Below are positions 1-32,823 of a stretch of 32,823 nt of DNA, piece after piece. Each line of letters begins with the position of its first letter. Positions within the stretch are counted from its first letter, which is position 1. Origin of the DNA: an uncultured Lachnospiraceae bacterium (GTDB lineage: Bacteria; Bacillota; Clostridia; Lachnospirales; Lachnospiraceae); the NCBI GenBank assembly GCA_902761665.1, contig CACWLA010000022.1, positions 1 to 32,823 on the forward strand, given 5' to 3'. The notes beneath the pieces are model-generated. The model was not told the origin of the DNA. It made no database searches and saw nothing but the letters and a program-made list of their open reading frames with translations. The position numbers and the translations under genes are program-made.

Positions 1-1406
1 CCGATCTCGGTATCGTAGCCGTTTTTCAGCGACATAATGTAATCGTGGATATTCGCGCGCTTCGCCGCCCTGATGACTTCCTCTTCCGCCGCGTCCGGGC
101 GGCCGTAGAGGATATTGTCCCGGATGCTCCCCGAGAAGAGGAAAACGTCCTGCTGCACGATGCCGATGTTCCGTCTGACCGAATCCAGGGTCAGGTGACG
201 GATGTCCTTCCCGTCGATCAGGATGCTGCCGCTGCCCTCCGGAAGCTCGTAAAAGTTCGGCAGCAGGTGGCAGAGCGTCGTCTTCCCGCCGCCGGAGGGG
301 CCGACAAGCGCCAGTTTCTCCCCTTTCCGGATCCGGAGATCGATATGATGGAGCACCTCATCCGAGGACGGATAGGAATAGCTTACGTCGCGGAATTCGA
401 TCTCGCCCTGCACGTCCCGCAGTTCCTCGGCGTCCTCCGCGTCCTTCTCCGGTTCTTCATCCATGATCTCGACAAAGCGCCTGAAGCCGCTGACGCCGTT
501 CTGATACTGCTCCATGAAGTTGATCAGGGTATTGACCGGATTGATGAAGAGGTTGACGGAAACGATGAAGGTGGAATAATCGCCGAAGTTAATGCGGCCT
601 GCGTAGAGGAAAAGGCCGCCCGCGATCAGGATGATCACGTTGAACACGTCCGTAATGAAGGCCGTCGAGGAGAAAAAGCGGGCCATGGCCCGGTAGGCGC
701 GGCTGGACGCATCCACGAATTCGTTGTCCCCCACGGCAAACTTTTCGATCTCCCGCTCGGCGTTCGTATAGGCCTTGGTCACGCGGATCCCGGTCACGCT
801 GCTCTCCACGGCTGCGTTGATCCTGGCGTTGCTCTTTCTGCGGTCGTCGAACGCAGCCCGCATGTCTTTCCGGAAATGAACGGACACCACGATCAGGATC
901 GGCACGCAGGCAAAGATGATGAGCGTCAGGACCGGGTCGATCGTCATGAGGTAGATGAAGGACAGGAGGATCATGACCGAGCTGATCAGCAGATTCTCGG
1001 GACCGTGATGCGCGAGTTCGCAGACTTCAAAGAGGTCGCTCGTGATCCGCGTCATGATCCTGCCGGTCTCGTGGTCGTCGTAAAAACGGAAGGGCAGTTT
1101 TTCCAGATGCGCGAACAGGTCCCGGCGCATGCGGGACTGCATGCGGACGCCGATCATGTGCCCGTAATACTGAACGAAATACCGGAGGCAGAAACGGACG
1201 ACGTACAGGGCCAGGACGACGGCCCCGGCGGCCACGATCGTCCCGTACTTCCGGTTCGGAATGTAATCGTTCAGCATCCGGTTCGTCACGACGGGGTAGA
1301 CCATTCCGGTCGCGGAGATCAGAAATGCTGCGCCGAGGTCCAGCGCCAGCATCTTCCGGTGCGGACGGTAATAGGAGATGAAACGTTTTAACAAGCTCTT
1401 TTCCAT
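1..1406 (-). CDS. ABC transporter, fused permease-ATPase (exporter type), 3' end outside window
   Basis: The 468 visible codons give an N-terminal ABC exporter membrane domain (about residues 15-310) with several hydrophobic segments, followed by a nucleotide-binding domain. The Walker A motif GPSGGGKTT and the Q-loop (GIVQQDVFLFSGSIRDN) can be read. The LSGGQ signature, Walker B and H-loop would lie beyond base 1, so the gene is cut by the window edge and is not shown to be broken. The family works as a homo- or heterodimer in the membrane and uses ATP to export drugs, lipids or peptides; the substrate cannot be told from sequence. The start at 1406 gives MEKSLLKRF, which suits the family, although its ribosome binding site (AAAGAG) is weak. 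A gene for a dimer partner could lie beyond the edge. Confidence 0.9.
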   Translation of the reverse strand, partial: MEKSLLKRFISYYRPHRKMLALDLGAAFLISATGMVYPVVTNRMLNDYIPNRKYGTIVAAGAVVLALYVVRFCLRYFVQYYGHMIGVRMQSRMRRDLFAHLEKLPFRFYDDHETGRIMTRITSDLFEVCELAHHGPENLLISSVMILLSFIYLMTIDPVLTLIIFACVPILIVVSVHFRKDMRAAFDDRRKSNARINAAVESSVTGIRVTKAYTNAEREIEKFAVGDNEFVDASSRAYRAMARFFSSTAFITDVFNVIILIAGGLFLYAGRINFGDYSTFIVSVNLFINPVNTLINFMEQYQNGVSGFRRFVEIMDEEPEKDAEDAEELRDVQGEIEFRDVSYSYPSSDEVLHHIDLRIRKGEKLALVGPSGGGKTTLCHLLPNFYELPEGSGSILIDGKDIRHLTLDSVRRNIGIVQQDVFLFSGSIRDNILYGRPDAAEEEVIRAAKRANIHDYIMSLKNGYDTEI

Positions 1407-1463
1407 GAATAACTTCTCTTTCAGCTGCTCCGGCCGCGAGGCCTCCTGCGGTTCTTCCCTTAC

Positions 1464-1492
1464 AGCATAACACCGAAAGCGCGTCTTGAAAA
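1464..1492 (-). promoter_or_regulatory. Candidate promoter for the ABC exporter gene
   Basis: On the minus strand TTTTCA (1487-1492) and TATGCT (1464-1469) are separated by 17 bp. Each hexamer matches the vegetative consensus at only four of six positions, so this is a plausible but weak call. It lies just downstream of the terminator of the preceding gene, where a new promoter would be expected. Confidence 0.35.
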
Positions 1493-1502
1493 CCGTTCCG
1501 GC

Positions 1503-1544
1503 AAAAAAAGACCTCTTCGCCGCCGTGCGCGGAAAAGAGGTCTT
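1503..1544 (-). terminator. Rho-independent terminator of the lipoprotein gene
   Basis: A perfect 10-bp stem (1508-1517 with 1535-1544, AAGAGGTCTT in the minus transcript) is followed by a run of seven U residues. It sits 40 bp past the stop codon at 1584 and separates that gene from the ABC exporter gene. Confidence 0.85.
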
Positions 1545-1583
1545 CCTGAAGCGTCCGGGTGCGGAAAGCGCCGGTCCGGCCGC

Positions 1584-2849
1584 TTAGTTCGCTTTCCACA
1601 GGAACAGTTTATCGTCACCCGCATCAGACACCATGCGGATCAGCCAGGTCCCGTCCGCCGAGCAGGATGCGCTGCGCAGCAGAAGGCTTCCGTCATCCGG
1701 CCGGAACGGGAGCGTCTGCAGTTTTCCGTCCTGCAGATGCACGATCCTCGGTCCTTCCCCGGCGCCGTAGGGCGCAAAGGCAATTTCAAAGAAGGCCGGC
1801 TCCCCGCTGCCGTTTGCCATGCTCCAGAGGTCTTCTTCGGCAAAGAGCGCTTCTCCGGTCACGAGATCGGCGGTCACGCGGATGCGGCCGAAATTCTCAT
1901 AGAAAAGATAGCGTCCGTCCTGTACGGCAAAGCCGCTCGCATTCAGACCAAACTCAATCAGCACGTCGCCTTCCCCTTCGAAGCCGGGAAGATCCTTCAT
2001 CGCGGGGACGATCATCCCGTTCAGCGAAAGTGTCTCCTGCAGTTTGCCCGTGCTGTCATAGCGGTCCAGAAGCATTTCCTCCGGCAGTCCGCCGGCAAGC
2101 CTGAGCCGGAGCAGATAAAACCCGTTCTCCGCGGCGGCAATGCCCCGGAGTGAAGAAGTCCCGTCATCCGAAAGCGAAAGGATCTCGCGGACCACAGCTG
2201 TTTTCGGGTCGAATTCGTACACCTTGTCGCTCTTCGGAGAACTCATCTCGTGGTTCATGATAAGAAGTTTTCCGTCTGCCGCCGCCATGGACGCGTACGG
2301 GAAGCCGTATTTCGAGACTTCATGTTTCGTCATGCTTTCCGCCGAGGGGTCGAAAGCCAGCAGCCAGAGAGTATCCGGCCTGTCGTCAAAGGGGTTGCCT
2401 TCGGTGGCCAAAGTGTAGACGGTACCGTCCAGTTCCGTCCTGGCGTAAAAAGCCTCATAACTCTGCTCCTCAAGCGTGCCGAGAAGGACGTCCTTCCCGT
2501 CAGCCGCCCGGAAGAAGCGATATCTTGCCGTTCCCGTTAAGGCATATTCCTTCATATCGACGACACTGTAAAAAACCCCGCCGTTCACCGCACTGCAGGC
2601 AGAATTCGCGTCGACCGCACCGAGGTGTTTTCCTTCCCCGTCCAGGATCTCTGCAAGCTTTTCGGGCGCCGGCTGTGCCTCGGAGGGTTCGGTCTTTGTT
2701 TCAGAGGGCTTTTCTTCCGGCGTGCTCTGCACTTCCTGTGAGCCGGGCGTGCTCTCCTGTCCGGGCTTTCCGCCGCAGGCAGCAAGCATTGCGGTCAGCG
2801 ATACCGCCAGCACCGCGCACAGAAGCCTGTTCAGAATGCGTTTTTTCAT
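1584..2849 (-). CDS. Lipoprotein of unknown function, possibly beta-propeller
   Basis: A 421-residue protein with a basic N-terminus, a hydrophobic stretch and a lipobox LAAC (cysteine near residue 25), so it is predicted to be lipid-anchored outside the membrane. After a Ser/Pro/Glu-rich spacer (about 28-70), the rest is made of short beta-rich units with recurring aromatic and Asp/Gly turns such as KVYEFDPKT and LWLLAFDPS. That pattern is typical of beta-propellers, but I recognise no specific family. The start is supported by AAAGGAG 9 bases upstream. The gene is monocistronic, ends at a clear terminator, and is divergent from lysA. Its function is unknown. Confidence 0.8.
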   Translation of the reverse strand: MKKRILNRLLCAVLAVSLTAMLAACGGKPGQESTPGSQEVQSTPEEKPSETKTEPSEAQPAPEKLAEILDGEGKHLGAVDANSACSAVNGGVFYSVVDMKEYALTGTARYRFFRAADGKDVLLGTLEEQSYEAFYARTELDGTVYTLATEGNPFDDRPDTLWLLAFDPSAESMTKHEVSKYGFPYASMAAADGKLLIMNHEMSSPKSDKVYEFDPKTAVVREILSLSDDGTSSLRGIAAAENGFYLLRLRLAGGLPEEMLLDRYDSTGKLQETLSLNGMIVPAMKDLPGFEGEGDVLIEFGLNASGFAVQDGRYLFYENFGRIRVTADLVTGEALFAEEDLWSMANGSGEPAFFEIAFAPYGAGEGPRIVHLQDGKLQTLPFRPDDGSLLLRSASCSADGTWLIRMVSDAGDDKLFLWKAN

Positions 2850-2950
2850 CGTTTCTTCTCCTTTTTCGGGTCCGCAGCCCTGAAGAAGCGGCTCTTACCG
2901 GTATCCCTTATTTACTCTATCGCAAAATTCGGTGAAATGTAACATTTCTC

Positions 2951-2979
2951 TTTCCAAATCCGTCCGAATGTGCTTTAAT
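2951..2979 (+). promoter_or_regulatory. Candidate lysA promoter
   Basis: TTTCCA (2951-2956) and TTTAAT (2974-2979) are 17 bp apart, 85 bp upstream of the lysA start. The -10 matches five of six consensus bases and the -35 four of six. No lysine riboswitch or T-box is visible in the short leader. Confidence 0.45.
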
Positions 2980-3063
2980 GGTTTAAACCGGTAAAAAGAC
3001 CGGGTATCTTTTCCGGCTTTCAGGACCAAGCCGACGCTGCCCCGGCAGCAGAAAGGAGCCGAC

Positions 3064-4359
3064 ATGCTTTCCGAAAACATCAGCCGCGACCCCGACGGGA
3101 CGCTCCGCTTTGCCGGGCATTCCGTCACAGAACTTGCTGCAAGGTACGGCACGCCGCTGTATCTCTTTGACGAAGAACGCATCCGCGCCAACTGCCGGAT
3201 GTACAAGGAGGCCTTCCGAAAGCATTTCGGACCGGGGAGCCTGCCGCTCTACGCGAGCAAGGCGGCATCCTTCAAGGAAATGTACCGCATCATGGCTGAC
3301 GAAGGCATGGGGGTGGATGCCGTCTCCGCCGGTGAGATCCACACCGCGCTTGCCGCCGGCTTTCCGGCAGAGAGAATCATGTTCCACGGCGACGGCAAGA
3401 CGGACGAAGACATCATATACGCGCTTGAAGCCGGTGTGGGCCGCTTCGTCGTGGACAATCCGGAAGAACTTGAGATCCTGAACCGGGAGGCGCTGAAACG
3501 CGGCATGAAGCAGGACGTCCTCCTGCGCATCACCCCGGGCATCGACCCGCACACCTACGCGGAAGTCAATACCGGATCCGTCGACGTCAAGTTCGGGATG
3601 CCCATCCTGACCGGCCAGGCGGCGGACTTCGTGCGCGCGGCGTTAAACTGTCCCGGGATCGGGCTTAAGGGCTATCATATCCACGTCGGTTCCCAGGTCT
3701 TCGACGAGGACGTCTTCGAGCGGGCAGCTGACGTGATGACGGATTTCATTGCCGAGATGCGTGACCGTTTCGGTTATGCAGCCGAGGAAATGAATTTCGG
3801 CGGCGGCTACGGTGTCCGCTACGTGGACAGCGATCCGCCGGTCGACATTCCCGCAAGGATCGGAGAGGTTGCGGCACGGCTGAAGAGCGACATGAAAAAG
3901 GCCGGCCTTTCCTCCCTCCGCGTCTTCATGGAACCGGGCCGCAGCATCGTTGCCGACGCCGGCATGACCGTCTACACGGTCAGCACGGTCAAGCACATCC
4001 CCGGCTTCAAGAACTACGTGACGACGGACGGCGGCATGACCGACAATCCGCGCTTCTGCCTCTACAGAGCGCGCTATACGGTGCTGCACGGCAGCCGTGA
4101 GACCGCGGAAAAAGACCGTTTCGACCTGGTCGGCCGCTGCTGCGAGAGCGGCGACATCCTGCAGAAAAACGTTTCTCTGCCGGCGGATATCCGCCGCGGC
4201 GACATCGTCTGCGTATGCACGACCGGTGCCTACAACTACTCCATGGCGTCCAACTACAACCGTCTGGGCCGGCCGCCCGTGGTGATGCTGACAAAGGACG
4301 GAAGCCGCATCGCCGTGCGCCGTGAGACCGCTGAAGACCTCTGCGCGCTGGACGTTTGA
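3064..4359 (+). CDS. lysA: Diaminopimelate decarboxylase
   Basis: LysA removes CO2 from meso-diaminopimelate to give lysine, the last step of lysine synthesis, using PLP in the cytoplasm. The 431-residue length is normal. The N-terminal alanine-racemase-like barrel carries YASKAAS with the PLP lysine at about residue 66, then HVGSQ, the phosphate-binding glycine run NFGGGYG and EPGRS. The C-terminal barrel has CESGD, whose cysteine serves the active site across the dimer, and GAYNYSMASNYN. The start is set by AGAAAGGAG six bases upstream. The gene stands alone, divergent from the lipoprotein gene and convergent with trpB2. I see no lysine-responsive leader, so its control is not obvious. Confidence 0.97.
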   Translation: MLSENISRDPDGTLRFAGHSVTELAARYGTPLYLFDEERIRANCRMYKEAFRKHFGPGSLPLYASKAASFKEMYRIMADEGMGVDAVSAGEIHTALAAGFPAERIMFHGDGKTDEDIIYALEAGVGRFVVDNPEELEILNREALKRGMKQDVLLRITPGIDPHTYAEVNTGSVDVKFGMPILTGQAADFVRAALNCPGIGLKGYHIHVGSQVFDEDVFERAADVMTDFIAEMRDRFGYAAEEMNFGGGYGVRYVDSDPPVDIPARIGEVAARLKSDMKKAGLSSLRVFMEPGRSIVADAGMTVYTVSTVKHIPGFKNYVTTDGGMTDNPRFCLYRARYTVLHGSRETAEKDRFDLVGRCCESGDILQKNVSLPADIRRGDIVCVCTTGAYNYSMASNYNRLGRPPVVMLTKDGSRIAVRRETAEDLCALDV

Positions 4360-4525
4360 AAACTGTCTGTCATCCCGAAACAAAGCCCGCTCCGGGAAGG
4401 CAGCCGGCCTCCCCATCCCCGACAGGCGTCCGCCCGGGACGGCACGGAGATGCGGCGGCTTCGCGCAGGCTCTCGGAAGCCTCGTGAACCGCGAAAATGC
4501 CGGATGCATTTTCGCTGAACCTCGG
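4360..4525. other. Gene-free stretch after lysA, with a perfect hairpin
   Basis: I find no credible gene here. The stretch holds a perfect 10-bp hairpin, GCGAAAATGC (4491-4500) with GCATTTTCGC (4506-4515) and a 5-base loop. It has no U-run and lies just upstream of the main terminator, so it may protect the lysA mRNA end or be an accessory terminator arm. Confidence 0.5.
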
Positions 4526-4558
4526 AAAAACCCGCGCAGAGGATCGCGCGGGTTTTTT
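4526..4558. terminator. Bidirectional terminator between lysA and trpB2
   Basis: The stem AACCCGCGC / GCGCGGGTT (within 4526-4537 and 4546-4558) has a run of six T on the plus side and a run of five A on the other. It can therefore end transcripts arriving from either direction. It sits between convergent lysA and the trpB2 gene. Confidence 0.85.
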
Positions 4559-4564
4559 CCGGTG

Positions 4565-4622
4565 CCTGCACTCTCCGGCGCATGTGCCGTCAGCCGGGCG
4601 TCCTAATGCCGGGCTGTGCAGG
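4565..4622. other. Predicted three-way-junction structure in the trpB2 3' region
   Basis: A 7-bp closing stem (CCTGCAC 4565-4571 with GTGCAGG 4616-4622) encloses two small hairpins, 4576-4589 (CGGC/GCCG) and 4592-4615 (AGCC.GGC/GCC.GGCT). In the minus transcript this would be the 3' untranslated part of trpB2, just before the terminator. No known RNA family is recognised. Confidence 0.35.
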
Positions 4623-4664
4623 CGGCTGCCTGCCCGGAGCACGGTTTTTGTCCCGTACGGAGTC

Positions 4665-6038
4665 TCAGATCTTCGGCAGATGGGTGCGGAAGGAAGCCAG
4701 TTCCTCATCTGTCGGGCAGTAATCGTCCATCCGGCCGTCGTGGAACTTCTCATACGCTACCATATCGAAATAACCGGTGCCGGTGAGGCCGAAGACGATG
4801 GTCTTCTCCTCGCCGGTCTCTTTGCATTTTTTCGCCTCGTCGATCGCCGCGCAGATCGCGTGCGCACTCTCGGGCGCAGGCAGGATGCCTTCCACCCGCG
4901 CGAACTCCTCCGCCGCCTCGAAAACGCGGGTCTGCGGGATGCTGATCGCCTCCATCAGGCCTTCGTCGTAGAGTTCGCTCAGGATCGGGCTCATGCCGTG
5001 GTAGCGCAGGCCCCCCGCGTGGTTCGGTGCCGGAATGAAATCGCAGCCGAGCGTGTACATCTTCGCGAGCGGGCAGACTCTGCCGGTATCCGCGAAATCG
5101 TAAGCGTAGACGCCGCGCGTAAAACTCGGGCAGGACATCGGTTCGACGGCAACGATGCGGTAATCCGCTTCGCCGCGAAGCTTTTCCCCCATGAACGGCG
5201 AGATCAGCCCGCCGAGGTTGGAGCCGCCGCCCGCGCAGCCGATGATCATGTCCGCTTTGATGTCGTACTTGTCGAGCGCCGCCTTCGTTTCCATGCCGAT
5301 CACAGACTGATGCAGCAGGACCTGGTTCAGAACGCTGCCGAGCACGTAGCGGTAGCCGGGTTCGGAGGCCGCCGCTTCCACCGCCTCCGAGATCGCGCAG
5401 CCGAGGCTCCCCGTGGTACCGGGATGCTCTTCCAGGATCTTCCGGCCGACCGCCGTCGTCATCGAAGGCGAGGGCGTCACGGACGCGCCGTAGGTGCGCA
5501 TGACCTCGCGGCGGAACGGCTTCTGCTCGTAGGAGACCTTGACCATGAAGACCTTGCAGTCGAGGCCGAAATATGAACAGGCCATGGCGAGCGCGGTGCC
5601 CCACTGTCCGGCGCCGGTCTCCGTCGTCACGCCCTTCAGCCCCTGCTTCTTCGCGTAGTAGGCCTGGGCGATCGCCGAGTTCAGCTTGTGGCTGCCGCTC
5701 GTGTTGTTCCCTTCGAACTTATAGTAGATCTTCGCCGGTGTCTGCAGTTTCTCTTCCAGGCAGTAGGCGCGGACGAGCGGCGAAGGCCGGTACATCCGGT
5801 AGAAATCCCGGATCTCGTCGGGGATCGGGATCAGCCGGTTATCGTTGTCGAGTTCCTGTTTCACCAGTTCCTCGCAGAACACGGCGGCAAGTTCCTCCGC
5901 CTTCATCGGTTCGTGCGTACCCGGGTGCAGCAGGGGCGCAGGCTTTTTCTGCATGTCCGCCCTGACGTTGTACCAGGCCGTAGGCATTTCGTTTTCTTCA
6001 AGATAGATCTTGTACGGGATCTTTGTCTGTTCTGCCAT
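4665..6038 (-). CDS. trpB2: Tryptophan synthase beta chain, TrpB2 type
   Basis: A PLP enzyme of 457 residues that condenses indole with serine to form tryptophan; this branch is the TrpB2 form, longer than ordinary TrpB. The PLP lysine is K118 in SGSHKLNSA, where TrpB1 would have HKINN. The catalytic glutamate region ETGAGQWG and the phosphate-binding run GGGSNLGG are present. The N-terminal extension (about residues 1-75) is typical of TrpB2. The start has GGAGG nine bases upstream. No trpA or other trp gene is nearby, and TrpB2 often works without TrpA, for instance in indole salvage. The UGG-specifying T-box leader in front independently ties it to tryptophan supply. A side role in serine deamination cannot be excluded. 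Confidence 0.93.
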   Translation of the reverse strand: MAEQTKIPYKIYLEENEMPTAWYNVRADMQKKPAPLLHPGTHEPMKAEELAAVFCEELVKQELDNDNRLIPIPDEIRDFYRMYRPSPLVRAYCLEEKLQTPAKIYYKFEGNNTSGSHKLNSAIAQAYYAKKQGLKGVTTETGAGQWGTALAMACSYFGLDCKVFMVKVSYEQKPFRREVMRTYGASVTPSPSMTTAVGRKILEEHPGTTGSLGCAISEAVEAAASEPGYRYVLGSVLNQVLLHQSVIGMETKAALDKYDIKADMIIGCAGGGSNLGGLISPFMGEKLRGEADYRIVAVEPMSCPSFTRGVYAYDFADTGRVCPLAKMYTLGCDFIPAPNHAGGLRYHGMSPILSELYDEGLMEAISIPQTRVFEAAEEFARVEGILPAPESAHAICAAIDEAKKCKETGEEKTIVFGLTGTGYFDMVAYEKFHDGRMDDYCPTDEELASFRTHLPKI

Positions 6039-6107
6039 TTTGTTTCCTCCTCTGCCGTCCTGCGGCGCTCCGTTTGCGGACGGGCTCTGCCCTGTCCGGT
6101 TTCCGGG

Positions 6108-6380
6108 ACAAAAAACGATCCTGTCCCAGTGTATTTCGCTGGGACAGGATCGGTAAGGTCCTGCGGTGCCACCCGGCTTAGCGCAATGCGCTCACTCTGT
6201 GCATACTGACATATGCCGGCCTTTGCTTACGGGGCGCCATCCCCGTCTCCCATACTGAGCCCGAAGGCCGTTCCGTTCGCCCTTGAAAGTCCATTCCCTT
6301 AAAGGCTGCATACCGCACTCCCACCATCTGCGGCTAGCTCTTCCTGCTCACCTGAAAGGTACTCACTCTTTCGCATCGGT
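6108..6380 (-). ncRNA. Tryptophan T-box riboswitch (leader of trpB2)
   Basis: In the minus transcript the conserved T-box core GGGTGGCACCGC lies at 6163-6174. It is followed by a terminator with a 14-bp perfect stem (6116-6129 with 6139-6152) and six U residues (6110-6115). Upstream, the Stem I region contains GATGGTGGGAGTGCGG, resembling the distal loop, and then GGGAA-UGG-AC, the usual context of a specifier loop. The specifier UGG (6291-6293) means tryptophan. Uncharged tRNA-Trp would bind, favour the antiterminator and turn on trpB2; charged tRNA would allow termination. The specifier assignment rests on context and not on a folded model. Confidence 0.93.
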
Positions 6381-6387
6381 TTATCCT

Positions 6388-6416
6388 AAGATAAGCCTTC
6401 ACGCGTTAACTGTCAA
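6388..6416 (-). promoter_or_regulatory. Promoter of the T-box/trpB2 transcript
   Basis: Perfect -35 TTGACA (6411-6416) and -10 TATCTT (6388-6393), 17 bp apart on the minus strand. Transcription would begin near 6380, just before the T-box leader. It lies only about 40 bp past the stop of the upstream HAD gene. Confidence 0.8.
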
Positions 6417-6454
6417 GAGATTTTTTGAACATTTATTCCATTTCTGCAAAACAT

Positions 6455-7108
6455 TTACGTTTCCAGCCAGCGGATGACATCAAGGAGGCTGTCCTCGACG
6501 GTCTCGGCAAGGCTGCGCATCTCTTCGTCTGCCGGGAGCATGTCCGGGACCATGACCGGCCGGAGGCCTCCCGCGTGCGCCGCCCGGATGCCGTTGTAGG
6601 AATCTTCGACGGCAACAGTCCGCTCCGGCGCCGTCCCGAGGAGCCTGCAGGCTGCCAGGAAAATATCCGGTTCCGGCTTGCTCCTTGTCACCATGTCGCC
6701 GGCAACGATTTCGTCAAAGTATTCCGTAAGCCCGGCGCCGTCAAGCAGGCTGCACACCATCTCCCTGTCCGAAGAAGAGGCAATGGCGGTCCTTATTCCC
6801 TTCGTTTTCAGGTATTCGAGGATCTCACGCGCGCCGGTTTTCAGTGGCATCTTTCCGCCGCCGTAGCGCTCCGTATACAGTTCGAATACCTGCTGCCGGA
6901 AGCGGTCGTAGGGGAAGTCTTCGCCGAATACCGCCTTGACCAGCTTCTCCGTCCGCACGCGGCTGCAGCCGATGCACTCCCGGTAAAGCGCCGTGATATC
7001 GTCGGCGCCGTAGTCCCGGGCCACCTCGCTCCAGCACACGAAGCCGGCCCGCTCCGAATCGAAGATCAGGCCGTCCATATCGAAAACCACTGCTTCAAAG
7101 TCCTTCAT
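6455..7108 (-). CDS. HAD-superfamily phosphatase, beta-phosphoglucomutase-like
   Basis: A 217-residue subfamily IA haloacid dehalogenase-like hydrolase. Motif I is FDMDGLIFD, with nucleophile D10 and acid/base D12. Motif II is SSS (near residue 110), motif III the lysine of SKPEPD, and motif IV EDSYNG. A helical cap lies between motifs I and II. Such enzymes dephosphorylate small phosphate esters or isomerise sugar phosphates; the substrate is not predictable. The start codon overlaps the stop of the PstS-like gene by ATGA, so translation is probably coupled. No terminator is visible after it, only the promoter of the T-box transcript, so read-through into the T-box leader is possible. Confidence 0.9.
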   Translation of the reverse strand: MKDFEAVVFDMDGLIFDSERAGFVCWSEVARDYGADDITALYRECIGCSRVRTEKLVKAVFGEDFPYDRFRQQVFELYTERYGGGKMPLKTGAREILEYLKTKGIRTAIASSSDREMVCSLLDGAGLTEYFDEIVAGDMVTRSKPEPDIFLAACRLLGTAPERTVAVEDSYNGIRAAHAGGLRPVMVPDMLPADEEMRSLAETVEDSLLDVIRWLET

Positions 7109-8679
7109 TTCACTCTCCCGTATCCGCTCTTCTCCACCAGTTCCTGACCGTCCTCCGACAGCATGAAATCGACCATCTGCTGCACGTACGGATTTTTGTT
7201 GTCTGCGCGGGTCACCACGCAGAGATCGACGGTCAGCGGGTAGGAACCGTTTTCGATGTTTTCCCGTGTCGGCAGGACCCCGTCCACCGCGATCAGGCGG
7301 ACGTCATTTTCCTGATGCAGGTCTTCCGCGAAATAGCGGAAGGAATAGCCGAAGGCGCCTTTTTCATTATGGTACTGCGCAACCTTTTCAAAAACGCCCA
7401 ACATCGCGTCCACGTATTCGTAGGTCTGCGGCTTTTTCAGGGAAACGTCGCCCATGAACCACTCCATCATGGCCTGGGAGCCGGAATCCGCCGGACGCTG
7501 GAAGGCCAGGATCGGCTGGTTTTTTCCGCCGACCTCCTTCCAGTTCGTAATGTCGCCGTGGTAGATCGCGCGGATCTGTTCGCTTGTGAGGTTCGTTACC
7601 GGATTGTCCGGTTCCACGAAGAAGACGAAGGCTTCCTTCCCGATCGGCGTGACATTCAGCTGAATGTGCCTGTCTTCCGCCTCCTGCATCTGGTTTCGGG
7701 AAGGTCTCGCACCGAAGATGATGTCGGTTTCTTCGATGAGCAGCCGGCCAAACGCATTCACGGTATTGGTGAAAGAGACGATCTTGCCGTTCTCGGAAAT
7801 GATGTTCCATTTCTTCCACTCCTGCTCGATCCCCTCTCCCCTCTGATACCGTTCTTCAATGGCTGCGATATCCTTGTAAACGGCCTTCGCGGCGGCTGAA
7901 TAGAGCGGGAAGCAGGCTTCGGCCCCGTCCAGGCGCGGCATGTCCTTTTCTTCTTCGATGATTAGGCTCGCCGGATGATCGAGTTTTGCCAGCTTTGAGG
8001 GTTCGCTCCAGACCATGTAGTCGGAGAAGTCGGTACTGGACCAACCGTGCATGTACTCGAAGCCGTGTCCGCCGTAGCGGACCGACGGCCGGTTCGCGTA
8101 CAGCATCACGGACGCGCCGATGCAAAGGGCGCCCGCCGCGAGGAAGGGGATGGCCTTTTTCAGCAGATCGAAGCGTTTCTGCAGGATCACAGAGAGGAAG
8201 AAGGCGAGGAGCGGCGCAGCGGTGACGACGACCAGCATCCATTCCGCCTGCATGCCGATATGGACCACGAAATAACCGGGCAGCCCCAGCGCCAGGATCC
8301 GGGATGCTGTCATCATCACGCTTCCGTCGGTATTTCCTTTTGTGACTGCCATGAGTACGGTGATGCCCAGGATCAGGACGCCCGCGAGCACGCCGTTCGT
8401 GACAGCGACCGCAGGGATCAGTTTCTTCCGACGCAGCAGATACAGGCCGGTGAGTGTGAGAAGCAGCGAGAGCGTCACCAGGGTCTCGTCCCATCTGCCG
8501 GTATTAAGGTTTTCGACGATAAGAGCTCCGATCAGGCAGCCCAGACTCGACAGCGGCAGCAGCAGGATGAAGCCGATGCAGCGCAAGACCTGCGAGCCCC
8601 CAGATACCGCGCTCACGGGTGCCTCCGCCTTTTCCTGGTTTTCCTTAATCCTTTCTACGCTGCCTTCTCTCAGATCCAT
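7105..8679 (-). CDS. PstS-like substrate-binding protein fused to a membrane domain
   Basis: A 524-residue protein. Residues 32-195 contain five or six hydrophobic segments (about 32-55, 66-82, 88-111, 128-165 in one or two passes, 176-194). The remainder (about 225-524) is a periplasmic-binding domain of the phosphate type, with the typical NPVTNLTSEQIRAIYHGDITNW region and the ligand-loop-like RPADSGSQAMMEWF. Ordinary PstS is a free lipoprotein, so the membrane module is unusual. No pstCAB or phoU lies nearby, which argues against a classical transporter; a sensor or anchored scavenger is possible. The start at 8679 is preferred over one 53 codons upstream because AAAAAGGA precedes it and the extra residues look non-coding. 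It is coupled to the HAD gene. Confidence 0.85.
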   Translation of the reverse strand: MDLREGSVERIKENQEKAEAPVSAVSGGSQVLRCIGFILLLPLSSLGCLIGALIVENLNTGRWDETLVTLSLLLTLTGLYLLRRKKLIPAVAVTNGVLAGVLILGITVLMAVTKGNTDGSVMMTASRILALGLPGYFVVHIGMQAEWMLVVVTAAPLLAFFLSVILQKRFDLLKKAIPFLAAGALCIGASVMLYANRPSVRYGGHGFEYMHGWSSTDFSDYMVWSEPSKLAKLDHPASLIIEEEKDMPRLDGAEACFPLYSAAAKAVYKDIAAIEERYQRGEGIEQEWKKWNIISENGKIVSFTNTVNAFGRLLIEETDIIFGARPSRNQMQEAEDRHIQLNVTPIGKEAFVFFVEPDNPVTNLTSEQIRAIYHGDITNWKEVGGKNQPILAFQRPADSGSQAMMEWFMGDVSLKKPQTYEYVDAMLGVFEKVAQYHNEKGAFGYSFRYFAEDLHQENDVRLIAVDGVLPTRENIENGSYPLTVDLCVVTRADNKNPYVQQMVDFMLSEDGQELVEKSGYGRVK

Positions 8680-8716
8680 GACAGATTCCTTTTTCCTCCG
8701 ATCACGTCTTTTTCCC

Positions 8717-8745
8717 AGTATACTCCATTTCACCGGATATGAAAA
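8717..8745 (-). promoter_or_regulatory. Candidate promoter of the PstS-like/HAD operon
   Basis: On the minus strand TTTTCA (8740-8745) and TATACT (8717-8722) are 17 bp apart. The -10 is strong and the -35 is moderate. The -35 lies on the U-run and foot of the upstream terminator hairpin. Confidence 0.55.
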
Positions 8746-8771
8746 GAGCGGAACGCTTTGCTTCCGCTCTT
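8740..8771 (-). terminator. Terminator of the sigma-regulated lipoprotein gene
   Basis: A perfect 10-bp stem (AAGAGCGGAA; arms 8744-8753 and 8762-8771) with an 8-base loop is followed in the minus transcript by a short U-run (UUUUCA). The weak tail lowers confidence slightly. Confidence 0.65.
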
Positions 8772-8794
8772 CCCTGTGCCGCACAGATTCTGCT

Positions 8795-10006
8795 TCAGTT
8801 CCCTGCCAGAACGATTTTTTCAACAGTAACCGCATCAAACCAGCTGCCCAGGCCGTTGATCAGCTCGTCTTCCAGGTCTGCAGTCCCTTTATTCGTGAGT
8901 TCTGCACTGTCTGCGGTGATGCTGCCGTCGGCGTGAACGATGACCCCGGAAACCGTGCTGAAAAACAGCAGGTCGTACGCATAGCTTGTGTGGTTCTCCA
9001 TCCAATCGGGCTCCGTGACCGTCACATGCAGGCAGGCCGGAATGGCCAGTCTGCCAATGAATCCGTCAGCATGGCGAAGTGCATAAATACTGTTTCCGGC
9101 TTCGCTGGAATCCACCGTTACCGCTTCTCCGTTGTAGAAGCCCTTGTAACCTTCGGCTGTCTGGAATTCCAGCGTCCCCGCCGTGCTCTGAAGGGCGAGG
9201 TCCAGTGCAGACTTCTGCAGCGAAGCGATCGTCTGGCTGTCCAGTTCCGAAGCATCCGTCAGATAATGGTCCACGGGACCGACCGTATAGGTCCCGGTCA
9301 GTTCCTTGAAATGGTACTGATTTTTCATCTTCGCGTCCTTGAAGCTGACGGTCACGGTGACCTCGTCGCCTTCATGAAGATCCTGATATTCAGAGAACTG
9401 ATAGTTCACCTTGCTGAGCGGGTTCTCCGCCGGCAGGTTGTTGGTCACCCGCAGAAAGCCGTAAGGCGAAACCTCTTCGTATGTAATGGCAATGCCGTTC
9501 TCGGTGTTCCAGTAAGCCGGATCAAAAGCATCCAGTTCAACAGAAGCGGGGTCGGTCTCCGCCGCTTTCTCAGTTCCTGCCGCAGAGGAGGCGCCAGGCG
9601 TCGTCTCGGCGCCGGAAGCGCTGAGGCCGCTCACGGTGAACTCCCTGCTGACGCCGTCAAGCGCAACACCTGCGTTTTTTGCAGCGTCTTTATCATAACT
9701 TACCGTCATGGTGACCTTGTCGCCGTTTTTCAGATCCTTATTCGGGCTGACGGAGAGCGTCATCGTAGATTCCAGCTTCGTGATCTTGCTGAGAGCCGCT
9801 TCGCCCTCTTTGGATCCGGCCATGATTGCCTTTTCAAAGCCGCTGTAGTCAAGATCCGCGCGGGCCGTGCCCTTGCCGTCCGCGCCGCGGAACAGGACGT
9901 TCATGTAGTCCGAAAGGTCAATGCGCACCGTCTTGCTTCCGCAGCCCGCGAGCAGGCAGACACTCATCACCATCATCAGTACCAGTGCAGTCAGTTTTTT
10001 CATCAT
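8795..10006 (-). CDS. Lipoprotein of unknown function, likely target of the adjacent sigma factor
   Basis: A 403-residue predicted lipoprotein: MMKK, a hydrophobic core and the lipobox LAGC (cysteine near residue 22). Two internal beta-rich modules resemble each other: one around residues 90-125 has GDKVTMTVSYDKDA and the other around 215-250 has GDEVTVTVSFKDAK, each ending in a TYTV- or FTVS-type strand. This suggests tandem Ig-like or jelly-roll units. A Thr/Ala/Glu-rich spacer (about 130-150) separates them. I recognise no named family. AAGGAG precedes the double ATG, so either the first or the second may be used. An ECF-type promoter matching that of the sigma operon lies 57 bp upstream, so it is probably under that sigma factor's control. 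Confidence 0.8.
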   Translation of the reverse strand: MMKKLTALVLMMVMSVCLLAGCGSKTVRIDLSDYMNVLFRGADGKGTARADLDYSGFEKAIMAGSKEGEAALSKITKLESTMTLSVSPNKDLKNGDKVTMTVSYDKDAAKNAGVALDGVSREFTVSGLSASGAETTPGASSAAGTEKAAETDPASVELDAFDPAYWNTENGIAITYEEVSPYGFLRVTNNLPAENPLSKVNYQFSEYQDLHEGDEVTVTVSFKDAKMKNQYHFKELTGTYTVGPVDHYLTDASELDSQTIASLQKSALDLALQSTAGTLEFQTAEGYKGFYNGEAVTVDSSEAGNSIYALRHADGFIGRLAIPACLHVTVTEPDWMENHTSYAYDLLFFSTVSGVIVHADGSITADSAELTNKGTADLEDELINGLGSWFDAVTVEKIVLAGN

Positions 10007-10062
10007 CTTATCTCCTTTTTGTCGGCAGCCGTTTTCTGCCTTTTTTCTTTTTACACCTCCTA

Positions 10063-10088
10063 GACGGAAAAAAGCTGTCTCAGGTTTT
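10063..10088 (-). promoter_or_regulatory. ECF-type promoter of the lipoprotein gene
   Basis: The minus strand reads AAAAC (10084-10088), 17 bp, then CGTC (10063-10066), with a T6 tract before the -10. The -35 region AACCTGAG, the spacing and the T-tract match the site at 11816-11841 in front of the sigma operon. GAAAC/CGTC elements are typical of ECF sigma factors. Just upstream (10091-10110) is an A/T-only hairpin with a U6 run that could be a weak terminator for the sigma gene. Confidence 0.7.
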
Positions 10089-10114
10089 AAGAAAAAACAA
10101 ATTTTTTAAATTTC

Positions 10115-11656
10115 TTACTGCCCGATCTCCCAGTAAAAATCCGGCGGCTTTACGAATTCGTAAAGATCGTGCTCAACATAGCGGCAGAGGTCTTCGATCT
10201 CTGCGTCAAAATCCTCCACGGAAGCATAGACTTTGTATAAGCGCATGTCTTCCTTTTTATATTCGATGCTGCCGTCTTCATGCAGGAACTTTAGCGGAAA
10301 TGAATCCAGAACAAAAACCACCACGGAGTACTCCGTCGGAATCGGGACAGCGATCGAATTTGCCCATTCAGGATCGACGAGCACATTGCCGAGATAAACC
10401 AGAAAGTACATCGCCGCCCCGCCGCTTTCGTAAAACACCGTTTTATGAGGTCCGTTCACGGAGAAATGTGAAAAGTCAGCAATGTACTGCACCGGGACGT
10501 CCGTCGTCCCCTGTTCGCCCTTGATCTCAAGGTATTCATGATCGTTAAGGACAGTCTTCAGTTTCTCTCTCGCCAGTACGTCCATATCTTTCAGGAAGGA
10601 ATCCGGCAGGATCTGCTCTTCCTCCGTGCTCTCTGCTGATACCTGGACGGTCTCTTCCGGACGGTTCTGCAGATGCTGATACACGGCAGCACCGCCTCCG
10701 GCGGTGATAACGAGAGCTGCCGCGCCGGCGATGAGCTTCGTCCGCAGGACATGCCCGGCAGCCCCTGCTGCCGTCTTTGCCGCGGCGCCTGCTGCCTGCG
10801 CAGCAGTATTTCCTGCGGCAGATGCCGCTGCCGTGCCGGCTGCTGAACCGGCAGCACCTGATGCGGCGCCTGCAGCGGTTCCTGCGGCGGCGCCGACGGC
10901 CGTTTCTGCCGCAAGGCTCCCGGCAATGCTCTGCAATGCGGTGCTGGATGCAGCTGCAGCCTCCTGGCTCCGAAACAGCAGCATGAGGAACGGGATCGGG
11001 GCAAGACCGTAGAGCTTCGTGCCTTTTTTCTCCAGCGCGCGGACTTCTTTCTCCACCTTCTTCCGGCCGTAGTTCAGACGGCTCTTCACGGTATTCTCCG
11101 CAACGCCAAGTTCTTCAGCGATCTCCTTCACACTCATCTGTTCATAATAGAACAGGGATATCGCGACCTTCTGTTCTTCCGGCAGCGTATCCAGGATCTC
11201 CCGCATGAGACGCGCCGTTTCCTGCCTGTCGATCACCGCTTCAGGAAGGTGCTCTTCGCACTCGTCCTCAAATTCAGGCGGGCTGTCGGCGTCTTCAGAT
11301 TCCAGGGAGGAAAAGACGATCGGCTGCTTCTGCCGCAGCACGTCAATGGTCTGATTGCGGGCGATCCGCTTGATCCAGGCGCGGAACTTTTCCGGGTCCT
11401 CCAGTTTGTCCAGGCTGCGGAAAGCCTTGAGATAACTGTCCTGCAGGATATCCAGCGCCTCATCATCATCGCTCACCATGGTGCGGACCGCCGTGTAGAC
11501 GCTGCTGTAGGTCCGTTCATATAACTCTGCCAGGGCATCCTGATCGTTGTTCCTTGCTCTCCGGATCAGTTCTTCGCTGAACCCCTGCGGCGCCCCGCAG
11601 CGCGGGCAGGAAACAGCATTGTCAGGAATCGATGCATTGCATTTACAGCACTTCAT
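10115..11656 (-). CDS. Membrane-spanning sigma-70 family (ECF-like) factor with zinc ribbon
   Basis: A 513-residue protein. Residues 1-25 form a zinc ribbon (C3/C6 and C17/C20). About 30-105 is sigma region 2, with the DALAELYERTY start and the WIKRIARNQTIDVLR promoter-opening helix. About 145-205 is region 4, with the DNA-binding helix MSVKEIAEELGVAENTVKSRL. An Ala/Gly-rich linker (232-301) leads to one hydrophobic helix (about 307-325) and a 185-residue C-terminal domain of unknown type, probably outside the cell. The usual separate anti-sigma factor is missing, so the sigma factor appears to carry its own sensor. The start at 11656 is chosen because GGAG precedes it and the zinc ribbon begins there. 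Its operon has an ECF promoter, implying autoregulation. Confidence 0.9.
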   Translation of the reverse strand: MKCCKCNASIPDNAVSCPRCGAPQGFSEELIRRARNNDQDALAELYERTYSSVYTAVRTMVSDDDEALDILQDSYLKAFRSLDKLEDPEKFRAWIKRIARNQTIDVLRQKQPIVFSSLESEDADSPPEFEDECEEHLPEAVIDRQETARLMREILDTLPEEQKVAISLFYYEQMSVKEIAEELGVAENTVKSRLNYGRKKVEKEVRALEKKGTKLYGLAPIPFLMLLFRSQEAAAASSTALQSIAGSLAAETAVGAAAGTAAGAASGAAGSAAGTAAASAAGNTAAQAAGAAAKTAAGAAGHVLRTKLIAGAAALVITAGGGAAVYQHLQNRPEETVQVSAESTEEEQILPDSFLKDMDVLAREKLKTVLNDHEYLEIKGEQGTTDVPVQYIADFSHFSVNGPHKTVFYESGGAAMYFLVYLGNVLVDPEWANSIAVPIPTEYSVVVFVLDSFPLKFLHEDGSIEYKKEDMRLYKVYASVEDFDAEIEDLCRYVEHDLYEFVKPPDFYWEIGQ

Positions 11657-11789
11657 TCTTATTCTCCTCCCCGCAGCACTTAGCCAGTATCCTGAGTATC
11701 CGTTCAAGCAGCCGCTCAGCCGTTTCCGGATCGATCACATAACTTTCCGCCAGAAGCCGATACAGCTTTCTGAAATCATCTTCACTCAC
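11643..11789 (-). CDS. Small 48-residue protein upstream of the sigma factor (GTG start)
   Basis: A GTG-started ORF with GGAGG nine bases upstream (11799-11803). It overlaps the sigma gene start by 14 bp, so the sigma factor's own ribosome binding site lies inside it. The protein is short, charged and probably all-helical (SEDDFRKLYRLLAESYV, then a Leu/Arg-rich helix, then a CC pair near the end). It could be a leader peptide coupling translation, or a small regulator of the sigma factor. No family is recognised. Confidence 0.6.
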   Translation of the reverse strand: MSEDDFRKLYRLLAESYVIDPETAERLLERILRILAKCCGEENKNEVL

Positions 11790-11815
11790 GCTTCTATACC
11801 TCCCTGCATTAACCT

Positions 11816-11841
11816 GACGAAAAAAACGCCGCTCAGGTTTC
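11816..11841 (-). promoter_or_regulatory. ECF-type autoregulatory promoter of the sigma operon
   Basis: The minus strand reads GAAAC (11837-11841), 17 bp, then CGTC (11816-11819). The spacer contains CTGAG at the start and a T7 tract before the -10, as in the site at 10063-10088. Transcription would start about 20 bases before the GTG codon of the small ORF. Confidence 0.7.
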
Positions 11842-11888
11842 AGCAGGATGAAAAAACAGAATTGGAAGTGATTTTTACCATAATGTTT

Positions 11889-11897
11889 ATTATAACA
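11889..11897 (-). promoter_or_regulatory. Possible vegetative promoter (extended -10) of the sigma operon
   Basis: The minus strand reads TGTTATAAT, an extended -10 with a perfect TATAAT, directly after the oadA terminator. No good -35 is seen. It could supply basal expression ahead of the ECF promoter. Confidence 0.5.
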
Positions 11898-11907
11898 TAT
11901 TATCCCG

Positions 11908-11945
11908 AAAAAAAACAGCCAGCCGGTCAGAAGACCGGCTGACTG
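11908..11945 (-). terminator. Strong terminator of oadA
   Basis: A 13-bp stem with one G-U pair (arms 11916-11928 and 11933-11945), a UUCU loop and an eight-base U-run (11908-11915) in the minus transcript, about 85 bp past the oadA stop. Confidence 0.93.
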
Positions 11946-12028
11946 TTCTGGTAAGGCCTGCAAACGCTGCAGCTTCCATACACGGATCAGGATGCAGCTG
12001 TCCGCAGCTTCTCCTTATTGATACTGGC

Positions 12029-13690
12029 TTACCCGATGCAGTTCACCTGGTAATTCAGTTCAGTACCGTTGACGCTGCCCTTGCCTTCAGCGCTCTGGCC
12101 GGGGGCAAAGGGGACTGCGGGGGCTTCGCCGGCCATGAGCGGGATCTCGCCGACGGCAGGCACGTACCCGGGCACCGCGCCCAGGAACGGGGCGGAGGCC
12201 GGAACGTACTTAATGACTTCCTTCGGGCCTTCCGCCGCCTTCGGGGCGTTCTTCGCGGCTTCCTTAGCTGCCTTTTCTTCGGCAGCCTTCTTCGCCTTCT
12301 CGGCCTTGGCCGGGAATCCGGCGGCACGTTCCTTGAAGAAGTTCATGGCGACCTGCGGGAACAGAGCGTAGGACAGGACGTCCTCATCCTGCTGCAGGTA
12401 TTCGCCGACTTCCTCGCGAAGCTTCGGCAGCTCGTTCGGGATCAGGTCGGCTGGACGGCAGGTGATGATCTCGGCATCCTCACCGAGGACCTTCTTCTGC
12501 ACTTCCTTGTTGAACGGACGGACGGTCTGGCCGTATTCGCCGCGGAGCAAAGCTTTCGTTTCCTTGGTCGCGACCTTGTAGCGGCCGCCGAAAAGGACGT
12601 TCATGACGGCCTGCGTGCCCACGATCTGGCTGGACGGGGTCACGAGCGGCGGCATGCCCAGATCCTCGCGGACCTCGGGGATCTCCTTCAGCACGTCGTA
12701 GAATTTATCTTCCGCGTGCTGATCCTTCAGCTGGCTGACCAGGTTGCTCAGCATGCCGCCGGGCACCTGATACTTCAGGGTGTTGATGTCAACGCCGAGC
12801 ACCTTCGGATTCATCAGGCCGCTCGCGAGGTATTTTTCACGGATCGGACGGAAGTAGTCGGCGATCTCCAGCAGGATCTCCTGGTTGACGCCGGCGTCGT
12901 AAGGCGTGCCCTGGAAGGTCTTCACCATGACTTCGGTCGACGGCTGCGAGGTGCCGAGGGCGAAGGGGCTCATGGCGGTATCGATGATGTCGCAGCCCGC
13001 TTCGACCGCGCGCATGTAGGTCATGGCCGCGACGCCGCTGGTGTAGTGCGAATGCATCTGCAGCGGGACCTTCACGGTCTCCTTCAGGGCCTTGAACAGC
13101 TTGGACGCTTCGTAAGGGATCAGAAGCCCTGCCATGTCCTTGACGCAGATCGAATCCGCGCCCATGTCCTCCATCTGCTTCGCCAGATGGCAGAAATACT
13201 CGACCGTGTACGGTTCGCCGAGGGTATAGGAAATGGCTGTCTGGACGTGGCCGCCTTCCTTCTTGGTCGCTTTCACGGCGGTCTCGAGGTTGCGTACGTC
13301 GTTTAACGCATCGAAGATGCGGATGATATCGATGCCGTTCGCGATGGATTTCTGCACGAAATATTCCACCACGTCGTCCGCATAGTGGCGGTAGCCCAGG
13401 ATGTTCTGCGCCCGGAACAGCATCTGCAGTTTGGTATTTTTAAAGCCGTCGCGGAGCTTCCGCAGGCGGTCCCACGGATCCTCGTCCAGGAAGCGCAGGC
13501 AGGCGTCAAAGGTCGCACCGCCCCACATCTCCACGGAATGATAGCCCACCTTGTCCATCTTGTCGATGATCGGGAGCATTTCGTCCGTCGTCATGCGGGT
13601 CGCGATCAGCGACTGATGTCCGTCACGCAGGACTGTTTCAGTTATTTTTACCGGTCTTTTTTCTTCCGCCATGTTAAAAACCCCTTTCAT
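12029..13690 (-). CDS. oadA: Oxaloacetate decarboxylase alpha subunit (carboxyltransferase), no biotin domain
   Basis: The alpha subunit moves the carboxyl group of oxaloacetate onto biotin, giving pyruvate. The TIM barrel shows VLRDGHQSLIATRM (metal-binding Asp), CVKDMAGLL (active-site Lys) and QMHSHYTSG (metal-binding His pair), all of the OadA/pyruvate carboxylase B family. The C-terminal biotin domain present in many OadA proteins is missing. Instead there is an Ala/Lys-rich linker, a Pro-rich tail and a final VNGTELNYQVN that resembles only the first strand of a biotin domain. The biotin carrier is encoded separately at 15206-15631. The start at 13690 has AGGAG close upstream; the start at 13672 (MAEEKRPVK), behind AAAGGGG, is equally possible. 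Length is 553 or 547 residues. Confidence 0.93.
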   Translation of the reverse strand: MKGVFNMAEEKRPVKITETVLRDGHQSLIATRMTTDEMLPIIDKMDKVGYHSVEMWGGATFDACLRFLDEDPWDRLRKLRDGFKNTKLQMLFRAQNILGYRHYADDVVEYFVQKSIANGIDIIRIFDALNDVRNLETAVKATKKEGGHVQTAISYTLGEPYTVEYFCHLAKQMEDMGADSICVKDMAGLLIPYEASKLFKALKETVKVPLQMHSHYTSGVAAMTYMRAVEAGCDIIDTAMSPFALGTSQPSTEVMVKTFQGTPYDAGVNQEILLEIADYFRPIREKYLASGLMNPKVLGVDINTLKYQVPGGMLSNLVSQLKDQHAEDKFYDVLKEIPEVREDLGMPPLVTPSSQIVGTQAVMNVLFGGRYKVATKETKALLRGEYGQTVRPFNKEVQKKVLGEDAEIITCRPADLIPNELPKLREEVGEYLQQDEDVLSYALFPQVAMNFFKERAAGFPAKAEKAKKAAEEKAAKEAAKNAPKAAEGPKEVIKYVPASAPFLGAVPGYVPAVGEIPLMAGEAPAVPFAPGQSAEGKGSVNGTELNYQVNCIG

Positions 13691-13719
13691 GGTCTCTCCT
13701 CTCCGGGAAAGCCGCATTC

Positions 13720-13748
13720 ATTATAAAGCAAAACCGGGGAAGTGTAAA
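13720..13748 (-). promoter_or_regulatory. oadA promoter lying within the oadB terminator
   Basis: On the minus strand TTTACA (13743-13748) and a perfect TATAAT (13720-13725) are 17 bp apart. The -35 is in the loop, and one hairpin arm is in the spacer, of the terminator at 13733-13760. Confidence 0.75.
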
Positions 13749-13760
13749 GACTTCCCCGGT
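13726..13760 (-). terminator. Terminator between oadB and oadA
   Basis: A perfect 11-bp stem ACCGGGGAAGT (arms 13733-13743 and 13750-13760) is followed in the minus transcript by UUUUGCUUUA. The U-tail is interrupted, so it may be partial, letting some oadB transcripts read into oadA. Confidence 0.75.
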
Positions 13761-13781
13761 CCATATTGTTTGTCTTTAAGA

Positions 13782-15176
13782 TCAGATGCCGTAGATGGCC
13801 ATGAACACGCCTGCCGCGACAGCGGTGCCGATGACGCCGGCCACGTTCGGACCCATGGCGTGCATCAGCAGGAAGTTCGTAGGATCTTCCTGAGCGCCCA
13901 CCTTCTGGGACACACGGGCGGCCATGGGCACGGCCGAAACGCCGGCGGAGCCGATCAGAGGATTGATCTTGTGTCCGCTGGCCGCGCACATCACGTTGCC
14001 GAGCAGCACGCCGCCGAAGGTACCGAACATGAAGGCCACGAGGCCGAGCACGACGATCTTCAGGGTGTTGATGTTCAGGAAGGCTTCCGCGCTGGTGGTC
14101 GCGCCGACGGAGGTCGCCAGCAGGATGACCACGATGTACATCAGAGCGTTGGAAGCGGTCTCCTGCAGCTGGCGGGTGACGCCGCATTCACGGAACAGGT
14201 TGCCGAGCATCAGCATGCCGATAAGCGGAGCGGTGGTCGGCAGGATCATCGCCACGACGATGGTGATGATGACCGGGAACAGGATGCGTTCCAGTTTGGA
14301 AACAGGACGAAGCTGTCCCATCTTGATCTTGCGGTTCTTCTTGGAAGTGAAGGCGCGCATGATCGGAGGCTGGATCAGCGGGACCAGCGACATGTAGGAA
14401 TATGCCGCTACGGCGATCGGGCCCATCAGCTGGTACTGTCCGAGTTTGGACGCCAGGAAGATCGAGGTCGGGCCGTCAGCGCCGCCGATGATGGAGATGG
14501 CAGCCGCCTGCTTGCCGGTGAATCCCAGGAAGATAGCCGCAAAGTACGCAACGTAGATGCCGAACTGAGCCGCGGCGCCGAGCAGGAAGCTCATGGGGTT
14601 CGCGATCAGCGGAGCGAAGTCGGTCATCGCGCCGACGCCCATGAAGATCAGGCACGGCAGGACCGCCCATTCATCCAGCATGTAGAAGTAATACAGCAGG
14701 CCTGCGGCGTTTTCCTTGGTGGTGAATTTCTTGTTCTCAAGAGCAGCCTTGAGTTCGGCTACGCTGGCATCCAGGGACTTGAGGTTGCCGTCCGCGCCGC
14801 GGCCGGCCGTAATGGTGATCTGATCCACGCCGGCGTTGTCCTTCAGGACATATTTCGCCGAGGTGGATTTCTCATCGTCCTTGGTGCACACCGCCCAGGC
14901 CGCTTCAAGGTCCTCGCCCTGGAACTCTACGATCGCGATCTCTTCCATCTTCTCGTTCAGATAGGTGGTCGTAGGCTTCGCGATGATGCCGGGGAAGATA
15001 TTGACCAGCAGCATGCCGAACGCGATGGGCGTCAGCAGCAGCGGTTCAAAGTCCTTCGCGATGGCCAGATAGAGGAAGACGCACGCGATGAGGATCATCA
15101 CGTAGTTTCCCCAGGTCAGGCTCGTAAAGGCAGTCTGTTGTGCCAGGTTGGCAATTGTTTGTCCGATATTGCCCAT
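13782..15176 (-). CDS. oadB: Na+-translocating decarboxylase beta subunit
   Basis: The beta subunit is the membrane channel that decarboxylates carboxybiotin and pumps Na+ outward. The 464-residue protein has about ten hydrophobic segments and the family motifs GGADGPTSIF, with the Na+-binding Asp, and NPLIGSAGVSAVPMAARVS. It is longer than usual (about 370-430). An extra soluble stretch of roughly 80 residues (about 65-150: EIAIVEFQGEDLEAAW to ENKKFTTKENAAG) is inserted between the first membrane segments. The start is supported by GGAGGG. It follows the biotin carrier gene and ends at a terminator shared with the oadA promoter. Confidence 0.95.
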   Translation of the reverse strand: MGNIGQTIANLAQQTAFTSLTWGNYVMILIACVFLYLAIAKDFEPLLLTPIAFGMLLVNIFPGIIAKPTTTYLNEKMEEIAIVEFQGEDLEAAWAVCTKDDEKSTSAKYVLKDNAGVDQITITAGRGADGNLKSLDASVAELKAALENKKFTTKENAAGLLYYFYMLDEWAVLPCLIFMGVGAMTDFAPLIANPMSFLLGAAAQFGIYVAYFAAIFLGFTGKQAAAISIIGGADGPTSIFLASKLGQYQLMGPIAVAAYSYMSLVPLIQPPIMRAFTSKKNRKIKMGQLRPVSKLERILFPVIITIVVAMILPTTAPLIGMLMLGNLFRECGVTRQLQETASNALMYIVVILLATSVGATTSAEAFLNINTLKIVVLGLVAFMFGTFGGVLLGNVMCAASGHKINPLIGSAGVSAVPMAARVSQKVGAQEDPTNFLLMHAMGPNVAGVIGTAVAAGVFMAIYGI

Positions 15177-15205
15177 AAGTAAGACCCTCCGTAATTATCT
15201 GTCAG

Positions 15206-15631
15206 TTAGCCTAACGTTGCGATCACGTCACCAACTTCTACGGCGTCGCCTTCCTTCACATTGATAGCAGCCACGGTGCCGGCTTCAGGAGCCACGACCG
15301 GGATTTCCATCTTCATGGATTCCATGATGACGATGTCGTCACCGGCTTCCACGGTATCGCCGACCTTGGCAACGATCTTGAAGATCTTGCCGATGACCTG
15401 CGCTTCAACGTTCACGGCGCCGGCGGCAGCAGGAGCGGCAGCCTTAGGGGCGGCAGCGGGAGCAGCGGCGGGAGCAGGAGCGGCAGCAGGAGCAGGAGCG
15501 GCCGGAGCAAAAGCGGGGGCAGCCGGCGCAAAGGAAGGAGCGCTCATCATGGGGGCAAATCCGCCGAAGCCGGCATTTTCAACAGTTACGTCATAGGCTA
15601 CGCCATTCACGGTGATCTTGTAAGAACTCAT
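15206..15631 (-). CDS. Biotin carrier protein of the oxaloacetate decarboxylase
   Basis: A 141-residue biotin/lipoyl attachment protein that shuttles carboxybiotin between the alpha and beta subunits. The N-terminus (KITVNGVAYDVTVE) forms the first strand. An Ala/Pro-rich flexible linker follows (about residues 28-72), then the biotinyl domain with ESMKMEI, whose lysine is at about residue 107. It is well separated from the carboxyltransferase gene, while in many relatives this domain is fused to OadA. GGAGG precedes the start. It could also serve another carboxylase. Confidence 0.93.
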   Translation of the reverse strand: MSSYKITVNGVAYDVTVENAGFGGFAPMMSAPSFAPAAPAFAPAAPAPAAAPAPAAAPAAAPKAAAPAAAGAVNVEAQVIGKIFKIVAKVGDTVEAGDDIVIMESMKMEIPVVAPEAGTVAAINVKEGDAVEVGDVIATLG

Positions 15632-15664
15632 TGTAATTTTTCCTCCTGGAATGATTAATGATGA

Positions 15665-16006
15665 TTAGTTGCTTCTGGTGATCGACGTCACCTTGGCATT
15701 AGGGCCGCACTGCTGTGCGACGGCTGCAAGAATGGCGGCCACGACAGCACCGTCTTCTCCGCCCACGCCGGCGGGTTTCGCAGGCGCAGCAGGTTTTGCC
15801 GGAGCAGGAGCTGCCTTCGCCGGAGTCTTCACGGGCGCTTTGGCCTTCTGACTCGATTTGTCCAATTTCCCGATGAACTTAAAGAGGGAAATGACGCCGC
15901 AGAGGAACAGCAGAACAACGAAGACGACGCCGAAGCCAACGATCATGTTGCCCAGCGCTTCTTCGATGCTGATGTCCGACGCAGCGATTGCGAATAAATA
16001 ACTCAT
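15665..16006 (-). CDS. oadG: Oxaloacetate decarboxylase gamma/delta-type small subunit
   Basis: A 113-residue OadG-family protein that holds the alpha and beta parts together at the membrane. It has one membrane helix (about residues 18-45, NMIVGFGVVFVVLLFL), a charged Lys-rich segment, an Ala/Pro/Lys-rich linker (about 55-80) and a conserved short C-terminus (GAVVAAILAAVAQQ, ending ITRSN). It is first in the operon oadG, biotin carrier, oadB, with oadA after. GAGG precedes the start. Confidence 0.9.
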   Translation of the reverse strand: MSYLFAIAASDISIEEALGNMIVGFGVVFVVLLFLCGVISLFKFIGKLDKSSQKAKAPVKTPAKAAPAPAKPAAPAKPAGVGGEDGAVVAAILAAVAQQCGPNAKVTSITRSN

Positions 16007-16054
16007 ATACGCTTACCTCGTTTTGCGTTTTTTACGCTATTTCGCGTCTTAATC

Positions 16055-16083
16055 AGTATAGGCGATGCGGACGGTTTTTGCAA
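16055..16083 (-). promoter_or_regulatory. Promoter of the oadG operon
   Basis: On the minus strand TTGCAA (16078-16083) and TATACT (16055-16060) are 17 bp apart, about 50 bp before the oadG start. The leader includes a short GCGT/ACGC hairpin. The remainder of 16084-16180 is A/T-rich with no feature I can name. Confidence 0.78.
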
Positions 16084-16180
16084 GATGAAAAACGCGGATT
16101 TTTGTTTCGAATACGTTAATAAATAATTTATTCCCGCTTCGCGTCATAACTTTTCTTATATGAGACATATAAACTGAAAC

Positions 16181-16212
16181 AGAAAAAGAGCTGCCCTCTC
16201 GGACAGCTCTTT
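16181..16212 (-). terminator. Terminator of rpsB-tsf
   Basis: A stem of nine base pairs (AAAGAGCTG / CAGCTCTTT, arms 16185-16193 and 16204-16212) is followed in the minus transcript by a U-run continuous with the stem. It lies 17 bp past the tsf stop. Confidence 0.85.
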
Positions 16213-16228
16213 CCTCTGCATGAGGCCT

Positions 16229-17164
16229 TTAGGCCATCTGCTTCGCGACTTCCTCAGCGAAGTTTTCTTCCTTCTTCTGGATGCCTTCACCGGTCTCGAA
16301 GCGGACGAACTTCTTGATCTTCAGAGAAGCACCGCTCTTCTTCGCGACGTCGGCCAGATACTGGGAAACGGTCTGCTTGCCGTCTTCCGCCTTGACGTAG
16401 ATCTGGTCGGCCAGGCAGAATTCCTTCATCTCCTTGGAGATGCGGCCCTGGATCATGCCGGCAATGACCTTCTCAGGCTTGCTGGCTTCCTTGGGATCGT
16501 TCATGATCTGCGCCTTCAGGATCTCCGTCTCCTTCTCGATGAAGTCGGCCGGGACTTCGCTTCTGTCCGTAAACTGAGGACGAAGCGCGGCGATCTGCAT
16601 GGCAACGTTCTTCATGGCTTCGAGAACAGCCTCGTTTTCGGGCTGATCGGTCACGGCCTGGACGAGCACGCCGATGCGGCCGCCGCCGTGGACGTAGGAC
16701 ATGATGGCGCCGTCGGTCGCTTCAAGCTTTTCGAAGCGGCGGATGGACAGCTTCTCGCCGATGCGGCTGATCATTTCGGACAGTTCCTGTTCGACGGTCA
16801 GGGTAGGATCGGCAGCCCAGGGTTCGGCCAGGAAGCCTTCCAGCGTGCCGTTCGCAGAGGCCATGATCTGGTCGGCCACGTCGGACACGTACTTCTGGAA
16901 GATGGCGTTCTTCGCCACGAAGTCGGTCTCGCTGTTGACTTCCACGATGACGGCCTTATTGCCGACGACCTTGGCAGTCACGAGGCCTTCAGCCGCGATG
17001 CGGCCGGCCTTCTTGGCGGCGGCGGCGAGGCCCTTCTCACGAAGGAACTCAACAGCCTTCTCGATGTCACCGTCGGTGGCAGTCAGGGCCTTTTTGCAGT
17101 CCATCATGCCGGCGCCGGTCATTTCACGCAGTTCCTTGACTAAAGCAGCAGTTACAGCAGGCAT
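16229..17164 (-). CDS. tsf: Translation elongation factor Ts
   Basis: EF-Ts reloads EF-Tu with GTP during protein synthesis. The 311 residues include the N-terminal UBA-like domain (AALVKELREMTGAGMMDCKKAL) and the TDFVAKN contact that inserts into EF-Tu, followed by the core domains ending near the C-terminus. The length is normal for the bacterial protein. It begins four bases after the rpsB stop, with GGAGGA inside the end of rpsB, so the pair is tightly co-translated. A terminator follows. Confidence 0.98.
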   Translation of the reverse strand: MPAVTAALVKELREMTGAGMMDCKKALTATDGDIEKAVEFLREKGLAAAAKKAGRIAAEGLVTAKVVGNKAVIVEVNSETDFVAKNAIFQKYVSDVADQIMASANGTLEGFLAEPWAADPTLTVEQELSEMISRIGEKLSIRRFEKLEATDGAIMSYVHGGGRIGVLVQAVTDQPENEAVLEAMKNVAMQIAALRPQFTDRSEVPADFIEKETEILKAQIMNDPKEASKPEKVIAGMIQGRISKEMKEFCLADQIYVKAEDGKQTVSQYLADVAKKSGASLKIKKFVRFETGEGIQKKEENFAEEVAKQMA

Positions 17165-17168
17165 TGTC

Positions 17169-17927
17169 TCATTCCTCCGTCTTCTCTTCAGCGGTCTCCT
17201 CGGCAGGGGCTTCTTCGGCCTCGGCCGCGGTATCGGTGAGCTGCTCGCCCTGCTTCGCTTCGAGCACGGCGTCCGCCATCTTGCCGACGATCAGCTTGAC
17301 CGCACGGATGGCGTCATCGTTGCCCGGAATGACGTAGTCGAGTTCTTCCGGATCGCTGTTGGTGTCGGCGATGCCGATCAGGGTCACGCCGAGGGTGCGG
17401 GCTTCCTGCACGCAGATCTTTTCCTTCTTGGGGTCGACCACGAAGATGGCATCCGGGATGTGCTTCATGTTCTTGATGCCGCCCAGGTTCTTCTCAAGCT
17501 TGTCCCATTCTTTCTGCAGCGCAGCAACTTCCTTCTTGGGCAGCACTTCGAAGGTGCCGTCCTCGCTCATGCGCTCGATCTCGTGCAGCCGGGCAATACG
17601 GCTCTGGATGGTCTTGAAGTTGGTCAGCATGCCGCCGAGCCAGCGCTGGTTGACATAGAACATGCCGCAGCGTTCCGCTTCGCTCTGAATGGCGTCCTGC
17701 GCCTGCTTCTTGGTGCCCACGAACAGAATGGTGCCGCCCTCAGCCACGATGTTCACGACTGCGTTGTAGGCGTCGTCGATCATGCCAACGGTCTTCTGCA
17801 GGTCGATGATGTGGATGGAGTTGCGTTCGGTGTAGATGTAAGGGGCCATCTTGGGGTTCCAGCGGCGGGTCTGGTGTCCGAAATGCACACCGGCTTCCAG
17901 CAGCTGCTTCATGGAAATAACGCTCAT
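17169..17927 (-). CDS. rpsB: 30S ribosomal protein S2
   Basis: S2 is a structural protein of the small ribosomal subunit. The 252-residue sequence opens with [19 protein letters not shown] and includes [14 protein letters not shown] and [22 protein letters not shown]. The acidic C-terminal tail ([15 protein letters not shown]) is longer than average but common in related bacteria. GGAGG precedes the start by nine bases. It is cotranscribed with tsf. Confidence 0.98.
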
Positions 17928-18040
17928 TTGGAAATCCTCCGTTTGGTTTTTCTTCCGTGCGTTTCGCCCTTGGGAGACCGCCTTTCAGACGGCACCGCTC
18001 CCGCGGATCCGCGCACGTGTTTTTTTAGCGCCCGATTATA
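17928..18040 (-). promoter_or_regulatory. rpsB leader and promoter
   Basis: A perfect TATAAT (18035-18040, minus strand) lies about 110 bases before the rpsB start; the -35 is not clear. The leader holds two helices, one from the palindrome CGCGGATCCGCG (18002-18013) and one from GACCGCC / GGCGGTC-like segments around 17975-17995. Ribosomal S2 leaders often bind their own protein product, but I cannot match a known leader class here. Confidence 0.45.
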
Positions 18041-18092
18041 ATAGCAGGAAAGAATAACAAATGCAAGAGGTTTTTTCGGGTTTTTCCCGCGG

Positions 18093-18122
18093 TTGACAAA
18101 AAGAAGCTTTACTTACTATAAT
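18093..18122 (+). promoter_or_regulatory. Promoter of the MBOAT cassette
   Basis: Consensus TTGACA (18093-18098) and TATAAT (18117-18122) are 18 bp apart, about 37 bp before the chosen start at 18160. This is the strongest consensus promoter in the window. Confidence 0.88.
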
Positions 18123-18159
18123 GATATGATGCCAATTCATGGAAAGGACTCCTCTGACG

Positions 18160-19617
18160 ATGCTGTTCAGTTCTCTCATATTCCTGCAGGCCTTCCTGCC
18201 GCTCACGCTGGCGGCATATTACGGTATCGGCCTGCTGCCGGCCTCGTCACCGGAGAAAAAACGGCGCCGGAAGAACACGATCCTGCTCATCGCAAGCCTT
18301 GTCTTCTACGGATTCAGCGGTCTGAAATACCTCCTGCTGATGCTGGCCGTCATCCTGCTGAACTATTTCGGCGGACTGCTCGTCTCCCGCGGAAAGACCT
18401 CCGCCGCCCGGAAAGCATTTCTCGCCGGCACGGTCATCCTGAACCTCGGTCTGCTCTTCTTCTTCAAGTATTTCAACCTGTTCCGCGATGTTGTCGGACA
18501 GATAAGCGCTCTTTTCGGCGGCGAACCCGGGGCCTTCACCCGGATCATCCTGCCGGTCGGCATTTCCTTCTACATCTTCCAGGCACTTTCCTATACCATC
18601 GACGTGTACCGCGGCGATGCCGAACTGCAGAAGAATCCCCTTGACTTTGCCCTGTACGTCTCCTGTTTCCCGCAGCTGATCGCCGGTCCCATCGTCCAGT
18701 ATTCCGACGTTTCGGCACAGCTGACCGAACGCCGGGAAAATGCCGAACAGTTCAGCGAAGGCATCCGGCGGTTCCTCTACGGCCTCGCGAAGAAAGTCCT
18801 GATCGCAAACACCGTTGCGGAGATCGCCGACGGCATCTGGGCGCTCGAGATCGGAAAGATCGGCGCAGGCCTCGCCTGGCTGGGCGCTCTCGCCTATTTC
18901 TTCCAGATCTACTACGATTTCTCCGGCTACTCGGACATGGCGATCGGCCTCGGCAAGATGTTCGGGCTCGATTTCAAGGAGAACTTCCGCTATCCGTACC
19001 TCGCTGACAGCGTGACCGATTTCTGGCGGCGCTGGCACATCTCGCTCGGGTCGTGGTTCCGCAATTACGTTTACATTCCGCTCGGCGGCAACCGGAAGGG
19101 CGAAGGCCGCGCGGTCTTCAACATGGCCGTCGTTTTCTTCCTGACCGGCGTCTGGCACGGCGCGAACTGGACATTCTTTTTCTGGGGCGCCTACCACGGT
19201 ATCTTCCGCATCGCGGAATACTGCCTCACGAAAAACTCCAAAAGAAACAGCAGATCACGCAGAAAACGCTTCCGCCTGCCCGGCCAGGTCTACACCTTCC
19301 TGGTCGTCCTTGTCGGCTGGATCTTCTTCCGCGCCGATACCCTGCCGGATGCTTTCGCCTTCGTCGGCCAGCTGTTCGGCACGCGCGGCGTCGATGAGAC
19401 CATCCTTTCGTTCCTGTCCTTCCGCCGCCTGCTTGCTCTCCTCTGCGCCTTCCTGGGCCTTGGCTTTTTCCAGGAACATTTCCATTTCCTGCTGGACAAG
19501 ATACAGAAAATTACCCGGGGGATCCTGGAGAGGATCTGGCTGCTTTTCCTGCTTTTCCTGTGCATCCTGCTGCTGACCAACTCCAATTACAACCCGTTCA
19601 TCTACTTCCAGTTCTGA
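18160..19617 (+). CDS. MBOAT-family membrane O-acyltransferase
   Basis: A 485-residue multipass protein (about ten to twelve hydrophobic segments) of the AlgI/DltB-like MBOAT family, which moves acyl groups, commonly acetyl, across the membrane onto an extracellular polymer. Family marks are FPQLIAGPIVQY (near residue 180), DFWRRWHISLGSWFRNYVYIPLGG (about 285-310), and the catalytic histidine in LTGVWHGANWTFFFWG. The start at 18160 (MLFSSLIFLQAF) is preferred over the ATG at 18139 because GGAAAGGA precedes it and other MBOAT proteins begin this way. It opens a three-gene operon with the DHHW and SGNH proteins. The acceptor (wall polymer or exopolysaccharide) is not shown. Confidence 0.95.
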   Translation: MLFSSLIFLQAFLPLTLAAYYGIGLLPASSPEKKRRRKNTILLIASLVFYGFSGLKYLLLMLAVILLNYFGGLLVSRGKTSAARKAFLAGTVILNLGLLFFFKYFNLFRDVVGQISALFGGEPGAFTRIILPVGISFYIFQALSYTIDVYRGDAELQKNPLDFALYVSCFPQLIAGPIVQYSDVSAQLTERRENAEQFSEGIRRFLYGLAKKVLIANTVAEIADGIWALEIGKIGAGLAWLGALAYFFQIYYDFSGYSDMAIGLGKMFGLDFKENFRYPYLADSVTDFWRRWHISLGSWFRNYVYIPLGGNRKGEGRAVFNMAVVFFLTGVWHGANWTFFFWGAYHGIFRIAEYCLTKNSKRNSRSRRKRFRLPGQVYTFLVVLVGWIFFRADTLPDAFAFVGQLFGTRGVDETILSFLSFRRLLALLCAFLGLGFFQEHFHFLLDKIQKITRGILERIWLLFLLFLCILLLTNSNYNPFIYFQF

Positions 19618-19626
19618 GGCTGCCTG

Positions 19627-21249
19627 ATGAAGAACAAACTTTGGATCATCGCATTTCTGGCCTTTCTCATCCTGCCCGTCGGGGCAGGGTGCATTTACCG
19701 TGCCATGCATCCCGATGAAGACCGCAGGCAGATCGAGGAAGAGGAAAACCGCCGCATGGCGGAGATCGAATGGGATAAGCTGGCCGATTCCTGTCAGAGC
19801 ATCGACAGCTGGTACAATGACCGTGCGCCGCTGCGCGGACCGCTGGTGCGCTTCTACCGGCAGATAAACGGTTCTGCGGAGCTCTTCTTCAACGACGAGA
19901 TCTTCCCCCCGCTTGACCGCCTGATCCGCACCGGGAGCCTGAAGCCCGAGAAGCCGCACGGTCCCGGCAGCGAAACGCAGCCTTCAGCCACCGAGCCGGA
20001 AAGCACCGAAGCCCCTGAAACATCGACGGCAGAGGTCCCGACGGAGGCGCCGGAGCCTTCCGGCGAAGAATCGACTGAAGCGCCGTCCACCGAGCCGGAA
20101 ACGGCCGATCCCGGGAGCACGGAATCCGGAGAGCCCGGAACCGATGCGTCCGAAACTGATGAAACCGAAACTATTGAGTCCGGGACTGATGAATCGGAGA
20201 CCTCAGAGTCCGAGACCGGGGAGCCCGCATCCACCGAGTACGACCCGTGGGAGGAGCACGATCTCGAAGAGATCCTCACCGTGGAAGCCGACTACGAGCA
20301 CTGGGGCTATACCGATTACCGCTGCCGCGACTGCGGCAGGACCTTCCGTCTGGACGTCACGGAAAAGCTTGTTGACACCGAAGCGATGTCCCCCCGCGTC
20401 GTCGGCCAGGGCGTCATCATCGGCCGCAGGAACTGGCTGTTCCTCTCCGCCGCACGCTCCGTTGAATATTACAAAGGCACGAATCTGCTCAGCGACGAGG
20501 AACTGGCAAACTTCGCCGCTCCGCTGGTGCAGCTCCAGGAGCGCTGCAGCAAGCTCGGCATCCGGCTGATCGTGCTGATCGCGCCGAACAAGGAGCAGAT
20601 CTATTCGGAATACATGCCGACGTACACCGTCGAGAACGAAGACAAGCGGGAGCCCCGCCTGATCCGGTATCTGCAGGAGAAGGGCATCACCGCCCTCTAT
20701 CCCGCTGCGGAGCTCAAGGCCGGCGATCTCTACCATGAGACCTACCACCGCTACGATACCCACTGGACGCCTTACGGGGCTTACATCGCCGATTACCTGA
20801 TCGAGAAGGAACTGGGGATGGATCCCGAAGATCCTTATTCGCCCGACCTTCCCGTGACCGAGAAAACGATCTCTTCCGGCGACCTGATCTCACTCGGCAA
20901 CCTTTCCGCAGGCAATTATCCGTCCGTCCAGTACTATGTGCCGGATGTCGATGCGGAATACGGCATCACGGGAGACGATCTCAGCGAGAACGGCAATGTC
21001 CGCCGGACCGAAAGCGACAATCCGAATGGGCTGTCCCTGGTCCTGGTCGGCGATTCCTTCCGCGTCAACATGTCGGATCCGCTTGCCCGCGGTTTCCGGA
21101 AGACCCTGATCCTGCACCACGACTATCTGGACGCATCGATGAAGGATGAGATCCTGGATGCCGACGTGCTGATCGTGGAAGCGGTGGAACGTTTTGACGT
21201 CCTGCTTCCGGGTTCCGTCCGGGCACTGCTCGAGATCCTTCCCGACTGA
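19627..21249 (+). CDS. DHHW/AlgJ-like SGNH protein with long acidic insert
   Basis: A 540-residue partner of the MBOAT protein, probably the extracytoplasmic O-acetyltransferase. A membrane helix (residues 5-22) is followed by the start of the catalytic fold (SIDSWYNDRAPLR, ELFFND). The fold is then broken by an insert: a Ser/Thr/Glu/Pro-rich stretch (about 105-205) and a module EEHDLEEILTVEA...YRCRDCGRTF (about 209-240). The module resembles the CxxC-containing surface repeats of clostridial proteins. The fold then resumes with GVIIGRRNWLF and carries DTHWT (about 377-381) and GDSF (475-478), the catalytic Asp/His and Ser motifs. The insert between N-terminal helix and first strand is unusual. 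Spacing to MBOAT is 9 bp. Confidence 0.85.
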   Translation: MKNKLWIIAFLAFLILPVGAGCIYRAMHPDEDRRQIEEEENRRMAEIEWDKLADSCQSIDSWYNDRAPLRGPLVRFYRQINGSAELFFNDEIFPPLDRLIRTGSLKPEKPHGPGSETQPSATEPESTEAPETSTAEVPTEAPEPSGEESTEAPSTEPETADPGSTESGEPGTDASETDETETIESGTDESETSESETGEPASTEYDPWEEHDLEEILTVEADYEHWGYTDYRCRDCGRTFRLDVTEKLVDTEAMSPRVVGQGVIIGRRNWLFLSAARSVEYYKGTNLLSDEELANFAAPLVQLQERCSKLGIRLIVLIAPNKEQIYSEYMPTYTVENEDKREPRLIRYLQEKGITALYPAAELKAGDLYHETYHRYDTHWTPYGAYIADYLIEKELGMDPEDPYSPDLPVTEKTISSGDLISLGNLSAGNYPSVQYYVPDVDAEYGITGDDLSENGNVRRTESDNPNGLSLVLVGDSFRVNMSDPLARGFRKTLILHHDYLDASMKDEILDADVLIVEAVERFDVLLPGSVRALLEILPD

Positions 21250-21306
21250 GGACTTTCCCGATACTGATCTTTCCTGATCTTCAAACATCATTTGCAGAGG
21301 TATCAC

Positions 21307-22212
21307 ATGAGACTTCATCAGAACAAAGGCTGCCGCACCCTGAGGGCACTGCCGGCACTGCTGCTGGCCCTGCTTCTCTGCGCCTGCGGCGCCGCCCCGC
21401 GCACGCCGGACGGTCGCGGGCTCACGCTTCCCATCATCGGGATCACCGACCTGGACCCCGACGCCGTGCCGTCTTCGGAACCTGCAGACACGGAATGCAC
21501 GGAGAGCACTGAAACGCCGGCAGACAGCACTGCCGAGCCGGAATCCACGGAAACCGGGGAAACTGCAGAGACCGGGGAAACCACCGAAGCCGCCGTTTCC
21601 ACTGAGCCGGAAAGTACCGAAGCGCTGACCGAGCCGGAAACGGATCCTGAACCGTCAAAGTCATCCGCTGAAGGCTGGCGCATCTGGATCGGCGATTCCC
21701 GCTTTGTCGGGATCCACGATACCGTTGCCACGGATCCCGGACGGGACCATTTCATCGCCGTCTGGGGCGCAGCCTACTACTGGATGGTCAATACCGCCAT
21801 CCCCGCCCTCGACCTGTTCGCCTCCCAGCATCAGGTCGACGCCGTCTACTGGTCTCTCGGGGCCAGTGACATCGCGAAAGAAGTCTCTCCGTCCAATTAT
21901 GATTCCGCGGACAAGTACAGCACCGCACTGAACGATCTGATCGAAAAGTATCCGAATACCACGTTCTACATCCTGTCCTACGGTCCGGTCGGCGGGGACG
22001 GAAAAAAGCCGAATGACGTACCGGACGCCGACGCCTATAATCTGGCTCTGAGCAGTTTTATGGACTATGTGTTTACGCACACCAAGGCATCCTACATCGA
22101 TCAGGGTGAGTACATCGAGAGCATCGGCTATGCGACGACTGACGGCCGCCACTACGATGCCGATACCAACAAGCGCATCTACGATTACATCCTCTCGCAG
22201 AGCGGGCAGTAA
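21307..22212 (+). CDS. SGNH-hydrolase-like lipoprotein with Thr/Glu/Pro linker
   Basis: A 301-residue predicted lipoprotein: signal sequence with the lipobox LCAC (Cys27), a Thr/Glu/Ser/Pro-rich linker (about 55-118), then an SGNH fold. The serine motif is GDSR (129-132), the middle block SLGASD, and the final Asp/His motif DGRHYD. It could be an acetyl-esterase or a second acetyltransferase acting on the same polymer as the MBOAT and DHHW proteins. The ATG at 21307 is preferred because AGAGG lies seven bases upstream; an upstream TTG in the same frame (21292) has no such site. The gap after the DHHW gene is 57 bp and no terminator intervenes. Confidence 0.85.
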   Translation: MRLHQNKGCRTLRALPALLLALLLCACGAAPRTPDGRGLTLPIIGITDLDPDAVPSSEPADTECTESTETPADSTAEPESTETGETAETGETTEAAVSTEPESTEALTEPETDPEPSKSSAEGWRIWIGDSRFVGIHDTVATDPGRDHFIAVWGAAYYWMVNTAIPALDLFASQHQVDAVYWSLGASDIAKEVSPSNYDSADKYSTALNDLIEKYPNTTFYILSYGPVGGDGKKPNDVPDADAYNLALSSFMDYVFTHTKASYIDQGEYIESIGYATTDGRHYDADTNKRIYDYILSQSGQ

Positions 22213-22255
22213 GGCTTTTCCCGCAGGGCAGCGAAGGATGACAGCAGGATCAAAG

Positions 22256-22317
22256 AAAGCCGCGGTCAGACCGCGGCTTTTACTTTTTGTTGAAACATAT
22301 TTACTTTTCGTCAAAGC
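22256..22317. repeat. Intergenic repeat copy A: terminator hairpin plus two TTTACTT boxes
   Basis: A stem AAAGCCGCGG/CCGCGGCTTT (22256-22265 with 22271-22280) is followed by two direct copies of TTTACTTTTYGT about 21 bp apart. The unit closely matches copy B at 25422-25485: the same AAAGCCGCGGTCAG start and 24 of 30 bases identical after the hairpin. The stem and the U-containing tail would also end the SGNH lipoprotein transcript. Confidence 0.75.
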
Positions 22318-22330
22318 GGATGCTGAATTT

Positions 22331-23233
22331 TCAGTTCTTCGGCGCAGTTTTCTGGACGCCCCAGATCCCAATGAGGATCAGCAGGCACATCACAAGGCTC
22401 AGCCAGGAGAAGGGTTCATGCAGGAGTACGGCGCCGGCAAAGACCGAGACGGCCGTCGTCAGGTTGCTGAAGACGCTCTCCTCCGCCACAGTAAGATAAG
22501 TCAGCGCATAGCCCGAAAGGAAATAGCAGATGACCGAGGCAAACAGGACCAGGTAAAGCACTGCGGCGAGATATTCCGGAAGGGCAAGCGGTGCAAAATA
22601 AGCAGGAAGGCTCCAGCCGGTCTGCACGAAGGCCATCGGCGTAAAGACTGCCGCACCGAACGCCATCATGACATAGCTTCGCTCAAAGGGAGAAAAGCTG
22701 GCTGACTGCGAGCGGCTGATCAGCGAATAAGCTGCCGCGGATGCTACTGCGATGACAAGCGCGAGAAGGCCAATGATGTCCAGCGTACCGGTACTGCGGT
22801 TCAGCAGTCCGATCCCGATCACGCCGCCCACGGAGATCACGCTGAAGATCAGCTGTCCGGCCGTGGGTTTTTCCTTCAGGATCGGTCCGGCAGCCAGTGT
22901 CGCAGCAATGGGGATCGTCGCAATCATCACGCCGGAGAAGATCGTGCTGGAATGCAGGATCCCGTACTGCTCACCGATAAAATACACGACCGGTTCCATC
23001 AGCCCCAGAAGGAGCAGCATGCCCACGCGTTTGCCCTTCAGTTCAAGGCGGAAGCGGCCCGTCAGCAGGACCAGGTTCATGGCCAAAAAGGCCAGCAGAA
23101 AACGATGGCTGAGCAGCTGGAAGACCGGTACGCGGTCCAGGGCCGTACGGGAAGCCATGAAGCTGAAGCCCCAGAAAACGTGGCCGACGATCGTTGCCAG
23201 AAGCGCTTTTATTTTTTGTCTGTCCCTATTCAT
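22331..23233 (-). CDS. EamA/DMT-family permease
   Basis: A 300-residue drug/metabolite transporter with ten hydrophobic segments and the two repeated EamA halves. Signs are the GHVFWGFSFMASR N-terminal segment, GEQYGILHSS in the first half, and AEESVFSNLTTAVSVFAGAVLLHEPFSW in the second. Such proteins usually export amino acids or other small metabolites; the substrate is unknown. The start at 23233 has no good ribosome binding site, so an alternative start cannot be excluded. It may be downstream of the Rrf2 gene in the same transcript, with a gap of 40 bp and no terminator seen. Its 3' end abuts repeat copy A. Confidence 0.9.
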   Translation of the reverse strand: MNRDRQKIKALLATIVGHVFWGFSFMASRTALDRVPVFQLLSHRFLLAFLAMNLVLLTGRFRLELKGKRVGMLLLLGLMEPVVYFIGEQYGILHSSTIFSGVMIATIPIAATLAAGPILKEKPTAGQLIFSVISVGGVIGIGLLNRSTGTLDIIGLLALVIAVASAAAYSLISRSQSASFSPFERSYVMMAFGAAVFTPMAFVQTGWSLPAYFAPLALPEYLAAVLYLVLFASVICYFLSGYALTYLTVAEESVFSNLTTAVSVFAGAVLLHEPFSWLSLVMCLLILIGIWGVQKTAPKN

Positions 23234-23273
23234 GTCCGAAACGGCTTAAGCTGCAGCCGCTGCAATAAAAATA

Positions 23274-23675
23274 TCAGTTCCTGAGCAGGTCGCTCAGACG
23301 TTTGCCGTAGAAGAAATCGTGTGTCAGCTTATCGTACTCCTCCCACAGCGGGAGCGTTTCGCAGCTGACGGCGCGCGGGCAGCTGACCGCTCCTTCGGCA
23401 AGGCAGGCGACAGGAGCAAGCGGCCCTTCCGTCCGTTCGATGATCTCACCGAGCGGATACTCTTCCGGCCTCCGGCAGAGCTTATAGCCGCCGCCCTTGC
23501 CGCTTGCGCCGGCGACTAGGCCGCCTGCGACCATGTCTTTCACGATGATCTCCAGATATTTCTTCGAGATCCCCTGTCTTTCGGCGATATCCTTAAGCGG
23601 AATATATTTTCCGCTGTCATTTTCCGCCAGATCGAGCATCACGCGGATCGCGTATCTTCCCTTGGTCGAGATCAT
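23274..23675 (-). CDS. Rrf2-family regulator, IscR-like
   Basis: A 133-residue winged-helix regulator. The N-terminus MISTKGRYAIRVMLDLAE and the recognition region ISKKYLEIIVKDMVAGGLV are typical of Rrf2. C91, C99 and C105 lie where IscR binds a [2Fe-2S] cluster, although their spacing (7 and 5) differs from classical IscR. Together with the divergent nifS-nifU, this suggests control of Fe-S cluster assembly by cluster or cysteine status. GGAGG precedes the start at 23675; longer readings upstream have no ribosome binding site. An operator overlaps its own promoter, so autoregulation is likely. A CymR-type cysteine regulator is an alternative. Confidence 0.92.
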   Translation of the reverse strand: MISTKGRYAIRVMLDLAENDSGKYIPLKDIAERQGISKKYLEIIVKDMVAGGLVAGASGKGGGYKLCRRPEEYPLGEIIERTEGPLAPVACLAEGAVSCPRAVSCETLPLWEEYDKLTHDFFYGKRLSDLLRN

Positions 23676-23700
23676 GAAAACACCTCCTTCCGTCATTGTC

Positions 23701-23724
23701 CCTATTGTACAGTAGGTGAATAGG
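23701..23724 (-). promoter_or_regulatory. Likely Rrf2 operator at its own promoter
   Basis: The site CCTATTG-N-AGTAGGT-N-AATAGG (24 bp) has CCTATT/AATAGG half-sites. It covers the -10 and most of the spacer of the Rrf2 promoter and nearly repeats, in the same orientation, the site at 23772-23796. Confidence 0.7.
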
Positions 23725-23732
23725 CAAATCAA
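23704..23732 (-). promoter_or_regulatory. Promoter of the Rrf2 gene
   Basis: On the minus strand TTGATT (23727-23732) and TACAAT (23704-23709) are 17 bp apart, about 29 bp before the start codon. The hexamers match five of six consensus bases each. Confidence 0.8.
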
Positions 23733-23771
23733 GAGGGTTTTCGCGAAAACAGGACTTTTGACAGTCATTTA

Positions 23772-23796
23772 CCTATTGACTTAGTAGGTTAATAGG
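23772..23796 (+). promoter_or_regulatory. Likely Rrf2 operator at the nifS promoter
   Basis: CCTATTG, AGTAGGT and AATAGG appear in the same order as in the operator at 23701-23724, here over 25 bp. The site spans the -35 and almost all of the spacer of the nifS promoter, a position that should block RNA polymerase when occupied. Confidence 0.7.
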
Positions 23797-23804
23797 TGTA
23801 TGAT
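23776..23804 (+). promoter_or_regulatory. Promoter of nifS-nifU
   Basis: TTGACT (23776-23781) and TATGAT (23799-23804) are 17 bp apart; five of six bases match the consensus in each hexamer. The nifS start lies 33 bp downstream. Confidence 0.85.
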
Positions 23805-23836
23805 CATCCTGCACACCGCAGAAAGGAGCACAGCAC

Positions 23837-25018
23837 ATGATCTATGCCGACAATGCCGCGACCACGAAGATGAGTGAAGCGGCTGTCCGTACCCTGATAG
23901 AAACACAGGCCGTCGGCTGGGGCAATCCCTCCAGCCTGTATGCGCACGGCCAGAAAGCGAAAGAGATCCTCGAGAAAGCGCGGGAGGACGTCGCCGCCGT
24001 GATCGGCGCCGAGCCGCGCGAGATCTATTTTACCTCCGGCGGAAGCGAGGCTGACAACCAGGCCCTCCGTTCCGCCGCCGCCATCGGAAAGCGTAAGGGA
24101 AAGATGCACATCATTTCCACTGCTTTCGAGCACCATGCCATCCTCCACACGCTGAAAGCGCTGGAGAAGGAAGGTTTTGAGGTCACCCTGCTGGATGTCC
24201 ACGAGAACGGCATCGTCGTTCCGGCTGAAGTCGAGGCGGCCATCCGTGAGGATACCTGCCTGGTCTCGGTCATGTACGCGAACAACGAGATCGGGACCGT
24301 TCAGCCCATCCGCGAGATCGCTGCGGTCTGCCGCGCGAAGGGCGTCCTTTTCCACACCGACGCCGTGCAGGCCATGGGGCATCTGCCTGTCAGCACCGAA
24401 GACGGCTTTGACATGCTCTCTGCCTCCGCGCACAAGTTCCACGGGCCGAAGGGAGCCGGATTCCTTTACGTCAAGAAGGGGATCCCGCTCACGAATCTGA
24501 TCGAGGGCGGCGCCCAGGAACGCGGCAAGCGCGCCGGGACCGAGGACGTCCCCGGCATCGCAGCGATGGTGACGGCCCTGAAAGAGACCGTTTCGCACAT
24601 GGAAGAAAACGCCGCGCATCTGACGAAGCTCCGGGACCGCCTGATCGCAGGCCTTAGAGAGATCCCTCACGGCGCCCTGAACGGCGACGCTGAAAAGCGC
24701 CTGCCCGGGAACGTCAACTTCTGCTTTGAAGGCATCGAAGGCGAATCGCTCCTCCTGCTGCTGGACGACAAGGGCATCTGCGCTTCTTCCGGGAGCGCCT
24801 GTACGTCGGGGTCGCTCGACCCCAGCCACGTTCTGCTGGCCATCGGCCGCGTGCACGACGTCGCACACGGATCCCTCCGCCTTTCGCTCGGCGAGGATGC
24901 CGACGAAGCCCAGGTGGACGAGATCATCCGCTCGGTCCGCGAGGTCGTCGAATACCTGCGGGGCTTCTCTCCCGTCTGGAGAGACCTCATGGCAGGCAAG
25001 AAAGAATTCATTCTGTGA
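23837..25018 (+). CDS. nifS: Cysteine desulfurase (NifS/IscS type)
   Basis: A 393-residue PLP enzyme that takes sulfur from cysteine, giving alanine and a persulfide for Fe-S cluster assembly. Marks are YADNAATTKMS at the N-terminus, FTSGGSEADN, HTDAVQA, the PLP lysine K200 in SAHKFHGPKG, and the persulfide cysteine C322 in SGSACTSGSLDPSHV. AAAGGAG sets the start. The nifU-like scaffold gene begins 11 bp after the stop. The long hydrophobic loop near the active-site cysteine matches NifS/IscS rather than SufS. It is divergent from its predicted Rrf2 regulator. Confidence 0.97.
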   Translation: MIYADNAATTKMSEAAVRTLIETQAVGWGNPSSLYAHGQKAKEILEKAREDVAAVIGAEPREIYFTSGGSEADNQALRSAAAIGKRKGKMHIISTAFEHHAILHTLKALEKEGFEVTLLDVHENGIVVPAEVEAAIREDTCLVSVMYANNEIGTVQPIREIAAVCRAKGVLFHTDAVQAMGHLPVSTEDGFDMLSASAHKFHGPKGAGFLYVKKGIPLTNLIEGGAQERGKRAGTEDVPGIAAMVTALKETVSHMEENAAHLTKLRDRLIAGLREIPHGALNGDAEKRLPGNVNFCFEGIEGESLLLLLDDKGICASSGSACTSGSLDPSHVLLAIGRVHDVAHGSLRLSLGEDADEAQVDEIIRSVREVVEYLRGFSPVWRDLMAGKKEFIL

Positions 25019-25029
25019 GGAGGTGCCGC

Positions 25030-25416
25030 ATGGCTTTATACAGTGAGAAAGTAATGGATCATTTCCGCAATCCGCGGAACGTCGGCGTGATCGAGGATGC
25101 AAACGGCATCGGCGAAGTCGGCAATGCGAAGTGCGGGGACATCATGAAAATGTACCTGAAAATCGAAGACGGGATCGTCGAGGACGTCAAGTTCGAGACC
25201 TTCGGCTGCGGCAGCGCCATCGCCTCCAGTTCCATGGCGACGGAGCTGATCAAGGGAAAGCCTCTCTCCGAAGTCCGGATGCTGACCAACAAGGCGGTCG
25301 CGGAGGCGCTGGACGGCCTTCCCGACTACAAGATGCACTGCAGCGTGCTTGCCGAGGAAGCGATCAAATCAGCCCTGGAGGATTACGAAAAAAGAACAGG
25401 GATCAAGGTCGAGTGA
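25030..25416 (+). CDS. nifU: Fe-S cluster assembly scaffold (IscU/NifU N-terminal type)
   Basis: A 128-residue scaffold on which the sulfur from NifS and iron are joined. The three cluster cysteines are C35 (in AKCGD, with the labile-cluster Asp37), C60 (in FGCGSA) and C104 (in MHCSV, next to His103). The C-terminal NifU domain is absent, as in stand-alone scaffolds. The start at 25030 follows GGAGG; the longer frame upstream adds only a few residues without support. It is cotranscribed with nifS and ends at repeat copy B. Confidence 0.95.
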   Translation: MALYSEKVMDHFRNPRNVGVIEDANGIGEVGNAKCGDIMKMYLKIEDGIVEDVKFETFGCGSAIASSSMATELIKGKPLSEVRMLTNKAVAEALDGLPDYKMHCSVLAEEAIKSALEDYEKRTGIKVE

Positions 25417-25421
25417 CAAAA

Positions 25422-25485
25422 AAAGCCGCGGTCAGCTGCCGCGGCTTTTACTTTTCGTTCATACATGTTTACTTATCGTTAAAGC
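25422..25485. repeat. Intergenic repeat copy B: terminator hairpin plus two TTTACTT boxes
   Basis: Begins AAAGCCGCGG, then a variant loop (TCAGCTG) and CCGCGGCTTT. This is followed by two boxes, TTTACTTTTCGTT and TTTACTTATCGTT, about 21 bp apart, ending in AAAGC. It matches copy A at 22256-22317 in order and spacing. It lies between the convergent nifU and MFS genes and probably also ends the nifU transcript. Confidence 0.75.
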
Positions 25486-25492
25486 AGTCCGT

Positions 25493-26809
25493 TCAGGCGG
25501 GCTGTTTTCTTTTGCGGAAATACAGGGTGAGCAGGGCGATGAGGAGCGCGCAGACCGCGGCTGCCGCGAAGAAGACCTTCGCGTTCGGCAGGAAGGAGGT
25601 CGTGCCGTCGTCGTTCACAATGGTCGCAGCCCCCTTAAGGACCGCCGCCCCGATGCCGGGTCCGATGATGCCCGGGATCAGCACCTGTGCAATGATGCGG
25701 AGTCCCTGGAAGCGCCCCGCCATGCGTTCGGGCGTCCGGTTCCGGATCTCCGCGCCGAAGACCGCCATCCCGGAAAGATAGCCGCTCATCATGAGGAGCG
25801 AACCGATAAAGACCGGGATCTTCATGAGGAGGCCTTCCGCGGGAATGACTGCAGGTACGAGCCACAGCAGCAAAAGGCCGCCGAGAAGCAGGAGCAGCGG
25901 CAGAAAGACGGAACGCTCATACCCCTTCTTATCCAAAACCCTTCCGTAAAGCGCCGTCACGGCCGCTGCCAGGATGATCGCCGGCGCCATGATCAGCACG
26001 TAGTCGGCCATGCCCAGGCTCTTCTCATAATAAATGATCAGGTAGGGCATGAAGATCTGGATCGCGATGTTGAAGACGACGAAGCAGCCGAGCGCGGCAT
26101 AGAGCGCCCGGTTCTTTTTGAAGACCGCAGGCCGCAGGCCGTAGGCGATCGTGGTGAAGTATCCGAGTTCGTCCGGCGGGGCTGCCGGCTGTTCCTGCAC
26201 GAGGAAGAAGCCGAGGATGCCGATGAGGAGGACGGCGGCGCCGATCACCGTATAGATCGTCGTCCAGCTTTCCGCCTTCGAAAGGTCAAAGCCCATGAAG
26301 CCCCCGAAGACCGCGAGGATCGCGATGAGCGGCATCATGGCATTCACGCCCTCCGCCGCGCCGCGGTTCTTTTCGGTCGTCGAATCCGTCAGCCAGGCGT
26401 TGAAGGCCGCATCGTTCGCCGTCGAGCCGAAGAAGGTCATCACGCAGTCCAGGATGATGGTCAGGGAGATGCCCACGGAAGCCGCGCTTACGGCCGCGCC
26501 GAAGAGGCGCCCGATCACGTCCGTCCGAATGAAAGCGAAGGCAAGGATGGAGATTCCCCAGGCAATATAGCCCGCGCACATGAAAATTTTCCTCTTCCCG
26601 AGGCGGTCAGACAGGGCTCCGATCAGAATCGTGGTCAAAGTTGCCGCAATGGCGCTGGCCTGCACCATCAGGGCGATATCCGCAGCCGAAGCATTGAACA
26701 TCTTGTAAATGAAGACATTGAAATACATGTTCTCCACGACCCAGGCGATCTGCCCGGTCAGAGAAAAGATGATGAGTGCCGCCCAGAAGCGGCGGTTCGT
26801 GTTCTTCAT
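25493..26809 (-). CDS. Major facilitator superfamily permease
   Basis: A 438-residue membrane protein with about twelve hydrophobic segments. The loop after helix 2 reads GALSDRLGKRKIFM, the usual MFS signature GxLSDRxGR(R/K). The N-terminal helix NRRFWAALIIFSLTGQIAWVVEN suggests the group often labelled SLC45-like or sugar/H+ symporters, but the substrate is not known. The start at 26809 follows AAAGGAG by eight bases; the longer frame (start 26845) lacks a good site. Its promoter lies back-to-back with that of the DUF362 gene. Confidence 0.9.
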   Translation of the reverse strand: MKNTNRRFWAALIIFSLTGQIAWVVENMYFNVFIYKMFNASAADIALMVQASAIAATLTTILIGALSDRLGKRKIFMCAGYIAWGISILAFAFIRTDVIGRLFGAAVSAASVGISLTIILDCVMTFFGSTANDAAFNAWLTDSTTEKNRGAAEGVNAMMPLIAILAVFGGFMGFDLSKAESWTTIYTVIGAAVLLIGILGFFLVQEQPAAPPDELGYFTTIAYGLRPAVFKKNRALYAALGCFVVFNIAIQIFMPYLIIYYEKSLGMADYVLIMAPAIILAAAVTALYGRVLDKKGYERSVFLPLLLLLGGLLLLWLVPAVIPAEGLLMKIPVFIGSLLMMSGYLSGMAVFGAEIRNRTPERMAGRFQGLRIIAQVLIPGIIGPGIGAAVLKGAATIVNDDGTTSFLPNAKVFFAAAAVCALLIALLTLYFRKRKQPA

Positions 26810-26856
26810 CCGGCATCTCCTTTCCGTTGTTTCCATTTCCCGCAAGATCCGTCTTC

Positions 26857-26884
26857 ATTATATCCTTTTCCGGGGCATTGGCAA
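26857..26884 (-). promoter_or_regulatory. Promoter of the MFS gene
   Basis: On the minus strand TTGCCA (26879-26884) and a perfect TATAAT (26857-26862) are 16 bp apart. Its -35 is only three bases from the -35 of the divergent DUF362 promoter. Confidence 0.75.
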
Positions 26885-26887
26885 GTG

Positions 26888-26916
26888 TTGTCAAGTCTTT
26901 CCCTTTTTGTTATACT
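26888..26916 (+). promoter_or_regulatory. Promoter of the DUF362 gene
   Basis: TTGTCA (26888-26893) and TATACT (26911-26916) are 17 bp apart, about 55 bp before the start codon at 26972. Confidence 0.78.
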
Positions 26917-26971
26917 CTTCCTGTTATCGCCGGCATTTTCCGTGACGCGCCGGCGGCCCTGAGGAAATGAA

Positions 26972-28150
26972 ATGAATACGAGATCCAAAGTCATCATCGT
27001 CCCCTGCAGCACTTATGATAAAGAGACCGTTTACCGGGCTGTAAAAGCCGGCGTTCTTGCGCTCGGCGGGATCGGCAGCTTCATCCGCCATGAGGAGCGG
27101 ATCCTCGTGAAGCCGAACTACCTTTCCGCCGCCGACCCGGATAAGGCCGTGACCACGCATCCCGCGGTCATCGAAGCGGTCCTGCGCCTTCTCAGTGAAT
27201 ACGGCTGCGCGGACCTTTCCTGCGGCGACTCGCCCGGCCACGGAAAGGGTGAAGCCGTCGCGGCGCGCCTCGGCCTTGCGGAGACCTTCCGTGCGCTCGG
27301 CGTCCGCGAAGCGGAAATGAACGAGGAAGTCCTGACCGCATATCCCGAAGGAAAGACCGCGAAGAGTTTTTACTTCGCGAAGGAAGTCACCCGTGCCGAT
27401 GCCATCGTCAACGTCTGCAAGATGAAGACCCACGCGCTCGAGCGCATCACCGGCGCCGTCAAGAACGTCTACGGCTTCATCTGCGGCATGCGCAAGGCCG
27501 CCGGGCACGTCACCTATCCGAATCCGAACGTTTTTGCCCGCATGCTGGCAGACATCCATCAAAAGACCGACATCCGCCTGCACGTGATGGACGGGATCGT
27601 CGCGATGGAGGGGAACGGTCCCGGTTCCGGCGACCCCGTGCCCATGAACGTTCTTCTCTTCTCTGCCGATCCGGTCGCCCTCGATGCGACCTTCTGCCGC
27701 CTCGTGGACCTGGATCCCCGCCTGGTCCCGACCTGCGAACAGGGGCAGCTCCTGGGGATCGGCCGCCATGAAGAGGCGGATATCGAACTGCTGCTCGCGG
27801 AGCCCGGCGAAGGCAGCGCGGAACCCTCCGTGACACCCGTCACCGCAGCGGAGCTCGTCTCCCGCTTCGGTGATCCCGCCTTCAATGTCGACCGCCGCCC
27901 GGGCATGAACGGCGGCAAGTGGGGACGGCGCATCGGCATCCTGAACCACGTCACGAAGCGGCCTTACATCGATAAGAAAGCCTGCGTAAAATGCGGCGTC
28001 TGCGTCTCGCACTGCCCCGTTCCCGGCAAGGCCGTGGACTTTAAGAAAGGAAAGGATCAGCCGCCCGTTTACGACTACAGCCGCTGCATCAGGTGCTTTT
28101 GCTGCCAGGAAATGTGCCCGAAGCACGCGATACACGTGAAAGGGATCTGA
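26972..28150 (+). CDS. DUF362 protein with C-terminal two-cluster ferredoxin domain
   Basis: A 392-residue protein. The N-terminal part (about 1-300) is a DUF362 domain: ILVKPNYLS, the region VNVCKMKTHALERITGAVKNVYGF, and the run FSADPVALDATFC. The C-terminus holds two 4Fe-4S motifs, CVKCGVCVSHCPVPGK and CIRCFCCQEMCPKHAI. This combination is common in anaerobes and is thought to act in redox or cluster-linked chemistry, but the reaction is unknown. The start follows GAGGAA. It has its own promoter, divergent from the MFS gene. Confidence 0.92.
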   Translation: MNTRSKVIIVPCSTYDKETVYRAVKAGVLALGGIGSFIRHEERILVKPNYLSAADPDKAVTTHPAVIEAVLRLLSEYGCADLSCGDSPGHGKGEAVAARLGLAETFRALGVREAEMNEEVLTAYPEGKTAKSFYFAKEVTRADAIVNVCKMKTHALERITGAVKNVYGFICGMRKAAGHVTYPNPNVFARMLADIHQKTDIRLHVMDGIVAMEGNGPGSGDPVPMNVLLFSADPVALDATFCRLVDLDPRLVPTCEQGQLLGIGRHEEADIELLLAEPGEGSAEPSVTPVTAAELVSRFGDPAFNVDRRPGMNGGKWGRRIGILNHVTKRPYIDKKACVKCGVCVSHCPVPGKAVDFKKGKDQPPVYDYSRCIRCFCCQEMCPKHAIHVKGI

Positions 28151-28259
28151 TGCGGCGCAGTGCGGGCAAAGCTTTCGAAGAGCATATGAACGAATGTGAA
28201 TCGCTCTGAGAAAGGTTTCACCCGGATGCGGAGCCGTCCCCGAGGAAAGGAAACCTATC

Positions 28260-28745
28260 ATGATCATACGCCGCGCCTGCGAGGGCGACACCGAATCCAT
28301 TCTGAATCTTCTCTCACAGGTCCTGGAAGTCCACGCCTGGATCCGCCCGGACATCTTCATTTCCGGGACGACCAAATATTCCGCGGAGGACCTCGCCCGC
28401 ATGTACCGGGACGACGAGCGCCCGATCTACGTTGCGGAGGAGGACGGCGCCGTGCGCGGCTATGCCTTCTGCCAAATCAAACGCCCGGTGCAGACACCGC
28501 CCATGATGGTCCCGCAGACCGTTCTCTACATTGACGACATCTGTGTGGATGCCTGGGCACGCAGGAAGCACGTCGGCCTCATCCTCTTTGACCATGTAAA
28601 GAAAGAAGCCCGGCGCCTCGGCTGCAGCAGCATCACCCTGAACGTCTGGGAAGGCAACGATGCCGCGCTCAAGTTTTACCGGAGCATGGGCATGAAGACC
28701 CGCTCCCGGACAATGGAATACGACCTTAACCGGAAGGAGGACTGA
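28260..28745 (+). CDS. GNAT-family N-acetyltransferase
   Basis: A 161-residue acetyltransferase. The central strand YIDDICVDAWARRKHVGLILFDHV matches the acetyl-CoA-binding region; the Q/R-x-x-G-x-G/A motif appears in the divergent form RRKHVG. A C-terminal strand SSITLNVWEGNDAALKFYRSMGMK is typical of the family. The acceptor substrate is unknown. AAAGGA precedes the ATG. Between the DUF362 gene and this one, 28151-28259 holds no feature other than the ribosome binding site. Confidence 0.9.
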   Translation: MIIRRACEGDTESILNLLSQVLEVHAWIRPDIFISGTTKYSAEDLARMYRDDERPIYVAEEDGAVRGYAFCQIKRPVQTPPMMVPQTVLYIDDICVDAWARRKHVGLILFDHVKKEARRLGCSSITLNVWEGNDAALKFYRSMGMKTRSRTMEYDLNRKED

Positions 28746-28771
28746 CCGGCCCCGCCGATCGCCTGAAACAT

Positions 28772-30370
28772 ATGAAATACCGCATTCTTCAGAACAAATG
28801 GTTTCTCTACCTCACCGAATTCTTCGCCGGCGTTTCCGTCATGGCCGTCGAACTCGGAGCCAGCCGCCTGCTCGCGCCCTACTTCAGCTCGTCGCAGATC
28901 GTCTGGACCATCATCATCGGCGTCATCATGATCGCGATGGCGCTCGGCAACCTTTACGGCGGCCGCGCAGCTGATAAGGACCCGGATCCCGCAAGGCTCT
29001 ACCGCCGCATCCTGATCGCCGCGGTCTGGATCGCCGCGATCCCGGTGGCCGGCAAGTACGTGATCCTCGGCGTTTCTGCCCTGCTGGTCCTTGCCATCAA
29101 TACGAACTTCCTGATCTGGGCAGCCTTTGCGAGCTGCATGATCGTTTTCGTATTCCCGCTCTTTTTGCTCGGCACGGTGACGCCCTGCCTCGTCCGGGCG
29201 ACCATCGAAAGCCTCGATGAAGGCGGCCGCACCGTAGGCCGTCTCGGCGCCTGCAACACCATCGGCAGCATCATCGGCACCTTCCTGCCCACCTTCGTGA
29301 CCATCCCTTCCGTCGGGACCTCGGTCACCTTCCTCATCTTCGCCGGCATCCTGCTCGCCATCGCCCTCATCTTCTTCATCAGTGCGAAGTGGAAAAAACC
29401 GGGGCCTTACGTCGCGGCGGCGCTCTTCGTTCTCTGCGTGATCTTCGGGCGGAATAACTCCTTCGCCTTCTGGCAGAATGACCTGCTCTACGAGGGCGAA
29501 TCGGTCTACAACTACCTGCAGGTGAGCGAAGACTCCCAGAAGGTCATTCTTTCCACGAACGTCCTTTTCGGCGTGCAGTCCGTGGCCATGAAGGAAGGCG
29601 GTCTCACCGGCCTCTACTATGACTACGCGCTCGCGGCGCCGGTCATGGCCGGGAAGGAGGCGCCCTCGGTGCTGGTCCTCGGCAACGGGACCGGGACCTT
29701 CGCCTCCCAGTGCACGCGCTATTTTCCCGGTGCGCCGGTGGAAGGCGTGGAGATCGACGGCAAGATCACGAAGCTCGCCGAAGAATATTTCAGCCTCCCC
29801 GAAGAAGTGAAGGTCACGGAATACGACGGCCGCGCCTATATCCAGACCATTAAGGAAAAGTACGACGTGATCATGGTGGACGCCTATCAGGACATCACGA
29901 TCCCCTTTCAGATGTCCACGACCGAATTCTTCACGCTGGTGCGCGATCACCTGACTGAGAACGGTGTGATGGTCGTGAACCTTTCCATGCATTCCGACGG
30001 CGAGCTTTCCATCAACCACTATCTCTGCGACACCATTGCTTCGATCTTCCCCCATGTCGCGACCGCGGACGTTCCCTATACCACGAACCGTGAGCTTTTC
30101 GCTTCGATGAAGGAAATGCCGGCCGCCCTGCTGGAGCGGGGCAGCGGGAGCGTCGCCGACCGTGCCGACCTTGCGCAGATGATGCAGACCGTCTCCGCCG
30201 CCCTCACGCCGTATGAGGGAGAAGACCATATTCTGACCGACGACAAGGCCCCCGTGGAAGTCCTCGGCATGCGCATGATCGACCTGCTCATCAGCGACGA
30301 ACTCAGTTACTTCAAAGACATTTTCGAACGGGAAGGTCTCGCCGGCCTGCTGAAGAGCCTGGGGATCTGA
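28772..30370 (+). CDS. Spermidine-synthase-like protein with N-terminal membrane domain
   Basis: A 532-residue fusion. Residues about 10-220 carry around seven hydrophobic segments, with GVIMIAMALGNLYGGRAADK between them. The rest (about 235-530) is a class I methyltransferase fold of the spermidine synthase type: VLVLGNGTGTFA (near 300), a VEIDGKI acidic strand and VDAYQDITIPFQ in the position of the catalytic Asp. Proteins of this fused type are not proven to make polyamines. GGAGG is about 30 bases upstream and the near region (CCTGAAAC) is poor, so the start is uncertain. The gap to the GNAT gene is 26 bp; co-transcription is likely. Confidence 0.88.
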   Translation: MKYRILQNKWFLYLTEFFAGVSVMAVELGASRLLAPYFSSSQIVWTIIIGVIMIAMALGNLYGGRAADKDPDPARLYRRILIAAVWIAAIPVAGKYVILGVSALLVLAINTNFLIWAAFASCMIVFVFPLFLLGTVTPCLVRATIESLDEGGRTVGRLGACNTIGSIIGTFLPTFVTIPSVGTSVTFLIFAGILLAIALIFFISAKWKKPGPYVAAALFVLCVIFGRNNSFAFWQNDLLYEGESVYNYLQVSEDSQKVILSTNVLFGVQSVAMKEGGLTGLYYDYALAAPVMAGKEAPSVLVLGNGTGTFASQCTRYFPGAPVEGVEIDGKITKLAEEYFSLPEEVKVTEYDGRAYIQTIKEKYDVIMVDAYQDITIPFQMSTTEFFTLVRDHLTENGVMVVNLSMHSDGELSINHYLCDTIASIFPHVATADVPYTTNRELFASMKEMPAALLERGSGSVADRADLAQMMQTVSAALTPYEGEDHILTDDKAPVEVLGMRMIDLLISDELSYFKDIFEREGLAGLLKSLGI

Positions 30371-30499
30371 ACCATTTCTAAAACGCCCCCGCAAATGAGA
30401 TCAGCCGTCCGCCGGGCAGCTTCTTGACTGTCTGCCGACATATTTGATTGCAGTCTGCGCCGCAGCAGGCAGCTCAGTTCAGGCATTCGTGCGGACGCC
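30371..30499. other. Gene-free stretch before the ECF sigma gene
   Basis: Contains repeated GCAGTCTGC (30451-30459 and again near 30512-30520) and complementary CAGCAG/CTGCTG segments, giving several possible hairpins. I see no gene and recognise no riboswitch class. A convincing -35/-10 pair for the sigma gene was not found. Confidence 0.4.
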
Positions 30500-30542
30500 T
30501 GCCGGAAATGAGCAGTCTGCTGCGTCGGGACGGCATTTTTTT
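30500..30542 (+). terminator. Probable terminator of the spermidine-synthase-like gene
   Basis: A hairpin closed by TGCCG (30500-30504) and CGGCA (30531-30535), with an inner GCAG/CTGC stem, is followed by seven T (30536-30542). Confidence 0.5.
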
Positions 30543-30611
30543 ATATTATGTTACATTCATCCTTCCCCTGCGACTGCATGGGTGAAAGCGCTTTTGCAAA
30601 GGAGAACCTCT

Positions 30612-31172
30612 ATGGACGACCGCCGCATCACGGATCTGTACTGGAATCGTGACGAGGAAGCTCTGACCCTTACGGAACGAGCCCTCGGCGGGTACCTCCT
30701 GTCCATTGCCCGAAGGATCCTGGGCAATGAAGAGGATGCCCGCGAATGCGTCAACGACTGCCTCCTGGAAGCCTGGAACAGCATTCCGCCGAACCGGCCG
30801 GAAAGCCTTGCCAACTTCCTCGGGCGGATCGCGAGACGCCGCGCGATCGACCGCCTGCGCAGAAAAGGCGCGCTGAAGCGCGGCGGCGGTGAGGCCGACG
30901 CAGCCTTCGAAGAACTGGAAGACGTCGTCGCCTCTGCGGAGACTCCCGAGACCCTGTTCGAAAAGGAACAGCTCGCCGAAGCCGTCCGCACCTTCGTCCG
31001 CGGCATGAAACAGCCCGACCGGGACCTCTTCATCCGCCGCTACTGGTTCATGGACACGGTGGCGGAGCTCGCCGCCCGCTGGGACATGACGACAGGCCAG
31101 GTGACCATGCGTCTTGCCCGCAGCCGGAAGAAACTGGCTGCATACCTAAAAAAGGAAAAGTGGATCGAATGA
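30612..31172 (+). CDS. ECF-type RNA polymerase sigma factor
   Basis: A 186-residue sigma factor with only regions 2 and 4. Region 2 (about 10-90) holds YLLSIARRILGNEEDARECVNDCLLEAW and the promoter-opening helix FLGRIARRRAIDRLRRKG. Region 4 (about 115-180) holds WFMDTVAELAARWDMTTGQVTMRLARSRKKL as the DNA-binding helix-turn-helix. The start at 30612 follows GGAG by seven bases; longer frames upstream run through non-coding sequence. Its stop overlaps the start of the serpin gene by ATGA, so the two are coupled and very likely act together. Confidence 0.93.
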   Translation: MDDRRITDLYWNRDEEALTLTERALGGYLLSIARRILGNEEDARECVNDCLLEAWNSIPPNRPESLANFLGRIARRRAIDRLRRKGALKRGGGEADAAFEELEDVVASAETPETLFEKEQLAEAVRTFVRGMKQPDRDLFIRRYWFMDTVAELAARWDMTTGQVTMRLARSRKKLAAYLKKEKWIE

Positions 31173-32707
31173 AAACAGATGAACTGATGGACGCCATCAC
31201 CGAACTGGATGATGCGCTTTTGAACGAAGCTGCGGGAACGCCTTCTCCGGAAGAGGTCTGCGCGGCAAAACGGGCCGGAAGGCGCCCGCTCATTTTCCGC
31301 ATGGCTGCCGCAGCCGCGGCCGTCGTGCTGGCCCTGATCCTCGTACCGGTCTTTCGGAGGCAGAACAGCCCCGCGAACGCCCCGAAGGACAGCGTGAAGG
31401 AAGTCATTTCCGCCGATCCTTCGGCGAAGGCAGAGAAAGTCGCAGGCCCCGTGTACCCCGAAGAATGGACCCGGGAGCAGGAACTGAACTCAGACAAGGG
31501 ATACCTTGAACGGCCGAACGGCATCCGTGTGGCCGCAGGCCGCGAAACTGCCGAACTTTACCGCGGTTATTTTGCCGACATGATGCTCCTGCTCCTCTCC
31601 GATCAGGAGGAAGAAAGCGCCGTGATGTCGCCGGTCAATATCTGGATGGCCACCGCCATGCTCGCGGAGATCACGGATGGGGAGACCCGTCAGGAGATCC
31701 TCGATGCCTTCGGTGTAAAGAATATTGAAGCACTGCGGGATCAGGCCGCGAAGATCTGGGGCCTGTGCTATAAGGATGACGGCCGCGAGAAGACCGTCCT
31801 CGGCAATTCGCTCTGGCTGAACAACACACTGGCGTATAAGGGCCGCGCCGTTCAGACGCTTGCCGACAGCTACTACGCCTCCGTTTTCCGGGGCCAGATG
31901 GGCACGGAAGAATATGGCAGCCTGCTCAGGAAGTGGATCGACGACATGACCGGCGGCCTCCTTGCCGATCAGACGAAAGGGCTCGAACTGCCTGAAGGTA
32001 CCGCGCTTGCCCTCGTCAGCACGGTCTGGCACGAAACGAAATGGGACGCGGAATTCGATCCGAAGCAGACGAAACCCGGCACTTTCCACAGCCCGAAAGG
32101 CGATACCGAGGCAGAGTTCATGCACAGTGATTGGGCGGCCGGCATGTATTACCGCGCGGATGATTACACCTTCATCCGCAAATCGACCCGCCAGGGCAGC
32201 GTCTGGCTCTTCCTTCCGGATGAAGGCACTGCGCTTAAGGATATGATGCAGGAAGAGTCCTTCCGGCAGTTCCTCTCCTACCGCTTTGACGAGCACGACT
32301 ATTGCACCCCAAACAGCGACGGCATATACCTTGAAGGCAAGACCACCCGCGGGATCACCGGAGCCTTCGCGAGGGTAGATCTGACCCTGCCGAAGATGGA
32401 TATCAGCTGTCAGCAGGATCTGACCGACGCGCTGAAGAAGATGGGGATCACTTCTGCCTTCACCGCGGGGGAGGCTGATTACACGCCCATCAGCGACGAA
32501 GCCGGTGTGTACCTGCAGGAAGCAAAGCAGGGGACCCGCCTCATCGTGGATGAGGAAGGCGTCAGCGCCGCGTCCTACGTTGAAATGCTGGCCGGCAGCG
32601 AAATGCTTGAAGACAGGATCGAACTCATCTTCGACCGCCCGTTCTTCATCATGATCACCGGCGCGAACGAAGTCCCGCTCTTTGCCGGCGTCGTAAACGA
32701 GCCGTAA
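31169..32707 (+). CDS. Membrane-anchored serpin, probable anti-sigma partner
   Basis: A 512-residue protein. Residues 1-40 are cytoplasmic, acidic and helical, like a short anti-sigma N-terminus. Residues about 41-62 form one membrane helix. After a linker (63-110), residues about 118-512 form a complete serpin fold: helix A to sheet regions, LVSTVWHETKWDAEFDP, the hinge DEEGVSAAS (461-469) of the reactive loop, and the closing FDRPFFIMI...VPLFAGVVNEP signature. The scissile bond lies around S477-L480, giving a Glu, Met or Leu-like P1, so the target protease is uncertain. The hinge has small residues (SAAS), suggesting an inhibitory serpin. The gene overlaps the ECF sigma gene by 4 bp, which suggests that protease attack outside is sensed through the sigma factor. 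Confidence 0.9.
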   Translation: MKTDELMDAITELDDALLNEAAGTPSPEEVCAAKRAGRRPLIFRMAAAAAAVVLALILVPVFRRQNSPANAPKDSVKEVISADPSAKAEKVAGPVYPEEWTREQELNSDKGYLERPNGIRVAAGRETAELYRGYFADMMLLLLSDQEEESAVMSPVNIWMATAMLAEITDGETRQEILDAFGVKNIEALRDQAAKIWGLCYKDDGREKTVLGNSLWLNNTLAYKGRAVQTLADSYYASVFRGQMGTEEYGSLLRKWIDDMTGGLLADQTKGLELPEGTALALVSTVWHETKWDAEFDPKQTKPGTFHSPKGDTEAEFMHSDWAAGMYYRADDYTFIRKSTRQGSVWLFLPDEGTALKDMMQEESFRQFLSYRFDEHDYCTPNSDGIYLEGKTTRGITGAFARVDLTLPKMDISCQQDLTDALKKMGITSAFTAGEADYTPISDEAGVYLQEAKQGTRLIVDEEGVSAASYVEMLAGSEMLEDRIELIFDRPFFIMITGANEVPLFAGVVNEP

Positions 32708-32724
32708 TAAGGAAAAACATCTCT

Positions 32725-32768
32725 GGGCCTGTGAAAAAATGAGCGAATCATTTTTCACAGGCCCTTTT
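32725..32768 (+). terminator. Terminator of the sigma-serpin operon
   Basis: A 14-bp stem (GGGCCTGTGAAAAA with TTTTTCACAGGCCC, arms 32725-32738 and 32751-32764) is followed by four T. It lies just after the serpin stop. Confidence 0.88.
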
Positions 32769-32823
32769 GCTATGTCCAATCGTGTAATCAAAACCACATT
32801 GGATTCAAAAGAGCGCATAATCC
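32769..32823. other. Final 55 bases, no gene seen
   Basis: Only an inverted TCCAAT (32775-32780) / ATTGGA (32798-32803) pair is visible; too short to interpret. The next gene, if any, lies outside the window. Confidence 0.5.

Follow-up and report, generated by a model that had tools for sequence, protein, structure and literature searches.

A Membrane-Anchored Serpin Co-encoded with an ECF Sigma Factor Is a Candidate Protease-Sensing Anti-Sigma Factor

Serpins are spring-loaded protease traps. Most of those described inhibit proteases, and some act as carriers or chaperones. Bacterial serpins such as the siropins, PinA and tengpin, which are secreted or membrane anchored, have the fold and the inhibitory-type hinge that are also found in the protein described here; the accessible portions of the literature examined do not link them to a sigma factor. 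A phylogenetic survey likewise classes some prokaryotic serpins as membrane anchored, and the word sigma is absent from its available text (PMC8233489).

Receptor-type anti-sigma factors are already known, and the lysozyme receptor RsiV would, by analogy, be the nearest precedent for a serpin in that role. In Bacillus subtilis and Clostridioides difficile, RsiV is a single-pass anti-sigma factor for the ECF sigma factor SigV, and its outer domain binds, senses and inhibits the attacking enzyme through the lysozyme active site; according to the accessible parts of the reports, binding opens a site for signal peptidase, RasP follows, and the operon is raised by its own sigma factor, as is proposed below for the serpin pair (PMC5014341, PMC6066255). 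RsiV differs in that it senses lysozyme through an unrelated outer domain, whereas the outer domain of the present pair is a serpin. The shape change of a serpin is, in addition, irreversible. SigI of Clostridium thermocellum is not an ECF sigma factor. Together with RsgI it forms a paralogous set of sigma and anti-sigma factors whose outer domains belong to types that also occur in secreted effectors, as far as the available sections of two studies describe (PMC12484212, PMC3413522). Those domains sense carbohydrate, unlike a serpin. RsiW, the partner of SigW, is a membrane anti-sigma factor that is removed through stepwise cleavage; the part of the literature consulted on this pathway names PrsW and site-1 cleavage. 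Finally, class I anti-sigma domains average 101 residues and form four helices, according to the sections seen of one study (PMC7406223).

The locus compared with these systems lies on contig CACWLA010000022.1 of an uncultured Lachnospiraceae bacterium. The window, the whole stretch of DNA considered, comprises positions 1 to 32,823 of this contig, and the assembly to which it belongs, GCA_902761665.1, is referred to as the own genome. Elsewhere in the window, the analysis covered ORF lists and Pfam matches of four neighboring genes. The following features were assigned:

28772..30370, + strand: neighboring gene for a spermidine-synthase-like membrane protein (PF01564, 1e-11), outside the system
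30550..30575, + strand: likely ECF-type promoter of the operon, GTTAC-N16-CGACT, from a cross-relative footprint
30583..30596, + strand: cre-like near-palindrome TGAAAGCGCTTTTG, just 3' of the -10 element
30600..30604, + strand: ribosome site aggag, 5' of the sigma gene
30612..31172, + strand: ECF sigma factor gene, ATG to stop, 186 residues, with Pfam and NCBIfam matches
31169..31172, + strand: ATGA stop-start overlap of the sigma and serpin genes
31169..32707, + strand: gene for the membrane-anchored serpin and proposed anti-sigma factor, ATG to stop, 512 residues
31169..31288, + strand: inside tail, residues 1-40, motif LMDAITELDDALLNEA, similar to tails on non-serpin ECF sigma partners
31289..31348, + strand: membrane helix, residues about 41-60, from hydropathy (helix 27-61 in the predicted model)
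31592..32704, + strand: serpin domain, residues 142-512, from PF00079 and a fold search
32549..32611, + strand: hinge and reactive center loop DEEGVSAASYVEMLAGSEMLE, residues 461-481
32725..32768, + strand: inverted repeat followed by a T run, a likely terminator, read by eye

An earlier note on this DNA had described a two-domain sigma factor overlapping the next gene by ATGA, and a protein with a short inside N-terminus, one membrane helix and a full serpin with the hinge DEEGVSAAS (residues 461-469). Both descriptions are accurate. The sigma factor (P0001) matches Pfam Sigma70_r2 (PF04542, 6e-13) and the NCBIfam sigma70-ECF model TIGR02937 (1.6e-18) and is a plain ECF protein with regions 2 and 4 and without region 3. 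For a profile of 24 such sigma factors, the closest relative in the PDB is SigW (5wuq), the match spanning positions 4-180 of 186. The serpin (P0002) matches positions 14-370 of the 370 in the Pfam Serpin model (PF00079, E 2e-50), indicating a complete domain. We regard it as probable that the first gene encodes an ECF sigma factor and the second its membrane anti-sigma factor, with the serpin serving as the outer sensor of proteases.

The own genome encodes seven serpins and has 20 Sigma70_r2 matches. Four of the serpins, that of the window and those of loci L009, L012 and L011, are encoded directly behind an ECF sigma gene, which they overlap (by 4, 4, 8 and 11 nt), and each has an inside tail and a membrane helix. 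The other three, two in L008 and one in L010, have a lipoprotein-cysteine signal as judged by eye and no sigma gene.

The earlier note had proposed a search for the same gene pair elsewhere, and the pair is indeed widespread. DNA was read around all serpin matches listed in 61 genomes, 16 of them from the own genus. Serpins are present in 32 of the 61, with 106 serpin ORFs after removal of repeats, a number that includes fragments and cut ORFs and counts one gene (L029/L058) twice. An ECF sigma gene lies directly upstream of 37. In 36 cases the two genes overlap, by 4 nt (27 pairs), 8 nt (six) or 11 nt (three); the 37th (L029, in genome G017), which encodes a secreted serpin and begins 18 nt after the sigma gene in a three-gene arrangement, was set aside. 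Of the overlapping pairs, 34 fall in 13 of the 16 own-genus genomes and two in other genera; no pair was found in the own-genus genomes G002, G006 and G015, two of which are less than 90% complete.

Beyond these 61 genomes, 22 further sigma-serpin loci were found within the class, some of them outside the family and order of the own genome, for a total of 59 including that of G017. The search of 250 genomes of the family gave 30 loci, 13 with an upstream sigma gene (nine of them in genomes uncounted before); 295 genomes of the order gave 29 loci, four with an upstream sigma gene, and 391 genomes of the class gave nine new loci, three with one. Eight regions read over a wider span contributed four new loci. 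Among eight named loci that were checked (L111-L118), L111 and L112 add pairs in genomes not listed before, which might nevertheless duplicate genomes already in the count, and L113 proved by sequence to be the G004 pair (L090) again. Six of the 22 (L132, L140, L141, L147, L260 and L267) show gaps of 17 to about 90 nt in place of an overlap, and the sigma match of L141 is weak (53 bits). All named loci are metagenome assemblies. An assembly error can be ruled out as the cause of the pair because the layout repeats on contigs from many genomes, and chance adjacency is ruled out by the 36 overlapping pairs and the recurrence in other families. A phage origin was considered and rejected, the matches being two distant ones (MT835777.1 and MT835510.1, which share 24 and 21% identity with the window protein). 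As separate observations, these two are phage-labeled contigs from human feces that encode serpin-like proteins, the sigma-linked serpin gene of G228 (L267) is split across two frames, and the relatives G383:C17 and G362:C5 each contain one inner TGA.

The remaining 69 of the 106 serpin ORFs have no sigma gene directly upstream: 11 are fragments or cut, 45 have a lipoprotein-type signal by script, and 13 are others, of which six appear lipoprotein-like by eye. The earlier note had held that homologous serpins without a linked sigma gene would refute an anti-sigma role. Taken literally, such serpins exist, yet 51 of the 58 uncut ones are of lipoprotein type. Since most unlinked serpins have no tail, they do not refute the anti-sigma reading.

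The strongest indication of an anti-sigma role comes from the inside tail. A profile of the tail and helix (58 positions) was searched in the 16 own-genus genomes; serpins ranked first, followed by many non-serpin proteins, the weaker of which match by the helix alone. Twenty-seven distinct non-serpin loci were read, picked mainly where the match reached the first positions of the tail. In 26 of them the start of the protein lies -8 to +2 nt from the stop of an ECF sigma gene, and these partners are not serpins according to the serpin profile. L189 is the exception, with no sigma stop at its start, and L197, counted among the 26, has a tail-alone score of just 3 bits. In a tail-only test, a 24-residue profile was applied to 810 starts from the own genome, taken from its 20 sigma loci without selection by tail. 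At a threshold of at least 8 bits it returned seven proteins, three of them in the training set, and all seven start at a sigma stop; 13 of the 20 loci have no tail partner at 8 bits, including that of the C16 serpin. That the tail is common to non-serpin partners of ECF sigma factors is the main reason for calling it an anti-sigma tail. Many other pairs of an ECF sigma factor and a tailed membrane protein with a non-serpin outer domain occur in the genus at L161-L163, L173-L188 and L190-L197.

Comparison with described anti-sigma domains gave little resemblance. The NCBIfam anti-sigma model NF052375 matches residues 12-84 of the window protein at 1e-5, far below its cut-off, and scanning of five N-termini, that of the window included, gave no match to a Pfam anti-sigma domain. 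No real match to the tail-and-helix profile was found in the PDB (best E 0.39). With 31-64 residues before the helix and no match to a known domain, the serpin proteins differ from class I anti-sigma factors. They also lack the features of RsiV and RsgI: DUF4179, which holds the RsiV cut site, gives just sub-threshold matches in two of the five N-termini (E 0.1 and 0.38), neither of them that of the window, and the RsgI domain is absent among the matches of all five.

Several loci show what becomes of the tail when the sigma gene is missing. In G012, a window-like locus is doubled behind a similar neighboring gene, the spermidine-synthase-like gene being found upstream there as well (L076, ORF 1-831). 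One copy is complete; the second has kept the promoter layout, the helix (21 of 23 residues identical) and the serpin, and the sigma gene and the tail are gone. G344 has no sigma gene at the position where G406, another member of its genus, carries one, and the G344 serpin starts after a promoter-like stretch; its tail is identical at 11 of 23 positions versus 357 of 457 elsewhere (Fisher p 0.002). In G132, the gene behind the pair encodes a membrane serpin that, as judged by eye, has no tail motif. In L251 (G842), the tail looks intact and there is no adjacent sigma gene; another pair is located elsewhere in the same genome (L260).

These loci bear on a reading in which the serpin is an effector only, switched on by the sigma factor, and the tail is an ordinary inside end that does not bind sigma. 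Sigma-less membrane serpins behind a promoter-like stretch (G012 and G344) would fit this explanation, as would the tails of L251 and L189, which have no sigma gene directly upstream. However, the same tail is found on non-serpin partners at ECF sigma stops in 26 of the 27 loci read, and it is lost or diverged along with the sigma gene in loci that retain the helix and the serpin, which makes an effector-only role highly improbable. The proposal of the earlier note, that the serpin forms the sensor half of an anti-sigma factor, is favored by the conserved pair, by the tail common to other ECF sigma partners, by loss or divergence of the tail with the sigma gene and by the loci with secreted serpins described below; the missing anti-sigma domain match for the tail, and L251, count against it. 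The interpretation given in the earlier note is partly supported: well at the level of the genes, whereas sigma binding, protease inhibition and release are proposed functions.

Pairwise distances among the 36 pairs were also compared. The sigma-tail correlation is 0.55, with a partial rank correlation of 0.42 when the serpin is held constant (0 of 2000 permutations as high). The tail-serpin partial correlation with sigma held constant is also 0.42 (0 of 2000 permutations), so this mirror test does not single out sigma; the sigma-serpin partial correlation is 0.16. The C16 class, with three pairs, has a different type of ECF sigma factor and a different tail, but its serpin is close to those of the C6 class. 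In a quickly built tree with 121 serpin domains, 47 of which are linked, the linked state must change 16 times. Well-supported branches force at least eight of these changes, and the count is rough because the tree search was short and some branches are long. Four linked serpins (L014, L042, L046 and L050) are placed among lipoprotein-type serpins.

The topology of the window protein, with an inside tail, one helix and an outer serpin, agrees with the plan of membrane anti-sigma factors as far as sequence allows, binding of sigma by the tail being putative. Summed across all 36 pairs, Lys and Arg number 189 in the 15 residues preceding the helix and 84 in the 15 that follow it, which agrees with the tail lying inside. 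The distance between the helix and the SP motif ranges from 56 to 139 residues, a spread that argues against rigid mechanical coupling; the unmasking of a cleavage site, or loss of the outer domain, would be more probable than the action of a rigid lever. An Ala-Ala pair is present in 30 of the 36 helices. Helices of RsgI contain XAA sites recognized by ClpXP, according to the part of the report available (PMC12203970), and the own genome has one match to a site-2 protease, which is also present in 14 of 14 control genomes; the Ala-Ala pairs and the site-2 protease may be taken as weak hints of cleavage. A predicted model of the window protein (mean pLDDT 79) shows short tail helices of low confidence (3-11 and 15-21), the long helix and a serpin-like fold. 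The best 50 Foldseek rows are all serpins by title, in native, cleaved and latent states, with TM scores of 0.44-0.52 by query. In view of these loose scores and the low confidence in the tail, the model was used for the fold alone.

An inhibitory hinge requires Gly at P15 and small residues at P12-P10. The window serpin conforms to this rule (EEGVSAAS), and all 36 linked serpins show the inhibitory-type pattern, as do 46 of the 60 unlinked serpins long enough for testing. Residues of the loop after the hinge vary between classes, as judged by eye. At P14, where Thr is customary in serpins, 29 of the 36 linked serpins have Val or Ile. This unusual residue, together with tengpin (2pee) being the best PDB match of the serpin profile, could point to a non-inhibitory serpin whose metastable fold senses heat, acid or a ligand through loop insertion, behavior exemplified by hormone-binding serpins and the latent transition of tengpin. 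Such a role is very unlikely here, as the hinge Gly and the three small residues are present in every linked serpin, as inhibitors should have them.

The genes that the sigma factor might control were considered from the upstream regions. The promoter footprint of the window is conserved in four close relatives and, with small changes, in three more distant ones, and class-specific promoter-like stretches, also recognized as footprints, lie upstream of the sigma genes; for several operons, the promoter patterns found no such stretch. GTTACN15-17CGACT has three matches in the own genome, one at the operon and two inside long ORFs, and the reversed control pattern has 16; a single match therefore means little, and the evidence is the footprint. 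Secreted serpins accompany the pair in some other genomes. In G303, G414 and G324, which belong to one genus of another family, the pair is followed after 13-16 nt by a lipoprotein serpin, and in three further genomes (L042, L046 and L047) two lipoprotein serpin genes in tandem are found some 2 kb downstream of it. In G017, the sigma gene is followed by the secreted serpin and then, after 243 nt, by a membrane serpin with a tail. Based on the loci with an added secreted serpin, increased production of serpin appears to be the best supported output. As to the defence regulon envisaged in the earlier note, no second intergenic target of the strict window promoter was found in the own genome. The possibility that the own secreted serpins are under the window promoter was dropped, because their aligned upstream regions show other shared elements.

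From these features we infer a mechanism. At rest, the inside tail would hold the sigma factor. A protease outside the cell would attack the reactive loop of the membrane serpin, which would snap into its relaxed form, either as a covalent complex or cleaved. The relaxed serpin would then become a substrate for a site-1 cut and subsequently for the site-2 protease, freeing the sigma factor, which would transcribe its own operon from the promoter at 30550 and so supply more membrane serpin; in some other genomes, the output would also include secreted serpin. By analogy, the serpin could act toward proteases as RsiV does toward lysozyme.

The same features bear on an alternative in which the serpin inhibits the cell's own site-1 or other envelope protease, and the sigma factor is freed when protease exceeds serpin, making envelope stress the signal. 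The membrane anchor, which puts the serpin beside envelope proteases, the site-2 protease and an operon with a promoter of its own would all be expected. Secreted serpins beside the pair and the many lipoprotein serpins in the same genomes point instead to targets outside the membrane, and the loop after the hinge differs between classes, a variation that is nonetheless compatible with own proteases. On balance, an own-protease target seems unlikely.

Sensing of outside proteases therefore remains the preferred reading, and a more specific form of it is offered tentatively. The serpin may be a suicide receptor, each molecule trapping one protease and releasing one sigma factor by irreversible refolding, so that the cell would count hits and answer with more bait, to which some species would add secreted serpins; several paralogous pairs in the same cell, differing in their loops, would read different protease specificities. 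Host elastase or chymotrypsin is doubtful as the signal. Among 17 named relatives, six have titles that point to the forestomach or stomach of goat, buffalo or cattle, six have RUG names, which we take to denote rumen uncultured genomes, and five are others; with relatives from such sources, the protease is as likely to come from protozoa, other bacteria or feed as from the host.

The earlier note had considered a serpin used as a signaling sensor to be new. No report of a serpin as an anti-sigma sensor was found in the literature searched, which was mostly without subscription papers and was without bioRxiv preprints, and the available parts of PMC12484212, PMC3413522 and PMC10059941 do not link serpins with anti-sigma factors. 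What would be new here is the proposed use of a serpin as sensor. If the proposal is true, a serpin that signals across the membrane would provide bacteria with a direct sensor of proteases, and the shape change of a serpin would have a simple genetic readout. Paralogous pairs with different loops would be natural protease biosensors, and the regulation of bacterial serpins would become testable with a single reporter strain. More generally, a cell whose relatives live in ruminant stomachs may use a protease inhibitor as a protease alarm.

Two further upstream elements were observed. The cre-like palindrome of the window also occurs upstream of the sigma gene, just 3' of the -10 element, in L073, L076, L077, L078, L080, L083, L084, L086, L088 and L090, as an exact TGAAAACGTTTTCA in four operons and as TGAAAGCGCTTT in others. 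Twelve of the 36 operons match the cre consensus with at most two mismatches within 130 nt, the L046 match lying at a different position, and two LacI-type proteins match the CcpA model below its cut-off. Separately, the lipoprotein serpins of L004, L021, L026, L042, L047, L052, L053 and L059-L062, which are secreted serpins of different groups, have in common, as judged by eye, an upstream element close to TGCAACATT or TGAAACATT and, about 15 nt further on, GTATT; the combination is perhaps the promoter of another sigma factor.
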